Source of the DNA: Desulfobacter postgatei 2ac9
Lineage (GTDB): Bacteria; Desulfobacterota; Desulfobacteria; Desulfobacterales; Desulfobacteraceae
Direction of reading: 5' to 3'
Length of the DNA stretch: 64,000 bases
Assembly (NCBI RefSeq): GCF_000233695.2
Contig: NZ_CM001488.1
Location: 2,168,403-2,232,402, forward strand
Of the stretch, positions 1 to 64,000 are shown piece after piece (position 1 is the stretch's first letter; every line of letters starts with the position of its first letter). The translations under genes were made by a program, and so were the position numbers. Under the pieces are notes generated by a model. The model made no database searches. It saw only the letters and a list, made by a program, of their open reading frames with translations, and was not told the DNA's origin.

Positions 1-6
1 CCTTTT

Positions 7-792
7 TTATCCGGTCTCCTGGTTTTTTGGGCTACCTGCAGCACCTGCAGCTGCGCCATCCTTGTAGCACTGGCTGCCATACCGCACCACCTGACGGCAC
101 AGCCCCCGGATTATACTGACTTCCCGAGCTCTGAGCTGGTAGCGGCTTAAAAAATTGCGGGCCTTGTCAAGCCGGTGTTCCGGATTTTCATGATTGATGT
201 AATGGATTCGGGCAAAGGTCTCTTTTAGTTCTTCATACATGTTCTCCAGCTCATGCCGACAGGCCAGCCGGGGGATATGACATTCCGGTGCCCGGGTGCG
301 GGCCTGGAACAGTTCATAACACATGACCATGACGGCCTGGGCCAGGTTCAGGGAAGAAAATCCGGCTGTGGGAATATTCACAAGCTCGTGGCATAGCTGC
401 AAATCTTCATTGGTCAAACCCCGGTCCTCGGGGCCGAAAAGAACGGCTACCCGGTTTTCTGAAGACATGGGGATCAGTTTTGCGGCAAGATCGGCGGGAG
501 AAGAATTCACCCGGCGTGTGCCACCAAGCCTTGCGGTGGTTCCGACAATCCAGTTGAACCCCCCAAGGGCCTCAGGAAGCGTGCTGCAGACCTTCATGGC
601 CTTTACCAGTCCGGAAGCGGAGTGGGTCGCCACTTTCAGAACACGTTCCATGTCAAGGTGCCTGGGCGCAGACACAATCAACTGCCCCACCCCCATGTTT
701 GCCGCAGCCCGGGCCGCGGCACCAATATTTTCCGGAATCCGGGTATCATGAAGCACAATGGCGACATTTTCCATGCGAATCTTTTGACACAT
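7..792 (-). CDS. trmJ: TrmJ-like tRNA/rRNA 2'-O-methyltransferase (SpoU/TrmH family)
   Basis: A 261-residue SPOUT-fold methyltransferase that would use S-adenosylmethionine to methylate a ribose 2'-OH. In the TrmJ subfamily the usual target is nucleotide 32 of tRNA. The three family motifs are visible: N-IGAAARA near residue 22, VLFGPEDRGL near residue 117, and SSLNLAQAVMV near residue 145. These form the trefoil-knot cofactor site. The C-terminal ~90 residues are helical and match the TrmJ-type extension in length. An AGGGGA ribosome binding site 5 bases before the first ATG supports the start; a second ATG at 774 has a poorer site. The exact substrate (tRNA versus rRNA) is inferred from subfamily resemblance only. 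Confidence 0.85.
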   Translation of the reverse strand: MCQKIRMENVAIVLHDTRIPENIGAAARAAANMGVGQLIVSAPRHLDMERVLKVATHSASGLVKAMKVCSTLPEALGGFNWIVGTTARLGGTRRVNSSPADLAAKLIPMSSENRVAVLFGPEDRGLTNEDLQLCHELVNIPTAGFSSLNLAQAVMVMCYELFQARTRAPECHIPRLACRHELENMYEELKETFARIHYINHENPEHRLDKARNFLSRYQLRAREVSIIRGLCRQVVRYGSQCYKDGAAAGAAGSPKNQETG

Positions 793-960
793 CCTATTCC
801 CCTTTTACGTCCGACTCAAAATCTTTCCGGTGATCAGCGCAGTATCACCGCAGCGGGCTTGCCGCAAGCGTTGCTGCGCACTCTGCGCGATGAAGATAAT
901 CATGCCGCATAATCGGTTGTCAACAGATAAAACTGCTACACCCTCAGCTTCACATACGGA

Positions 961-2220
961 TCAGTGAAGAAAAAAGAGGTGGCATACCGTGGAGGCAGTT
1001 GCCCACATCACGACGGCGTAGAGCCAATTGCTCTGGATGATCAGTTTCGGTGACACCTGGTACCGGCTGACCAACGCCAATCCGACACCGGACAATGGAC
1101 TGCTGGCCGTTGCTATGGCCCAGCAACTGAGAAACAGAAAGCCCAGTTGAGAAGGATTCGGGTTGAGCGGAAGAAGCAGGGGACTGGCGATGGAAATGCT
1201 GACAACCGGATGAACGCCGGCGATTCCGATGATGATCATCACAGCCAATATCATCGACAGCAGCCCCGGAGTCAAGGTTGATCCCTGAAGGCTGAAGAAT
1301 TCAGGATACACAAGGGTCGTCGATTTTATACCTGCCGAAAAAACACCTGCAGCAAGAAACAGGGTAAACTGGCTGCCGACCGATAGCAGGCTAGTTTTAA
1401 TAAAGTCATGCAGCGCAGTTATCCTCGGACGGAATTTCATGAAAATAAGGGCCCCGAAAGGTGAAATCAGACAGATAATGGTAAGAATGCTGATATCGGG
1501 TTGAATATAATGAACACTGAGAACAACTGCAGCAAGAAACGTCGGCACTATCATGGTTGCTGTTTTGAATGGATATCCGGAAAAGAGTTCTTTTCTGAAA
1601 AAACATACTTCAACAATTGAATAGCCAATGGCAAGAAGACTCATCATCGCACCGGGGATCAAGGTTTGCCGCCATGACATGCCGGGGGCGTACGTGAGGG
1701 CAACGCCCGTAGCGACAAAGAAGGGAGACCACCATGCCGCCGAACAGAACGAGCGGGCAAGAACGATCGTCTGAGTTTTGGTCAAGATGCCGTTTTTACG
1801 AAGACGATCACCGAAAACAAACAGCACTGACAGATTGATAATCGATCCGAGCAGGTGGGTGCCGAATGCTGTAACGGCAACAGACCGCTTTCCCTGGGGC
1901 AGCGTCTGGCCTTCGATGCCGGTATTTGTCAAGGCAAGGAAAGAGACGGAAACAAACATCGCCAGCAGCGGCAGGTTGGTGGCAAGAATTTTCTGCCAGC
2001 CAAGAAACACGCCCCGGAAAGCCGCAAAGGCAACGAGGATGCAGCCGGTTACGAGGAGCAGCAATGCCTGGTTGCGTGGACCCTTGCCCAGGGTAGGCCA
2101 CATGACAATCGGCACAAGCCAGCCGAGCAGTGTCGGTAGAGCCAGAATAGAGGGCACGGGAATACTTATAAGATACAGAACAAGCGTCCCAACGATAATC
2201 CACCCGATATACATTTGCAT
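961..2220 (-). CDS. Polytopic membrane protein, possible ion-transporter-superfamily permease
   Basis: A 419-residue, very hydrophobic protein with about 10-12 predicted membrane segments and only short loops. The layout is two similar halves joined by a basic loop near residues 265-275. Near the C-terminus there is a Gly/Ser/Pro-rich re-entrant-like stretch (GVHPVVSISIASPLLLP, then SSPLSGVGLAL), which is typical of ion-transporter-superfamily carriers such as the citrate and arsenite types. I cannot assign a substrate. It stands alone between trmJ and a small ORF, with weak ribosome-binding sequence (AGG 13 bases upstream); ATG 2214 is an alternative start. It could equally be an unnamed permease family. 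Confidence 0.55.
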   Translation of the reverse strand: MQMYIGWIIVGTLVLYLISIPVPSILALPTLLGWLVPIVMWPTLGKGPRNQALLLLVTGCILVAFAAFRGVFLGWQKILATNLPLLAMFVSVSFLALTNTGIEGQTLPQGKRSVAVTAFGTHLLGSIINLSVLFVFGDRLRKNGILTKTQTIVLARSFCSAAWWSPFFVATGVALTYAPGMSWRQTLIPGAMMSLLAIGYSIVEVCFFRKELFSGYPFKTATMIVPTFLAAVVLSVHYIQPDISILTIICLISPFGALIFMKFRPRITALHDFIKTSLLSVGSQFTLFLAAGVFSAGIKSTTLVYPEFFSLQGSTLTPGLLSMILAVMIIIGIAGVHPVVSISIASPLLLPLNPNPSQLGFLFLSCWAIATASSPLSGVGLALVSRYQVSPKLIIQSNWLYAVVMWATASTVCHLFFLH

Positions 2221-2316
2221 TTTATTGTTTCAACCTGTCTTTAAGGCCGTAATACCATTAGCGCTTACCGGGGAGAGTCAAAACAAATGCAACAATAATT
2301 CGAGTTTAGAGCAGCA

Positions 2317-2583
2317 TTAATCAAGTCCCAGGTTGTCGTAAAAGTGCCGGCGTTTCATCCTGCGCAGTGCCTTATCTTCTTTGACCAGATAGCAGTATTT
2401 GTTGTTTTGGTCATCAAAACATTCAAACAGTCCGGTATAATCTTCTATATCTGTAACATCACAGATCCTGGAAACATCATCGTTAAACCGCCGGCATACC
2501 GAAACCCAGTCTTCAATTTTCGAGTCTTTTTTGATGGTGATCGCCTTTGAGGCCTCATCATATTCCGCCTGGATGGATTTCAT
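2317..2583 (-). CDS. Small hypothetical protein (88 aa)
   Basis: I do not recognise the family. The product is a small acidic and aromatic protein with no membrane segment or signal peptide, two pairs of nearby cysteines (around residues 30-41 and 54-64) that are not in CxxC spacing, and a basic C-terminal stretch (RRMKRRH). A good GGAGG ribosome binding site lies 7 bases before the ATG, which favours real translation. It is flanked by unrelated genes on the same strand, and the 190 bases upstream are A+T-rich and could carry its own promoter. Confidence 0.6.
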   Translation of the reverse strand: MKSIQAEYDEASKAITIKKDSKIEDWVSVCRRFNDDVSRICDVTDIEDYTGLFECFDDQNNKYCYLVKEDKALRRMKRRHFYDNLGLD

Positions 2584-2774
2584 GTCAATACCTCCAGATT
2601 TTTAAAATTAGAGGGTCAAAAAGGCCCTGTTTATAAAATTTATTTTAGCAGAATAACCCTTTTTGTGTAAAATCTAAAATGTACAATCCTGTCGGATTGA
2701 GTGTGTTTTTTTATAAATTTTAAATGAAAGCAACCTTGAAAAGTGCCTAATTCTCAGTTCCAATGCCATCACAC

Positions 2775-4304
2775 TTACGTGCGCGGCATTAAATGTTCGC
2801 GGTCCCTGCTGCGGCCCTGTCTTTCTATGGCCTGGATCAGGCGGGTAAAAATCAGGTAATGAAAAGGAAGGAAAAAATACCAGTATATATCACCCCAGAT
2901 ACCGTGAGGTTCAAAGTATGCGGTTACAATGAGGCGGTTCAGGTGAGGGTTTTCAGCTTTGACGGTAAATTCCAGCCAGGCCAGGCCCGGCAGTTTCATC
3001 TCGGCCCTTAATAGAAGCCGGCGGTAGGGCTCGATTTTCTCCACACGAAAAAAATCGATCACGTCATTTTCCCATAACTCGGACTGGCTCCGCCGCCCCC
3101 GGGACATACCCACACCGAGAAACAGGCGGTCGATTTCACCCCGCAGATACCACATCCAGTTGTTATGAAACCACCCTTCTTTGCCCCCGATCCGGCAAAA
3201 AGCATAGAACAGGGATTTGTCTAGTTTGGGTGAGTCTATCCAGTACCGGCTGATATAATGGGGCACCCGGGGCAATTCATGCAGCCTTGGAACCAGATTC
3301 CAATTGGGCGGATAGGCACAGGACCATCGGCTTTGCATGGTGTCCTCTTCTTCGATTTTCATGGCGCGTTTGACTGCTTCACGAAAGGGAACGGTCTCGA
3401 AGGGAATTAGAGCCTGGATCTCCTCATTTCTGCACACCACTTCATTACCAAGACCTTCCAATAGTGAACGGGTGATTGCGGCCGGCACCGGCGTGATAAA
3501 ACTGGCCAGGAATGAAAAGGTATTCAAAGGCAATGGGAGTCGGGTAAACCAGCGCCGTTTGCCAAGAATATCGGCCACCACCTTCATCATATTTTCATAG
3601 GAAAGGATTTCATTTCCTCCGATATCGAATTCCCGACCACGGGTATTTTCATGTTCCAGGCACCCCACCAGATATTTGATTACATCACGGATGCCGATGG
3701 GCTGGCACAGGGTTTTGGCGTAAACCGGCAAACAGATCACCGGTATGCGATCCACCAGATTTTTGATGATTTCAAAGGAGGCGCTTCCCGAGCCGATAAT
3801 CACGGCCGCCCGGATGACCGTCACCGGCACCGGTCCCTTCATTAACTCTCGCGCAACTTCAAGACGACTCTTCAGGTGTGCGGATAAAAAATCGTTTTTA
3901 TCCCCCAATCCGCCCAGGTAAATGATGCGTTCAACCCCTTTTTCCCCGGCAGCCAGTCTGAAATTTTTTGCTACAGTCAATTCGAGATTTTCAAATTTTT
4001 TGGGCCCCAGAAGCAATGAATGCATCAAATAATAAGCGGTATTCACCTGGTCCATGGCCCGCTTTAAGTCCTCGATACTCAACGCATCGCCTTCCACAAT
4101 TTCCGCCCCAGGCCAGCGCAGCCCATAAGACTCGCCATGGGATCTGACGAGTACACGTACCCTGTACCCCCGGGCAATTAACTCGGGTACAAGCCGCCCG
4201 CCGATATAACCGCCGGCTCCGGTAACGAGAATGAGTCCCTTTCCAGCCACCGGACGGGTGGGTAAATCTTCGCAGAACAATATGGATCGTTGAGGATACG
4301 GCAT
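2775..4304 (-). CDS. NAD(P)-dependent epimerase/SDR protein with C-terminal DUF2867 domain
   Basis: A 509-residue two-domain protein. Residues ~23-310 are an atypical short-chain dehydrogenase: a Rossmann nucleotide site (VTGAGGYIGGRLVPELIARG) at the N-terminus, then a YLMHSL segment and a YLGGLG segment typical of NmrA/complex-I-39-kDa-like SDRs. Residues ~345-500 are Trp/Arg-rich and match the DUF2867 arrangement, a domain often fused to such SDRs. The substrate is unknown; relatives are annotated as nucleoside-sugar epimerases without biochemical proof. The start is supported by AGGTG 6 bases upstream. A flavodoxin lies upstream on the same strand, 145 bases away, so co-transcription is possible but not shown. 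Confidence 0.75.
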   Translation of the reverse strand: MPYPQRSILFCEDLPTRPVAGKGLILVTGAGGYIGGRLVPELIARGYRVRVLVRSHGESYGLRWPGAEIVEGDALSIEDLKRAMDQVNTAYYLMHSLLLGPKKFENLELTVAKNFRLAAGEKGVERIIYLGGLGDKNDFLSAHLKSRLEVARELMKGPVPVTVIRAAVIIGSGSASFEIIKNLVDRIPVICLPVYAKTLCQPIGIRDVIKYLVGCLEHENTRGREFDIGGNEILSYENMMKVVADILGKRRWFTRLPLPLNTFSFLASFITPVPAAITRSLLEGLGNEVVCRNEEIQALIPFETVPFREAVKRAMKIEEEDTMQSRWSCAYPPNWNLVPRLHELPRVPHYISRYWIDSPKLDKSLFYAFCRIGGKEGWFHNNWMWYLRGEIDRLFLGVGMSRGRRSQSELWENDVIDFFRVEKIEPYRRLLLRAEMKLPGLAWLEFTVKAENPHLNRLIVTAYFEPHGIWGDIYWYFFLPFHYLIFTRLIQAIERQGRSRDREHLMPRT

Positions 4305-4449
4305 ATGGCACCTTTTTTGTTTGCTTTAAAATTTTGGTGTAGTTATTTCTCTGCATCCCTATAAAAGGCTTTCCATTTCAATAGTGGAGCAGCACGCAAT
4401 TGCATGCTGGTCTTATATATCTGCAGATGAGTGAATTTGCGTCCAAGCA

Positions 4450-4881
4450 CTATATCATGTCTGCAATCTCTTTTCCGTAGGCTTGTGCTGTTTCAACACC
4501 GTCCTCAACCCAGGACGCCTTGATCATCAAAGGGCCGGAAGCCATTTTCATCTTAAAAATATAGTTCATTGTATCAAATATTTTTTTATTGGCCTCTCCG
4601 CTCCATCCATACGCACCAAAGGCCCCCCCGGGTTTGTCCTTGAGCTGTGCACGCTCAGCCATGAATAAAACCTGTTTCATGGAGGGCAGCATTTCCCCGT
4701 GATAGGTGGGGGAACCGAAGACATAGGCATCAAACCCTATTAAATCTTTTTCAGTTTCTATTTGTTGAGCAGTTTTAACCTGCACCTGGTGGCCTGCCTG
4801 ACGAACACCCTCTGCAATTAATTCAGCTATTCCCTTTGTTTCATTAACTCTGGATGTATAAACAATCAGTATACTTCCCAT
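4450..4881 (-). CDS. Flavodoxin-family protein
   Basis: A 143-residue single-domain FMN electron carrier. The phosphate-binding loop is at the N-terminus (YTSRVNETKGIAELIAEG), followed by the FGSPTYHGEM loop at ~50-60 and FGAYGWSGEA near 88-97, which are the FMN ring and phosphate contacts in flavodoxins and the flavodoxin-like domain of A-type flavoproteins. Its length is that of a short-chain flavodoxin. A good AGGA ribosome binding site precedes the start. It is divergent from the rnf operon across a 274-base A+T-rich gap; I infer that it may exchange electrons with Rnf or the ferredoxin pool. Confidence 0.85.
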   Translation of the reverse strand: MGSILIVYTSRVNETKGIAELIAEGVRQAGHQVQVKTAQQIETEKDLIGFDAYVFGSPTYHGEMLPSMKQVLFMAERAQLKDKPGGAFGAYGWSGEANKKIFDTMNYIFKMKMASGPLMIKASWVEDGVETAQAYGKEIADMI

Positions 4882-5085
4882 TTTTTTATCCTTATTTTTT
4901 TAGAATTTGAATTTATAAGATTTTAATTGTTCAATTTTTTGTTTAACTTAACGACCTGGATTGATTATTATATGGAATGTATAATCAAAACTCATAACAA
5001 AGTAATATAAAATCATGACGGGGCCAAGAAAAATTAGCCGGGTTTTTAATTTTTGGCTTGATAAAAATTAAAAAGTCTGGAAATC

Positions 5086-5091
5086 TATAAT
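5086..5091 (+). promoter_or_regulatory. Possible -10 element upstream of the rnf operon
   Basis: An exact TATAAT lies 64 bases before the rnfC start codon in the gap shared with the divergent flavodoxin gene. No good -35 is spaced 16-18 bases upstream. TTGATA at 5058-5063 is 22 bases away, which is too far for a standard sigma-70 promoter, so an activator may be needed or the match may be chance. Confidence 0.3.
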
Positions 5092-5155
5092 TTTTTTGTA
5101 TGGACTTTTTTTAGATATCGTCTATGTGGATTAGAAACAAGGTGTACAGGAATTT

Positions 5156-6523
5156 ATGGGCTTATTAAAATTAAAGGGGTTTCCGGGAACCGGCAGTTTC
5201 CCCCATGGGATTCACCCTCCGGATAATAAAGCGTTGTCCGCCAACAGGCCTGTCGAAGTGATGGAAACACCCCGGACGGTGACCCTGCCTTTGCTGCAGC
5301 ATCTTGGGGTGCCCAGCAAGCAGGTTGTTAAATCCGGTGAAACGGTCAGTTACGGGCAGATGGTTGCTAAAGGAGAGGCCTTTGTTTCCGCCTCACTCCA
5401 TTCGCCCATTGCCGGAAAAGTTAAAAAAAATGTAACAGTGACCCTGCCCAACGGCAGGCGTGTTGACGCCATCACCATTCAGGCGGAGGGGGAGCAAATC
5501 CCCCCGGAAAGAATCTGGGAAGAGGTGAAGTTTACACAATGGCCAAAGGAGGGCTTTTCCGATTATGCCCCCATGGATATTGTGAAAAAGATTCAGGAAT
5601 CCGGTATCGTGGGGTTAGGCGGGGCAGCGTTCCCCACCCATGTCAAGGTGATGCCCAATGATACCCGGGTGATTGATACCATGGTGGTGAACGGGTGTGA
5701 GTGCGAGCCATATCTGACCTGTGATTACAGACTTATGGTTGAGGCGCCTGAGGTGATCGTCACCGGCTCGCTTCTGACGGGAAGGGCTGTCTCGGCCAGG
5801 GAGGTTGTCATCTGTGTGGAGGACAATAAGCCCGAGGCCATAAGACGTCTTCAGCATGCGGCACAGAAGACAGTGGTGCAGGTTGTCGTACTGAAAACAA
5901 AATATCCCCAGGGCAGTGAAAAGCAGCTTGTGAAGGCCGTGGTCGGTCTTGATATTCCGTTAGGCGGTTTGCCGGCTGACGCAGGCGTTGCCGTAAGTAA
6001 CGTGCAAACCATGGCCACCGTGGCCCGCAGCCTTATCAAGGACGTGCCGCTTACCCACAGGGTGATCACTGTTTCCGGCCGTGGCATCTGCAATCCGAAA
6101 AATATTTTTGTGCCCATCGGGGTCTCTTTGGCCGAGGTGGTTGACTTCTGCGGCGGCCTGACGCCTGATGCGGCCCGGATTATTTCCGGCGGCCCCATGA
6201 TGGGGTTTGCATTCTCTGATCTGTCTGCCCCCGTAACCAAAGGCACGTCCGGGCTGACGATTCTTACCCATGACGAGGTCCGCAAGACGGATGAGACAAA
6301 TTGCGTGCGCTGCGGGCGATGTGTGGACGCCTGTCCCATGAACCTTGTGCCCACAAAGCTGGCGTTGGCGGCCAGGTATAAGGCTCCTGAGCTTGCTGCC
6401 CAATACCATATTCGTGCCTGTGTTGAATGCGGGAGCTGTTCCTATGTATGCCCGGCAAAGCTGAACCTGGTTCAGTTGATTCGTGAGGGTAAGGTCCAGC
6501 TGAACGCCTGGGAACGTCGCTGA
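5156..6523 (+). CDS. rnfC: Rnf electron transport complex subunit C
   Basis: The 455-residue peripheral subunit of the ion-pumping ferredoxin:NAD+ oxidoreductase. RnfC carries the NADH/FMN site and Fe-S clusters. The N-terminus (GTGSFPHGIHPPDNKALSA) is the family hallmark, residues ~150-330 hold the NuoF-like fold with GLGGAAFPTHVK, and two ferredoxin motifs lie near residues 383 (CVRCGRCVDACP) and 422 (CVECGSCSYVCP). It is slightly longer than clostridial RnfC. It begins the operon rnfC-D-G-E-A-B. The start has an AGGA site five bases before ATG. Genes downstream are spaced 38, 4, -1, 39 and -4 bases, so this is a single transcription unit. Confidence 0.97.
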   Translation: MGLLKLKGFPGTGSFPHGIHPPDNKALSANRPVEVMETPRTVTLPLLQHLGVPSKQVVKSGETVSYGQMVAKGEAFVSASLHSPIAGKVKKNVTVTLPNGRRVDAITIQAEGEQIPPERIWEEVKFTQWPKEGFSDYAPMDIVKKIQESGIVGLGGAAFPTHVKVMPNDTRVIDTMVVNGCECEPYLTCDYRLMVEAPEVIVTGSLLTGRAVSAREVVICVEDNKPEAIRRLQHAAQKTVVQVVVLKTKYPQGSEKQLVKAVVGLDIPLGGLPADAGVAVSNVQTMATVARSLIKDVPLTHRVITVSGRGICNPKNIFVPIGVSLAEVVDFCGGLTPDAARIISGGPMMGFAFSDLSAPVTKGTSGLTILTHDEVRKTDETNCVRCGRCVDACPMNLVPTKLALAARYKAPELAAQYHIRACVECGSCSYVCPAKLNLVQLIREGKVQLNAWERR

Positions 6524-6561
6524 TATAAACAATAAAGATTAATTGATACAAGGAACAAAAC

Positions 6562-7578
6562 GTGTCAAACACAAATAGACAGATAAATTCAGCCCTGTCG
6601 TTTGAAGACAGGCCCGGCCGAAAGCCGCCCTTTATAAGCGTGGCTCCGTCTCCGCATATATCAGACAGCAGGGCCGGCACCCGCAGGATGATGATTGATG
6701 TGATCCTTGGGCTCTCTCCGGCCATTGCCGTCGCTCTTTATTTATTCCGGTTCTATGCCCTTAAACAGATTCTTGTCTGTGTGGTGGCCTGCCTTGCTGC
6801 GGAATATATCTTCGTGCGCATGCGGGGGAAATATTTTACGTTAAAAGATTGCTCCGCCATGGTTACCGGCGTCATTTTAGGTCTTTCCATGCCGGGGGCA
6901 GCCCCCTGGTTTGTGGGGGCTTTGGCCTCCGTAGTCGGCATTGGGATCGGCAAAATCGTATTCGGCGGGATCGGGATGAACATATTCAACCCTGCCATGG
7001 TGGGACGGGCGTTTGTCATGATTGCCTTTGCCCAGCTCATGGGCGCCGGTGCCTATGAAAATGTGACAGGACTGGTGGATGCCGTGTCTGGGGCCACCCC
7101 TTTGAGTGCGTTGAAGTTCAATGGCGTTCAAACCGGTATCGTGCCATTGTTTATGGGCGTTACCAACGGGTCTGTCGGTGAGGTAAGTGCCATTGCCTGC
7201 ATTTTAGGTGGGCTGTATCTGATTTACAGAAAAACCGCTTCCTGGCAGATCCCTGCAAGCATTCTGGTGACCGTTGCCCTGATCGCCGGGATTACGGACA
7301 TGGCTGGGGGATATCAAGGTCTGTTCCTGCTGCACCATCTGTGTGCAGGCGCACTGATGTTCGGTGCCTTTTTCATTGCCACGGACCCCGTGACCTCTCC
7401 TTTAACCCCTAAAGGGAAAGTGATATTCGGTGTGGCTACCGGGTGCCTGATCATGCTGATTCGCCTGTTTTCCGGTTATCCCGAAGGTGTGATGTTTGCC
7501 GTACTGATAATGAATGCCATGACTCCGCTGATCAACCGCTGGACTATTCCCCAGCCCATGGGACAAAGGGAGGCCTGA
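6562..7578 (+). CDS. rnfD: Rnf electron transport complex subunit D
   Basis: A 338-residue integral membrane subunit with about nine or ten hydrophobic segments. The flavinylation motif SGATPLSALK places a threonine near residue 179; in characterised RnfD this Thr carries FMN through a phosphoester bond. RnfD with RnfG, A and E forms the membrane electron path that drives Na+ or H+ movement. Translation begins at GTG with AAGGAA seven bases upstream. The stop codon is four bases before rnfG, showing tight coupling. Confidence 0.96.
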   Translation: MSNTNRQINSALSFEDRPGRKPPFISVAPSPHISDSRAGTRRMMIDVILGLSPAIAVALYLFRFYALKQILVCVVACLAAEYIFVRMRGKYFTLKDCSAMVTGVILGLSMPGAAPWFVGALASVVGIGIGKIVFGGIGMNIFNPAMVGRAFVMIAFAQLMGAGAYENVTGLVDAVSGATPLSALKFNGVQTGIVPLFMGVTNGSVGEVSAIACILGGLYLIYRKTASWQIPASILVTVALIAGITDMAGGYQGLFLLHHLCAGALMFGAFFIATDPVTSPLTPKGKVIFGVATGCLIMLIRLFSGYPEGVMFAVLIMNAMTPLINRWTIPQPMGQREA

Positions 7579-7582
7579 TATC

Positions 7583-8275
7583 ATGTCATTGAAAAAAAGT
7601 AACCTGGCCCAGGCCTGGCTGGTACTTCTCCTTGCCACCTTGTTCGGTACCGCCCTTGCCGGTATCCAGGCAAAGCTCGGGCCCGTAATTGAGGCGAACA
7701 AGATTAAAGAGACCATGGCAAAAATACCGGTGCTGGTGCTTGGAGAGGATCTGGCTGCCGAACTTGCCGCCGAAAACCAGACGCTCACCATCAAATCACG
7801 GGTGATTGAAATAAAGCAAAACGGCACCACCAAATTCTACACAGTGTATGATGTATGGCTGCCTGACGGAAAAATGGTGGGGCATGTGGTCAAAGCAGAC
7901 GGCCAGGGCTATGCGGATAAAATTGAATTGCTGCTGGGTCTTGATGCCCAGGGCAAAAGCATTACAGGGCTTTTTGTTCTGGATCAGAAAGAGACACCCG
8001 GTCTGGGCGCCAAGATTATGGAAGATGCCTGGCGGGGTCAGTTCAAAGAAAAATCCACGGAAAATACCCTTGCCGTTGTTAAGGGGGGCGGAGGCAAAGA
8101 AGACCAGATCGACGCAATTTCCGGTGCCACCATCTCTTCAAGGAGTGTGACCGGTATCGTAAATACGACGATTGCCAATGTGACATCTCAGCTTCAGGTC
8201 ACTGACGGCCCTGATGATAACAAAAGTCCGGCGATTCAAAATGAGGAACCCGGTAAAAATAAGGAGCGTTCCTGA
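7583..8275 (+). CDS. rnfG: Rnf electron transport complex subunit G (covalent FMN protein)
   Basis: A 230-residue protein with one N-terminal membrane anchor (residues ~11-28) and an FMN-binding domain facing outside. The motif DAISGATISSRSV places the flavinylated threonine near residue 183. A glycine-rich GGGGKED stretch precedes it. The last ~30 residues are polar and variable (TDGPDDNKSPAI) and look disordered. GGGAGG nine bases upstream supports the ATG. The gene ends in TGATG, overlapping the rnfE start by one base. Confidence 0.96.
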   Translation: MSLKKSNLAQAWLVLLLATLFGTALAGIQAKLGPVIEANKIKETMAKIPVLVLGEDLAAELAAENQTLTIKSRVIEIKQNGTTKFYTVYDVWLPDGKMVGHVVKADGQGYADKIELLLGLDAQGKSITGLFVLDQKETPGLGAKIMEDAWRGQFKEKSTENTLAVVKGGGGKEDQIDAISGATISSRSVTGIVNTTIANVTSQLQVTDGPDDNKSPAIQNEEPGKNKERS

Positions 8276-8892
8276 TGGCTGATCAACCTACAGCTATGGA
8301 GAGATTTGTACAGGGGATTCTGCCCGAGAATCCGGTCTACCGGCAGCTTCTTGGGCTGTGTGCCACCCTGGCTGTTACCAACGGCATGAAGCCCGCATTA
8401 ACCATGGGTGTTTGTGTGGCCTTTGTTCTGGTGTGTGCCAATGTTGTGATCAGCCTGATCCGAAACCTGTTGAAACCCCATCTGCGGATCGTGGTCTTCA
8501 CCCTCACCATTGCCACCTTTGTAACGGTGGCGGACAGGGTTCTGGCCGCATACATGTTCCAGATGAGTAAAACCCTTGGCCCCTATATCCCTTTGATTAT
8601 TGTTAACTGTCTGATCATTTGCCGGTGTGAGGTGTGTGCATCCAAGCAGAATGTGGTTATTGCAGCGGCTGATGCCCTGGGTCAGTCCATCGGGTTCGGC
8701 CTGGCGCTGGCCAGTATTGCCGCTATCCGTGAGATTTTAGGCACCGGCATGCTCATGGGATTCAGGGTCCTGCCGGCTTTTTGGCCGGACTGGGTCATCA
8801 TGGTACTTCCCCCCGGTGCATTTATTACACTGGGTCTGCTGCTGGGGCTGGTGAATTATATCGATTTTAAGCGAGAAGAAGCTCGTAAATAA
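8275..8892 (+). CDS. rnfE: Rnf electron transport complex subunit E
   Basis: A 205-residue membrane subunit with six membrane segments, homologous to RnfA and NqrD. Family-conserved cysteines appear in GLCATLAVTN and IVNCLIICRCEVCASK. In Rnf/Nqr structures these help coordinate an intramembrane Fe-S cluster between RnfA and RnfE. AAGGAG eight bases upstream supports the start. Length and order are normal for the family; the 39-base gap to rnfA is the longest after the one following rnfC in this operon. Confidence 0.96.
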   Translation: MADQPTAMERFVQGILPENPVYRQLLGLCATLAVTNGMKPALTMGVCVAFVLVCANVVISLIRNLLKPHLRIVVFTLTIATFVTVADRVLAAYMFQMSKTLGPYIPLIIVNCLIICRCEVCASKQNVVIAAADALGQSIGFGLALASIAAIREILGTGMLMGFRVLPAFWPDWVIMVLPPGAFITLGLLLGLVNYIDFKREEARK

Positions 8893-8931
8893 ACTTAGAT
8901 GAAAATTTATTAAATAATTGAGGCGAGTCTA

Positions 8932-9735
8932 ATGGACTATTTTGTGGATATCCTGCTGATTGCCCTGTCAGCATCGATAATTAACAACTTTATATTTTAT
9001 TACTTTGTGGGTATCTGCCCGTTTGTGGGCGTGTCCAGAAAAGTGGATATGGCCTTTGGCATGGGATGCGCCGTGACCTTTGTCATGAGTATTGCCGCGT
9101 TTCTTTCCTGGGGCATCACTGTTTTCGTGCTTATTCCCGGCGCACCCGTATCAACCTTTATTGCCGGGTTCTTTACAACGCCTGAAGCGGCCGCGCAAAT
9201 TGATCTGACAGTGCTCAGTTACATTGTCTATATTTTTGCCATTGCTTCTTCGGTTCAATTTGTAGAGATGTATGTTAGAAAATTTTTCCCACCCCTTTAC
9301 CGGTCTTTCGGGGTGTTTCTGCCGTTGATAACCACCAATTGCGCCATCCTCTTTGCCTGCCTGACCATCATGAGCCATGTGGCGGGCGTTGATAATCCCA
9401 AAGAGGTGTGGGACTTGGGCAAAGCCATGACCCTGGCACTTTTTGGCGGATTGGGATTCACCATTGCCATCGTAATTATGGCGGGTATCCGGGAGGAACT
9501 GGAACTTTGCGATATCCCCAGGCCCTTTAAAGGGGCGGCCATTACCCTGGTCATCGGTGGGATTCTGGCCATTGCCTTCATGGGATTCACCGGGGTGGAT
9601 TCAGGTATCAAGAACGTGCTGAAACCTGTGCCTGCCGTCCAGGAACAAAGTTCTGAAGCAAGCCGCAACAACTTGACTCAATATTTAGCTGATATAACCT
9701 GTAAGGGCCATAACGGCCAGGAGATTGTGCCATGA
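8932..9735 (+). CDS. rnfA: Rnf electron transport complex subunit A with C-terminal extension
   Basis: A 267-residue homologue of RnfE/NqrE with six membrane segments. The cluster cysteines sit in GICPFVGVS (about residue 29) and [12 protein letters not shown] (about residue 137). Canonical RnfA is about 190-195 residues and ends just after the last helix. Here the core continues to GFTGV at ~222 because a loop near residues 65-95 is longer, and a further ~45 polar residues follow, including [11 protein letters not shown] and a lone cysteine. The extension has no motif that I recognise. The stop overlaps the rnfB start (ATGA). The assignment is firm; only the tail's role is unknown. Confidence 0.95.
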
Positions 9736-10544
9736 TGGTTTCACTGGGTATCGCCGGCGCAAGTATGCTGGTCATGGCTATTATTTTTTCCTATATCCTG
9801 GGATGGGCCAATAAAAAATTTAAAGTTGTCGTGGATCCTAAAATTGAAGAGGTGACACAGGCGCTTCCCGGAGCCAACTGCGGGGGATGCGGATACTTAG
9901 GCTGTTCCGACTATGCCCTGGCTATTGTCGCGGACAATGATCCTGTGAATAAATGCACGGTCGGCGGGGAGGCCTGCGCCAAAGCGATTGCCGATCTCAT
10001 GGGTGTTGAAGTCGGCGATATGGTGCCTTTGCATGCCATCGTTCATTGCAACGCGCCGTTGTCCAGTCGTTTAGGGCGTACCCGATACATGGGTGAAAAG
10101 CGGTGCGCATCTGCCCAGCAGGTGGCAGGCGTTCAGGGCTGCACCTTTGGATGTCTTGGGTATGGTGACTGTGTTGAGGTCTGCAATTACGACGCCATCC
10201 ATATTCTAGACGGACTTGCCCGGGTGGACTATGAAAAATGTATTGGTTGCGGTGCCTGCACCAAGGCCTGCCCCAGGGGTATTATCTCCATTGAAGGATT
10301 CAGGCAAAAGGCAATACCTGTGGTTGCCTGCTCCAATAAAGACAAGGCAAAGGATGCCAAAGCCGTGTGCAACAATGCATGTATAGGGTGCAAAGCCTGT
10401 GCAAAGGAGTCTGACCTCTTCACTATTTCGGACAACCTGTCTAAATGCAATTATGATGGCTATTCACCCCTAAAATATGAAGAAGTAATGAAGGCCATTG
10501 AAAAGTGCCCCACCGGATGCATCCAGTTTATGGGATCCCGTTAG
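9732..10544 (+). CDS. rnfB: Rnf electron transport complex subunit B (multi-cluster ferredoxin)
   Basis: A 270-residue protein that accepts electrons from ferredoxin. It has an N-terminal anchor (residues ~5-25) and then the RnfB-specific cluster motif [19 protein letters not shown] near residue 50. Later Cys groups are [34 protein letters not shown], and [14 protein letters not shown] with a final KCPTGC. This is consistent with several [4Fe-4S] clusters. It closes the operon. The start overlaps rnfA by four bases; a second ATG three bases later is an equally possible start. Confidence 0.96.
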
Positions 10545-10553
10545 AATTAAGAA

Positions 10554-11093
10554 ATGAAAAAAATATGTGTCTACTGCGGCTCAAGTGACGGGGCCCGCCC
10601 TGAATACTCACGGGCCGCAGCAACCCTCGGGCATGCCATGCTGGAAAAAAGTCTTGACCTTGTTTACGGCGGCGCCAGTGTCGGACTCATGGGCAAGCTG
10701 GCTGACACTGTTCTCCAAGGTGGTGGCCGGGTCACGGGGATCATACCTGAACCCCTGGTAAACAGGGAGATCAGCCATGCCGGCTTAACAGAACTTGTGG
10801 TTGTAGATTCCATGCATGAAAGAAAATCCATGATGGTTGATCTGTCGGACGGGTTTATTGCACTTCCCGGCGGTATCGGCACCATGGATGAACTTTTCGA
10901 AATACTGACCTGGTCCCACCTCGGAATTCACAAAAAACCATGTGCGTTACTCAACGTGGCCGGGTATTATGACCATCTGAGTGCGTTTATGCAGCATGGC
11001 GTCAACCAGGGGTTCATCAGAAAAGAGACAGCGGCAAAACTTATTATCAACGATGACCCCAGGGGGTTGCTGGATCTGTTCATGAAAAGTTAA
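10554..11093 (+). CDS. LOG-family protein (TIGR00730-type)
   Basis: A 179-residue Rossmann-like protein with the family signature PGGIGTMDELFEILTW near residue 105 and the upstream VYGGASVGLMGKLAD nucleotide loop. Characterised relatives hydrolyse nucleoside monophosphates (AMP and cytokinin riboside monophosphate), releasing the base. The bacterial role is not settled. It lies nine bases after rnfB with a weak ribosome site, so it may be translated from the same transcript. I see no functional tie to Rnf. Confidence 0.9.
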   Translation: MKKICVYCGSSDGARPEYSRAAATLGHAMLEKSLDLVYGGASVGLMGKLADTVLQGGGRVTGIIPEPLVNREISHAGLTELVVVDSMHERKSMMVDLSDGFIALPGGIGTMDELFEILTWSHLGIHKKPCALLNVAGYYDHLSAFMQHGVNQGFIRKETAAKLIINDDPRGLLDLFMKS

Positions 11094-11105
11094 GGTAAAT
11101 TGAAA

Positions 11106-11135
11106 AACCACGAAGTTCACGAAGAACACGAAGTT
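11106..11135. repeat. Dispersed CACGAAG-type repeat, copy 1
   Basis: Thirty bases made of a near-9-base periodic unit (CACGAAG plus two variable bases, three times), preceded by ACC. It lies between the 3' ends of the convergent LOG and TPR genes. Translated on the minus strand it gives a V/F-V-N/F pattern, and in the other frames H/T-E/K patterns. It has the same architecture as the copy at 14898-14970. Confidence 0.7.
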
Positions 11136-11151
11136 AGAGAGAATATCATGA

Positions 11152-13506
11152 CTATTCTCCTAAAATATCCCTGGCCTTTTCTGCACCCTTAAAATCCGGA
11201 TTCAGTTCCAAGGCCTTTTTCAGATAGGCCCTGGCTTTTTCAAACTGATGTTTGTCATAATAGGCCCAGCCCAGATGGTAATTGGCGATAGGGCTTTGGG
11301 GATTAATTTCTACACTCTCCTCCAGGAGCGGAAGGGCCAGGTCATAGCTTCCCTGGAGATAATAGATCCAACCCAGGGTGTCCAGAAAATCAGGGTTGTT
11401 GGGTTCCTTGTCCCGGGCTATCTTTGCCAGCCGTAGTGCCTCATACATGGAGGAGTTGGTTTCAGCCAGGATAAAGGCCAGGTTGTTGGCAGCCGGTGCA
11501 TAGTCGTCTTTGATCGCAAGCGCCTGTTCCAGATATGCTTTGGCTTTTTTAAGATCACCGCGGGCTTTGTAAATCCGGCTTAAATTAAGGTAGGTGGGCA
11601 GGTATTCCTTATTCAATTCCAAAAGTGTTTCATAGTATTGTATTGCGCCGTCCGTATCTTTTTTCAACTCACGGATGACGGCAAGCTGCTCCCAGGGCGC
11701 GGAAAGATCCGGCTTTCTTTTAACAGCCTGGTGAAACCGGTCTTCAGCCATGTCGATTTTTCCGGTGGTCATGTATATCCTGCCCTGGATCAGGTCTATG
11801 ATGGCAAGGGTGGGGCTGTCATGAGATACGTTTTTGCGATGATTGTCGCAGGCCGCCAGGGCCTTGTCCTCTTGTTTTTTCTGCATGTGGACACTGACCT
11901 TGTAGTACAGGGCGTCCATCTGGTCCGGGTTTATTTCCAGTGCCCGGTCAAAGGCCTTAAGGGCCTGGTCTGTTTTTTCCATCTCGTTCAGGGCCAGCCC
12001 AAGGGATACGTAACCTGCGGCAAAGTCGGGCTGCAGTTCAAGAACAAATTGATAGATTTTTTCAGCACCGTCAAGGTCTTGTTCCAGGATTTTAAGTTTT
12101 CCTGCAAAAACAAGGGCCTGTATGTTTTTGGGTTCCCGTTTAAGGATATAAATAATATGGCGTTTGGCCTCCAATGTTTCCTTGTTCTCAAGTAGGATGT
12201 CAATCAGCACAAGCCTTGCTGCTGTGTGGTTCGGGTCGATTTCCAGGACTTCGTTTAACTCGTCGGTTGCCAGTTTGCGTTCCCATGATTCGCTGGTTTT
12301 ATGCCCGGCCGCCACCCGGAATAGATCCTGACCCGGCAGGTCGGATTTTCCCTTGTCCAGAAGGCAGCGTGCCCTAAAATATCTTGCCATGGCATGCCTC
12401 GGGCTGTTTTTTATTACAGCCTCAAAACATTTGAAGGCCTGGGAAAATTCCTTGCGGTTAAAGTGCAGTCGGCCCTTAATGAAGTTGGCCTGCACATGAT
12501 CCTTGTTTTTTGCCAGGATACCGTCAACAATGGATTCTGCTTTTTCATACTCTTTTTCCAGAAAAGAAAGCAGGGCAGTTTGGGACATGATGTCCAGATT
12601 TTCCGGATCCAGAGCAAGGGCCCTGTTAAATATTTCCAGGGCCTTGGTGTTTTCTTTCTGCCGGGCATAAAAATTGCCCAGGTTTGACAGGGCCGCAAGA
12701 TTTTCAGAATTATTCAGAGTGGCTTCCATCAATTTTTTTTCCGCTTCTTCTATTTTGCCTTCACTTTCCAGATAACGGGCCAGATCCGCACTTTTCTGCA
12801 TCTGGTCTCCCGGGACCTTGACCCACCTGCTGATCAATGGTTCGATTTTTTCAATCTCCCCTTTTTTCCGGTAAAGGGCGGCCAGCTTCATATAGGGTTT
12901 GCGCTGGGTTTCATCCAGTTCAATGGCTTTAAGATAGTGGGGCTCAGCCTCTTCCAGACGGTTGGAAATGAACAGAAGGTGGGCCAGGAAAAGATGGGTC
13001 TTGGGATTGGACCCATCAATGTCAATGGCCTTCTCCAAGGTCTTTAACGCCAGATCCATGTTTCGTTCCTGGATCTGGATGGTGGCCAACAAATGCATAG
13101 CCTCTATGTTTTCAGGATGTTTTTCCAGGATTTCACCGGCGGTTTTCCTGGCCTCTTTGGTTTCCTTGGCCAGAAGCAGGATCTGACCAAGCCGCAGCTT
13201 GGCCTGGAGATTCTCCGGGTTCAGGAGAACGGCCTGGTGAAAGGCTGCGGCTGCCTTTACCGGGTCCTGGAGATGAACATAGGTTTCCCCCAGGTCACAC
13301 TGGGCCTTGTCATTTTCCGGTTCCAGTTGAATCACATTCTGAAATTCTATCTTTGCCTTTTCATACTCCTGGGCGGCAAAGTAATTCTTCGCAGCTTCAT
13401 AGTGTCTTTCTGCCTCATCCTGGGGAGATGAGCAGGAAAAGAGAAAAAATAAAAAACAAAGGCCAAAGAAAAATGGGGAAATGTAATTGGTCAAAGATGT
13501 TTTCAT
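11152..13506 (-). CDS. Large TPR-repeat lipoprotein, PEP-CTERM-system PrsT-like
   Basis: A 784-residue protein with a lipoprotein signal (hydrophobic FFFGLCFLFFLFSC, lipobox Cys near residue 25) followed by about twenty consecutive tetratricopeptide repeats. Many units carry the family pattern ALxLDPxN or EKAxxxFxxAL. The arrangement and sequence style resemble the TPR lipoprotein (PrsT type) of PEP-CTERM/exosortase systems. This is a scaffold, probably at the outer membrane. It is divergent from a PEP-CTERM substrate gene, which strengthens that reading. No exosortase gene is in the window. Other TPR lipoproteins could look similar, so the PrsT label is tentative. Confidence 0.8.
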   Translation of the reverse strand: MKTSLTNYISPFFFGLCFLFFLFSCSSPQDEAERHYEAAKNYFAAQEYEKAKIEFQNVIQLEPENDKAQCDLGETYVHLQDPVKAAAAFHQAVLLNPENLQAKLRLGQILLLAKETKEARKTAGEILEKHPENIEAMHLLATIQIQERNMDLALKTLEKAIDIDGSNPKTHLFLAHLLFISNRLEEAEPHYLKAIELDETQRKPYMKLAALYRKKGEIEKIEPLISRWVKVPGDQMQKSADLARYLESEGKIEEAEKKLMEATLNNSENLAALSNLGNFYARQKENTKALEIFNRALALDPENLDIMSQTALLSFLEKEYEKAESIVDGILAKNKDHVQANFIKGRLHFNRKEFSQAFKCFEAVIKNSPRHAMARYFRARCLLDKGKSDLPGQDLFRVAAGHKTSESWERKLATDELNEVLEIDPNHTAARLVLIDILLENKETLEAKRHIIYILKREPKNIQALVFAGKLKILEQDLDGAEKIYQFVLELQPDFAAGYVSLGLALNEMEKTDQALKAFDRALEINPDQMDALYYKVSVHMQKKQEDKALAACDNHRKNVSHDSPTLAIIDLIQGRIYMTTGKIDMAEDRFHQAVKRKPDLSAPWEQLAVIRELKKDTDGAIQYYETLLELNKEYLPTYLNLSRIYKARGDLKKAKAYLEQALAIKDDYAPAANNLAFILAETNSSMYEALRLAKIARDKEPNNPDFLDTLGWIYYLQGSYDLALPLLEESVEINPQSPIANYHLGWAYYDKHQFEKARAYLKKALELNPDFKGAEKARDILGE

Positions 13507-13999
13507 GGAAATACCTGTATATGTGGTTCTTTGCCGGGATAAGGTAGTATAATATTCGTTTTGGATAAAAATTTAAGATGCCCAGCATAATAAAAATCAA
13601 ACATGGTCGCTACATTAAAGATTAAATTTCTACCATATATACAATATCCAGGCAAACGCTATTCTTTGACACTTCTATGCTGTTATGTATGGCTCTTTTT
13701 TTACCTGTTGTTGCCGGGCCTTGGTAAGAATGAACTTTTTCTATGGTTTTGTGTAATTAATTCCACAAAACCATAGACTTTTTTTTCACAATATATGTTT
13801 TCTTTTCCTATGCGCTTGATGTAAAAATTAGGGGAAGGTTAAAAAAAATATTTGATTCATGGTGTAATCCCTATAAAATAGGCACGTTTGCTTTTTGAAA
13901 AACAATAATATTATTTGTGGTATGTAAATTGCTTTTAATTACGATCAATATAGATAAAAAAAATGGTCATAAAGGCTTTTATTCGATTTGGAGAAATGA
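13507..13999. other. Long divergent intergenic region (493 bp)
   Basis: A+T-rich spacer between the minus-strand TPR lipoprotein and the plus-strand PEP-CTERM gene. It must hold both promoters. It also holds a perfect inverted repeat with a plus-strand T run at 13741-13786 and a TTGACA at 13666-13671. I see no convincing protein gene. A GGCAC...GC pair near 13881 is too closely spaced to be a sigma-54 promoter. Confidence 0.6.
13741..13786 (+). terminator. Orphan intrinsic terminator-like hairpin
   Basis: Perfect 13-base arms (CTATGGTTTTGTG and its complement at 13764-13776) enclose a 10-base loop. ACTTTTTTTT follows on the plus strand only. No plus-strand protein gene ends upstream, so it either terminates a small RNA or attenuates transcription entering the PEP-CTERM gene. 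Confidence 0.6.
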
Positions 14000-14812
14000 A
14001 TGATGAAAAAATTGCTTACACTGCTGTTATTATACGGAGCATTGGTATTTGTTTTGACTGGCGTTTGTTTTGGAGCTGACTATGTATATAACTTTACGCC
14101 TTGGGATAATGATCTAGACGATCTTGATCATTCCGCAGCTTATTCTTGGGAAATTAATATGACTGGTGCGGTTGATAGCACTAATGCGGTGAGCTACAAA
14201 CCGGATCAGGTTATAACAAGCATGGTCCTGACTTTTGACGATATCTATGATAATAGTAACGATTATAATAATAAAATATATTTATCTGTTCTGGTTTCTG
14301 CAGGGGAAGAGGGCGGAAAGATTAAGGATTGGGATGGACTAGGTTCGTATGAAGAAGACAGGTTTATCCGAAATGGTGATGTTGATTACTACCATGATAA
14401 CCGGAGCGGTTATGTTAATTATTTTACAAATGATCTCAATAATGGAGCTGTAAGCCAGCTGAACGTAATCGAGAATGTCGTAACCCAAAAAACCAAAAGA
14501 AATGACATTGATGTTACTTTTACACCTGGTGTAAACGATACGAGCGGTACGGTAACCATCGTAGATAAGGCGGCATCGACGACAACTACTGTTTCATCCT
14601 CTGGGGTTAAGGATTTGTTTGAATGGGCCAGGGACGGTGTATTTGAGCTTGGTTTTGATCCGGACTGTCACTTTTACAATCGCGGTATCAGTCTGATGGT
14701 ATATACCAGCGAATCGACGGGCGCCAGCCATGCTCCTGAACCCGAAACCTTGGTTCTCTTTGGCCTTGGCCTTCTGGGCGCCAGTGCTTTTGGAAGAAAA
14801 CGATTCAGTTAA
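14000..14812 (+). CDS. PEP-CTERM sorting-domain protein
   Basis: A 270-residue exported protein. The N-terminus is a Sec signal peptide (two ATGs, then KKLLTLLLLYGALVFV, with cleavage near CFGA). The C-terminus is a textbook PEP-CTERM: a PEPETLVLF motif, a hydrophobic helix, and basic RKRFS. Such proteins are processed by an exosortase at the PEP motif and usually end in the biofilm matrix. The central ~200 residues are Asp/Asn/Tyr-rich, low in cysteine, and look like a beta-rich surface domain that I cannot name. A GGAG site six bases before the first ATG fixes the start. A strong terminator follows. Confidence 0.92.
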   Translation: MMKKLLTLLLLYGALVFVLTGVCFGADYVYNFTPWDNDLDDLDHSAAYSWEINMTGAVDSTNAVSYKPDQVITSMVLTFDDIYDNSNDYNNKIYLSVLVSAGEEGGKIKDWDGLGSYEEDRFIRNGDVDYYHDNRSGYVNYFTNDLNNGAVSQLNVIENVVTQKTKRNDIDVTFTPGVNDTSGTVTIVDKAASTTTTVSSSGVKDLFEWARDGVFELGFDPDCHFYNRGISLMVYTSESTGASHAPEPETLVLFGLGLLGASAFGRKRFS

Positions 14813-14852
14813 ATGGGTTAGAGCTTCAAGCCTAAATTTATAAAAATCTAAG

Positions 14853-14890
14853 ACAGGCTGTATGTGTTTCATGCAGCCTGTTTTCTTTCT
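14853..14890 (+). terminator. Intrinsic terminator of the PEP-CTERM gene
   Basis: ACAGGCTGTATG pairs with CATGCAGCCTGT (one G-U pair) around a five-base loop, followed by TTTTCTTTCT. It lies about 40 bases after the stop codon. Confidence 0.8.
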
Positions 14891-14897
14891 ATTTAAA

Positions 14898-14970
14898 ACC
14901 ATGAAGCGCATGAAGGAGATGAAGATTGATTTTCCAGTATATTCTTCATGCTCTTCATGTCCTTCATGGT
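14898..14970. repeat. Dispersed CATGAAG-type repeat, copy 2, as an inverted pair
   Basis: The left arm at 14898-14924 is ACC plus three units of ATGAAG with three variable bases. The right arm at 14944-14970 is its inverted copy (CTTCATG units ending in GGT). The arms are 27 bases each and differ at a few variable bases, with a 19-base loop. The unit structure matches the repeat at 11106-11135. It lies in a gap between convergent genes. Confidence 0.75.
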
Positions 14971-15033
14971 AAAATAAAGTGTTGGGATAAAAACTTGACT
15001 GTCGGTCCGAAGATGATATCATTAAATAGTTTG

Positions 15034-15080
15034 CAAAAAAACAAGAAGCCCAGAGTATTCGCGATGAATGCTCTGGGCTT
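15034..15080 (-). terminator. Intrinsic terminator of the aminopeptidase gene
   Basis: AAGCCCAGAG (15046-15055) pairs with CTCTGGGCTT (15071-15080). On the minus strand the stem is followed by CTTGTTTTTTTG. It begins two bases after the aminopeptidase stop codon. A T run on the plus side makes it potentially bidirectional. Confidence 0.8.
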
Positions 15081-15081
15081 T

Positions 15082-16848
15082 TTAAAGGCTTTTCGTTTTC
15101 TCCTTGAGCCACTGCCGGACCGGCGCTTCTAGTCCCGGAGCCAGCCGGTCATAAACCATCTGGTGATACCCATTGACCCAGTTTGTTTCCGCCGAACTCA
15201 GCATGGTTTTATCCATAAGGCTGCGTTCAAAATGGCAGAAGGTCATGTTCTCAAACTTTAAAAAACTGCCGAACGGCGTCTCCCTGTCCTTGACTACCAG
15301 CACCATATTTTCAAGCCGGATTCCGTACCGGCCTTCCCGGTAAAGTCCCGGTTCGTTGGTCAACAGCATGCCGGGGGCAAGCGCGATATCCACGGGAAGG
15401 GTGCTTAATCGTGCCGGACCTTCGTGCACACACAGGAAAAATCCCACCCCGTGGCCTGTGCCGTGGCCGAAGTCAAGTCCCTGCTGCCATAAGTGCCGAC
15501 GGGCCATCGCATCTATCTGGTATCCTCTGGCAGTGGCGGGAAAGCGTGCCGTTGCAACGGCAATATGGGCTTTAAGTACCAGGGTGTAATCTTGAATTTC
15601 CTGATTTGTCGGCCTTCCTAAATGCACGGTGCGTGTAATATCCGTGGTGCCGGTCAGGTAATTGCCCCCGGAATCAGTCAGAAACATGGCATCAGGACTT
15701 AAGGGCAGATTCGTATCAGGATCAGCACTGTAATGGCAGATGGCTGAATGTTCCCTAAACGCCATAATGGCGTCAAAGGAGGGGTGAACAAAGGCGTCCT
15801 GTTCTTTGCGAAAGTGTAAGAGCTGTTCTGCGGTTGACATTTCAGTTTTGGGTGTATCGCTTGTGTCAAGCCAGTGCAGGAAATTGACCACGGCCCGGCC
15901 GTCTTTGACCGCAGTATCACGGATATGGGATATTTCAATCTTATTTTTCAGGCATTTAAACTTTGTCGAAGGGTTTGGCGCCTCAATAATATCCGAGCGC
16001 ATCTTTACGGCCTGGTAAATAAAATCCGAAACTTTTTCTGGGTCAAGCAGTACCTTGGATTTTTTATTCAGCGTATGAACTGTCTCATAAAAAGCGTCGT
16101 AGTCAAATAATGAAACGCCATCCGTCCTAAGAGCTGTCTCAAGTTCCGGACTGACCTTGGCGGGATCAATGAACAGACGGATTTTATCCATAGTCATCAG
16201 GGCAAATGCCAGATTCACCGGATTGGTATGAATATCCTCACCCCTCAGATTAAAGGTCCAGGCAATATCATCTAAGGCGGCCAGAACATGGCAGTCCGCA
16301 TTGTAATCTGCCATTTTTTTGCGTATACGAGAAAATTTTTCTTTCCGGGTTTCACCGGCATAGACGATATCCAGCTCAAAGGCCGGGGTCCCTGGCCTTG
16401 TCGGCCTCTCTTGCCACAGATCGGAAATCAGATCCATGGTCGTCTCCAGGACAATATCTTTTTGTGAAAATTGTTTTTTCAGACTGTCGGCCTGGGCTGC
16501 AGATACAATTTTTCCATCCAGGGCAATGCGGTCATTGGGGGATAACGTATCGGCCAGCCATCTGTCAAAGAAAGGCACACCTGTCTCCCCCTGCTTGAAC
16601 AGGTCAAAACCATTCAGTTGGGTTGCGGCCTGGATCCAGTAGCGGAAATCCGTCCACATCCCGGCCTTTGTTTTTGTCACCACAGCCGTACCCGCAGAAC
16701 CGGAAAATCCGGTCAGCCATTTCAGGGTCTGCCAGTGCCCGGCCAGGTATTCGCTTTGATGGGGATCTGCATTTGGAATGATCACGGCACTCACTCCAGC
16801 CTCATCCATTTTTCTGCGCAGGGCGAAAAGTTTGTCTTGTGTGTTCAA
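15082..16848 (-). CDS. pepP: Xaa-Pro aminopeptidase (M24B)
   Basis: A 588-residue cytosolic metallopeptidase that removes N-terminal residues before proline. It has the three-domain layout of the long aminopeptidase P type: two creatinase-like N-terminal domains (ADPHQSEYLAGHW near residue 28) and a C-terminal pita-bread domain. Metal ligands appear in DSGGNYLTGTTDITRT (two Asp), GHGTGHGVG (His), NEPGLY (Glu) and GIRLENMVLV (Glu). Translation appears to start at TTG (16848); homologues share this N-terminus, although the AGGAC site is only a few bases away. The gene has its own terminator and no operon partner. Confidence 0.94.
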   Translation of the reverse strand: MNTQDKLFALRRKMDEAGVSAVIIPNADPHQSEYLAGHWQTLKWLTGFSGSAGTAVVTKTKAGMWTDFRYWIQAATQLNGFDLFKQGETGVPFFDRWLADTLSPNDRIALDGKIVSAAQADSLKKQFSQKDIVLETTMDLISDLWQERPTRPGTPAFELDIVYAGETRKEKFSRIRKKMADYNADCHVLAALDDIAWTFNLRGEDIHTNPVNLAFALMTMDKIRLFIDPAKVSPELETALRTDGVSLFDYDAFYETVHTLNKKSKVLLDPEKVSDFIYQAVKMRSDIIEAPNPSTKFKCLKNKIEISHIRDTAVKDGRAVVNFLHWLDTSDTPKTEMSTAEQLLHFRKEQDAFVHPSFDAIMAFREHSAICHYSADPDTNLPLSPDAMFLTDSGGNYLTGTTDITRTVHLGRPTNQEIQDYTLVLKAHIAVATARFPATARGYQIDAMARRHLWQQGLDFGHGTGHGVGFFLCVHEGPARLSTLPVDIALAPGMLLTNEPGLYREGRYGIRLENMVLVVKDRETPFGSFLKFENMTFCHFERSLMDKTMLSSAETNWVNGYHQMVYDRLAPGLEAPVRQWLKEKTKSL

Positions 16849-17454
16849 TTGTCCTATTGGCTCCGATACATTTTTTGATATAAAGCTATACTGTTTTTGC
16901 TCTTAAACGTAGGATAGGCTGCACAGCCTTGAAAAAAATTTACAGAGGTAGATACGGTACTTATATGCGCGACCTATTTTCATAATTTTATTAATAATAC
17001 ATTTTACCCGTTTTGTCTAGGGAAAATGCGAAAGTAAAAACTGAATACGGCCGTGTGAAAAAATATAAACCAAAAAAAACCGATTGCCTCCAAAAAGGAA
17101 CTTTTTAGTTGTTTCAATCATTCACCTTCCTCCCCGGGTCAATCTTTAAGGGTTTGGTGGTTCAGATGAAATTTATCGTTTTCTTGTGTTTTCATCCTCT
17201 GTCGCACATATGTGAGATATAATATCAACGGCAGGCAGGACAAATCAATCGGGGAATCCCTGATTTTTTTGATTTTTTTTACAAAATCAATCCAATACTT
17301 GGTGATAACATGTTCTTTTTTCTTGACCCTATGCAAAGACCATCCTATGGTGGGCGTATGATACCATTTTTTAATCGCTGTAAAATTATACGCGTTCACC
17401 AAACTTTTTCAGCGTGGAGTTTAAAAATTTTTAAATGGGAGCAAAAAAATAAAT
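16849..17454. other. 606-bp intergenic region, no supported gene
   Basis: A+T-rich sequence between the aminopeptidase start and the glyoxalase-fold gene. A minus-strand open frame of 87 codons (17139-17402) is present but has no clear ribosome site or recognisable family, so I do not call it. Promoters for both neighbours must be here; none is convincing by eye. Confidence 0.5.
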
Positions 17455-17823
17455 ATGGGATTTACAATTGATCATTTTAGTATCAATGTACTGAATCTGG
17501 AAGGAAGTCTGGCGTTTTATGAAAAAGCACTCGGCCTTACGGAATTGAGAAGAAAAACGGCCACAGACGGTTCCTATATTATTGTATTTTTAACGGATAA
17601 TCAGTCCGGCAACAAACTGGAATTGACCTGGCTTAAGGACAGGAATGCGCCCTACGATCTCGGCGATGAAGAATTTCACATTGCATTCAAAACAGATGAT
17701 TTTAACGCGGCCCACGACCTGCACGAGAAAATGGGGTGTATCTGCTATGAAAATAAGGATATGGGTATCTATTTTATCAATGATCCCGACGGATACTGGC
17801 TTGAAATCGTGCCTGTAAACTAG
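17455..17823 (+). CDS. Glyoxalase I-like VOC-superfamily protein
   Basis: A 122-residue protein with two beta-alpha-beta-beta-beta modules. The four metal positions of glyoxalase I are all filled: His in DHFSINV (residue 7), Glu in LELTW (~59), His in FHIAF (~76) and Glu in WLEIVP (~118). This would suit lactoylglutathione lyase or a related isomerase, although many Desulfobacterota lack glutathione, so the thiol partner and substrate are uncertain. A GGGAG lies 13 bases before the ATG, which is a little far. It is a single-gene unit. Confidence 0.82.
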   Translation: MGFTIDHFSINVLNLEGSLAFYEKALGLTELRRKTATDGSYIIVFLTDNQSGNKLELTWLKDRNAPYDLGDEEFHIAFKTDDFNAAHDLHEKMGCICYENKDMGIYFINDPDGYWLEIVPVN

Positions 17824-18191
17824 CGCCACACCCAGCCATTGAAGCAAGGGCGCAGGCAAAGGGAATATATCAATATCAATGCCTGGTAAACCATTGCGGT
17901 CGGCAGGTGTTGGGAACTTGGAAGAAATTGACATGTAGCTGGAATGAACACGGCATGGGCAAGTAGGACTTATCCGACATCAGTATTGTGGCGGTGACGC
18001 TGTGAAAGGGAAAAATTTTTTTTCGTCGTCCAGCCGGGACGGCGAAACCATTCTAATCCGTAAGGTTTCTTCGTACATTGTGGTTGTCACCTGTCTGGAA
18101 AAAGGGCAGGGCAGCGGACCTATCACAACCTCCGGCTTTGAAATTCCAAGGCCGGCCCATAGAATAGAACCAAATTGTAAGGAAAAATGAC
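17824..18191. other. 368-bp intergenic region, nothing recognised
   Basis: The sequence before the DUF362 gene contains only short open frames that overlap on both strands and lack family signatures. No hairpin terminator follows the glyoxalase gene. An AAGGAA at 18179-18184 is the ribosome site for the next gene. Confidence 0.45.
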
Positions 18192-19106
18192 ATGGATCGA
18201 CGGGATTTTTTGAAAAAAACCATCGGCTGCGGTATCGCCGCAGGATCCACCCTTGCCTTCCCGGAGGTGGGAAAACTTTTTGCAGCCCCAAAGAGGGTTG
18301 CCTACGACCTGGTGGCGGTCCGGGGCGGGGAGCCGGACCAGATGTTTGATCTCGCCATTGCCTCTTTGGGCGGTATGCAGACCTTTGTGCCCAGGGGCAG
18401 CCGGGTTGTGGTCAAGCCGAATATCGGCTGGGACCTCCCCCCTGAACGGGGCGGCAACACCCATCCCGCCCTTGTGGGGCGTATTATAGAACACTGCCTT
18501 TCAGCAGGGGCCCGGGGCGTTTCTGTGTTTGACCATACCTGCGACAATTGGCGGCGCTGTTATGCCAACAGCGGCATTGAAGCCGCCGTAGAGGCGGCTG
18601 GCGGGAAAATGGTGTCCGCAGACAGCGAGGGCTACTACAAAAGCGTTTCCGTTCCCCAAGGCCGGCGGCTCAAGACGGCCAAAGTCCACGAGGCACTCCT
18701 GAAGGCGGATGTATTCATCAATGTGCCGGTACTCAAACACCACAGTTCCGCCATGGTTACCATCGGCATGAAGAACCTTATGGGGGTGGTCTGGGATCGG
18801 TGGTACTGGCATCGCAACGACCTTCACCAATGTATCGCAGATTTTTCCTCTTTCCGCAAACCTGATCTCACGGTGGTGGATGCCTATACCGTCATGAAGC
18901 GCAATGGCCCCAGGGGTGTGTCCCTCAGCGATGTGGTCCCCATGAAGGCCCAGGTCGTCTCAACAGATCCGGTGGCGGCCGATGCGGCCGGGGCCAAGCT
19001 CTTTGGGACAGACCCTGGCGATATCCGCCATATCCGGATCGCTTCAGATATGAACCTTGGGCAGATGCGCCTTGAAAACCTGTCCATTAATCGGATCAAG
19101 ATTTAA
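18192..19106 (+). CDS. Tat-exported DUF362 protein
   Basis: A 304-residue protein starting with a twin-arginine signal (MDRRDFLKKTIGCGIAAGS), so it is probably exported folded with a cofactor. The body matches DUF362: VVVKPNIGWD, then NVPVLKHHSSAMVTIGMKNLMGVV, then DPVAADAAGAKLFG near the end. The family's biochemistry is largely unknown; members often occur beside ferredoxins. Here the stop codon abuts the start of the NapH-like iron-sulfur membrane protein with no gap, so the two are translationally coupled and likely act together in periplasmic electron transfer. Confidence 0.85.
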   Translation: MDRRDFLKKTIGCGIAAGSTLAFPEVGKLFAAPKRVAYDLVAVRGGEPDQMFDLAIASLGGMQTFVPRGSRVVVKPNIGWDLPPERGGNTHPALVGRIIEHCLSAGARGVSVFDHTCDNWRRCYANSGIEAAVEAAGGKMVSADSEGYYKSVSVPQGRRLKTAKVHEALLKADVFINVPVLKHHSSAMVTIGMKNLMGVVWDRWYWHRNDLHQCIADFSSFRKPDLTVVDAYTVMKRNGPRGVSLSDVVPMKAQVVSTDPVAADAAGAKLFGTDPGDIRHIRIASDMNLGQMRLENLSINRIKI

Positions 19107-20735
19107 ATGAACATTTGCCGTCTCAAACCTCTGCGGATCTGTATTGCCATGGTTTTTTTTGTGCCGACGGCTTTTCTCTTTCTGGATATATGGGAGATTG
19201 GGGCAAAAACTTTTTCAGACCACCTGTTGTTTTTTCAATTTGTGCCCTCTGCGCTTAAATTTTTGAACCAGCCGGCAGTCGGGGCTGCAGGGTTTATCGT
19301 TGTGCTGATAACCGCATTTATGTTTGGCAGGGTCTACTGCTCAGCAATCTGCCCTCTGGGAATATTTCAGGATCTGATCTCCCGTTTTTTTTCAAACAGA
19401 GAAAAGAGCCGGGGTGAAAAAAAGCGGTCCGGCAGATACACATATTCTGCGCCCCGCAACCTCCTGCGGTATACGGTCCTGATTGCGACCCTTTTGTTCT
19501 TTTTTTCGGGAACCGGTCTGCTGCTTAACCTGCTTGATCCTTTCAGCAGTTTCGGTAGATTTTTCTCTAATCTCTTTCGCCCTCTTGTCATTACCCTGAA
19601 CAATTTGGGGACGCCTATGGCAGAGGCCATAGGCGTTCATGCCTTTTACCGTGTTCAGTGGCCGGTCTATGCCCCGGTTTCCCTTGGCGTTGCCCTGGTT
19701 ACACTGGGTACGGTGGGATGGATGAGTGCCCGGCACGGCCGCCTTTATTGCAATACGCTATGTCCGGTGGGAACCCTGCTGGGGCTGATCTCAAAATTTT
19801 CCCTGGTTAAAATCCGTATTGATAAGGAAGCCTGCCGGTCCTGCGGCCGGTGTGAGCATCTTTGCAAGGCCGGATGCATTGATGTCAAAACAAAAACCGT
19901 GGATACCGACCGCTGTGTTTCCTGTTTTAACTGCCTTTCTGTCTGTCCGGACCAGGCCATGGTGTATCAGTATGATTTTCAGCCAAGGTTTCAGATTAAT
20001 ACTCAATCGGGCCAAAAGATCCGCCACAGGAAAGAGTCGGTCCGGTCCCGCAGAAACTTTGTTCTTGCCCTGGCAGCCGGCAGTTTTGGCTTGGCGGCGG
20101 CTCGTGGCCATGCCGCACCCGAAATGCTTCCGGTACAGGCCAGGCCCACCACCATCCCCGAAAAGAAAACCAGCCCGCTTTCCCCTCCCGGTTCGGTCAG
20201 CATTGCCAGATACAACGCCATCTGCACGGCCTGTCATTTGTGTGTCTCTGCCTGTCCCTCCCGGGTGCTTGTGCCTTCAGTCTTTTCCTTTGGCTTGTCC
20301 GGGATGATGCAGCCGCAGATGGATTTTGACGCCGGGCATTGCAACTATGACTGTACCGTCTGTTCGAATATCTGCCCCAGCGGGGCGATCCTGCCTCTGA
20401 CGGTAGAAAAAAAGCGGCTGACCCAGGTCGGCGTGGCAAAATTTATCAAAGAAAATTGTGTGGTCTATACGGACAACACCAATTGCGGGGCCTGCTCGGA
20501 ACATTGTCCCACCAAAGCGGTACACATGGTACCCTACCTGAATGCCGCCGGCCGTAAGCTGGTTATCCCCGAAGTGGACGAGAATATCTGCGTGGGATGC
20601 GGCGGATGCGAGCATGCCTGTCCCACAAAACCCTTCAGGGCCATCTATGTGGACGGCAATATAGAGCACAAAACAGCGCGGAAACCCAAGGAAAAAAAGA
20701 TGGAGAAGGATACGGGTGATGACTTTCCTTTTTAA
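19107..20735 (+). CDS. NapH-like membrane ferredoxin fused to a NapG-like polyferredoxin
   Basis: A 542-residue fusion. Residues 1-~300 are NapH-like: four membrane segments, two cytoplasmic YCSAICPLG / YCNTLCPVG motifs and a ferredoxin pair (CRSCGRC, CVSCFNC). Around residues 309-335 comes RSRRNFVLALAAGSFGLAAA, a Tat-signal-like hydrophobic stretch. The C-terminal ~200 residues are NapG/NrfC-like with further CxxCxxC(x)nCP groups (CTACHLC, CTVCSNICP, CGACSEHCP, CVGCGGCEHACP). NapG and NapH normally are separate genes passing quinol electrons to periplasmic reductases. No reductase is adjacent here. The basic C-terminal tail is probably disordered. Confidence 0.85.
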   Translation: MNICRLKPLRICIAMVFFVPTAFLFLDIWEIGAKTFSDHLLFFQFVPSALKFLNQPAVGAAGFIVVLITAFMFGRVYCSAICPLGIFQDLISRFFSNREKSRGEKKRSGRYTYSAPRNLLRYTVLIATLLFFFSGTGLLLNLLDPFSSFGRFFSNLFRPLVITLNNLGTPMAEAIGVHAFYRVQWPVYAPVSLGVALVTLGTVGWMSARHGRLYCNTLCPVGTLLGLISKFSLVKIRIDKEACRSCGRCEHLCKAGCIDVKTKTVDTDRCVSCFNCLSVCPDQAMVYQYDFQPRFQINTQSGQKIRHRKESVRSRRNFVLALAAGSFGLAAARGHAAPEMLPVQARPTTIPEKKTSPLSPPGSVSIARYNAICTACHLCVSACPSRVLVPSVFSFGLSGMMQPQMDFDAGHCNYDCTVCSNICPSGAILPLTVEKKRLTQVGVAKFIKENCVVYTDNTNCGACSEHCPTKAVHMVPYLNAAGRKLVIPEVDENICVGCGGCEHACPTKPFRAIYVDGNIEHKTARKPKEKKMEKDTGDDFPF

Positions 20736-20814
20736 ATTGACTGTTGTAATTTTCTACACGGGGCGTTTAATCTCTAATTGTATAGAAGGGTACATTGTTC
20801 GAAATCCCGGACAT

Positions 20815-22614
20815 TCATCCCTTGCTGCGGTTGTCGAGAATCTGCCGCACCGTCCGGGCCATATCAGATTTGCCAACCGGTTTCATTAAAAAACCTTTGA
20901 TCCCTAGTTGCTCTGCCTTCCGCTTGTCAATATTTTCACTGAAGCCCGTACACAGAAGAACCGGAATATCAGGCCTTATTGTCAGGACCTCCTGTGCCAA
21001 CCTGTCACCAGAGATACCCGGCATTGTCACATCAGTCAACAATAGGTCAAATGCTTCCGGATTTGCACGAAAGCATTCCAGCGCTTCCTGGCTGCTGGTA
21101 TGCATAGTAACCTTATACCCCAGACGATTGAGCATCTGTTTTTCTATCTGGGCTACCGGTTTTTCATCGTCAACAAGAAGAATATGCTCCAATCCGGTTT
21201 GAAATGAAATTGTACGCTCCTCTGCCTCGGTTTCGGGCAGCTGCTCAAGTAATGGCAGATATATTGAAAAAACAGTCCCTTCCCCTACTTTACTGTCCAC
21301 CAAGATATCTCCCCCGTGATCCTGAACAATTCCGTAAACAAGAGCAAGACCAAGACCTGTTCCTTTGTGCTTGTCTTTGGTGGTGAAATATGGATCGAAA
21401 ATTTTATTTTTAATTGACTCTTCAATACCACAGCCATTGTCTGAAATTCTGAGCATCACATATTTATCATCTGAATTGAGTTTTGGAGATAGATCGTTTG
21501 TGGTGACGCATAGTTCCTTTAACTGGACATTGATTTTGCCGTCAGACTGATCCACGGCATGGTATGCATTGGTAATCAGGTTGATCACAATTTGGTGAAG
21601 TTGTATGGAGTCCGCCATCACCCAGCCGCAATCTTCCTGAATATCGTGATTGATTTGTATGGAAGACGGAATTGTGGAGCGGCTTAATTTTAAAGCTTCC
21701 TTTAAAATTTGTTGCAGGCGGACAGGGTTTTTTTTCTTTTCGGATCGGCGGCTGAAGGACAGGATTTGCTGGACAAGATCCCGGCCTCTTTTTCCAGCCT
21801 CCAGAATCACCTCGATATTTTTGTACTCAAGGCTCTCTTCAGGGAGATCCTCCAGGAGCAGCTCTGACATACCAATGATCGGAAATAGAAGATTATTGAA
21901 GTCGTGTGCAATACCTCCGGCCAGATTTCCGATGGATTCCATTTTCTGGGCCTGACGCAGATATTCGTCCGCCTTTTTTTGATTTTCCTCAAGCTTTTTA
22001 AGCTGGGTTATATCGGTGGCAATCTGCAAATGAACCATACGACCGTCGATCCATTTAATTGCCCTGTCATAATGTAGATACCATGCATTTGTTACAGGGT
22101 GCTGAAACTCCCCGACGACCAGGCCCTTTAAATTGCCGTCTTTGTCCACCAGTTTTTCATTCGGGCAGTGCTCACACACCTCATTTGCGTTTTTAAATAC
22201 CTTGTAACACGTCTCTCCTGAAAAATTTTCTCCGAATTTGTCCACCAGATATTTGTTCATGAATAAAACTTCATAGGTCTTTATATCTGTGACGTAAATC
22301 GCCGCATCAATGCTGTTGAGCACCGTCAGGAAGGTGTCGTGGGCCTCTCGGTGTTTATTTTGATCCTCCTGCCGCTTCTTGATAAATTCGATGATAATAA
22401 CACCGAGAATGACAAATAAAAACACAACCATGAGCCGGGAGACAACCTGATAGGGAGGCAGTTTCAACAAAAAGGTGTCCACGTAGGAACTCGGTTTTCT
22501 GAAAATTAAATCTTTTAAATTATATTCAAAAGACATGTATGCCCAGATACTATCGAGTGTCCAATAGAAAAAGCAGATGCTTGCGGTAATGATATATCCT
22601 ACTCGCCGCTTCAA
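20815..22614 (-). CDS. Hybrid sensor histidine kinase (PAS, HisKA, HATPase, receiver)
   Basis: A 599-residue kinase. Two membrane segments (residues ~6-24 and ~57-77) bracket a short ~30-residue outer loop. A coil and a PAS domain (~92-200) follow, then HisKA with the phosphoacceptor in [11 protein letters not shown] (~235), HATPase with [11 protein letters not shown], and a C-terminal receiver whose phosphorylated Asp lies in [10 protein letters not shown]. The PAS contains a Cys cluster (GETC, VCEHCP). Translation starts at TTG with GAGGAAT six bases upstream, inside the end of the preceding gene. The binding-protein gene upstream ends three bases before, so the two form one unit. Confidence 0.92.
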
Positions 22615-22617
22615 TGC

Positions 22618-23748
22618 TTATTCCTCATAAACTTCGGCGGCTATTTTTAGCATGCTTTGCGGCATGGGAAAGCCGATGGCTTTTGCGGTGGCCATGTTGA
22701 TTGCGATTTCCAGGGGATCCTCAAATATCTGGTTTAAATTTCTTGGTTTTGTGCCGTTTAAAATTTTGCCGAATTTATCGGCATTATACCCGCCGAGTCG
22801 GGCATAACCTGAATCGCTGGAAATACTCATTAAAATTCCGCCTTTCACCCATTTTGACCCGATCATTGAAAACGAAGGGATACGGGCCTTCTTAAAAATA
22901 TCTGCGAGTTCTTTGGTCCTTGTGTCTGCACATAGCAACGCCGTTAAATATACGGCATCGGCTTTTTTCGAGAGTTCATGGAAACAGTTAAAACAGGAAC
23001 GATCAGATTCCCCTTTGTCCGGTATCGAATCGAGAACATTGCAGGTAATCAACTCAAAGCCCCTTTCCTTGGCAATCTGCCGTGCTTCATTGATGGCAGA
23101 ATAACTATGGCCATCTTCGGTGTCTTCAAGGGCAATGCCCAGGGTGTCAAATCCGACGATTCTGTGGAACATCCGCAGTTGTCTTGCATAGCGATTGGGA
23201 TCAACCCTGGCGGTCACATGATCAAATCCGGAATCCTTTGCACTGTTGATGATGCCGGCACTTATCGGTTCGGATGTGGATAAAACCATCACCGGAACAG
23301 AATGCTCGTTGTTGGCCATATCCAAACCGGCCCAGGTGCCCATTGCAAGAACAATATCAATGTCGCCGCGTTTTAGTTTTTTCATTAAATCTCTTCGCAC
23401 CACAACTCTTTTTTGATCATCCCAGTCTGCCGAATAACAATCTTCCGGTTTAAACGACAAGTAGGGGCTATCGTGTTTTGTGAGCCAGTCGATATAAGGC
23501 TTGGGCATTTCTTGTCGGAAATCGGGGAGGTTTTTAGCTGTTATCCAGCCTATTTTGATCAAACCCTGAACAAGGGTTCTCATGGTATCGGTATATTCGG
23601 AATAAGGTCCGCCTTCGTAATAGGAGACCCGCCATTTTTTGCCGTTGTTCAGCCTTGGTCCATTCCCTGAGCCTGCATAAAGATCCGGGACGAGTAAGAT
23701 GGAAAGGGAAAATAATAATATTGCACCCCTTTTCACCTTGGTTTTCAT
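22618..23748 (-). CDS. ABC-type periplasmic substrate-binding protein
   Basis: A 376-residue exported protein with a Sec signal (MKTKVKRGAILLFSLSILL, cleavage after YAG). The rest has a periplasmic-binding fold of the ABC_sub_bind (TrpX/DUF534-like) kind, with VMVLSTSEPISAGIINSAKD and a late RLGGYNADKFGKILNG segment. I chose the ATG at 23748 because it opens the signal peptide and has GGAGAGG a few bases upstream; the longer frame to 23844 adds 32 non-signal residues. No permease or ATPase gene is nearby. Coupling to the sensor kinase suggests a ligand-sensing role instead of transport. The ligand is unknown. Confidence 0.82.
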   Translation of the reverse strand: MKTKVKRGAILLFSLSILLVPDLYAGSGNGPRLNNGKKWRVSYYEGGPYSEYTDTMRTLVQGLIKIGWITAKNLPDFRQEMPKPYIDWLTKHDSPYLSFKPEDCYSADWDDQKRVVVRRDLMKKLKRGDIDIVLAMGTWAGLDMANNEHSVPVMVLSTSEPISAGIINSAKDSGFDHVTARVDPNRYARQLRMFHRIVGFDTLGIALEDTEDGHSYSAINEARQIAKERGFELITCNVLDSIPDKGESDRSCFNCFHELSKKADAVYLTALLCADTRTKELADIFKKARIPSFSMIGSKWVKGGILMSISSDSGYARLGGYNADKFGKILNGTKPRNLNQIFEDPLEIAINMATAKAIGFPMPQSMLKIAAEVYEE

Positions 23749-23868
23749 TATGCCTCTCCGTTCTTGAAGGGATTGGTGGATGCGCCCACCGCTACAATCG
23801 CCTTGGGTTTGAACAGTATCCAGAGAATATGGCGTCAATGTCATAGACGAACTTTCATCAAGTTTAGA

Positions 23869-24225
23869 TTACATGCCATTTATAATGTTCATGGCTTGTC
23901 GTAGATTTTTTTTGATTTCATCCAAATCACCTTCATTCAGAGAAAAACAGTTATTGATTGCTTTCATTACAGCTTCAATTTTTTCTAAAGATATAACGAG
24001 AAAGCATCCTTGTGATTGAAAAACAGATTTTTCTCCGTCCTGCTCATTTTCCCATTCTATATTCTTTTCTTTTGCTAAATTGTTAACATAAGTATTCACT
24101 TCTTCTTCCAACGCTGATGGAATCTGTAAGAAAGCTGACGCATTTTTCGGTCGTGGTTGCTCACTTGCAGCACTCATTTTATTGTCTGCATCAACGTACA
24201 GTATATTCGGATCGTGTTGAGTCAT
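23869..24225 (-). CDS. Hypothetical acidic protein (118 aa)
   Basis: I recognise no family. The protein is acidic and soluble, with a helical C-terminal half (SLEKIEAVMKAINNC) and a repeated Asn/Asp-rich pattern. The start at 24225 is chosen because a perfect AGGAGG lies four bases before it; the longer frame from 24255 lacks this. The gene follows fdhE by 39 bases on the same strand, so co-transcription is likely, but nothing ties it to formate dehydrogenase. Confidence 0.65.
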   Translation of the reverse strand: MTQHDPNILYVDADNKMSAASEQPRPKNASAFLQIPSALEEEVNTYVNNLAKEKNIEWENEQDGEKSVFQSQGCFLVISLEKIEAVMKAINNCFSLNEGDLDEIKKNLRQAMNIINGM

Positions 24226-24264
24226 TATTCCTCCTGAAGTTTTTTTAACTGCCACATAACAACT

Positions 24265-25209
24265 TTATTCCCCAGTGACATCAGTCTCGTTCATTGTTAA
24301 ATTCCAGAGCATTTCAGCCTGTGGGGAATACCCCTTTTCCCGGGCCTGGATCTCCAGTCCGATCATACCCATGGCCGCAACATCCATGTTCACCGGATCA
24401 ATAGTTTGACCCAGGTCTATGGTCAACAGATAGGTGTTGCATAACTTGCAGACGCTCACTCCTTCGGCATCCTTGGCCGGGCTGTCCTGGTCGGAAAAAT
24501 ATTCAAAAAGGTTCTGGTCATTATTCTCGCATCGTGGGCAGGTGTGGCGCCTGAACCGCCATTCATGGGCGCACACAGAACACTGCAGCCAGCGCCGTTC
24601 GCCCCCTTCACCGATGAGCCCGGCAACAGCCGGGAATGATCCGCACATCGGGCAATGTCCATGCGGCCACTCATGCTCCTCTATCATAGGGGAGAAGGCT
24701 CTGGCCTGAATCTGTTTGAACGGTTCGGCAATCTGGGCCAGGGTAAATCTGAATATGTCAGGCCTGGTACCTGCGCGGGCAGCAAATGCGTTTATGATTC
24801 GGGTGTCGTTCTTCACAAACGCCTGGACGCAGTCGTCTGCATCAAAGCTGTTGTCCTCAATGTTGCTGTTAATCGCTTCAATGTCCGGCCGGATGCCTGC
24901 AAATGCCTCTGCCATGGGCGGCAGAATCATCTGGGCTGCCTGTTTAAACTCCTTGCGGAAGTCCATAAGACCTGTAATGGCAAACAAATGAACCCCTCTA
25001 TGAAACCGGATCCAGTCAAATTCGCGCAGACCTGTTTTGTTTATCTCATTTTCAGACAGACGTTCCGTCAATTCTGCTTTTGCCACCAGCACCGGACCAA
25101 ATGAAGAGACAAGTGAGGATAACCCGGGCTTGCGCATCGCCAGGCTGTCAAGGGCCGTTTGAATACCTTTGGGCGTTTTTTCATGGCAGATACGTTCATT
25201 CTGATTCAT
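24265..25209 (-). CDS. fdhE: Formate dehydrogenase accessory protein FdhE
   Basis: A 314-residue rubredoxin-like protein needed for maturation of periplasmic formate dehydrogenases. Four CxxC knuckles are visible (CPMC, CSVC, CPRC, CKLC) spread over residues ~185-255, matching the two iron-binding sites of FdhE, together with the typical HEWPHGHCPMCGSFP and EWRFRRHTCPRC. AAAGGAGGT lies ten bases before the ATG. No formate dehydrogenase structural gene is in the window. A 9-base-pair stem-loop sits in the leader (25241-25268). Confidence 0.9.
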   Translation of the reverse strand: MNQNERICHEKTPKGIQTALDSLAMRKPGLSSLVSSFGPVLVAKAELTERLSENEINKTGLREFDWIRFHRGVHLFAITGLMDFRKEFKQAAQMILPPMAEAFAGIRPDIEAINSNIEDNSFDADDCVQAFVKNDTRIINAFAARAGTRPDIFRFTLAQIAEPFKQIQARAFSPMIEEHEWPHGHCPMCGSFPAVAGLIGEGGERRWLQCSVCAHEWRFRRHTCPRCENNDQNLFEYFSDQDSPAKDAEGVSVCKLCNTYLLTIDLGQTIDPVNMDVAAMGMIGLEIQAREKGYSPQAEMLWNLTMNETDVTGE

Positions 25210-25240
25210 AATGTTTGGGACCTCCTTTGTTTATTCCTTA

Positions 25241-25268
25241 TTCCGGAGATTGTCGCATCTCTCCGGAA
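25241..25268. other. Stem-loop in the fdhE leader
   Basis: TTCCGGAGA and TCTCCGGAA pair perfectly around a 10-base loop. There is no T run on either side, so it is not a standard terminator. It lies between murJ and fdhE, 32 bases before the fdhE start. Confidence 0.45.
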
Positions 25269-25367
25269 GTTCGCATAGGGTATTATATTGAAGGCGTTAT
25301 TATATGCCAACCTATATTTCCAAAATTAATGACCGGCATGATCATCACCGCATTGTTACGTTTTTAC

Positions 25368-26951
25368 TTAGGAAACCTTCCTAAGCAAACCGGTCTTTGT
25401 CAGCACCTTGGCATAGAGCGTGCTGACCTCTCTGATTTTAAAAAATTTCCCCATGCCTGCCAGAAGGATCAGAAAGAATATGCCGACAATAATACAAATG
25501 AATATATGGGTAAAAAAACCAGTGATTGGAATCAGATGAATAATTCCAACATATATAGCCTTTAAAACCAGCCAGACCAGGATACTGACCAGTAACATGA
25601 CACCAAAGGAGATGTAGACATCCGATCGTCCGGCGTTTTTTGTTTTTCTGCTCCACACTTCGAATAAAGCCCCTGTGGTAATGATTACGGACAAAGACAG
25701 GCCCAAAGCCACGCCTTTGATCCCCATGGCTGTCATTGCAAAATAGAGCAGCGGTAAGCTTAACGCCACGCATACAGAAGAGAAAATAGCAGGGAACAAT
25801 GTGTTTTGAACGGCAAAGAACCCCCGGGAAACAATGGTCTGGGCTGAAAATGCAAATGCCCCTGCCATGAAATACGGCAGCACCCCGGATGTCAGGGCCG
25901 CATCATGGGCGTCAAAAGCTCCGCGCTGGAATAAAATGGCTACAACTTCTTTATTTAGAATCATAAAGACCACTGAAAAGGGCATCACAATAAAAATATA
26001 TTTAAGGGTCTGGTTAATAATGGTGTTTAAGCCGGAAAAATCTTTTTTGGCAGCAATTTTTGCCATGAACGGATAGGAGGCCACGCCAACGGCATTGCCG
26101 AAAAGCCCCACCAGTATAAACATGATGCGAAGGGCGTAATTCATGGCTGAAATGCTCCCCTCGCTTAAAAACGAGCCAAAGAACTTCATCAGGATTTCCG
26201 TGGAAAAAGTCATGGTCAGACCAAGCATCAGGGGTAAAGTTAACAATACATATTTGATCACATCAGGATGCTTGAAATTAAAATTTGGCATATAGATCAG
26301 TCCCACCTGTTTCGCCCCAAACAGCTGGAGCAGGAAACTGCCGAAGAACGCACCGGCAAGAACCCCCCAGGCAAAGCTTTCCATCCCCAGAGCCGGATAC
26401 AAAAGTATGCCGCCCACAATAATGCCGGTATTGTAAATCAATGGCGCTAAGGCCGGGAAAAGAAACTGTTCCTTTGAGTATTGTACGGCATTGAACAGCC
26501 CCCCGGCAAAAAAGAAAAACTGGGCCGGGATAATGATCCGGGTCATGCGTACGGCAAGGTCAAAGGCCGGGCCGTTTTTAAGCCCGGGGGCAAGGAGCGC
26601 AATCAGCTCCGGAGCAAAAACCATGGAAAGGCAGATAAAAATAAAAAGACCTGCACCAAAGCAGTTCAGAATAACGGAAAAAACCCGGTATCCTTCCTGT
26701 TCCTGATTTTCAACAAGATAACGGGTAAAGATGGGGATAAACGTGATGGATAAAAAACCTGAAGCCACCACATGGTTTAAAATTTCAGGAATTACAAACG
26801 CCACCTGATACGCGTCAACGTCTGCGCTTGCACCCCCCATCCAGGCAATGGCCGTTTCACGCGCAAGACCGATGATTCTGCTGGCAAATACGGATGCCAT
26901 CATGATAAACGAGGCAAGACCGATTTTTTTAAATGTGGAGGTTTGTGTCAT
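25368..26951 (-). CDS. murJ: Lipid II flippase MurJ/MviN
   Basis: A 527-residue MOP-superfamily protein with about 14 membrane segments that flips lipid-linked peptidoglycan precursor. Family hallmarks are the N-terminal ASRIIGLARETAIAWMGG, DAYQVAFVIPEILNHVVASG, and FFAVQNTLFPA in the second half. The protein has normal length. The ribosome site is weak (GGACTT, eight bases before ATG). It lies upstream of fdhE on the same strand, separated by 158 bases. Confidence 0.95.
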   Translation of the reverse strand: MTQTSTFKKIGLASFIMMASVFASRIIGLARETAIAWMGGASADVDAYQVAFVIPEILNHVVASGFLSITFIPIFTRYLVENQEQEGYRVFSVILNCFGAGLFIFICLSMVFAPELIALLAPGLKNGPAFDLAVRMTRIIIPAQFFFFAGGLFNAVQYSKEQFLFPALAPLIYNTGIIVGGILLYPALGMESFAWGVLAGAFFGSFLLQLFGAKQVGLIYMPNFNFKHPDVIKYVLLTLPLMLGLTMTFSTEILMKFFGSFLSEGSISAMNYALRIMFILVGLFGNAVGVASYPFMAKIAAKKDFSGLNTIINQTLKYIFIVMPFSVVFMILNKEVVAILFQRGAFDAHDAALTSGVLPYFMAGAFAFSAQTIVSRGFFAVQNTLFPAIFSSVCVALSLPLLYFAMTAMGIKGVALGLSLSVIITTGALFEVWSRKTKNAGRSDVYISFGVMLLVSILVWLVLKAIYVGIIHLIPITGFFTHIFICIIVGIFFLILLAGMGKFFKIREVSTLYAKVLTKTGLLRKVS

Positions 26952-27129
26952 AGTTTGAAGTCCGATGCAAATTTTATCATGGAAGATACCTAAGTATAAA
27001 GATGGTCTGAAAATAGTTTGACCTGAAACACAGCCTGCATATACAATGAATTGTATAAAGATGACAGTAATAAACGTTAGAATACGCCTGGCCTGAAAAT
27101 ATTAAAACGAAATTAATCAAGGAATAATC

Positions 27130-27405
27130 ATGACCTCAAAGCTGGGAATTTTCTCAATCATTGCCGGTGTTGTACTTGGATTGTTTGCCCTGATTTCCAA
27201 ATTTATGGACGCAGCCGTTTTTCTTTCTACCATGACCATTTCCACCTTTTTTGAAGGAATTACCGATAAAATCCTTGATTGGATTTCCAATGATACGGTT
27301 TATAATGCATTATACTCATTTTTTTATGAGATTCATCTTGCAGGGGTTCTGATTGGTTCGGGTGCCATCCTGCTGATTATCGGTTCCTTTATCCGTAAGG
27401 ATTAA
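27130..27405 (+). CDS. Small two-TM membrane protein (91 aa)
   Basis: I recognise no family. Two hydrophobic segments (residues ~7-24 and ~69-86) flank a central amphipathic region, and the protein ends in basic RKD. An AAGGAA six bases before the ATG supports expression. It is divergent from murJ and 122 bases before uspA; a shared transcript is possible. Confidence 0.65.
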   Translation: MTSKLGIFSIIAGVVLGLFALISKFMDAAVFLSTMTISTFFEGITDKILDWISNDTVYNALYSFFYEIHLAGVLIGSGAILLIIGSFIRKD

Positions 27406-27527
27406 CATTTTAGTCTTGTTAAACAGGGCTTGTTCCAGTATTTTAGTTTATTACTTTTTTCAATTATTTTTGTTTGTTCATAAAATTCGGGTTGATAAAA
27501 AGCAAATGATGAAAAAAGAAGGACTAT

Positions 27528-27920
27528 ATGAAAATTCTCATTGGATATAAAGGTATCAATATCGGTCAGGATCTGCTCAAGCTTGGGGCTGAACATGCAA
27601 AGGCCTTTAATGCCACGGTACTGGTTGTTACCTCAATGTTGGAAGGGACTGAAAAGGACCAGAAAAAAATACTGGAAGCTGAAAACAACCTGGACCAGGC
27701 ACAGGTTTTTTTCACGGCGCAGGGAATAGCCTGTGAAAAACATCTTCTGATTCGTGGTATGGAGGCAGGAGAGGATATTGTTGCGTTTGCAAATGAAAAA
27801 AAGGTGGATGAAATTATAATTGGCGTGAAAAGCCGTTCAAATGTAGGCAAGCTATTGTTTGGTTCCACAGCTCAAACGGTGATATTAGAGGCGGATTGCC
27901 CGGTCATCACCGTAAGGTAG
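27528..27920 (+). CDS. Universal stress protein (UspA family)
   Basis: A 130-residue single-domain Usp. The ATP-binding type motif is present near the end: GVKSRSNVGKLLFGSTAQTV (G-2x-G-9x-G-S/T), followed by CPVITVR. Members modulate stress physiology, often by nucleotide binding. AAGGA lies just before the ATG, and a clear terminator follows the gene. Confidence 0.92.
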   Translation: MKILIGYKGINIGQDLLKLGAEHAKAFNATVLVVTSMLEGTEKDQKKILEAENNLDQAQVFFTAQGIACEKHLLIRGMEAGEDIVAFANEKKVDEIIIGVKSRSNVGKLLFGSTAQTVILEADCPVITVR

Positions 27921-27942
27921 GCGTCACTTCATCCTTTGTTTT

Positions 27943-27980
27943 GGGCAGCATGCGTCGATTGCTGCCCATTATTTTTGTTT
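27943..27980 (+). terminator. Intrinsic terminator after uspA
   Basis: GGGCAGC pairs with GCTGCCC across an 11-base loop, followed by ATTATTTTTGTTT, starting 23 bases after the stop codon. Confidence 0.8.
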
Positions 27981-28074
27981 CATCAAAATTACATAAGGGC
28001 CTCTGTCATGAAACTTAGATATTTTTCCCACTCAGTATTTGATTTTAAATTGGGTTACCTATTGATTTTATTTT

Positions 28075-28986
28075 ATGGAAATACTTAAACAGTTTAAAGC
28101 ATTATCTGATCCTACCCGGCTGCGGCTTTTGTTTATCCTTGAGCATTTTGAACTTAACGTGAATGAAATTGTCTCCGTGGTCAACATGGTGCAGTCCGGA
28201 GTGTCGCGGCATTTAAAAATTCTGCTTGACGCAGGGCTTCTGGTCTCACGCAAGGACGGCAGCTTCATTTATTATACGACGAACAAAACCGGATATACCC
28301 GGGAACTTGTTGTTCTTGCCTGCAAACAGCTTGAAAACGAGCCTGGATTGCAGGAAGATATTGCCCGTACACAGCAATGTATTATTTTGAGAAAAAACAG
28401 ATCCAGAGGTTTTTTCAGAACTGCTGCCCCGCGGTGGGACCGGTTAAAAAAAAAGGTTCTTGGCAATTTTAATCCAAACCCCTTGCTTGAATGCTATCTT
28501 CAGGATGCGTCGACTATTGCCGATCTTGGTTGCGGAACCGGTGAGATGCTTGCCGGCCTCCTTGGCAGGGGAGGAAAGACCCTTATCGGTGTGGATGCCT
28601 CTCCCGAGATGCTTGAACAGGCAAGGCTTCGGCTGCCGGAAGGCCAGAATTTAGAGCTTCGTATAGGGGAGTTGGAACATCTTCCCATGCGTGAACAGGA
28701 GGTCGATGCGGCGCTGATGAGCATGGTATTGTACCATGTGTCTGAACCTGAAAAAGCAATTCGCGAGGTGTACCGGGTCCTTAATCCCGGGGGCTTGTTT
28801 CTTCTGGTGGATTTTTTAAAACACGACCAGGAACAGATTAAAGATATCATTGGCGGGGTCTGGCTGGGGTTTACCCAGCAGCAGATTTCAGGGTGGCTTG
28901 ATAGAACCGGCTTCAATCTTAAGCATACTGAATTTTATCCGGTTGAAAAAACCTTAACCTTAACCTTTTATCTTGCGCAGAAATAA
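28075..28986 (+). CDS. ArsR-family regulator fused to SAM-dependent methyltransferase
   Basis: A 303-residue fusion known as a family in many bacteria. Residues 1-~100 form an ArsR winged helix (ALSDPTRLRLLFILE, then VVNMVQSGVSRHLKILLDAG). The rest is a class I methyltransferase: motif I VADLGCGTGEMLAGLLG-like at ~145, then GVDASPEMLEQA. There are no clear metal-binding Cys in the HTH. I see no ribosome site before the ATG, so it may be leaderless. The 3' end overlaps the longest open frame of the next gene; the true manC start is ten bases after its stop. The methyl acceptor is unknown. Confidence 0.88.
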   Translation: MEILKQFKALSDPTRLRLLFILEHFELNVNEIVSVVNMVQSGVSRHLKILLDAGLLVSRKDGSFIYYTTNKTGYTRELVVLACKQLENEPGLQEDIARTQQCIILRKNRSRGFFRTAAPRWDRLKKKVLGNFNPNPLLECYLQDASTIADLGCGTGEMLAGLLGRGGKTLIGVDASPEMLEQARLRLPEGQNLELRIGELEHLPMREQEVDAALMSMVLYHVSEPEKAIREVYRVLNPGGLFLLVDFLKHDQEQIKDIIGGVWLGFTQQQISGWLDRTGFNLKHTEFYPVEKTLTLTFYLAQK

Positions 28987-28996
28987 TGGAGAAATA

Positions 28997-30445
28997 ATGA
29001 TTTATCCTGTTATATTGGCCGGCGGTTCCGGAACCAGGCTGTGGCCCATGTCCAGATCTTTGTACCCCAAACAGCTCATTAGTCTGTACAACGCGCATAC
29101 CATGCTTCAGAACACCCTTTTGCGGTTATCAGGCCTTAGCGATCTTGGCGACCCGGTAATTATATGCAATGAAAACCACAGATTCATGACCGCAGAGCAG
29201 ATCCGCCGGATTGATATCAATGATTTTAAGATTATTCTTGAACCGGCTGCCAGAAATACTGCCCCGGCCATTGCCCTGGCCGCTCTGATCCTTGATGACA
29301 ATCTTAAGCCTGAGCCTCAGGATGAGCCGGTGATGCTGGTTCTGCCTGCAGATCATGAAATTAAAAATATTGAAATCTTTCATGAAATCATTCAATCGGG
29401 TGCGCAACTGGCCCGGCAGGGTAAACTGGTTACCTTTGGCATAGTTCCCTCATCGCCCGAAACAGGCTATGGGTATATCAAGAAAGGAAACGGGCTTGAC
29501 AATTCAGATCCGGCCTTCATGATTGACAGGTTTGTAGAAAAACCGGATTATGATACAGCTGTCTCCTATCTTGAATCAGGCGATTTCTGCTGGAATTCAG
29601 GCATGTTCATGTTCAAGGCATCTGCCGTTATTTCCGAACTTGAGGTATTTGCCCCGGATATGCTTGAAAAATGCCGTAAAGCCATTGAAAACGGAAACAT
29701 GGATTTGGATTTTTTCAGGGTGGACAAAACGGCATTTGAATCTATTACAGAGGATTCCATTGACTACGCAGTTATGGAAAAAACAGCAAAAGGCGTTGTC
29801 ATTACCCTTGATGCCGGCTGGAATGACCTTGGATCCTTTGACGCATTGTGGCAGACCGGTGACAAAGATGATTGCAATAATGTGACCAGCGGAGATGTGC
29901 TGGTACATAATGTCACGGATACGTACATCCATTCTGACAACCGTCTTGTGGCAGCCGTAGGCCTTGAAAAATTTGTGATTGTGGACACCAAGGACGCTGT
30001 TCTGGTGGCCCCCAGGGATCAGGTTCAGGATGTAAAAAAAATCGTTACCCAGTTAAAAGCGCAAAACAGAGTGGAAGCGGTTTCCCATGCTAAAGTCTAC
30101 CGGCCCTGGGGTGATTATGAAACCATTGATATGGCGGACAGATACCAGGTAAAACGCATAACCGTAAAGCCCGGTGCAAAACTGTCGTTGCAGAAACACT
30201 ATCATCGGGCTGAACACTGGACCGTTGTCTCCGGGACGGCGATTGTCACCAAAGATACCGAAGAGATCCTTTTAAAGGAAGACCAATCTGTCTACATTCC
30301 CCTTGGCACCATGCACCGGCTTGAAAATCCGGGTAAGATTCCTCTGGAATTGATAGAGGTGCAGTCAGGTCCATACCTGGGGGAAGATGATATTGTCAGG
30401 TATGATGATGTATATGGTCGTGAGAAAAGACCGAATGATAAATAA
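28997..30445 (+). CDS. manC: Bifunctional mannose-1-phosphate guanylyltransferase / mannose-6-phosphate isomerase
   Basis: A 482-residue type II enzyme making GDP-mannose for surface polysaccharides. The N-terminus has the nucleotidyltransferase signature GGSGTRLWPMSR. Residues ~355-475 are a cupin with the metal motif QKHYHRAEHW typical of the isomerase domain. The ATG at 28997 is preferred because the enzyme's natural N-terminus (MIYPVILAGG) begins there with a GGAG site; an earlier frame start lies inside the upstream gene. It probably shares a transcript with the ArsR-methyltransferase. Confidence 0.95.
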   Translation: MIYPVILAGGSGTRLWPMSRSLYPKQLISLYNAHTMLQNTLLRLSGLSDLGDPVIICNENHRFMTAEQIRRIDINDFKIILEPAARNTAPAIALAALILDDNLKPEPQDEPVMLVLPADHEIKNIEIFHEIIQSGAQLARQGKLVTFGIVPSSPETGYGYIKKGNGLDNSDPAFMIDRFVEKPDYDTAVSYLESGDFCWNSGMFMFKASAVISELEVFAPDMLEKCRKAIENGNMDLDFFRVDKTAFESITEDSIDYAVMEKTAKGVVITLDAGWNDLGSFDALWQTGDKDDCNNVTSGDVLVHNVTDTYIHSDNRLVAAVGLEKFVIVDTKDAVLVAPRDQVQDVKKIVTQLKAQNRVEAVSHAKVYRPWGDYETIDMADRYQVKRITVKPGAKLSLQKHYHRAEHWTVVSGTAIVTKDTEEILLKEDQSVYIPLGTMHRLENPGKIPLELIEVQSGPYLGEDDIVRYDDVYGREKRPNDK

Positions 30446-30484
30446 ATTATTGCAAATCAAATAAAAATATTTGAAATTAACGCC

Positions 30485-30519
30485 TTGTTTGTAATATTAA
30501 GTTTGTTTGTAATATTAAG
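30485..30519. repeat. Tandem 17-base direct repeat
   Basis: TTGTTTGTAATATTAAG occurs twice with an 18-base period (30485-30501, 30503-30519), 50 bases before algH. There are only two units. It could be a regulator site or simple slippage. Confidence 0.7.
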
Positions 30520-30568
30520 ATTGATAATAAGTACATAACATGCTGGAGATCAGCATGGAGAGGAGTTG

Positions 30569-31096
30569 ATGAACGACCAGATTGCGGAAAATATGAAAGG
30601 AAAATTCATCATGGCCATTCCCGGCCTTCCGGATCCCAATTTTGCACAGACGGTCACCTGTATTTGTGAGCACAATGAATCCGGTGCCCTTGGCTTTATT
30701 CTCAATAAAGTTCACCCGTTACTTACCGGCCGGGAGCTTTTTGAGGATTTAGGCATTCCCTGCAATGAGAGTATTGATAAAATAGATATTTTTCTTGGGG
30801 GACCCGTCCAGCCTTCGGGCGTATTTGTACTTCATTGCGGACCGTTTCAGTGGAGTGAAACCCTTAAAATTACAGACTGGCTGGCTTTGAGCAATTCCCG
30901 GGACATTCTGGAAGCCATTGCCATGGGGCAGGGACCTGACACCTTTATCATACTTCTGGGCTGCGCCGGGTGGGGCCCCATGCAGTTAGACAATGAACTT
31001 GCCGATTCAGCCTGGCTCACCTGTGATATGTCCAGGGAAATCATGTTTGATACCAAACCGGATCTGAAATATGAAAAAACCATGATGCTGATCTGA
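30569..31096 (+). CDS. algH: YqgE/AlgH family protein
   Basis: A 175-residue protein of the UPF0301 family. The family pattern is clear: FIMAIPGLPDPNFAQTV at the N-terminus, GALGFILNK, FLGGPVQPSGVFVLH, and LLGCAGWGPMQLDNEL. Its molecular function is not established; it was first linked to alginate gene regulation in Pseudomonas. ATG 30569 sits behind an AGGAG; an in-frame TTG is three bases earlier. It is the first gene of the plus-strand cluster ending at 38378, 11 bases before the dynamin-like gene. Confidence 0.93.
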   Translation: MNDQIAENMKGKFIMAIPGLPDPNFAQTVTCICEHNESGALGFILNKVHPLLTGRELFEDLGIPCNESIDKIDIFLGGPVQPSGVFVLHCGPFQWSETLKITDWLALSNSRDILEAIAMGQGPDTFIILLGCAGWGPMQLDNELADSAWLTCDMSREIMFDTKPDLKYEKTMMLI

Positions 31097-31107
31097 TTTG
31101 CCGGCCA

Positions 31108-33348
31108 ATGACTTTACACCCCCAAGAATCCATAGAAAATTTAGTTTCTGATACCCTCTCGGTGATCGACAGTCTGGCTGCCGTTTCAAACAATTGCGAC
31201 AAAAGCCTTGTTGAGAGCAGACAACTTTGCAGTAAAATTCCTTCATACATCAGTGAAGATATTTTGCGTGTGGCCGTGGTCGGGGTGATCAAATCAGGCA
31301 AAAGCACCTTTATCAACGCGATGTCGGGCAGAGAGTTGGTTCAGCGCGGGGCAGGGGTGGTCACATCCATTACTACCCGTATCAGGAAGGGCAAAAAAAA
31401 CAGGGCAATTATCCATCTTAAATCATGGGATGAGATCAATAGTGAAATTGAAAGCTGTCTGGAAATGTTTCCCGACAAGGACGATTCCCCGCCTTTTGAT
31501 ATCCGGCGGACCCAAGACCGGCAGCAGTTGCGCCGTATTTTTGACACCATTGTATCTGCATTCCCGATTACATCCCAAGGAGTTCGTCCTGAAGCATTGC
31601 TAATCCGCAATGCGCTTGACGGATATAAACATTGTCTGGACGTCATAGGTTCTGATGAACAGATGATCAGTTTTGACGCCAAATCTTTTGACGGTCACAA
31701 ACCGTTCACGGCGGACCCGGCCAAGGCTTTTTATGTTAAAGACGTGTGCCTGGAAGTGTATGGGAAAACCATTCATTCGAACGTTGAAATTGCCGATTGC
31801 CAGGGTGCCGATTCCACTGACCCTGCCGTCCTCGAAAACATATTTTCCTATCTTGAGGCTGCCAATCTGATTGTTTACTGCATCTCGTCACGTACGGGGC
31901 TTCGTCAGTCTGACATGTTATTTTTAAAAAGGATAAAACGTCTTGGGCTGATGGAAAACATTCTTTTCATTTTCAACTGTGATTTAAGTGAACATGAGAA
32001 TTTAAGCAATCTGAAAACAACACTGGATAAAACAATCCAGGAACTTAAGCTTTTGGTTCCGGATGTCAGGATTTTTTCTTTTTCAGCTCTGTATACGCTT
32101 TTTGATGCCCTTGGCAACAGACTTTCATCCAAAAACAAGAAGCGCCTTGCGCTCTGGCAGGAGGACAAGGAGATGATCGCTTTTTGTACCAAAGAGTATA
32201 CCCGATTTCTTGCCGGATTTAATCTGCTGTTTGAAACCTCCCGGTTCAATCTGTTCTATGCCAATCACATCGAGCGACTTAAAATTGTAACCCATGTTCT
32301 TGACGAAAAAATAAAAATTCTTTTTGATCTCTTTTCTGCCGGGCTTTTAGATCAGGAAAAAGCCAGAAAGCGTCTTGCCGATCTTGAAGGCAATGCCAGG
32401 CGTTTAAGGGTTATTGTGGATAACTCCGTTATGGGCGCAGTATCAGCGCTTCGCAGGGAAATTGAATCCAACTTAAAAAATGCATTCCTCAAAGACAGTG
32501 AAAATATCAATAAACTTGTAACAGAATTTATCCGGCAGGCCCAAATTGATCCCCAGTCCTACAAGACAGCGTTGAAGGAAACCGGTTTTAAACAGATTCT
32601 GTACATGATGTTCCAGGACTTCAAGCGAGAGCTTGATCTTTTTATCCTTGAACAGGTAACCCCGGAACTTAAACAACTGGTGCGTATTCAGGAGGAACGT
32701 ATAGAGTCCTATTTTAAATCTCTTCTGGATTCCTACCGCATTGACTATGTCACCGGTGCCCCGGTGGACCGCGAGAACGAGCGCATTTCCCTTGAGATGA
32801 TTAAAGAAGATGAAGAATATTCCAAGGCGGCTGACCTTGAAAGCATAAAAAAAATTTTAGGGGTGCATTTGCCGGACCATATTTTTTCGCCTGAATATAC
32901 CAGGGCGGTACAGGCCAATATCGTGACCGATTTCAGTCTTCATTCATTGGTTTTATTTGTATCCGCGTTACTGGACAAACATGTTCGATTCTCCTTTACA
33001 CCCGGACTTGACAAGGCTGCCGGAAAAATTAAGAAAAAAACACTTACCATCATGCAGCGGCAGCTAAAAGCCTACCACCGCAGCTTGAAACAGGATTATT
33101 TTTTCCCATTAATAGACGCAGCAACACGGGATTTTAAAGACAAAATTATTCACCGTTTTACCATGTATGAAACCTTGAATAAGGATATGGATGCAATTTT
33201 CTGCCTTAAACAGGAGGAAAAAAACCAGCATCTTGCCATGATAAAAAAAGCGAAAAGCGATATTGTCCGGATACGTGCGCTTCTTGATGAATTCAGCATG
33301 GATTTCAGGTCGGGCTCATTTGAGTGTGCCGTAGAAACCTCTCTTTAG
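31108..33348 (+). CDS. Dynamin-like GTPase
   Basis: A 746-residue large GTPase of the bacterial dynamin-like type, expected to bind and remodel membranes. The P-loop VVGVIKSGKSTFINAMSG is at ~57-74, a switch threonine follows at ~89 in VVTSITTRI, the DxxG motif appears as DCQGAD near 230, and FNCD near 290 replaces the canonical NKxD. The C-terminal ~450 residues are helical with long charged stretches, as in stalk regions. There is a hydrophobic SLHSLVLFVSALL near 613-625 that could be the membrane contact. No strong ribosome site is seen, and the start is 11 bases after algH. Partner dynamins are often encoded in pairs, but only one is here. Confidence 0.85.
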   Translation: MTLHPQESIENLVSDTLSVIDSLAAVSNNCDKSLVESRQLCSKIPSYISEDILRVAVVGVIKSGKSTFINAMSGRELVQRGAGVVTSITTRIRKGKKNRAIIHLKSWDEINSEIESCLEMFPDKDDSPPFDIRRTQDRQQLRRIFDTIVSAFPITSQGVRPEALLIRNALDGYKHCLDVIGSDEQMISFDAKSFDGHKPFTADPAKAFYVKDVCLEVYGKTIHSNVEIADCQGADSTDPAVLENIFSYLEAANLIVYCISSRTGLRQSDMLFLKRIKRLGLMENILFIFNCDLSEHENLSNLKTTLDKTIQELKLLVPDVRIFSFSALYTLFDALGNRLSSKNKKRLALWQEDKEMIAFCTKEYTRFLAGFNLLFETSRFNLFYANHIERLKIVTHVLDEKIKILFDLFSAGLLDQEKARKRLADLEGNARRLRVIVDNSVMGAVSALRREIESNLKNAFLKDSENINKLVTEFIRQAQIDPQSYKTALKETGFKQILYMMFQDFKRELDLFILEQVTPELKQLVRIQEERIESYFKSLLDSYRIDYVTGAPVDRENERISLEMIKEDEEYSKAADLESIKKILGVHLPDHIFSPEYTRAVQANIVTDFSLHSLVLFVSALLDKHVRFSFTPGLDKAAGKIKKKTLTIMQRQLKAYHRSLKQDYFFPLIDAATRDFKDKIIHRFTMYETLNKDMDAIFCLKQEEKNQHLAMIKKAKSDIVRIRALLDEFSMDFRSGSFECAVETSL

Positions 33349-33451
33349 CAGACACGGACTCCAATCTATTATAGTTCCTTTTATTCCGATAGCTTTTATT
33401 GGTATGATAAGACATTCATAATTTACGAAAAGCATGCAACACAAGGATGCC

Positions 33452-34282
33452 ATGGGCCTTTTAAATAAAATTGTGTCAGGCGGACAGACAGGGGCGGACC
33501 GTGCGGCTTTGGATGTCGCCATAAAATTCAATATTCCCCATGGCGGATGGATTGCCAAAGGCAGGAGAACGGAATCCGGACCGTTGCCCGATTTTTACAA
33601 TCTAAAAGAGATGGCGACCAGGGATTACCCTGCCAGAACCCGACAAAATATACTTGATTCCGACGGCACGGTTATCATTGCCAGGGGCTCTTTAACCGGC
33701 GGTTCAGCCCTGACTTATGCGTTGGCACAGAAAATATGCAAATGGGTCTGCAGAATAAATCTGCTGGAACAGGACATTTTTGAGGCGGCATTGATTCTTT
33801 ACGATTTTATTATCGACCAAGGCATCCGGGTACTTAATGTCGCAGGCCCAAGGGCCGGCCATGATCCTGATATTTATTACGATGTTAAAGTTATTTTGAC
33901 AGCGGTACTGTATCTGGATTTCCTTGAGACTGAAGAAGACTCATGGCCGGTGGACCAAATGATTGATGCAAGGTTTGATTTTCCGACATCTTTCGATAGT
34001 GTAAAACAGGTCACACAGGCTCTTGAACAAAGCTTGACGCTTAGGGGCAAGACCCTGATCGCCAGGAGCCAAGCACATCAGATGGTCGGCATTTACTTTG
34101 CCCTTCTTGAATATGTGCAGTTGTCCCTTGACCTGGATGAGAAAAATTCAGGTCTGTTCAAGCATCTTGCCAAAGGAAGAACCCTTAAAGAATATACGCC
34201 TGAAGATGCGGTGATGGATCTTTTAAAAAAACTTAAAACCAGATTGTCCAAAAATTTTCAGCTCAGGGTGGTGTCTTCATGA
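33452..34282 (+). CDS. Putative molybdenum-carrier (LOG/YpsA-like fold) protein with C-terminal extension
   Basis: A 276-residue protein. The first ~150 residues match the putative molybdenum carrier family: VSGGQTGADRAALDVAIKF at the start, GGWIAKGRRTESGPLP, SDGTVIIARGSLTGGSALT, and VLNVAGPRAG. This fold is related to LOG and Moco carrier proteins. The last ~120 residues are a helical domain that I do not recognise. The start at 33452 follows AAGGA at the right distance and gives the natural N-terminus; ATG 33434 is also in frame. It overlaps the rhomboid gene by four bases, so they are co-translated. Confidence 0.78.
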   Translation: MGLLNKIVSGGQTGADRAALDVAIKFNIPHGGWIAKGRRTESGPLPDFYNLKEMATRDYPARTRQNILDSDGTVIIARGSLTGGSALTYALAQKICKWVCRINLLEQDIFEAALILYDFIIDQGIRVLNVAGPRAGHDPDIYYDVKVILTAVLYLDFLETEEDSWPVDQMIDARFDFPTSFDSVKQVTQALEQSLTLRGKTLIARSQAHQMVGIYFALLEYVQLSLDLDEKNSGLFKHLAKGRTLKEYTPEDAVMDLLKKLKTRLSKNFQLRVVSS

Positions 34283-35256
34283 TCCCGTTAAGAGACGAAC
34301 AGGAAACAGCATCCTGTGCAGTGGCGACCTGTACCATTATTTTCATTTCCAGTCTGGTTTTTGTCTGGCAGATGATCACAGGAATTAATGATCAGGCAGT
34401 TGCCTATACATTCGGTTTTGTCCCTGCAAAATACACCATGGCACAGATGGCAGCTTATTTTTCCCTAATGAACAAACTGTCATCACCTTTTACCTATATG
34501 TTTTTGCACGGCGGTTTCTGGCATTTTGTCGGGAATATGTGGTTTCTGTATATTTTCGGTAACAACATTGAGCAGGAGATAGGTCCGTTTCGGTTTATTG
34601 CCTTTTATCTGCTTTGCGGACTCCTTGCCGCGTTTTTCCATTTTTTGCTCAACCATTCATCTGCTGTGCCGACCATTGGTGCAAGCGGTGCGATTGCAGG
34701 GGTTATGGGGGCCTATTTTCTTCTTCATCCGCGAAATAAAATCCTCACCCTGATCCCTGTGTTTATTTTCCCTTTGTTCGTCAGCATCCCTGCATTTGTT
34801 TTTCTGGGGATCTGGTTTTTTATTCAATTCATTAACGCCACAGGGCAGGGTGCCGGTGCCGGCGTTGCCTGGTGGGCCCACATCGGCGGTTTTCTTTCGG
34901 GTATGGCCCTTATTACTCTGAACACCAAACTGCCCAAGATCGGATTCAGCAAAAGTGTTGACAGATTCACCCGGAAAAAACGCAGCCCAAGGCTTCATGT
35001 TGTCACCCCTGGTGCAGACCCGTCAGGCGGAACAGATCTTTACGGTGCCATTGTACTGACCTCCCTTGAAGCGCTCACAGGGACTAAAAAGCTTGTCACC
35101 ATCCCCTGGGGTTTTAAAAAATCCGTTTACCGGGTGGTGGTGCCTGCAGGTGTCAGGCGCGGATCATTGTTGCGGCTTAAGGGGATGGGCAAAACCATAC
35201 CAGGTATGCCCCCGGGTGATCTTTTGCTGCGTGTAGACATTAAAAATGTCATTTAA
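34279..35256 (+). CDS. Rhomboid intramembrane protease fused to a DnaJ C-terminal-like domain
   Basis: A 325-residue protein. Residues ~1-225 are a rhomboid with six or more membrane helices. The catalytic serine is in GASGAIAG (about S136) and the histidine in WWAHIGGF (about H201); the HGGFWHFVGNMWFL loop 1 region is also typical. After a basic linker, residues ~250-325 resemble the second substrate-binding domain of DnaJ: DLYGAIVLTSLEALTGTKK, then VVVPAGVRRGSLLRLKGMGK and GDLLLRVDI. Thus the soluble tail may present clients to the protease. It overlaps both neighbours (four bases upstream, 11 bases downstream). Confidence 0.87.
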   Translation: MIPLRDEQETASCAVATCTIIFISSLVFVWQMITGINDQAVAYTFGFVPAKYTMAQMAAYFSLMNKLSSPFTYMFLHGGFWHFVGNMWFLYIFGNNIEQEIGPFRFIAFYLLCGLLAAFFHFLLNHSSAVPTIGASGAIAGVMGAYFLLHPRNKILTLIPVFIFPLFVSIPAFVFLGIWFFIQFINATGQGAGAGVAWWAHIGGFLSGMALITLNTKLPKIGFSKSVDRFTRKKRSPRLHVVTPGADPSGGTDLYGAIVLTSLEALTGTKKLVTIPWGFKKSVYRVVVPAGVRRGSLLRLKGMGKTIPGMPPGDLLLRVDIKNVI

Positions 35257-37771
35257 AAAGACTTTAAAAATTTTATTGCCGACATGCCTGCTACTTGTGT
35301 TGTGTGTCCAGTCTATTATTATTTTTTTGCCAACTATTTCAAAGCATATTATCCATTCAGCCCTTGGCCCTTTGGCGGGGAACCAGCCCCTTGATTTCAC
35401 AATATCCCGTTTGGGGGTCAATGATACCCAGATCAGTGATATCTCTTTTGGTGAGGATTTGCACCTGGATACCATACGGTTTTCCTACCACATTGATACA
35501 AAAAATATTATCCGTGTTCAAAAAATCGTTATATCCGGGCTTAATGTGACGCTTCATCTGGATGAAAAAAATAGAATCCGGGTCAACGGATTTTCATTTC
35601 CCCGGGATAAGGACGTGGATAATACAGGCCGCCCTGTTTTTGATATCAGCGCCTTTGAATCATATTTTGCATATCTGCCCGAAGACATTGTTTTAAAAAA
35701 CAGTACCCTCATTATTAAGGTTGGAAAAGATCGGTTTTGCATACCAGTGACGGCAGATATTCAACTGGATCGCAAGACGCTTCTTGGGGAGATGAAAATG
35801 TCCATCCTTCCCATGAATCAAAAGATCACGCTTTGGGCCACAGCTAAATTTTTACACGGCCCCGTGCAAATGAAAATTTTCGCAGAACATCTTTATCCTG
35901 AGATGCTTTTGGCCATGGTCCCGGATGGGGATCGGATCTTGAGCAAATTTCACGGGCCTGTGGATTTTTCAATTGAAACAAAAGATTTTTCAAACTTTCA
36001 TTTTGAACTCAATAACCTTGGGCTTGAAGCGGCGCCTCGTTTAAACTTTAATTTTCCTAAAATTTCAGGTGTTTTGTCTCATGATAAAAGAGTAATGGCT
36101 CTCAAGGCAGACGGGCCCGTGCAGATCATAAGTCCTGGAATTGATTTGGGTCCGTTCAGATTTGAAATTTTTTCCCAAATGGCATCCGGTACAATTGATC
36201 AATTCTCTTTGACGTTTCAAAATGAAGTCACCAAGACCTGGGGCCTTACACCTAAATCCATGGCATTATCTTTTTATCCGATTGATTTTACAGATCAAAT
36301 TCAACTTTTTGATCCCCACTTCAGGCTCTTTGTTTCAGGCGATTTTGAACACCAGGCCGGTCAGTTGACTTTTTCGGGGACAGGCATTAAGTCCTTTAGA
36401 AAGAATAAAGCCAAACACAAGGATGTTCTCAATATTTCCGGGGTACAGGTAAAAACCGAATTTGATGGTAATTTCTGGCGACCTGACTCTTTAAAGCATG
36501 TAAAGCTTGATGCCCTAATTGACAAAATAGACTTTCGACAAAACATCAAAGATAAAGGCATCCGGGCCCAAGGTGTTTATTTTGAACTGCCCATGACCTA
36601 TCCTTTTAGAAATATAAAAACTTTTGGTCGGGCAGGGGCAAAAAAAATTGTCCTGCATGATAAGATCGCCCCTGCTGTTTCTGCAAAGGTCGTCCAGGCA
36701 TCAGATTTTGGCATGGATATTACAGGAAAGGTGACCCGTCTCGGATTTTCGGGCCTGACCATTGATTTTTCCGCCACAGCCGGCCTTGATTCTGCTATGA
36801 GTCCTTTTGCCAAATGTCAAATTGCCACTGATAAATTCTCCGTTACCGAAAATACACTGATTCCCTTTATTCCCGGTATATCTCAGATGGGTGATCTTAA
36901 ATTTGACATATCTGCCAAGGCAGATTTTTCCTATATAAATCAAAATATTAATTCATCTGCCGATATACAGGTCTCCAACGGCACATTAAACTTTCTTGAA
37001 CCCGGTTTTTCGGTCTCCGGGATATCTGCCGGCATGCATTTTAATGACCTTATGGTCCCTGAAACCCTTCCAGGCCAGTATATAAATATTGACACATTTA
37101 ATGCCGGCCGCTTTAACGGTAATAATGGAAAAATAAGATTCAGCCTTGAAGATGGAAAATCCATTAATATTGAAAATTTTAAATTTAACTGGTGCAATGG
37201 GATTGTCTCAACAGAAGCGTTCAGACTGCCGTCAGAGGATAACGCCATCCATTTAACCTTATATTGTGACCGGCTTGAGATGGAAGACCTATTTCATCAG
37301 CTTGGCGCCTTTGATGCAGAAGGGGGTGGTACCTTAAGCGGGCGTATTCCGGTGGTTATGAAAAAAAATGAAATCGGTTTTGATAACGGCTTTCTTTTTT
37401 CTACACCCGGGGAGGGAGGCCGGATTTTTATCACAAATCTTGACAGGATGCTTGCCGGAGTTCCAAAGAATACGCCTGAATTCTCTCAACTTGATCTTGC
37501 AGGGGAAGCGTTAAAAAATTTTGAGTACAAGTGGGTGACGCTTAAACTGAATACCCATGAGGATACACTTGCCGTAAACATGGAGCTTGATGGAAAGCCT
37601 CTATCTGTTTTACCCTTTGAATATGATCGAAACCTGAATTCCTTTGTTCGCCGTAATGGACAAAGCCCTGGATCAAATTTTCAGGGAATCAAACTCGATG
37701 TTAATTTAAGCCTGCCATTTAACCAGGTTATTCAATTTGGCAGTAACTTGAAGCGGATTATGAACCCTTAA
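35246..37771 (+). CDS. ydbH: YdbH-like AsmA-family intermembrane transport protein
   Basis: An 841-residue protein with one N-terminal membrane anchor (~9-32) and a long beta-rich periplasmic body with alternating hydrophobic repeats, as in AsmA-like lipid bridges. Identification rests on length, the C-terminal FSTPGEGGRIFITN and LNLSLPFNQVIQFG, and above all the following ynbE and ydbL genes. In E. coli these three form an intermembrane bridge that moves phospholipid to the outer membrane and is partly redundant with TamB and YhdP. It begins inside the rhomboid gene (11-base overlap). Confidence 0.85.
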   Translation: MSFKKTLKILLPTCLLLVLCVQSIIIFLPTISKHIIHSALGPLAGNQPLDFTISRLGVNDTQISDISFGEDLHLDTIRFSYHIDTKNIIRVQKIVISGLNVTLHLDEKNRIRVNGFSFPRDKDVDNTGRPVFDISAFESYFAYLPEDIVLKNSTLIIKVGKDRFCIPVTADIQLDRKTLLGEMKMSILPMNQKITLWATAKFLHGPVQMKIFAEHLYPEMLLAMVPDGDRILSKFHGPVDFSIETKDFSNFHFELNNLGLEAAPRLNFNFPKISGVLSHDKRVMALKADGPVQIISPGIDLGPFRFEIFSQMASGTIDQFSLTFQNEVTKTWGLTPKSMALSFYPIDFTDQIQLFDPHFRLFVSGDFEHQAGQLTFSGTGIKSFRKNKAKHKDVLNISGVQVKTEFDGNFWRPDSLKHVKLDALIDKIDFRQNIKDKGIRAQGVYFELPMTYPFRNIKTFGRAGAKKIVLHDKIAPAVSAKVVQASDFGMDITGKVTRLGFSGLTIDFSATAGLDSAMSPFAKCQIATDKFSVTENTLIPFIPGISQMGDLKFDISAKADFSYINQNINSSADIQVSNGTLNFLEPGFSVSGISAGMHFNDLMVPETLPGQYINIDTFNAGRFNGNNGKIRFSLEDGKSINIENFKFNWCNGIVSTEAFRLPSEDNAIHLTLYCDRLEMEDLFHQLGAFDAEGGGTLSGRIPVVMKKNEIGFDNGFLFSTPGEGGRIFITNLDRMLAGVPKNTPEFSQLDLAGEALKNFEYKWVTLKLNTHEDTLAVNMELDGKPLSVLPFEYDRNLNSFVRRNGQSPGSNFQGIKLDVNLSLPFNQVIQFGSNLKRIMNP

Positions 37772-37785
37772 AAAGTGAGGTTGTC

Positions 37786-38013
37786 ATGCTAAAACGATGT
37801 GGGTTGGTGGTTGTCAGTATTATTTTTCCGGCATTGGTCGGCTGCAGCACCAGTCACGAAATTGAAGTCAAACCGGTTGAAATTAAACCCATCCATATTA
37901 CGATTGATGTAAATGTCAAGGTTGACAAGGCCTTGGATGATTTCTTCGGTGATATTGATGCGGCCCAGGAAAAGCTTGAAAATAATCAGCCTAAAACAGG
38001 AGGAACTGAATAA
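37786..38013 (+). CDS. ynbE: YnbE-like lipoprotein
   Basis: A 75-residue lipoprotein with signal and lipobox (ALVGCSTSH, Cys near residue 20). The mature part has the family sequence KPIHITIDVNVKVDKALDDF. In E. coli YnbE multimers in the outer membrane stack as beta-strands onto the end of YdbH. A GAGG site precedes the start. Its stop overlaps the ydbL ATG (TAATG). Confidence 0.88.
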   Translation: MLKRCGLVVVSIIFPALVGCSTSHEIEVKPVEIKPIHITIDVNVKVDKALDDFFGDIDAAQEKLENNQPKTGGTE

Positions 38014-38378
38014 TGAAATCCATTAAATTTTTGCTTGCCATGACCATTGCCCTCTCTTTTGTCTTCGGCACTATGGCGTTTGCCGATAGTATTAAAGAAC
38101 GCATGACACAACGGCTCCCACAGATTGTCGATTTAAAAAATAGAGGCATTGTTGGCGAAACAAATACCGGTTATCTTGAATTTGTCACCGCCCAAAAAGA
38201 AAAACAAGACGTGGTGGCAGCCGAAAACCAGGATCGCAAAACCATTTACATCCAGATTGCAAAACAGCAGAATGTCTCGATCCAGCTTGTTCAGAAAAGA
38301 AGGGCAGCCACCCTGTTTTCGAACGGCACAGAAGGCCACTATTACCAGAACGAGGCTGGTGCCTGGATTAGGAAATAA
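38013..38378 (+). CDS. ydbL: YdbL-like periplasmic protein (DUF1318)
   Basis: A 121-residue exported protein with a Sec signal ending near AFA and a DUF1318 body (IVDLKNRGIVGETNTGYLEF, then IAKQQNVSIQLVQKRRA). In E. coli YdbL controls YnbE polymerisation. AGGAGG in the end of ynbE serves as its ribosome site. It closes the cluster, which ends at a strong terminator. Confidence 0.9.
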   Translation: MKSIKFLLAMTIALSFVFGTMAFADSIKERMTQRLPQIVDLKNRGIVGETNTGYLEFVTAQKEKQDVVAAENQDRKTIYIQIAKQQNVSIQLVQKRRAATLFSNGTEGHYYQNEAGAWIRK

Positions 38379-38388
38379 TAAAGAACAG

Positions 38389-38430
38389 GTCGCTTTTCCG
38401 GATATGATTCCGGAAAAGCGACATTTATTA
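38389..38430 (+). terminator. Terminator after the ydbH-ynbE-ydbL cluster
   Basis: GTCGCTTTTCCGGA and its perfect 14-base complement flank a six-base loop (TATGAT), followed by ATTTATTA. The T run is short, but the stem is very stable. Confidence 0.75.
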
Positions 38431-38458
38431 ATTTGAAATGAGACGGTAGACAGGTTGA

Positions 38459-38893
38459 TCAGCGTCCGCTGCTACCCTCCATCAGAGCCGTTAATTCCTT
38501 TTGAATGCAAAAGTAAATATCATCGTCGCTGCCGTATATATCAATGACATCTTTATGGTTGATCAAGTTTTCAACCACAAATGCAGTCAAATAAAGGCTG
38601 GCAATATTGGGGTTTGAAACCAGGGATCTGAATGGGGCCACCGCATAGTCAATATCAAAATCCTCGGCCCGGCACAGGTTGTCCAAGCAACGCACAATCT
38701 GGTTTTCCACACTGGATTTGCTTACGGTTTCAATGAGCCCGGTTTCAATAAGTTTCATGGAAACTTTATTGCTGAATGAATCAATGTTATCCCGGATAGC
38801 GCTGATGGTTTTAATTCTTTCCCGCTCCTTTGAAGATTCAATTTTGGAAAGAAGCTTGGATTCCCTATTCCCGGTGTAAAACATTTTTGCCAT
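38459..38893 (-). CDS. Hypothetical protein (144 aa)
   Basis: I recognise no family. The protein is helical and soluble, with a charged N-terminal half (KIESSKERERIKTISAI) that may be a coiled coil and an acidic patch (DIYGSDDDIYF) near the C-terminus. AAGGAT eight bases before the ATG supports expression. It is convergent with ydbL and 118 bases downstream of the large PHP-like gene on the same strand. Confidence 0.65.
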   Translation of the reverse strand: MAKMFYTGNRESKLLSKIESSKERERIKTISAIRDNIDSFSNKVSMKLIETGLIETVSKSSVENQIVRCLDNLCRAEDFDIDYAVAPFRSLVSNPNIASLYLTAFVVENLINHKDVIDIYGSDDDIYFCIQKELTALMEGSSGR

Positions 38894-39011
38894 TGAACTA
38901 TCCTTAAAATAAATAAGCCATTATTATGAAATGAATATTATATGATAACTTCGGTGTTATTATCAAGCAAAATTCAGGCTATAGCAGGAAAACATATAAA
39001 AATAAGTCTGT

Positions 39012-42000
39012 TTATGAATATGGTTTGTCGTCTGATTTTTCATGCAGGATAGAGGCCTTTACCTTTTTAATGCTGTCAAGATAGGTCCGGTATAAGGTCA
39101 GATAAAAGGTGAGAGGCCTGGAAAAATTTTTGCCTAGAATTCCGTCCACAAACAATCTGCTGATATGATGCTCATGACGCAGCATGTTCTGGGCCTGGAA
39201 AAATATTGCCTTTTCTTCCGGCGTCATGTCTGAAACCACATGTATTAATGAGGACTGGGCCCTGGGCAGGTACATCCAGAAATAAAACAGATCCAGGGCA
39301 TTAATGATGATCAGTGTTGCCAGATCCCGGACTTCCGAGTTTTTGTTATCCAAAAGTATGCTTGAATTTTCTAAAATATTCAATTCTTCCGTTTCAGGAA
39401 ACAGCATGATGAGTTGGGAGTAAATATGAAAAAGTTCAGAAATTTTTTTCCGGATATTTTGTTTCCTAAGTCGTGTGTAGACAGAGCGGTCTGCCGCAGC
39501 TTCAATAAATCCGGCCACAACATCAGATGCTCCTTTTGAAATGATAGCCGCCCATTTTTGAAGAATCCCGTTAACATTTGGAATATTGAAAGACCCTAAA
39601 ATAGTTCCTGTTAGTGCACTGAGCACGACGGCAACCGGAATGGAAAGGATGCTCCTGAAAAAATTGCCGGTCACGGCTCCTTTGGGCAGTCCCCTGAAAA
39701 AATTATGGCTGGAAAGATATATACCGTTGGCAAGACCCATGACGCTATAAAGCATCACAGGGCCGCTATTTATCGTAATGCCCAATGTTTTGTCCAAAAG
39801 GAGTGTTTTAACAAGATAATCCAGAAGGGGGACTGAGAACCCTGTAAATAGAAGGGAATCCGCAAGCCTGTCCCAACTGACGTAGTCGTTCCATTTTAAA
39901 CGTGATGCCCTTCTAATACCACCTCCGCCGAGTACCGACTGTATCACATTTCTTATGCCCGTTATTCCGAACCACATCAAGGCACCAAAATAGGCCAGAA
40001 GCCACCACTCTTTGGTCAGCATGAAGCAAAGCTGGGCCGGAATAAATCCTACAATGACCTTGAAAAAATTTTTAAGCGGGGTGTTCAGGTATTTAAAAGA
40101 TTTTTTTGATTTTGATTTTTGATCGGATGTTGTAACAAAATTATTTTTTTGTCCCATCAAAGCTGATCGTCCAAGGGTCACCAGATTACCTTTGGAACCG
40201 GCGTCAAGCAGGTAAAATTCGGGTATCCACGACCTTTTTATCGTGGAAAATAGCCTGTGTATACCAGGTATCCAGGCAATAGTATCGGAAAGAGATTCAG
40301 GAGGGGATGTGGTGGTGCACAGGTTGGTTTTGACATTAACAGGAAGGCGCAGTCTGCCGCCGTTTTCTTTTCTGATTTTTTTCCGAACCCTGAAGGGCAG
40401 GGTATCAAGAACCGCAAACCCCATGCCGTAATGCCCCGGCTTACCTGTAGAGTCGGACCCGATTCTTAACTTGATGGGACGGACATCAAACATATGCTTG
40501 AATTCGTTAATGTCGTTGAGGATCATAGACAGGTTGTTCAGCCGGTCTTGCTTCTGATGGAGATCATGTTTTTGGACATCTGCAATAATTTTTGAAATAA
40601 TGCGCTTTAATTTTAATATACTCCCCTGATTGACCGCTTCTTTCAGTTCATTGACGCGCAGCATGACTTCATTGTCCAGGGGATTGTATTTTTTTAGATT
40701 GATAATTTCAATTCTATTGATCCTGCCGTAGCTTTCATATAAAAGTTCAAGCACATCTTCAGGCCCAAGCCTGTCAAGATTGAGGGTAATTCGGAAATCG
40801 TCAAGAAGTTCTTCAACTTGGTCCAAAAGTGTGCAAAAGCTTACACAAAGCCTTGGGGGGGCAGAATCTCCTTTTTCTTTAACATAATCGTAAAGCCCGC
40901 TGAAAAAGTTTGCGCCATCAAGGTATTGTTCAAGAATGTCACTGACCATGAAATCATTCATTGTTTTGGACAGACGGTCAAGGTGCGTTTCGGCCTGCGG
41001 AGTGGTTTCTCTCTCTTTTAATCGGGAAATCTCTATTTGAATGGCCTTAATGACTTTTGAGTGGATGAATTCGCCAAGGTATTGAAAGCTTGGCTGACCA
41101 GGTCCGACAAAATCGAGAAATTCTTCAGCCACAACAGGCGTCATGGTGATATCAAGATCCCGGCACAATTCCATACGTCCTGACGCATTAAATTCGTCCA
41201 ACAAGCGATAGAGATATTTTTCCTGGAACTTTTCAAGGGCTTTCCCTTGTTCCATGAACTGAATCACTGATGGTCGGGCAAGAAAGCTCAAAAAGGATTC
41301 AAGGTTAGGCAGCCCCCGGGAGACCCAGATAAGAGAGATATATCTGTCCCGGTGAAGGGGCCAGAATTCAATACCGATTCTCAAATCAATTTCCATGATC
41401 CTGGCCGCTTCAATCAGCTCCAATGCGCATTTGGGTTCAATATAGTGATAGTATATCACACGCAGGCTTCGAATGCCTTTGATCCAGGCATCCATGATCA
41501 GGTGTGTGGCACTTTTTCTGCCCGAGGTGTTTGCATCATGGACATGGTCATCAAAGGTGATCTGATTCCACTCTTCGGGCATTTCAAGCAGATGGTAGTG
41601 GTCAAGCAGATGTCGGATAGCCCTGGGTTTGCCAAATGCGGCAATTCTGAAATCGTGGGCCAGTTTAAGCTGATGTTCAGGTTCTCCCTTTGCCCGAACC
41701 AGGTCTTTCATAATCTGCAGCAATACCCTGGACGTATTTTTGGGCATGGGACCGCCAACGGTGTCCACAAGATCGTCCTTAAGGCCTGCCAAGGCTTTAA
41801 GGCGTCGTGTGATATCACCGCTTTCAATGGATTCCATGAGGTTGACAATGGAATATGCAGCGCGAAGGCCTCTGGATTCTGCAAGTTCTTTTATCCCTAA
41901 AGGGTGAAAATAAGGATATAGCAGTTTGCCTGTGTACCCGAGCGTTTTGGGTTCGTTATACACCGAGGTTACAATCTCAATGAGTTTGTAATCCCGCCGG

Positions 42001-42032
42001 TCAAAAAAGATAGAATTAATGGCCTTCCACAT
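39012..42032 (-). CDS. Large membrane protein with N-terminal PHP-like domain (1006 aa)
   Basis: No named family comes to mind for the whole protein. Residues ~160-290 resemble a PHP (polymerase/histidinol phosphatase) domain: FDDHVHDANTSGRK (HxH), AWIKGIRSLRVIYYHY where ITDHD would be expected, then AARIMEIDLRIGIEF with the Glu. A long helical part (~290-600) follows. Four hydrophobic segments at ~665-820 are integral membrane helices, and the C-terminal ~180 residues are again helical. PHP domains are metal-dependent phosphoesterases, so a membrane-tethered phosphoesterase is the reading, unproven. AAGGCGG eight bases before ATG 42032 fixes the start; a TTG directly upstream is less likely. 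Confidence 0.72.
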   Translation of the reverse strand: MWKAINSIFFDRRDYKLIEIVTSVYNEPKTLGYTGKLLYPYFHPLGIKELAESRGLRAAYSIVNLMESIESGDITRRLKALAGLKDDLVDTVGGPMPKNTSRVLLQIMKDLVRAKGEPEHQLKLAHDFRIAAFGKPRAIRHLLDHYHLLEMPEEWNQITFDDHVHDANTSGRKSATHLIMDAWIKGIRSLRVIYYHYIEPKCALELIEAARIMEIDLRIGIEFWPLHRDRYISLIWVSRGLPNLESFLSFLARPSVIQFMEQGKALEKFQEKYLYRLLDEFNASGRMELCRDLDITMTPVVAEEFLDFVGPGQPSFQYLGEFIHSKVIKAIQIEISRLKERETTPQAETHLDRLSKTMNDFMVSDILEQYLDGANFFSGLYDYVKEKGDSAPPRLCVSFCTLLDQVEELLDDFRITLNLDRLGPEDVLELLYESYGRINRIEIINLKKYNPLDNEVMLRVNELKEAVNQGSILKLKRIISKIIADVQKHDLHQKQDRLNNLSMILNDINEFKHMFDVRPIKLRIGSDSTGKPGHYGMGFAVLDTLPFRVRKKIRKENGGRLRLPVNVKTNLCTTTSPPESLSDTIAWIPGIHRLFSTIKRSWIPEFYLLDAGSKGNLVTLGRSALMGQKNNFVTTSDQKSKSKKSFKYLNTPLKNFFKVIVGFIPAQLCFMLTKEWWLLAYFGALMWFGITGIRNVIQSVLGGGGIRRASRLKWNDYVSWDRLADSLLFTGFSVPLLDYLVKTLLLDKTLGITINSGPVMLYSVMGLANGIYLSSHNFFRGLPKGAVTGNFFRSILSIPVAVVLSALTGTILGSFNIPNVNGILQKWAAIISKGASDVVAGFIEAAADRSVYTRLRKQNIRKKISELFHIYSQLIMLFPETEELNILENSSILLDNKNSEVRDLATLIIINALDLFYFWMYLPRAQSSLIHVVSDMTPEEKAIFFQAQNMLRHEHHISRLFVDGILGKNFSRPLTFYLTLYRTYLDSIKKVKASILHEKSDDKPYS

Positions 42033-42341
42033 CAAAAAATCCGCCTTAATGTAAATTTACCAGTGCCCTTGCCTCTGAAAGAAAATCCATACCGGGCATG
42101 GCAGCCTGGAGCCCAAATGTACGCCCGGACACAAATGGGCATAAAACTCAACACATTTTTGAAAAAATATTTGTTTTTCAAGTTACAATTCCGGCATAAA
42201 AACTCCTTTGTTCGCTTCCATCGGCTTTTTAACGCGACAGCAAATTCCATAAAACATACAGAATGATGACGTGTCAAGGAAGAACTATGGATTTAGACTT
42301 GCAAATCCATGCGCAATAATATATTTTTCACATCATTAAAT
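42033..42341. other. 309-bp intergenic region upstream of tRNA-Leu(UAA)
   Basis: This holds the leader of the PHP-like membrane protein on the minus strand and the promoter of the tRNA gene on the plus strand. No additional gene is visible. Confidence 0.5.
42299..42327 (+). promoter_or_regulatory. Possible promoter of tRNA-Leu(UAA)
   Basis: TTGCAA, a 17-base spacer, and TATTTT, ending 14 bases before the tRNA. Each element is a partial consensus match. Confidence 0.45.
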
Positions 42342-42429
42342 GCCTGGGTGGCGGAACTGGTAGACGCAAGGGACTTAAAATCCCTCGGTGCTTAGCACTG
42401 TACGAGTTCAATTCTCGTCCCAGGTACCA
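42342..42429 (+). tRNA. tRNA-Leu (anticodon UAA)
   Basis: A class II tRNA. Acceptor GCCTGGG pairs with CCCAGGT (terminal G-U), with discriminator A and encoded CCA. The anticodon stem AGGGA/TCCCT closes the loop CTTAAAA, giving UAA. A long variable arm (CGGTGCTTAGCACTG) and T-loop GTTCAATTC are present. It decodes UUA and UUG. Confidence 0.96.
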
Positions 42430-42437
42430 AGCATATC

Positions 42438-42475
42438 AAGGCTTTCAGCGTTTCAGTTGGGAGCCTTTTTATTTT
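42438..42475 (+). terminator. Terminator after tRNA-Leu(UAA)
   Basis: AAGGCTTTC pairs with GGGAGCCTT (two G-U pairs), then TTTATTTT. It begins nine bases after the CCA end. Confidence 0.65.
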
Positions 42476-42687
42476 GGATGCGGTCACTGTGCCTGAAATT
42501 GTGCCCAGCTGATTTTTTTTGCCTAATCCGGTAACCTGTTCACATGAACAGAACTCAAGTCAGCATATATCGTGCCTGCCGTCCCCAGGTTACTCTTTTT
42601 GTAGAGCCTGGAATCAAAAACACCCTGACAAAAATTTAAAAATCGGCATCGGAAAAATATATTAAATTAAGGCAGTGAATTTGGGGA

Positions 42688-42716
42688 TTGACAAGCAGAC
42701 ACAATTCCATTAAAAA
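42688..42716 (+). promoter_or_regulatory. Promoter of tRNA-Leu(CAA)
   Basis: A perfect TTGACA -35, a 17-base spacer and TAAAAA as -10, 11 bases before the tRNA. Confidence 0.75.
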
Positions 42717-42727
42717 AAGGGCTCTAC

Positions 42728-42814
42728 GCCGGAGTGGTGGAATTGGTAGACGCAGAGGACTCAAAATCCTCCGGCCTTCGGGCCTTGTCGGTTCAAGTCC
42801 GACCTCCGGTACCA
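42728..42814 (+). tRNA. tRNA-Leu (anticodon CAA)
   Basis: A class II tRNA. Acceptor GCCGGAG pairs with CTCCGGT, with discriminator A and encoded CCA. The anticodon stem GAGGA/TCCTC holds the loop CTCAAAA, giving CAA. The long variable arm has a GGCC-TTCG-GGCC hairpin. It decodes UUG. It lies 298 bases after tRNA-Leu(UAA) and has its own promoter and terminator. Confidence 0.97.
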
Positions 42815-42822
42815 GCTTCCAG

Positions 42823-42870
42823 GAAGGGTTTTGGCTATTTTAGATAAAAAGTCAAAACCCTTCTTTTTTT
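42823..42870 (+). terminator. Strong terminator after tRNA-Leu(CAA)
   Basis: GAAGGGTTTTGGC pairs with GTCAAAACCCTTC (12 of 13), with the last arm running into TTTTTTT. Confidence 0.85.
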
Positions 42871-42991
42871 AAAATGATCTCCTTATTTTGTGCTCATTCC
42901 TTAATACCGGTGGATATAAAATTTTCCTTTTTTGGATTCTTTATATGAAGTACCTTTGCAATCTCGGACCTGTATTGATATATTTGGACCC

Positions 42992-44335
42992 ATGAATATC
43001 GAACTTTCTGACAATTTTTATTTTTCAAAGGGTTCTGCCCTGGTATCGGTTATTGTCCTGGTGTTGGTTATGATACTGTTGACAATGCCCTCGTGTCAGG
43101 TTGCACAAGCCTCCTATTCCCATCCAGGCCTTGTCCGTTTTCAGAGCCGCATTATAGATTACCGTTCACGGATCAATCCGAGATTTAAAAAAAAGGTGCG
43201 CACCAGGACCCGGCTGATCATCGTGCATACTTCCGAGCTGGAACTGGAAAGTACTTTAAGAGTGGTTTCCAGAGGCAAGCGGTTTAAAAACGGCCGGACC
43301 ACACCCGGCGGGCATGCCAATTATGTTATTGCCAGGAACGGGAGGGTTTACCGGATTCTGGATAAAAAATACCGGGCTGACCATGCCGGCCTGTCCATGT
43401 GGGACGGGAGATCTGATGTCAGCGATATCTCAGTGGGCATCGAATTTGTCGGCTACCACGATGCCCCCTTGACTACCAGTCAATACACGTCTGCGGAGAT
43501 GCTGCTGTTGATACTTAAACGGGCCTATGGACTTCAGGATAAAGATATTCTGACCCACAGTCAGATTGCATACGGCAGACCTAATCCATGGTTTTCCAAC
43601 AATCACAGAGGGCGCAAGCGATGTGCGAAAAATTTTGACAGAACCCGGGCAGGACTCGGGCCAACCTGGCCTTTTGATCCTGATGTCAGGGCTGGTCGTC
43701 TTACACCGGATCCCATGCTGGCCCAGGTGTTTTATTCGACTTCCAAGGCTGTTGTTCATAAAGGCAATACGGCGTTTCAAGTTTTGAAATCCGATGTTAT
43801 TTCTAAACAAAATTCTGCCTGGGCCATTGCCGGTGAGGATTATAATGCCTCCAGCACGGTCTATGTGCTGCCTGGCGGAAACACCCTGGCGGGTGACAGG
43901 GTTGCCTCAAGTTTGGGCTGGGACCGTTTGCCCGTGGGCACAAAGGTATTGCTCAACCAGCAGACGGCACAAGTTCGGCAAGAGGCTAAAGACATCATAA
44001 AAATCATTTCCGGACCGATGACCGCCAGGTGCCATGCTGGAGAGGCTTACCATGCGGCCTCTACCATTTATTTTCTTCCCTCGGATCGGATTTTGAGGGG
44101 ATGTGCAATTTCGAACTGGGATGACCTGCCGTCAGGTACCCGTCTGGTGGTGGGGTATAAAGGCCCTTTTATCATAACAAAAGATAAAACGGCCTATGGG
44201 ATAGCCGGTGCAAAGTTTAAAGATCCCGGAACCGTTTACCATATTCCGGGCCGGGGTCCGGTCCAAGGCAACAGGATTCCGGATTTCAAGGATTTGCCTA
44301 AAGGAACAGGTGTTTACCTGCCAACCGCGGGTTAA
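42992..44335 (+). CDS. Exported N-acetylmuramoyl-L-alanine amidase with threefold C-terminal repeat
   Basis: A 447-residue protein that would cleave the peptide from peptidoglycan glycan. A Sec signal or anchor (GSALVSVIVLVLVMILL, with a Cys in MPSCQ) leads into an amidase_2/PGRP domain: LIIVHTSELE, GGHANYVIARNGRVYRILD, ADHAGLSMWDG, then ILTHSQIAYGRPN. The canonical zinc His in VHTSE and the later HSQ are present. The C-terminus has three ~50-residue units starting at 43799, 44008 and 44173, each with an IAG/HAG...TVYxLPxxxxLxG...LPxGT pattern. ATG 42992 is preferred over TTG 42932 because it starts the signal; the ribosome site is weak. Confidence 0.82.
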   Translation: MNIELSDNFYFSKGSALVSVIVLVLVMILLTMPSCQVAQASYSHPGLVRFQSRIIDYRSRINPRFKKKVRTRTRLIIVHTSELELESTLRVVSRGKRFKNGRTTPGGHANYVIARNGRVYRILDKKYRADHAGLSMWDGRSDVSDISVGIEFVGYHDAPLTTSQYTSAEMLLLILKRAYGLQDKDILTHSQIAYGRPNPWFSNNHRGRKRCAKNFDRTRAGLGPTWPFDPDVRAGRLTPDPMLAQVFYSTSKAVVHKGNTAFQVLKSDVISKQNSAWAIAGEDYNASSTVYVLPGGNTLAGDRVASSLGWDRLPVGTKVLLNQQTAQVRQEAKDIIKIISGPMTARCHAGEAYHAASTIYFLPSDRILRGCAISNWDDLPSGTRLVVGYKGPFIITKDKTAYGIAGAKFKDPGTVYHIPGRGPVQGNRIPDFKDLPKGTGVYLPTAG

Positions 44336-44580
44336 TGGCAGGAAACCGGCAATAGCTTTTTTTCCGATTCCTTATCCTCCCTTACACATAATTGATATGG
44401 GAAGACTTAAATCCCGTTACGGCGGGCATTTGTGTCAAAGCGAAAACGGAAATATTTCAACTGCCTGGAATCCCGGCCTAGGTTATGATATAAAATATGC
44501 GGCTGTGCTCGGTATCTTTTAATGAAAGATTAACGGCAACGGTTTGGATTTTTGACGGATTTGATGTGGGCTGACCGATT

Positions 44581-46758
44581 ATGACCGTGTCGGCCGTTGT
44601 TCATAAGTACTATTCCAGGAAAGTATTATTTAGCGTGGAAAATAAGAATTATAGCTTAGATAACAATCTTTTGTGTTTGAGAACCGAATGCGGAGAGTAT
44701 CAATTTAAGATTGGTGGGGAGATTGGGCAGGGTGATGCCGAACGTATTGCAACGGTGATGATCGCTGAAATGGAAAAAGCGAACAAGACCTTTGACGGAC
44801 AGAATAAGCCCAATCCATATGTCAAACTGCTGCTGGCCAATCTGAATCTGGCAGACCGGTATGTCAGGCTTAGAAACAGATATGATGAACTGCTTAAAGC
44901 CCATGAGTCGCTCAAAATACCTCCCGGTGATTCTGTTGTCGATGTGCCGGCTTCTTTAGAGTCAATACCCTTAAAAACGGATGAAGAAAAACCGACTGCC
45001 TGTCAAGATGATGATATTTCGGGTTTGACCCTTGAGTTCGAACCCTGCGCCTTCCCTTTACCCATTCCTGAAATAAGGGATACCCCCCGGCCGGAGCCTG
45101 ACCTGAAGGAACCCGAAAAAAACACCGTGCAGACACCAGCCTCCCCCGGGTTTTTGGTGACACAGGTTCTTGATACCCTGAAAAAAGCCAGAGAGGGCCA
45201 GTCAAAACCCGTGGAGACACCGGAAAACGAGGTAAAAATTACGAATCCTGTCCGGCTGGATTCAGCCAAGCCCGCAGACAAGCCTTTCTGCCGGGAAAAT
45301 CTTCAGAACAGTGGTGATGGCGCGTACCGACTGCCTTCCCTGGATTTTCTTGAAAAGGGGGGCGAGGAGACCGTGGTGGACCATGAGGCCATCAGACGGG
45401 ATGCTGAATTGCTGGAGCAAAAATTGGGATACTTCGGCATCAAGGGCGAAATCATGGAAGTACTGCCGGGTCCTGTAATCACCACCTTTGAGTACAAGCC
45501 CGCCCCGGGTATCAAGATCAGCAAGATCGTCAGCCTGGCCGATGATCTGGCCCTGGCCTTAAGCGCCTTGAGTATCCGTATTGTGGCCCCTATTCCGGGC
45601 AAGGATGTCATTGGCATTGAGATTCCTAATCCCGCCATGTGTGTTGTGCCTTTCAGGGATGTTGTGGGCGCTTCAGCCTTTTCTGAAACCAAATCCCCTG
45701 CGCCCATCTGCCTGGGTAAGGATATCATCGGAAAACCCGTGGTGGTCGGACTTGAAAGAATGCCTCATCTGCTTATTGCCGGGGCCACAGGAACCGGTAA
45801 AAGCGTCGCGCTCAACGCGATGATCTGCAGCATTCTGTATAAATCAAGCCCTGACCAGGTTAAATTCATTATGATTGATCCCAAGCGTATTGAACTTTCA
45901 TTGTTCAACGACATTCCTCATCTGATTACCCCTGTGATCACAGACATGAAAAAGGCCAATATTGCCCTTCAGTGGGTAGTCAGGGAAATGGAGCAGCGGT
46001 ATGAGAAACTGGCCCTGCTGCATGTGCGAAACATAGAGCAGTACAATAAAAAAGTCCGGACCACTGATTTGTCACAGATGGATTTGTCGGATATGGACGA
46101 GGAATTTACCCCCTTTCCCTATATTGTCGTAATCATTGACGAACTGGCCGATCTGATGATGACCGCCAGCAAGGATATTGAATTTTCTTTGACCCGCATT
46201 GCCCAGATGGCAAGGGCTGCAGGCATCCACCTGATTCTGGCCACCCAGCGGCCTTCCGTGGATGTTCTCACCGGTATTATCAAGGCCAACTTCCCCACCC
46301 GGATTTCCTTTCAGGTCTCATCCAAGACTGACTCCAGGACCATCATTGATGCCAATGGGGCGGAAACGCTTCTGGGCAGGGGAGACATGCTTTTTGTCCC
46401 CCCGGGCACGGCCCGGCTCAAGCGGGTCCATGGTACATATTTGTCCGAACGGGAATTAAGCGCCATCACATCCTTTGTCAAGGCCCAGGGAACACCCCAA
46501 TATATTATGGATGTTACCATGGAAAAAGAAGAGCCCCAGCATACAATGGCGTTTGACGATGATGAGTATGATGAAAAGTATCAGCAGGCCCTCGACCTTG
46601 TCATGTCCACCCGTCAGGCCTCCATATCCGGGGTGCAGCGGGCGTTACGGATCGGTTACAACCGGGCAGCGCGGATTATTGATCTTATGGAAAAACAGGG
46701 GGTTGTCGCCCCTTCCGACGGTGTCAGGCCCCGCCAGGTAATCGGGTTTATTGAATGA
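44581..46758 (+). CDS. ftsK: FtsK/SpoIIIE DNA translocase without TM segments, ZapA-like N-terminus
   Basis: A 725-residue motor. The alpha-beta motor is intact: Walker A GATGTGKSVALNAMI near residue 401, DPKRIELSLFNDIPHL, Walker B VVIIDELADLMM at ~517, the ARAAGIHLILATQRPSVDV sensor stretch, and a C-terminal gamma winged helix (SISGVQRALRIGYNRAARII) that reads KOPS-like DNA. It lacks the four N-terminal membrane helices of ordinary FtsK. Instead residues ~38-108 look like ZapA (IGGEIGQGDAERIA, then LLANLNLADRYVRLRNRYDEL). An acidic, Pro-rich linker follows. An in-frame TGA nine bases upstream sets the start. The start has only a weak site. Confidence 0.9.
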   Translation: MTVSAVVHKYYSRKVLFSVENKNYSLDNNLLCLRTECGEYQFKIGGEIGQGDAERIATVMIAEMEKANKTFDGQNKPNPYVKLLLANLNLADRYVRLRNRYDELLKAHESLKIPPGDSVVDVPASLESIPLKTDEEKPTACQDDDISGLTLEFEPCAFPLPIPEIRDTPRPEPDLKEPEKNTVQTPASPGFLVTQVLDTLKKAREGQSKPVETPENEVKITNPVRLDSAKPADKPFCRENLQNSGDGAYRLPSLDFLEKGGEETVVDHEAIRRDAELLEQKLGYFGIKGEIMEVLPGPVITTFEYKPAPGIKISKIVSLADDLALALSALSIRIVAPIPGKDVIGIEIPNPAMCVVPFRDVVGASAFSETKSPAPICLGKDIIGKPVVVGLERMPHLLIAGATGTGKSVALNAMICSILYKSSPDQVKFIMIDPKRIELSLFNDIPHLITPVITDMKKANIALQWVVREMEQRYEKLALLHVRNIEQYNKKVRTTDLSQMDLSDMDEEFTPFPYIVVIIDELADLMMTASKDIEFSLTRIAQMARAAGIHLILATQRPSVDVLTGIIKANFPTRISFQVSSKTDSRTIIDANGAETLLGRGDMLFVPPGTARLKRVHGTYLSERELSAITSFVKAQGTPQYIMDVTMEKEEPQHTMAFDDDEYDEKYQQALDLVMSTRQASISGVQRALRIGYNRAARIIDLMEKQGVVAPSDGVRPRQVIGFIE

Positions 46759-47567
46759 ATAAGATCAAATTAAAGTGGAAGCGGGCATTGCCCAATTTTG
46801 TTATTACCGGATTCTTTTTTTTAATGCTGCTGTTTTTATCTTTTTTATGCGGGTCATCGGTAAAGGCCTCGGATAAAGAAGCGTCAGAAAATCAACTGCC
46901 CTTCTCCCCGGGAGAGCAGCTTGTATATCAGATCCGCTGGGAGACGATTGAGGCAGGCGTTGCCTCCTTTAATGTTCAGCCCGTGACAAAGGTCGGCGAA
47001 CAACCTTGCCGGCACTTTTCATTGAAGGTGGAAACCTCTCCACTGGTGGATGTCTTCTATCAAATTCGAGATCAATTTGATTCATATACGAACCTTGATC
47101 TCAACCGTTCAGTTCGTTACAGCAAAAAAGAGACAGGGAGCGAACAACGCGATATCCTCGTGCAGTTTGATTGGGAACAAGGTGTAGCCAGATATTCAAA
47201 TTTTAATGCCCCAAGAGAGCCGATAACGATTCCTCCCGGCACATTTGACCCGCTTGCGGCATTTTATAAAATACGCGGCATGGATTTAGGCGACAAAAAG
47301 GAGATCAAATTTCCCATCACTGACGGGAAAAAATGTTTTATGGGCAGAGCAACGGTTGTGGGACAAGAGACCATAACATGTTTTAACACCACCTATGATA
47401 CCTATGTGATTGAGCCTGAGGTTATCCATTTTGGCGGGGTGTTTGAAAAAAGCGACAAGCCTAGGTTGCGTTTCTGGATTACCAGGGATGAAAGGCGCCT
47501 CCCGGTTCGCATCCAGTCTAAAGTGATTATCGGTTCAATCATTGGTGAGCTTGTTTCTATACGCTAA
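46755..47567 (+). CDS. DUF3108 exported protein
   Basis: A 270-residue protein with an N-terminal hydrophobic segment (residues ~13-35; signal or anchor) and a DUF3108 body: FSPGEQLVYQIRWETIEAG, then DQFDSYTNLDL and a late RFWITRDERRLPVRIQSK. The family is periplasmic and beta-rich; its role is unknown but may concern envelope or polysaccharide functions. The start codon overlaps the ftsK stop (ATGA). Confidence 0.85.
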   Translation: MNKIKLKWKRALPNFVITGFFFLMLLFLSFLCGSSVKASDKEASENQLPFSPGEQLVYQIRWETIEAGVASFNVQPVTKVGEQPCRHFSLKVETSPLVDVFYQIRDQFDSYTNLDLNRSVRYSKKETGSEQRDILVQFDWEQGVARYSNFNAPREPITIPPGTFDPLAAFYKIRGMDLGDKKEIKFPITDGKKCFMGRATVVGQETITCFNTTYDTYVIEPEVIHFGGVFEKSDKPRLRFWITRDERRLPVRIQSKVIIGSIIGELVSIR

Positions 47568-47648
47568 CAGTTCATGGCGGTATTATGAGATACCATACGT
47601 TTAAATATGGCTGTCGGTAATGAATGTGATCAACTTCAAATCAAAGGA

Positions 47649-48290
47649 TCACTCTTTTAGGCAGTCATAAATGTCTGCTGCGGGGGTCGCACCCTGGCGC
47701 AAAATTTTGGGTGGTGTTACGCTTACGTCAACAACAGTTGAACCGGCACCGCCTTGAACCGGCCCTGCGTCCAGGATCAAGTCGGCTTTTTCAACAATTT
47801 CAGGGCACAACATATCTATTCGGGTACACCCGGGACAGCCGGACAGATTGGCGCTGGTGCCGGTGACAGGGAAATCAACACTGTTGACCAGGGCCCGGGC
47901 CACCGGGTGTCCGGGCAGGCGGATGCCGAGTTTATGGCGTCCTGCAGTAAGCTGGGGGGTAACATTGCCTGCCGCATCAAATACCAGGGTCACGCCGCCG
48001 GGCCAGAACCTGTCCATGAGGACCCGGGCCTTGCCCGGAATTCTTGTAACAAGTCCGTTAAGCTGATCCCTGTTTTTTATCAATACCAGAATAGGGTTGT
48101 TGCGGGGGCGTTGTTTGAGTTGGAATACTTTTTCAACGGCATCGGCGCACAGGGCGTTGGCAGCCACCCCGTAAAGACAGGACGCCGGAAAAATCACCAG
48201 GCCGCCGGTTTTAAGAATGCCGGCGGCCTGGATGATGATGTCCAAATCCGGATTGGTTTTATCCACCCGGATGATTTTGTTTTGGGTCAT
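47649..48290 (-). CDS. tsaC: Threonylcarbamoyl-AMP synthase (Sua5/YciO/YrdC family)
   Basis: A 213-residue YrdC-fold enzyme that makes threonylcarbamoyl-adenylate from threonine, bicarbonate and ATP for tRNA t6A. Visible are LKTGGLVIFPASCLYGVA, FQLKQRPRNNPILVLI, PGGVTLVFDA and GTSANLSGCP, then the PVQGGAGSTVVDVS C-terminal signature. The usual FPTETVYGLG motif is altered to FPASCLYGVA, so a YciO-like paralogue is possible. It is convergent with the DUF3108 gene; it precedes no partner closely. Confidence 0.87.
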   Translation of the reverse strand: MTQNKIIRVDKTNPDLDIIIQAAGILKTGGLVIFPASCLYGVAANALCADAVEKVFQLKQRPRNNPILVLIKNRDQLNGLVTRIPGKARVLMDRFWPGGVTLVFDAAGNVTPQLTAGRHKLGIRLPGHPVARALVNSVDFPVTGTSANLSGCPGCTRIDMLCPEIVEKADLILDAGPVQGGAGSTVVDVSVTPPKILRQGATPAADIYDCLKE

Positions 48291-48348
48291 GTTTTGATTT
48301 TTTTAAAATCAGGACTAAAATGGAGCTTCACGTCGGGCAACAACGACA

Positions 48349-50112
48349 TCACGCAAAAGAAGCCGCCTTCCGTGCCACCTTGTCTGCCATTTCCTTTTTA
48401 AATGCAGCCAGTTTCTCAGCCACCAACTGATCAGCCACCCCGATGATCTGGGCCGCTGTGATGCCGGCGTTCTGGGCCCCGGATTTGCCGATGGCCATGG
48501 TGGAGACCGGAATGCCGGGAGGCATCTGCACCGTTGCTAAAAGCGCATCCATGCCTTGAAGGGCACTGGAATCAATGGGAACACCCAAAACGGGCAGGGT
48601 GGTGTGGGCGGCAATGACACCGGCTAAATGTGCCGCATGTCCTGCCCCGCAAATGAGTACCTTGACCCCCTGTTCCCGGGCCTGGGCCGCCAGCTGAACT
48701 GCCTTTTCGGGGGTCCTGTGGGCCGAGGCCACGGTGACATAGTAGGGGATGTCGAATCTTTTGAGCATGACCAGGGCGCTTTTCATCACCGAAAAATCAG
48801 AGTCAGAGCCCATGATTACACCCACCTGGGGCGGGATGGCCATGCGTTTCAATGCCTTGGCCCCAATATCCTTTCTTTTGAAGCAGTCCTTGAAATCAAT
48901 TTTAGCACAGGCTTCATATGCAGTATTAATGGCGTCTGCAACCGTATCGCCCAGGGATGTCACCCCAAGCACCCGGCCGCCGGATGCTACCACCTTGCCG
49001 TTGTCCATGGCCGTACCGGCATGGAATACCACGGTGTCCTTGACCCGATTGGCTTGATCCAGCCCTGTGATCTCATGGCCTTTTTCGTAAGATCCCGGAT
49101 ATCCGCCCGCAGCAATGACCACACACATGGCAGCCCGTGGATCAATCTTGATTGTATGATTATGCAGGGTCCCGTTGCAGCAGGCTTCCATCAACGGTAC
49201 CAGGTCGTTTTTCAGCCGCATGAGGATGGGCTGGGTTTCAGGATCGCCAAGACGGGTATTGAATTCCAGTACCCTGATGCTCTCCTTGTCTACCATTAAT
49301 CCGGCATAGAGAACCCCTTTAAAGGGTGTGCCTTCATTGGCCATGCCTTTAACCGCCGGGATCATCACCTCTTCCATGGCTTTTGTGCGCAGCAGGTGAT
49401 CCAGGACAGGTGCCGGCGAATATGCGCCCATGCCGCCGGTATTGGGGCCTTTGTCATCATCGTATATCCGTTTGTGGTCCTGGGATTCGGGCAGGGCAAG
49501 CACGGTGTTGCCGTCCGTTAGAACGATAAAGGAGGCTTCCTCCCCGTTAAGACACTCCTCCACCACCACCACGGCGCCGGCATCACCGAATTTGTTGCCT
49601 TTCAGCATGTCGTCAATGGCGGTGTATGCCTCTTCAAGGCTTGTGCAGACAATTACGCCCTTGCCGGCGGCCAATCCGTCGGCCTTGACCACGCAGGGTG
49701 CGCCCAGGGCTTTTGCATAAAGCTTGGCCCGCTTAGGATCGGTAAAGGCTTTGCCCGCAGCACAAGGTATTCCGTATTTGAGCATATGATTTTTGGAAAA
49801 TACCTTGGAGCCTTCAAGCTGTGCTGCGGCTCCGGACGGACCGAAAACGGCCAGCCCCTTTTCTTGAAAAATATCTGCAATCCCTGCCACCAGCGGACCT
49901 TCAGGACCCACAACAGTCAAATCGATCTGATTTTGCTCTGCAAAAGCTGCAAGCGCGTTAATGTCTTCAGCGTTGATATTTACATTCTCAGCCTGGGTTG
50001 CGGTGCCTGCATTGCCGGGGGCACAGTATATTTTATCTACAAGCGGGCTTTGGGCGATTTTCCAGACCAGTGTATGTTCCCGGCCGCCGCTGCCGACTAC
50101 AAGAATTTTCAT
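48349..50112 (-). CDS. purD: PurD-PurE fusion: GAR synthetase and N5-CAIR mutase
   Basis: A 587-residue fusion of two purine-biosynthesis enzymes. Residues 1-~418 are phosphoribosylamine-glycine ligase: VVGSGGREHTLVWKI, ATP-grasp motifs, VKADGLAAGKGV, GPNTGGMGAYSPAP, EFNTRLGDPETQ. Residues ~425-587 are class I PurE: VGVIMGSDSDFSVMK, VASAHRTPEKAVQLA, GAGHAAHLAGVIAAHT, PVLGVPIDSSALQGMDALL. AAGGAGAG four bases before the ATG fits. The start overlaps the upstream ddl stop by four bases (ATGA). The two enzymes catalyse non-consecutive steps. Confidence 0.95.
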   Translation of the reverse strand: MKILVVGSGGREHTLVWKIAQSPLVDKIYCAPGNAGTATQAENVNINAEDINALAAFAEQNQIDLTVVGPEGPLVAGIADIFQEKGLAVFGPSGAAAQLEGSKVFSKNHMLKYGIPCAAGKAFTDPKRAKLYAKALGAPCVVKADGLAAGKGVIVCTSLEEAYTAIDDMLKGNKFGDAGAVVVVEECLNGEEASFIVLTDGNTVLALPESQDHKRIYDDDKGPNTGGMGAYSPAPVLDHLLRTKAMEEVMIPAVKGMANEGTPFKGVLYAGLMVDKESIRVLEFNTRLGDPETQPILMRLKNDLVPLMEACCNGTLHNHTIKIDPRAAMCVVIAAGGYPGSYEKGHEITGLDQANRVKDTVVFHAGTAMDNGKVVASGGRVLGVTSLGDTVADAINTAYEACAKIDFKDCFKRKDIGAKALKRMAIPPQVGVIMGSDSDFSVMKSALVMLKRFDIPYYVTVASAHRTPEKAVQLAAQAREQGVKVLICGAGHAAHLAGVIAAHTTLPVLGVPIDSSALQGMDALLATVQMPPGIPVSTMAIGKSGAQNAGITAAQIIGVADQLVAEKLAAFKKEMADKVARKAASFA

Positions 50113-51068
50113 TGGGCTCTCCTTAAATTCGTTCTTTTATTTTCTTCTATGGCAAGTTCAATGAGTTTGTCCATGAGGACGCCAAATTCATAGCCCGCCT
50201 TGGCTGCAGACTGGGGGAAAAGGCTGGTGGCTGTCATGCCGGGGATGGTATTGGTTTCAAGAACATATAATTGGCCGTCTTTCAACAGCATGTCCGTTCT
50301 GGAATAGCCTTTGAGACACAGGGTCCTGTGGGCTTGAACGGCAAGCTGATGGACCTTTTGGGTGGTTTGCTCGTCAATGCGGGCAGGGCATATTTCGTCG
50401 GTTGCGCCTGCCACATATTTGGCATGGTAATCGAAAAATTCATGGCCTTCACCCGGAATTATTTCAATGACAGGCAGAGCCTCAATCTCCTGATTGCCCA
50501 GAACCCCGCAGGTCAGTTCAGTGCCCTTGATATATTGTTCAAGGATCAGGGTGTCATCATTTTGGAATCCTTTTTCAATGGCGGCAGGCAGCTCTTTTTC
50601 ATTTGATACGATGCTCATGCCTACCGAGGAGCCGGCACAGACGGGTTTGACCACCAGGGGGAAACCAAGATCCTTTACCTTTTGTGGATCTGGGTCCGGG
50701 TCCTGGATGGAAATGCAGATATAATCCGGGGTGGGGATGCCTGCCTGGCGGTAAAGTCTTTTGGCGATCAGTTTGTTCATGGCAAGGGCGGAGCCTAAAA
50801 CACCTGCCCCCTGATAGGGAATGTCTAAAAGATCCAAAAGCCCCTGAACCGTACCGTCTTCCCCAAAGGGGCCATGGAGAATAATCAGGGCCGCATCAAT
50901 ATTCGGTGCATCTGTTACAAGCTTTGCCAGATCAAATTTGGGATCATACCGTTTGATGTCGTATTTTTCTTTATCAAGGGATTCAAATACCTGATTTCCG
51001 CTGTTTAAGGATACTTCCCGCTCTGAAGAGACACCACCTGATAACAGGGCCAGCCTGATTTTTTTCAT
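50109..51068 (-). CDS. ddl: D-alanine--D-alanine ligase
   Basis: A 319-residue ATP-grasp ligase making D-Ala-D-Ala for peptidoglycan. Family pieces are SGGVSSEREVSLNSG at the N-terminus, ILHGPFGEDGTVQGLLDLL, VVKPVCAGSSVGMSIV, and LETNTIPGMTATSLFPQSA at the C-terminus. Length is normal. AGGAG precedes the ATG. It is coupled to purDE by a four-base overlap and follows a small membrane protein gene. Confidence 0.96.
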   Translation of the reverse strand: MKKIRLALLSGGVSSEREVSLNSGNQVFESLDKEKYDIKRYDPKFDLAKLVTDAPNIDAALIILHGPFGEDGTVQGLLDLLDIPYQGAGVLGSALAMNKLIAKRLYRQAGIPTPDYICISIQDPDPDPQKVKDLGFPLVVKPVCAGSSVGMSIVSNEKELPAAIEKGFQNDDTLILEQYIKGTELTCGVLGNQEIEALPVIEIIPGEGHEFFDYHAKYVAGATDEICPARIDEQTTQKVHQLAVQAHRTLCLKGYSRTDMLLKDGQLYVLETNTIPGMTATSLFPQSAAKAGYEFGVLMDKLIELAIEENKRTNLRRAQ

Positions 51069-51097
51069 ACATTTCTCCTGTGGTATTGATTGGATGA

Positions 51098-51589
51098 TCA
51101 GCCTTGAATGATGTTCTGACGCGCTTTTTCGAACTCTTCTTTGGAGATCAGATCCTTTTCATAAAGCCCGTTGATTTCCAGCAATTTACGTTCCGCCCTG
51201 TCATCTGCGCTTTCAATGAGGCCGGTATCGGCATAGGGGGAAATGTTGGTGTGGTTTTGCAGCAAGGGGGGCTCTTTGGCTTTGATTTCAAAGGACGCAA
51301 GACCGCCGAGCAGTCGTATCTCCACAGTCCTGTCATGGAATTGCGGGGTGCCCAGCACCTCGCTTAACGAGGAAGATGTTTCTCTCATCCTGTGGTAAAT
51401 GAACCAGACAATGGAGAGTACCAGGATGGCAATGCCTGCCATGATCCATGGAAGATAATGATAAATGCCCTGGAACAGCAACGCGGTCAGGCCGATGCCG
51501 GCCAGAAGAAATACGTGGAGCAGCAGGATAAAATATGCAACAAAAATATTTTTAAATAATCCGTCTTTGTCTTTTTTGCGTATACTCAT
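51098..51589 (-). CDS. Two-TM protein with SHOCT-like C-terminus
   Basis: A 163-residue protein. Two hydrophobic segments (residues ~13-38 and ~43-64) precede a soluble part, and the last ~30 residues (LLEINGLYEKDLISKEEFEKARQNII) match the SHOCT short C-terminal domain pattern (L..L..LGLITEEEFEAKK). The function is unknown. ATG 51589 is chosen because the longer frame to 51658 adds 23 residues with no family match; the ribosome site is only GAGAA. It sits 29 bases upstream of ddl on the same strand. Confidence 0.7.
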   Translation of the reverse strand: MSIRKKDKDGLFKNIFVAYFILLLHVFLLAGIGLTALLFQGIYHYLPWIMAGIAILVLSIVWFIYHRMRETSSSLSEVLGTPQFHDRTVEIRLLGGLASFEIKAKEPPLLQNHTNISPYADTGLIESADDRAERKLLEINGLYEKDLISKEEFEKARQNIIQG

Positions 51590-51836
51590 TTTATTTTTCT
51601 CTATAATGACGTTTTGTACCGATCCCGGGCCAAGGCACTGCCGGGTCCGTTTGAACAAACCGCATCAAGCTTGGCCATCAGGTAATTTAGTTTTTTATAG
51701 TTTGGCCTTTACGTAGACCCGCATCAGAAAGTGAATTCTATTAAACCAGGCAGTGTTTTGCAAGCTATTTTCTTGACACCTAAAGGGCAATACTGTATCA
51801 CCACTATGCCAATTATTAATTATAGATACGATACCT

Positions 51837-53870
51837 ATGAGCAAGCAAAAGAATATATCAAAGATCAGGAACATCGGGATCATGGCCCATATTGACGCGG
51901 GCAAGACCACGGTGACGGAGCGCATTCTCTATTATACGGGAAGGTCCCATAAGATAGGTGAAGTGCATGACGGCGAGGCCACCATGGACTGGATGCAGGA
52001 TGAGCAGGAGCGAGGGATTACCATTACTTCGGCCGTGACCTACTGTCTGTGGAAAGGGGCTACCATCCAAATCATCGACACCCCGGGCCATGTTGATTTC
52101 ACCGTGGAGGTGGAACGGGCTTTGCGAGTTTTGGACGGGGCCATTGGGGTGTTTTGCGCCGTGGGCGGGGTGGAACCCCAGTCCGAAACGGTCTGGCGTC
52201 AGGCAGACCGGTACAAGGTCCCGAGAATGGCCTTTATCAACAAAATGGACCGCACCGGTGCCGATTTTTTTGCCGCCTGTGATTCCATTCGGAAAAAACT
52301 GGCTGCCAATCCCGTAATGATCCAGGTACCCATCGGGGCCGAGGACCAGTTCCGAGGCGTTATTGACCTTCTGACCATGGAGCAGATTGCCTGGAACGAT
52401 GAGACCCTGGGCGCTGAATACACATCTGGGCCCATTGACGATGAGTTTCTGGATCTGGCTGAAGCGTACCGGGATAAAATGCTTGAAGCAGTGTCCGAAC
52501 TTGACGACACCATCATGGAAAAATACCTGGGCGAAGAAGAGATCTCCGTGGATGAACTTCGGGCGGCCATCCGAGCTGCCACCATCCGCCGGACCATGGT
52601 TCCTGTATTGTGCGGATCAGCCCTTAGGAACAAAGGGATTCAGCCGCTTCTGGACGCCATAGACTATTACCTGCCAAGCCCCAAGGACGTTCCCCCGGTT
52701 AAAGGCGAGCACCCCGAAACCGGTGACATCCTTGAATTCAAGCCGGAAAAAAACGGTCCGCTGGCTGCTCTGATTTTCAAGGTATCCATGATCGAGGGCC
52801 GAAAACTCTCCTTTGCCCGGATCTATTCAGGGAAAATTGCTTCGGGGGCGGATGTCTTTAATCCTGCCCTGAACCGCAAGGAGAAATTGTCCAGACTTTT
52901 AAGGATGCACGCCAACAAGCGCGAACGCCTGGATGAGGCCTCGGCCGGTGATATCATCGGTATTGTGGGGCTTAAGGATTCCGGTACCGGTGATACCCTT
53001 TGCAATCCGGACCATCCGGTGTTTTTGGAAAAAATGGAATATGCGCAGCCGGTTATCTCCATTGCCATTGAGCCCAAAACCCATGCCGATCAGGAAAAGC
53101 TTGATGATGTGCTGGCAAAATTCATGATTGAGGATCCCACCCTTCAAACCAGCAAGGATGAGGAGACCGGTCAGACCATTTTGTCCGGCATGGGCGAGCT
53201 TCATCTCGAAATCATCATTTCAAGGATGGTCAAGGAGTTCAATACCAGTGTGAATGTGGGCAAACCCCAGGTCGTTTACCGGGAAATCATTACAGCGCCT
53301 GCAACCGGCCAGGCCGTCTTTGAACGGGAGATTCAGGGTAAAGCCCATTATGCCAACGTTACCGTGGAACTTAATCCCCTGGGCCGGGGCCAGGGGGTTA
53401 CCTTCAAATCCCTTGTACCCGAGGAAAAAATTGCGCCCCAGTATCTTCAGAATATTGAAACCGCAATCAGGGAGAGCCTGGAGGGTGGGTTTCTCAAAGG
53501 ATATCCCATTGTGGATATTGAAATTGTCTTGGCTGACGGGTTCAGCGAGGAAGGAAAGGCATCGGAGCTTGGCTTTGGGGTCTGTGCAGCCATGGCCGTA
53601 AAAGAGGCCCTGAAAAAAGCCAAAATGGCCTTGCTTGAACCCATCATGGATGTGGAGGTGTTCGTGCCGGATGCCAATATGGGGGATGCCATTGCAGACC
53701 TGAATGCCAGGGGTGGCAGAGTGGAATCCATTACCGCGAAATTCGGCATCCAGCTCGTCAAAGCCGTGGTCCCCTTGTCAAGGATGTTCGGCTATTCCAC
53801 AGCCATTCGTTCCGCCACCCAGGGACGGGGCACCTTTACCATGCAGTTTAAGCGTTTTGATGCGGTGTGA
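51837..53870 (+). CDS. fusA: Elongation factor G (EF-G type paralogue)
   Basis: A 677-residue translational GTPase. G1 [16 protein letters not shown]3 [16 protein letters not shown] and G4 [10 protein letters not shown] are intact, with all later domains to the usual [15 protein letters not shown] end. It is slightly shorter than the commonest EF-G (~690-700) and is not in a ribosomal-protein operon, so it may be a second copy; whether it is the main translocase cannot be judged here. No ribosome site is visible before the ATG. Its 3' end overlaps the convergent M48 gene by 23 bases. Confidence 0.93.
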
Positions 53871-55305
53871 TGAAATTATTGAAATATTCTATTCGGGTCC
53901 CTTCCTCTTTTTTGCCCTTGCCTTCCAGATTCTCCAGTTCGTTTTGGGCCTTTTCCCGCATCTTTTCATCGTCCAGGGTCTCAATTGCCCGTTCAAGCTG
54001 GCGGGCTGCATTTTGTTCGTCATGGATTCGGGCATAATACACCCCGAGATAATAGTTGGACAGGGCCTGTTTTGACTGCCTGGACATGATTTCTGCCATG
54101 TGGTAATTGGCTTTTTCAAATCCGGGTTTGCCGCTGCCAAGTACATGTTCAAGGCCCTTTTCGGCTGCCGGCAGATTGCCGTTTTGAATCTGGGCAACGC
54201 AGCGGTTAAAAATGGCCCAGTCCCCCAGCAGGGGATCATCTGCCATACTGTCCAGAATCGTTATGGCGCGGGTGTATTCAGTGTTGCTGATGTAAAGCCG
54301 GCCTAATTCCAAAAGAATCATCGGTTCAAACGGATCTTTGTTCAGGGCTTTATTGAGCTGTTCAATTCCTTCATTTATTCGTGTGGACCGGCCGTACAAA
54401 AGCCCCAGGCCGTAGTGAAACGCCACATTGTCAGGATCGTTTTGCAGGGCAATTTCAATTTTTGGGATGTATGTATCAGTGTCGCCGTAAAGGCCGATGA
54501 CCCGATATTTGACCATGTTGTAGTCAAAATTTTTTGGTGGTGCGGGTTTGTCGGCAGGCGGTTTGTAATCTGCAAGAATTCCCGATAAATGGGATACCCT
54601 GGCTGCTGTGCCTGGGTGGGTTTTAAAGTAATCGGGAATATTTTCAATTCCCTGGTAATCGGCCTGTCTGATTTTCAGCAGACTGTCCAGTATCCCTTGG
54701 GGCGAATATCCTGTTTGTTCAAGAAAAAGAACCGCCTTCTGGTCTGCTTCGGTTTCATTTTCCCGGGTATAGGTCAGCATGGCTGACTGCCCGGCAGCCA
54801 TGGAGCCAATGCTCAGGGCCTGACCCGCTTCCGAACTGCCTGCCGCAGCGCCTACCAGAATGCCGGCCACCATCCCGGCCAGGCTGCCGGTTGCCACTAT
54901 TTTGGAGCGGTCTATGGACTGGGATACATGTCTGCCCACGGCATGGCCGATCTCATGGGCGAGAATGCCTGCAAGTTCGTCGATGTTATCCAGAGACGCA
55001 ATTAATCCGCTGTGCACAAAAATATTGGCAGCCGGCATTGCAAAGGCATTAAAGGAGTCGTCATTGACCATAAAAAAATCAAAATGAAAGGGCTGGGGCG
55101 GCAATGGCTTGACAATGGCGTTGCCCACAATTTCGATCATCTTCTGGGCAACGGGATCATAAAGAATGACATCTTTATTTTTCATGAGTTGTAAATATTC
55201 TTTGCCAAGTTTAAGTTCATCGGGAATGGAGATGGCAAAGGTGCTGGTCGGGCATAAAAGGACAAAGAACAGAATAAGGCTTACAGCCTGTTTTAATTGT
55301 GTCAT
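53848..55305 (-). CDS. M48-family periplasmic metalloprotease with TPR domain (BepA-like)
   Basis: A 485-residue exported protease/chaperone. A Sec signal ([19 protein letters not shown]) leads to an M48 domain with zinc motif [10 protein letters not shown] and a downstream Glu ([10 protein letters not shown]); a TPR half follows. This layout is BepA/YfgC-like, which helps outer-membrane protein assembly and degradation in Proteobacteria. ATG 55305 begins the signal; the longer frame to 55395 is improbable. The weak ribosome site leaves some doubt. It ends with 23 bases of convergent overlap with fusA. The upstream DUF3334-like gene starts 40 bases away on the same strand. Confidence 0.9.
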
Positions 55306-55345
55306 GTTTACCAAGAGCTGTTTTTTTTGACGGTTGACGGTTTTG

Positions 55346-55891
55346 TCAGAGGGCGGCCACATCGATGAATTCAGTATTCTCCATGGATAATTCAATACGG
55401 AAGATATAATTATTGATTTTAAAGGAGAGGCGTCTGTTTTCCGTGTAAGTGTCGTTAATGGACAGAGAAATTGCCGAACTGATGGTTAATGCCTTGGGCT
55501 GGCCGTAGCAGGCATTCAGGTCATATGCTTCTTCTACGGCTTTTATCAGCTGCCCCATGAGCTGGTTTGTGATTTCCCCGATGGTATCCGGCACTTCAGG
55601 GTCGGAAGTGGAGACGGCCAGTTCATCTTCGGGCATGCCCATGTTGATCATGTAATGCCTGTAAATTTCAAATGCAGCTTCCTCACTGAAATTGAAAATC
55701 ACAAGACCCATATAGTCTCCGTAGAACTGAACAAAACAGGTTAGATCCGGTCTCATGGATATTCTGGTGATTTTCTGGATGGTGTTGGCGTAGTTTATTT
55801 CTTTCCCTGTGCTTTTTTCAAGTATGTGTTGGGTTGTATTCAGGAAAATTTTGGCAATACTGTCGATGGAATGATTGTTTGATATTTCCAT
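55346..55891 (-). CDS. DUF3334/CheX-like protein
   Basis: A 181-residue soluble protein resembling CheX-type phosphatases and DUF3334: VPDTIGEITNQLMGQLIKAVEEAY fits the E-x(2)-N motif at the heart of CheX (EITN here). The N-terminal part includes MRPDLTCFVQFYGDYMGLVIFNF. In CheX this motif dephosphorylates CheY-P; whether this protein does so is unknown. AAGGAG five bases before the ATG is good. It sits directly upstream of the M48 gene on the same strand. Confidence 0.7.
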   Translation of the reverse strand: MEISNNHSIDSIAKIFLNTTQHILEKSTGKEINYANTIQKITRISMRPDLTCFVQFYGDYMGLVIFNFSEEAAFEIYRHYMINMGMPEDELAVSTSDPEVPDTIGEITNQLMGQLIKAVEEAYDLNACYGQPKALTISSAISLSINDTYTENRRLSFKINNYIFRIELSMENTEFIDVAAL

Positions 55892-55986
55892 TGTGGCTCC
55901 TTCATGGAATCTCGTGGTGTTATCGGGTCGGGTGATGTTTTGATAGTTTTAAAATTATGGACAAAACAGGGTAAAATGTCAAATTC

Positions 55987-56829
55987 TTATCGCTCGCCTC
56001 GTTTATAAGCCGCCCCCAGCCAGGCCGGCGCATTTAGGCGTCTTGGATTTTTAAAAGATATGGCCAAAAGGATGATCAGGGTACACAGGTAGGGCAGCAT
56101 GGCCAGAAAATTGGGGGATATCCCCAGGGGTTGGAGCAGGTATTGGAGTACAAAAATGCCGCCAAAAAGGAATGAGGCAAAAATGGCCCGGCCCGGATTC
56201 CACAGGGCAAATATGGTCAGGGCAATGGCGATCCAGCCGCGGCCGGCAGTCATGCCTTCCACCCAGGAGGATGAGTAGGAAATCGACAGGTGGGCCCCGG
56301 CAAGTGCTGAGAAAACACCACCCACCAGAACGCAGGCATATCGAATCAAAGAGACGTTTACTCCCTGGCTCTCTGTGGCTTTGGGATTTTCTCCGGTGGA
56401 TCTGATCTGAATGCCCATGCGGGTGAGTTCCATGAAAAACCAGGCGGCTATGGCCAGGACAATGGCCAGGATCAGGGTCGCATAATGAATGCGAGATCCC
56501 GGCAGTACGCCTAAAATGGCTGCGTCAGGCAGGGCATCAGTACCCGGAAATCCAAACCGGGTTTTCCCCTTCCATGGCCCCACAATAAGCATGGTTAAAA
56601 ATTCTGCACAGATATAGTTGAGCATCAGGGTGGTGATGACCTCGTTGATGGCATATTTAATTTTCAGTATGGCCGGTATAATGCCCCATAATGCACCGCC
56701 GATGAAGCCGGCTGCAAATATCAACGGAACGATAAGAGCAGAGGGCAGGGCGTTTCTCAGATGCTGGGCCGTCCATGTGGCAAAAATGCCGCCCATGAGC
56801 AGCTGGTCCTCGGCGCCGATATTTGGTTA
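55987..56829 (-). pseudogene. Truncated BMP-family ABC transporter permease (N-terminus lost)
   Basis: The reading frame from 56826 downward encodes P-NIGAEDQLLMGGIFATW, then the typical simple-sugar/nucleoside permease core (YAINEVITTLMLNYICAEF, GVNVSLIRYACVLVGGVFS). The family normally has about 75-95 residues before NIGAEGQ, but here a TAA (56827-56829) lies directly before it. No better start codon is available except an internal ATG at 56796. The upstream sequence is not permease. The second permease gene of such systems is also missing. I infer deletion and decay. Confidence 0.75.
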
Positions 56830-56907
56830 TAAAGGACCTTAAAGGGGTGATATTGTAGCGGTTACTTGTGGTAATCCGTATCATGGGTAATATATCTTTT
56901 AAAAGTG

Positions 56908-56980
56908 TTGAGTCTTGAGTCTTGAGTAGTGAGATTTAAAAACAAGCTGTTTTTCTCACTACTCAAGACTCACTACTCAA
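56908..56980. repeat. TTGAGTCTTGAG inverted repeat
   Basis: The left arm 56908-56933 and right arm 56955-56980 are complementary at 24 of 26 bases, with a 21-base loop. Each arm is built from TTGAGT/CTTGAGT/AGTGAG units. It lies between the broken ABC ATPase and permease. The ATPase stop codon falls inside the right arm. Confidence 0.8.
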
Positions 56981-57715
56981 TGCGTTTTGATCCGGCCATC
57001 ATCAATCCGATATCCTTGATGCGCTCATCGTCGGTCTCCAGAATCCCCATGAACTCACCTGCGAAAATTACGGCCACCCGGTCGCACAGTTCGAAGATTT
57101 CATCCAGGTCCTCTGAAAACAGGAGTACGGAACTACCCTGGCGGCACAGTTTCAACAGGTGTTCACTCAGGAACTGGGTAGCGCCCACATCAAGCCCGTA
57201 GGTGGGGTGAGAGGCCACGAGCAATTTGGGTTGTTCACTGATTTCCCGGCCCAAAATCAGTTTCTGGATATTGCCGCCGGAAAGCTGCCATACCTTTTGA
57301 TCAAGGTCAATCTGGAAATCAAACTGGCTTGAAAACGCTTTTATTTTTTGCCGCAACACTTTCCGGGGGAAAAAAACGGGGTGTCCTTATATCCCAAAGC
57401 GATATTTTCAATTACGGAATGGTTCTGGATCAGCATGAAGTGCTGGTGAACCATGCCGATGCCAAGATTGATGGATTTCACCGGATTGGAGATACACATC
57501 GGCTTGCCGTTGATCAGGATAGTTCCCGAATCCGGCTCGTAAATGCCGTAAAGGATATTCATCAGTGTTGTCTTGCCGGCAGCGTTCTCCCCGAGCAGGC
57601 CTAATATCTCTCCGGAACTGACTTCAAGATTGATATCCTTGTTGGCATGAACCCCCTGGAATGATTTGCAAATATCCTTCAATATTCCTGCCATCATACC
57701 GTTGAGGTAGTACAT
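56973..57715 (-). pseudogene. Frameshifted, internally deleted BMP-type ABC transporter ATPase
   Basis: The family normally has two ATPase domains (~500 residues). Here an N-terminal piece (57341-57715; Walker A GENAAGKTT, MVHQHFMLIQNHSVIENI) meets a C-terminal piece (56973-57359; LSGGNIQK, then ASHPTYGLDVGATQF and MMAGSKR). The middle ~250 residues are absent. The two halves are in different frames, shifted at a T7C5 homopolymer (near 57372-57383). Walker B is of the degenerate second-domain type. No in-frame fusion gives a complete ATPase. A chimera by recombination between the two domains is likely; the frameshift could also be a sequence error. Confidence 0.75.
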
Positions 57716-57739
57716 TTTTTCCTCAGCCCGTGCTTCCTG

Positions 57740-57853
57740 CTATTTCGCCGTGTTAGTGGCTTGTTTCGGTGTGGCCTGCTCTCCGCAGCCGGCAATGATT
57801 ATATCGAAAAGAAAAAGAAAACTGACAATCAGCACACGCAGTTTGGTTTTCAT
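57740..57853 (-). pseudogene. Truncated duplicate of the adjacent repeat lipoprotein
   Basis: A 37-codon frame encoding a lipoprotein signal (MKTKLRVLIVSFLFLF...AGCGEQA) that then ends at TAG. It is homologous, at the DNA level too, to the first ~37 codons of the lipoprotein at 57978-58367. The AAAGGAG site of that gene is replaced here by AATAAAGTAAATAA, so translation would be poor. I infer a tandem duplication of which only the signal part remains. Confidence 0.7.
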
Positions 57854-57907
57854 CGTTATTTACTTTATTTAATTCGGGTGCTAAAAGATTTAAACACAAG
57901 ATGCTGA

Positions 57908-57951
57908 TGCCAAAAACAAAACCCCCTGCAAGGAGGTATTGATGCAGGGGG
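57908..57951 (-). terminator. Terminator of the repeat lipoprotein gene
   Basis: CCCCCTGCA and TGCAGGGGG pair around a 12-base loop. On the minus strand the stem runs into TTTTGTTTTTGG. Confidence 0.8.
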
Positions 57952-57977
57952 CGTAACTGTCGTGAAAAAAAACAATT

Positions 57978-58367
57978 CTATTTTGCAGCTGGGGCTTCCT
58001 GTGTCTCCGCAGCCTTTTCAGCTGCTTGGGTTCCAAGTTCAGCCGCTTTAGTTTTAACTTCCTCAACTGCTTGCGTTGCAATCTCAGCAGCTTTGGCTTC
58101 AATTTCCTTAACCGCGTTAGTTGAAGCTTCAGGAGCTTGGCTTTCAACTTTTTCAACTGCTTGGGTTTCAGCTTCAGCGTCTTGGATTTCAACTTCCTCA
58201 ATTACTTTAGTTTCAGCTTCAGCGTCTTGCGTTTCAACTTCTACTTTAGTTTCAGCTTCAGGTGCTTTGGTGGCTTGGTTCGACGTGCCCTGCTCTCCAC
58301 AGCCGGCAAAGACCATTGCGAAAAGAAAAACAAAACTGACAATCAGTACACTCATCTTAATTTTCAT
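57978..58367 (-). CDS. Lipoprotein with 15-residue Ala/Glu amphipathic repeats
   Basis: A 129-residue lipoprotein: signal FVFLFAMVFAGC with Cys near residue 23, then five nearly in-register 15-residue units (for example AEAETKVIEEVEIQD, AEAETQAVEKVESQA, AELGTQAAEKAAETQ) ending EAPAAK. The units are rich in Ala, Glu, Lys and Val and should form amphipathic helices, like LEA or apolipoprotein-type repeats. AAAGGAG precedes the ATG. It follows proX on the same strand by 159 bases, so an osmotic-stress role is an inference. The reverse-frame K/L-rich reading is a shadow of these repeats. Confidence 0.82.
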   Translation of the reverse strand: MKIKMSVLIVSFVFLFAMVFAGCGEQGTSNQATKAPEAETKVEVETQDAEAETKVIEEVEIQDAEAETQAVEKVESQAPEASTNAVKEIEAKAAEIATQAVEEVKTKAAELGTQAAEKAAETQEAPAAK

Positions 58368-58475
58368 CGCTTTCTCCTTTGTTTATAGTTGGTGGAACTA
58401 GTAAAACTCTATTAAAACTTTATACGTATACAATAATTACAGGCCCGCCGTCAACTATTTACTCAGAATATTGAC

Positions 58476-58502
58476 ACCAAAAATAAGACTCCTGCAGGGG
58501 TG
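58476..58502 (-). terminator. Weak terminator after proX
   Basis: A short ACCCC-TGCA-GGAGT stem with one mismatch is followed on the minus strand by CTTATTTTTGG. The surrounding bases resemble the 3' region of the lipoprotein gene. Confidence 0.35.
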
Positions 58503-58526
58503 TATATTTTGAAAGAAAGGAACAGT

Positions 58527-59561
58527 CTATTTTGCAGCGGCCCTGGCCTGGGCCAGCCAGTCATCCCATTTTTTCTGATTTTTAGCAATCCACTCCGTCA
58601 CATGCTTCTGGATCTCTTTTGCTGATTTTTCACCCGCGTTCATGCGGGTGTTCTGCTCATTAATATCTGCAAGGGGCAGAGTGAAGAGTTCAAAAAATTT
58701 TTTGGCCGCAGGATTGTCCGCTAAAAATTTTTTGTTGGCTACCATACGGATATCCGAAACAACAAATCCCAGTTTGACCGGATCCGTAACTGCGCCTTCA
58801 ATGCCGGACTGGGTCATCATGTCCGCGGCTATGGCCTGGGTTTCAGTGGGTAGAATTTTAGGCACGTTGATCCACATCACGTCTTTCCCGGGTTTGAGTT
58901 TATATACAGTCCAGTTCGGGGTCCAGGTGTAAAAGAATATGGGTTCTCCTGCTCTGTCTGCACCGATGGCAGACGCCATGCCTGCTTCATAAGATGCTTT
59001 TACAGGATTGATATCATCTTCGAGATCATAAACCTTTAAGTGGTGGGCAATGACTTTTTCGCATCCCCACCCCGGAGGACAGGCGGTCAGATCCGCTTTG
59101 CCGTCATGGTTTTTGTCAAAGGCCTTTTTAACCTCTTCACGTTTAAAGTCATCCAAAGATTTGATGTTGTATTTTTCAACCGCGTTTTTAGATACCAGAT
59201 ATCCCTGCAGACCACCGGCTTTGGCCACGTATCCGATTTTCTGGGCCTTGTCATTAAAATTTTTTGGCAACTGGCTGTTGTGCATGGGAAACCAGCCATT
59301 GCACCAGTAGTCTAAATCTCCCAAGGTTAATGCTTTATAAAAAATCGGGTTTTTCAGATCTTTGGGCTTATCAACTGTATAACCCAATTCGGTCAAAGCC
59401 CGGCTGACTATTGCTTCCTGGAAATAACCTGTGTTCCAAGTGGCCCGTGCAGGCTTAACTGTGATGCCTTCTCCGGGTTTATCCGAAGATGCGAAGGCCG
59501 GTGCGGCCATGATCATGGAAACAGCGATCAGAACAAAGCAGATGTTTTTTGCGACGCTCAT
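58527..59561 (-). CDS. proX: Glycine betaine/proline ABC transporter substrate-binding protein
   Basis: A 344-residue exported binding protein of the ProX type, third gene of the proVWX set. The Sec signal ends after AFA. Family parts include ITVKPARATWNTGYFQEAIV, LGDLDYWCNGWFPMHN, and VIAHHLKVYDLEDDI; the aromatic residues Trp 66-type and WTPNW near 220 would build the betaine cage. AAGGAG before ATG is strong. It is separated from proW by 22 bases. No lipobox is seen. Confidence 0.93.
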   Translation of the reverse strand: MSVAKNICFVLIAVSMIMAAPAFASSDKPGEGITVKPARATWNTGYFQEAIVSRALTELGYTVDKPKDLKNPIFYKALTLGDLDYWCNGWFPMHNSQLPKNFNDKAQKIGYVAKAGGLQGYLVSKNAVEKYNIKSLDDFKREEVKKAFDKNHDGKADLTACPPGWGCEKVIAHHLKVYDLEDDINPVKASYEAGMASAIGADRAGEPIFFYTWTPNWTVYKLKPGKDVMWINVPKILPTETQAIAADMMTQSGIEGAVTDPVKLGFVVSDIRMVANKKFLADNPAAKKFFELFTLPLADINEQNTRMNAGEKSAKEIQKHVTEWIAKNQKKWDDWLAQARAAAK

Positions 59562-59583
59562 AATTTCTCCTTTATGTTATGTT

Positions 59584-60414
59584 TTAGTTTTTACCGGCCA
59601 TGGATTGGGTGATTCTGTCGAGTACCACGGCCACCAGAACAATGCTTAACCCCGCCATCACAGCAAGGCCTATATCCAATGTATTCAGACCTTGAATGAC
59701 CGGAGATCCCAGTCCGCCGGCCCCGATCAAGGCAGCAATGACCACCATGGCAAGGGCCATCATAATGGTCTGGTTTAATCCTGCCAGGATGGTGGGCATG
59801 GCCAGAGGAATTTGAACCTTGAACAGCACCTGGCTGCGGGTGGCACCAAAGGCGGTGGCCGCTTCTATCAGTTCCGGATGCACCCCGCGGATGCCAAGGC
59901 TTGTCAGGCGGATGATGGGGGGCATGGCAAAAATAATGGTGGCAAACACCCCGGCCACATTACCCACGGAAAAGAGCATGACAATGGGAACCAGGTATAC
60001 AAAGGACGGGGTGGTCTGCATGGCATCTAGAAAGGGTCTGACAATGGTTTCCACCCGGTTGCTTCGCCCGGCGGCAATACCGACGGGAACCCCGACAATG
60101 GTGGAAAACAGAACAGAGGCCAAAACCATGGCCAGGGTGGTCATGGTCTCTGTCCAGAACCCGATCAGTCCGATAAAGACCATTGAAAGAATGCTGAAAA
60201 CAGCTAATCCCCATCCTGAAAAGCGCCATGCACAGAAAGCCAAGACAGCTATTATAATGATGGGCGGTACGGTGTTGAGGCCAATATCAAATCCGGTTAA
60301 AATTTGTTCAACCGGCCATTTTATCATTTGAAAGATATCTCTGTAATTATTGACTAACCAGTCAACAAATGCGGTAATCCATATATCTAAGGGAAGCACT
60401 TTTTCATCAAACAT
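59584..60414 (-). CDS. proW: Glycine betaine/proline ABC transporter permease
   Basis: A 276-residue inner-membrane permease with six or more membrane helices. The EAA loop is visible as GVHPELIEAATAFGATRSQVLFKVQIPLAMP. LNQTIMMALAMVVIAALIGAGGLG is the typical ProW continuation. It lies 14 bases after proV and 22 before proX. AGGAAA supports the start. Confidence 0.94.
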   Translation of the reverse strand: MFDEKVLPLDIWITAFVDWLVNNYRDIFQMIKWPVEQILTGFDIGLNTVPPIIIIAVLAFCAWRFSGWGLAVFSILSMVFIGLIGFWTETMTTLAMVLASVLFSTIVGVPVGIAAGRSNRVETIVRPFLDAMQTTPSFVYLVPIVMLFSVGNVAGVFATIIFAMPPIIRLTSLGIRGVHPELIEAATAFGATRSQVLFKVQIPLAMPTILAGLNQTIMMALAMVVIAALIGAGGLGSPVIQGLNTLDIGLAVMAGLSIVLVAVVLDRITQSMAGKN

Positions 60415-60428
60415 AATTTATTTTCCTG

Positions 60429-61688
60429 CTAAAGAGCGGTTTGAATGGTTTGGGCCGGTTCTTCATATCCGTTGCCGGATCCGTTGTGGCCGTTAATATC
60501 TGATTTGTGCAGGGTTTTGAGGAACCGGTTTTTGGAAACCACGCCTTTAAAGATATTGTCATTGTCAAGTACCGGGATCGGAAAGGCTTTGGATGCCACC
60601 TGCGGCAGAATATCCTGCATGTTATCGCTGACATTGGCCGGTTTGACCCCCGGCAGATAGCAGGTTTCAAGGGTGTCTTTTGCCCGGCCCTTTTCCATTG
60701 CCTCCTGAAGGGAGTCAATGGAGACAATTCCCAAAAACTGGTGTTTGGCATTAAGCACATAGCCATGGTTGAAATCCCTGGCGTTTAACAGCTCCAGAGC
60801 GCTGCGGATGTCGCCTTTTCTGGTTCTGATAATTGTGGGGTAATGTGTGTTGACGATTTCACCGGCTGAAATGACATTGGTGGGATCCACACCTCTGAAA
60901 AAGGCCCTGACATAATCATCGGCCGGGTTCTGGAGAATTTCCTCGGGCGTGCCCACCTGGACAACGCGTCCCCCTTCCATGATGGCGATGCGGTCACCGA
61001 TGCGAAGCGCTTCATCCAGATCATGGGAGATAAAAAAAATGGTCCTGTCACTGTTTTCCTGGAGTTTGAGGAGTTCATCCTGCATCTCCGTACGGATCAG
61101 TGGGTCCAGGGCGGAAAACGCTTCGTCCATCAGCATGATGTCCGGGTCCGCAGCCAATGCCCTGGCCAGGCCGACACGCTGCTGCATACCTCCGGAAAGT
61201 TGTTTGGGGTACTGGTCTTCCCAGCCTTCCAGACCCACCTGGCTTAAGGCGGCGGCAGTCCGCTCACTCCGTTCGGCTTTGGGTTCGCCGGCCAGTTCAA
61301 GGCCAAACGCCGCATTTTCCAGGACCGTGAGATGGGGCATCAGGGCAAAGGATTGAAACACCATGCTCATATGTTTAAGTCTGAATTTCACAAGATCCTT
61401 GTTTCCCATGGTTGTAATGTTTTGACCGTTAATATGGATTTCACCCGTCGATGGCTCAATCAGCCGGTTAAACATCCTGACCAGTGTGGATTTTCCAGAT
61501 CCGGACAGACCCATGACCACAAATATTTCTCCGCGTTTGATAGAAAAGTCTGCATTGTTTACGCCCACGGTCATGCCGGTTTTTTCAAGGATTTCTTCTT
61601 TTGTTAGCCCCTGATCGATAAGGCATTTTGCTTTTTGGGGATCCGGACCGAATATTTTAAATATATTTTTAATGATGATTTGATCCAT
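60429..61688 (-). CDS. proV: Glycine betaine/proline ABC transporter ATPase with CBS pair
   Basis: A 419-residue ATPase. Walker A GLSGSGKSTLVRMFNRL, signature LSGGMQQRVGLARALA, and Walker B DIMLMDEAFSALDPLIR are intact. The C-terminal ~120 residues form a CBS-domain pair (DFNHGYVLNAKHQFLGIVS and LDNDNIFKGVVSKNRFL). In related OpuA/ProU ATPases this pair senses ionic strength. It is the first gene of proVWX. A strong promoter lies 66 bases upstream. The ribosome site is AGAAGA. Confidence 0.95.
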   Translation of the reverse strand: MDQIIIKNIFKIFGPDPQKAKCLIDQGLTKEEILEKTGMTVGVNNADFSIKRGEIFVVMGLSGSGKSTLVRMFNRLIEPSTGEIHINGQNITTMGNKDLVKFRLKHMSMVFQSFALMPHLTVLENAAFGLELAGEPKAERSERTAAALSQVGLEGWEDQYPKQLSGGMQQRVGLARALAADPDIMLMDEAFSALDPLIRTEMQDELLKLQENSDRTIFFISHDLDEALRIGDRIAIMEGGRVVQVGTPEEILQNPADDYVRAFFRGVDPTNVISAGEIVNTHYPTIIRTRKGDIRSALELLNARDFNHGYVLNAKHQFLGIVSIDSLQEAMEKGRAKDTLETCYLPGVKPANVSDNMQDILPQVASKAFPIPVLDNDNIFKGVVSKNRFLKTLHKSDINGHNGSGNGYEEPAQTIQTAL

Positions 61689-62153
61689 AGATAGTTCTTC
61701 TTTCTGCGTAAAAGAATTACGCTGTATTTAAGTTTCTCTTTTATTTATGAATATATATATTGTATTCAATGTATTTTGTCAAATATGTAAAATGTGATTA
61801 TTGGTATAACCAATTTAAATCATAAACTTTATTTTATAAAAAGAAATTTTTAATGATAATTTAATATTGATAGTACTCTAATTTATATGGCATCTTCAGG
61901 TTCAAATAGTTACAATATAGTTAAAATAAAGATGTGCCGATTAGCACTGCCCCATTCGTCGGTGTTTTTGGGAGTGCTGAGCGGATTGGCAACCTGTTGA
62001 CATGTACCGAACCGCCCTGTTTTTACATATTTTTTACACGTTATTGGCCTGAATCAGGTCCTTTTGCGCTCGACAGAATTTATAAAATATGCTTGAATAC
62101 TCTCTCTCAAAGGAAGCTTGCTTCAAACTCCAAATGATAATTTAAGGAGGCGT
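61689..62153. other. 465-bp divergent intergenic region
   Basis: Very A+T-rich. It holds the proV promoter on the minus strand and, on the plus strand, the leader of the cyclic-nucleotide-binding gene. No other gene or clear hairpin terminator was found. Confidence 0.6.
61754..61782 (-). promoter_or_regulatory. Sigma-70 promoter of proVWX
   Basis: On the minus strand a perfect TTGACA (61777-61782), a 17-base spacer, and TATATA (61754-61759). Transcription would begin near 61747, giving a ~58-base leader before proV. Confidence 0.75.
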
Positions 62154-62579
62154 ATGGACAGTTCTGCAGCATGCTTATCAAAATCTATTATTTTTAGTGG
62201 GCTTGATGCCCGGGATGTTGAGGCGCTTGTACCGCTGTTTTCAAGGTGGGTGGTTGTGCCTGGTGACGTTTTGGCCCAGGCTGGTCATAGCGCTCAGTTT
62301 TTCTTTCTTCTGGAAGAAGGCACCCTGCTTGTGGCAATGGAAGAGGGCAGGGCTGTGGTGTTCAACAGGCCCGGGGATTTTGCCGGCCTGTCAATGGTGA
62401 GCCTGAATGGTACAAATACTGCCACGATTACGGTGCTGGAAAAAGGGGCTGTCTGGGTTGTGTCCTGCCGGGATATCCTTGATCTGACGAGCCATGATAC
62501 CCAGGTAGCGGACACAATTATGAATGGATGGCAGCAGTTCTTTGCGGAAAAAGCGCCTTTTTGTTCAAATCCTGCCTAA
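62154..62579 (+). CDS. Stand-alone cyclic-nucleotide-binding-like domain protein
   Basis: A 141-residue protein that consists of a CRP-like cNMP-binding beta roll only: FSGLDARDVEALVPLFSRWVVVPGDVLAQAG, then FFFLLEEGTLLVAMEEG. No helix-turn-helix follows. The phosphate-binding cassette (normally RPRTATVTA-like) is replaced by LNGTNTATITV, so nucleotide binding is uncertain. ATG 62154 is selected because AAGGAGG lies four to ten bases upstream. It is followed by oadG 52 bases later on the same strand. Confidence 0.78.
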   Translation: MDSSAACLSKSIIFSGLDARDVEALVPLFSRWVVVPGDVLAQAGHSAQFFFLLEEGTLLVAMEEGRAVVFNRPGDFAGLSMVSLNGTNTATITVLEKGAVWVVSCRDILDLTSHDTQVADTIMNGWQQFFAEKAPFCSNPA

Positions 62580-62631
62580 ACAGGCGTTGCCTAAGAATTA
62601 ATTAAAAAGATTAATAAAAAAGAGGTGTGTC

Positions 62632-63096
62632 TTGAATGGAGTTAACGCTGTCAGCGTTCTTTATGGACTTGAGGCGATAAACGCCCACAATGGATGGGCA
62701 ATTTCAGTTGTGGGTGTCAGCATTGTGTTCACAGGGCTTGTGGTCCTGTCTGCCCTGATTTCACAGCTTTATAAACTTGTGGCACTGTATGATGATCCTG
62801 GGAAAATAAAAAAAATATTTGCCGCCAAATCTGAATCTGCCGCCAAGTCAGATCCCCCTAAAAAGGTCCTGGTTCTCACTGAGGCTCAAAAACAGGTATG
62901 CCGGCAGTATAACCTTTTGGCTCAGAACATGGATGATGTGATTTCTTTGCCAAAATTTTTGCGTATGGCCGAGATTTGCGGACTTCAAGCTCCCCATGCC
63001 AACATAAATCTCCTGATTAAATCCGGCATTCTGTGTGCCGATGAACAGGGGTATTTCAGATGGGATGAGGATATATTCATCCGTACCATTTCCTAG
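62632..63096 (+). CDS. oadG: Na+-translocating decarboxylase gamma-like subunit (OadG)
   Basis: A 154-residue protein with one membrane helix (VVGVSIVFTGLVVLSALISQ) that matches the OadG family's GxxxVF.xL pattern, followed by a polar, Lys/Asp-rich linker and a longer soluble C-terminus than usual. It likely assembles the decarboxylase complex around OadB. Translation appears to begin at TTG 62632 with AGAGG six bases upstream. An ATG four bases later is in another frame. oadB starts 82 bases later. Confidence 0.78.
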   Translation: MNGVNAVSVLYGLEAINAHNGWAISVVGVSIVFTGLVVLSALISQLYKLVALYDDPGKIKKIFAAKSESAAKSDPPKKVLVLTEAQKQVCRQYNLLAQNMDDVISLPKFLRMAEICGLQAPHANINLLIKSGILCADEQGYFRWDEDIFIRTIS

Positions 63097-63178
63097 CAGC
63101 TAACATTCAACAGTCCGCCCGAAGGGCAATAATTTAATTAACCTGATGACTATGGGAAATTGAAAGAAACAAAAAGCA

Positions 63179-64000
63179 ATGGATACTTTATTTTTAGAAT
63201 TTTTTCAAAACACCGGGTTTTATCTGTGCGACTACCGAAACATTATCATGATCATTGTCGGCATGATTTTTATATTTCTGGGCATTGCCAAGGATTATGA
63301 ACCTTTGCTGCTGGTGCCCATCGGATTTGGCATGCTTGTGGGAAACATTCCTATTTTCAAGGGGCTGGGCCTTGGCATTTATGAAAAAACTTCTGTTTTG
63401 AACTACCTGTATTTTGGCGTAACGCAGGGCATTTATCCGCCTTTGATATTCCTTGGCATCGGTGCCATGACCGATTTTTCAACGCTTCTGGCAAGGCCGG
63501 TGCTTATGCTTTTGGGCGCTGCGGCCCAGGCAGGGATCTTTATCACTTTTCTGGGTGCACTGGCTTTGGGTTTTTTGCCCAATGAGGCCGCAGCCATCGG
63601 GATTATCGGCGGGGCAGACGGCCCAACAGCCATTTTTCTCACCGCCAAGCTGGCTCCGCAGCTTATCGGCCCCATTGCCGTTGCAGCTTACAGTTACATG
63701 GCCCTTGTGCCGGTAATCCAGCCGCCCATCATGAAATTTTTAACCACGCGCAAGGAACGACTCATCCGCATGGAAGATCCGCGTCACGTCACCAAGCGCG
63801 AAAAAATTATATTCCCGGTTATATCCTTTTTGCTCTGCTGTTTTCTGGCACCTGCAGCATTGCCGCTTTTGGGCATGCTGTGCTTTGGCAATCTCCTTAA
63901 AGAGGCTGTGGTTACAGAGCGACTGGCTGTTACGGCACGCACTGCATTGATTGATATTGCCACCATCCTTCTGGGCATTACCGTAGGCGCGTCTACCCAG
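63179..64000 (+). CDS. oadB: Na+-translocating decarboxylase beta subunit OadB (partial)
   Basis: The first 274 codons of a membrane protein that couples decarboxylation (oxaloacetate, methylmalonyl-CoA or glutaconyl-CoA type) to sodium export; the frame is open to the end of the window. Hallmarks are [40 protein letters not shown] with the conserved Asp, and [17 protein letters not shown], the GGADGPT ion-binding segment. The alpha subunit is not in view, so the substrate is unknown. The ribosome site before ATG 63179 is weak (GAAAGA). Confidence 0.93.

Follow-up and report, generated by a model that had tools for sequence, protein, structure and literature searches.

Bacterial rhomboids are inefficient enzymes, and how they find their substrates is an open question; recent work links rhomboids to the clearing of membrane proteins that are misfolded or orphaned. 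In bacteria, rhomboid cleavage of orphan membrane proteins licenses these for removal (PMC7232013). Escherichia coli GlpG has a six-TM core with a GxSG serine and a histidine on TM6, and its extra domain is N-terminal (PMC12615303). Bacillus subtilis YqgP, a rhomboid with accessory extramembrane domains that works with FtsH, carries an N-terminal cytosolic metal sensor and a C-terminal extracellular TPR domain; its cytosolic domain promotes cleavage, presents the substrate to FtsH and is needed for acting with FtsH (PMC7231995). The C-terminal extension of RHBDL4, a eukaryotic ER rhomboid, recognises tagged clients via a ubiquitin-binding motif (PMC12615303). Among the J-proteins, the CTDI of Sis1 receives clients and the EEVD peptide chiefly in a groove that runs between beta1 and beta2 and contains K199, F201 and I203; this is its primary client pocket (PMC11722011).

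The protein described here is encoded by Desulfobacter postgatei 2ac9 in the window, i.e., the whole stretch of 64,000 nucleotides that was analysed. As judged from sequence and structural models, it is a GlpG-type rhomboid with an intact dyad and a C-terminal single DnaJ/CbpA-type CTD. It is like GlpG in its core and unlike it in the accessory domain, which is a DnaJ CTD at the C-terminus. It resembles YqgP as a rhomboid with an extramembrane addition, but the addition is a predicted cytoplasmic C-terminal DnaJ CTD. The extension of RHBDL4 is similarly C-terminal, whereas its domain is unrelated to the DnaJ CTD and RHBDL4 belongs to the eukaryotic ubiquitin system. Rhomboids with accessory domains and DnaJ CTDs are each already known; their fusion is apparently undescribed, as no description was found in open-access PMC papers, where absence is weak evidence. 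The architecture may already stand in automatic databases, since both Pfam cut-offs are exceeded. A natural and ancient fusion of a rhomboid with a chaperone domain offers a concrete, separable recognition module, a tail of roughly 70 residues, and bears on whether a chaperone-like groove reads the folding state of clients.

Architecture of the fused protein

A preliminary description had placed a rhomboid protease with a DnaJ substrate-binding-like domain at 34279-35256. The open reading frame was found exactly there on the plus strand with all the quoted motifs in frame, and Pfam detected Rhomboid and DnaJ_C in the 325-aa product, each above its curated cut-off. The gene is composed as follows:

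34279..35256, plus strand: rhomboid-DnaJ CTD fusion protein, 325 aa, ATG start (ORF, Pfam, AF2 model, orthologues)
34279..34932, plus strand: rhomboid core, residues 1-218 (Pfam PF01694, 2e-34; AF2 model; GlpG 5f5j, Z 18.4)
Within the core, plus strand: six TM helices, residues 15-34, 80-101, 103-124, 135-149, 172-188 and 192-216 (AF2 model)
34684..34686, plus strand: predicted catalytic Ser136 (GASG), invariant
34879..34881, plus strand: predicted catalytic His201 (AWWAHIGGF), invariant
34933..35034, plus strand: basic linker, residues 219-252, with the clade-conserved motif (K/R)3-(T/S)PRLQVIRP (median net charge +6, dN/dS 0.38)
35035..35244, plus strand: DnaJ/CbpA CTD, CTD-I-like by sequence, residues 253-322 (Pfam PF01556, fold matches, dN/dS 0.106)
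35089..35103, plus strand: predicted client-site strand, residues 271-275 (K271, V273, I275), aligned to Sis1 K199/F201/I203

The Rhomboid match covers residues 69-213 (2e-34, 119 bits against a cut-off of 22.6), and both Ser136 of the GxSG motif and His201 on TM6 are invariant in 50/50 sequences, which points to a Ser-His protease dyad. The full-chain AlphaFold2 model, made from an alignment of 50 orthologues, has a mean pLDDT of 91.1 and a pTM of 0.85 and shows six membrane helices and, after them, a tail rich in beta structure; its residues 12-219 match GlpG with Z 18.4 over 172 residues, the six-TM rhomboid fold. The fused rhomboid scored below the equivalog thresholds for GlpG (TIGR04239, 30.2 bits where 250 are required) and for rhombosortase (TIGR03902, 27.5 bits where 84 are required). 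Loop L4 and the C-terminus are basic, and L3 and L5 are uncharged. With six helices, this basic C-terminal side, the positive-inside rule and the topology of GlpG, we infer that the C-terminus, together with L4, lies on the cytoplasmic side.

The DnaJ_C match (residues 260-322, 7.6e-7, 29.7 bits against a cut-off of 26.6) spans positions 7-73 of the 152-position profile, which corresponds to one of two CTDs and not to the usual pair. In the PDB the best sequence match of the tail was the CTD of Thermus thermophilus DnaJ2 (2.7e-9), which a profile of 28 tails matched at 1.5e-19, and the matches include DnaJ2 CTD structures solved fused to the client PhoA. Residues 243-323 of the full model matched the CTDs of CbpA-like and DnaJ proteins with Z up to 11.2 (1.3 Å over 73 aa), the matches overall lying at Z about 11 and 1.3-1.6 Å over 73-75 residues. 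Modelled alone, the tail adopted the beta-sandwich CTD fold and matched 3i38 with Z 11.6 and a Foldseek probability of 1.00; above Z 3.3 there were solely DnaJ-type CTDs, from J-proteins and their radial-spoke relatives, and non-DnaJ folds reached at most Z 3.3. Thus the tail neither lacks a DnaJ_C-like fold nor is an unrelated family-specific domain, and Pfam profile, predicted fold and the survey of Desulfobacterota all agree with the description of a rhomboid carrying a DnaJ substrate-binding-like domain. That wording holds for the presence of a CTD and has to be narrowed in one respect: the tail corresponds to one CTD, with CTD-I as its nearest counterpart, and not to the whole substrate-binding region of DnaJ. 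The fused protein has no Pfam match to a J-domain with its HPD motif, its N-terminus being the rhomboid, and no zinc finger, second CTD or dimerisation helix was found in it.

The tail thus shares fold and sequence with the class-B J-proteins CbpA and DnaJ2, and differs from them in the absence of these other parts and in being joined to a membrane protease. Its profile preferred CTD-I over CTD-II in 14/14 CbpA-type proteins tested, all of the same order and including those of its own genome. The tail and CbpA CTD-I have in common the hairpin length, the GxxK spacing and the pattern E264, G268, K271, P289, G291, G295, L298-R299-L300, G302, G304 and G313-D314. An origin from CTD-II was also considered, as structural Z scores were slightly higher against CTD-II segments; it is disfavoured by the sequence preference, the GxxK spacing and the hairpin length. 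In 2/10 fused proteins of the order sample, the Pfam match of the tail fell in the CTD-II half of the profile. On sequence grounds the tail is likely derived from CTD-I. Single-CTD J-proteins exist in the same order: L242 (267-aa ORF, genome G060) and L243 (266-aa ORF, genome G064) are short proteins with a J-domain and an apparently single CTD, and their second halves score 36-38 bits against the rhomboid-tail profile.

By the alignment made in the present analysis, K271, V273 and I275 are equivalent to K199, F201 and I203 of Sis1. K271 is identical in 50/50 sequences, almost every sequence has an aliphatic residue at 273 and at 275, and the site-II positions of the tail stay aliphatic or Lys, in line with the pocket that Sis1 CTDI primarily uses for clients. 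As compared to soluble CbpA CTD-I, the tail has added hydrophobic residues at 272, 277, 279 and 303 (including L272, W277 and F279) and basic residues at 281-282 and 305, with acidic-to-basic switches at 282 and 305. Position 272 is L, M or I in 47/49 tails and polar in 11/14 CbpA proteins, and a hairpin PWGF-x-K-R stands where CbpA CTD-I has a polar turn. The median net charge is about +6 in the tails and +3.5 in soluble CbpA CTD-I, in sequences that are related by descent. These extra hydrophobic and basic residues would fit a client groove that has been adapted, and also a tail that docks close to the membrane.

Distribution, origin and selection

Full-length fused orthologues occur across the order with 43-90% identity. 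In the class sample the tail was present in 132/147 genomes (~90%): 128/147 were full-length, and by hand count four more had the tail on pieces that were interrupted or cut by a contig edge. The fusion is not a chance join, because the same co-linear arrangement is repeated in about 130 genomes, closed genomes among them. About nine further families of the phylum sample also had the fusion, and most others had a tail-less orthologue of 220-270 aa. A wide scan used one genome per species (84,980 species) with TM6 plus the tail as the query, which would overlook an independent fusion onto a different rhomboid. Among the matches listed from its best 80 loci, the tailed ones came solely from Desulfobacterota (two of them labelled just as generic proteobacterial) and include Desulfosarcina widdelii, Desulfotignum, Desulfatitalea and Desulfobacterium; matches from Planctomycetota, Chloroflexota, Bacteroidota and others among these loci cover TM6 alone.

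In a tree built on the rhomboid core only, with the tail left out, all 56 fused sequences fell into one clade (100/96), joined by one tail-less member, L095 (genome G250), a 236-aa rhomboid that lies within the clade and has lost the CTD. This single clade indicates one fusion and one observed later loss of the tail. A separate clade of tail-less rhomboids (L068, L069 and L124) is also present in the order, and some genomes, such as G074, carry it together with the fused rhomboid. Median pairwise dN/dS within the genus was 0.123 in the rhomboid and 0.106 in the CTD, and rose to 0.376 in the linker. As the value of the CTD is as low as that of the rhomboid, the tail is kept as strictly as the protease, i.e., under strong purifying selection.

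Rhomboid was matched four times and DnaJ_C three times in the genome of D. postgatei, and the two domains occur together in the fused protein only. No rhomboid other than the fused protein was found in genomes G061 and G063.

Gene neighbourhood

The neighbours of the fused gene in the window are:

33434..34282, plus strand: cpYpsA/SLOG gene upstream of the rhomboid, 4-bp overlap, conserved as a neighbour within the window's family only
35246..37771, plus strand: YdbH-like gene downstream of the rhomboid, 11-bp overlap, conserved as a neighbour within the window's family only
37786..38013, plus strand: YnbE-like lipoprotein, 75 aa, named by its place in the ydbH-ynbE-ydbL order and by the general features of YnbE
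38013..38378, plus strand: YdbL-like (DUF1318) gene (Pfam)

The order ydbH-ynbE-ydbL follows the described locus (PMC8593681). The segment 35246-38378 thus holds a YdbH-YnbE-YdbL-like set in a sulphate reducer, and the E. coli counterpart is tied to outer-membrane lipid homeostasis. Upstream of the rhomboid, 30566-34282 contains an AlgH-like gene, a dynamin-family GTPase and cpYpsA (SLOG), an order found again in a large part of the family. Outside this family the fused gene often stands behind valS-nadC, and otherwise among different genes, all named here from reading their sequences, and ydbH is not directly next to it. The protein is shared while its neighbours are not conserved beyond the window's family, which suits a general role in membrane proteostasis.

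Proposed function and alternative explanations

The preliminary description had suggested a delivery step for misfolded or orphan membrane proteins, and such a step is plausible in view of the conserved pocket residues, the predicted cytoplasmic topology and the known roles of rhomboids in quality control. From sequence, models and analogy, we give about an even chance to a cytoplasmic client-capture CTD that helps the rhomboid to deal with membrane proteins that are orphaned or misfolded. The conserved groove between beta1 and beta2 of the CTD, with K271, V273 and I275, would transiently grip exposed hydrophobic or aromatic stretches in the cytoplasmic parts of such proteins, and a client held beside the rhomboid would be cleaved in the membrane with higher probability. 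Alternatively, the cut or uncut client could be kept soluble for a downstream protease, e.g., FtsH, or for DnaK. The fused protein alone should not drive the ATPase cycle of DnaK, because it has no J-domain. By analogy, recognition by the CTD on behalf of its own rhomboid would be the most economical reading. What weighs against client capture is that a single CTD is without the avidity of dimeric two-CTD J-proteins, with no dimerisation element seen, and that L272, W277, F279 and the basic residues at 281-282 and 305 could signal docking to the membrane or the protease instead.

Such docking is the basis of a reading that we consider rather unlikely but worth keeping in mind, in which the CTD would act structurally or as a regulator, docking on the membrane surface, on the cytoplasmic face of the rhomboid or on a second copy, and setting the position or activity of the protease without clients. 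The changes specific to the tail relative to CbpA CTD-I (L/M/I at 272, the PWGF-x-K-R hairpin and basic 282 and 305) would fit it, as would the full-chain pTM of 0.85, which suggests a defined domain arrangement. Net charge points the same way, with a median of +6 in the tail against +3.5 and about +6 in the linker too, but the comparison is drawn from related sequences and hence is not independent evidence; moreover, the tail agrees with client-binding J-proteins at K271, V273 and I275. The same lysine could instead serve to bring DnaK to the protease, the CTD being a docking site for the acidic C-terminal tail of DnaK as class-B CTD-I is for the EEVD of Hsp70. The DnaK of this genome ends in ...VVDADFEEVKKDK, the tail matches 3agz and 2b26, both of them CTD-EEVD complexes, and the position of K271 is that of Sis1 K199 and DNAJB1 K181, both salt-bridged to the EEVD peptide (PMC11722011). 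We regard DnaK docking as improbable, since bacterial DnaK lacks a terminal EEVD, the other basic EEVD contacts (Sis1 K202, DNAJB1 K182/K184) are L272 and T274 in the tail, and the fused protein has no J-domain.

A specific service to the adjoining YdbH-YnbE-YdbL lipid-bridge system is suggested by the gene overlaps and the conserved cpYpsA-rhomboid-YdbH order in the window's family. It was marked down to very unlikely as the neighbours differ between families, the fused gene elsewhere sitting after valS-nadC or in other places, with no ydbH directly beside it; YdbH also appears to be N-in, which we take to be the less usual orientation in rhomboid substrates, and this counts further against it. 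That the tail is carried along as a passenger, a fused piece that at present does nothing, is hardly credible: one lineage (L095) did drop it and retain the rhomboid, but its retention in 132/147 sampled genomes of the class and a CTD dN/dS of 0.106, as low as that of the catalytic domain, contradict decay.

Client capture by the CTD may be extended, more tentatively and at somewhat less than even odds, to a chaperone-guided intramembrane protease, in which an Hsp40 client groove within the same chain would sense unfolded cytoplasmic parts of membrane proteins and couple their recognition to cleavage in the membrane, as a bacterial counterpart of the client-recognition tails of eukaryotic ER rhomboids.

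Other observations

Elsewhere in the window, 39012-42035 on the minus strand is a 1007-aa ORF with a TTG start and no Pfam match at 0.001, and 14000-14812 on the plus strand encodes a protein with a C-terminal PEP-CTERM motif. In the same genome, two loci, C1:3414740-3414948 and C1:3961126-3961353, may be gene remnants: one HSP70 match is fragmentary and contains an in-frame stop, and one rhomboid match is short and partial.
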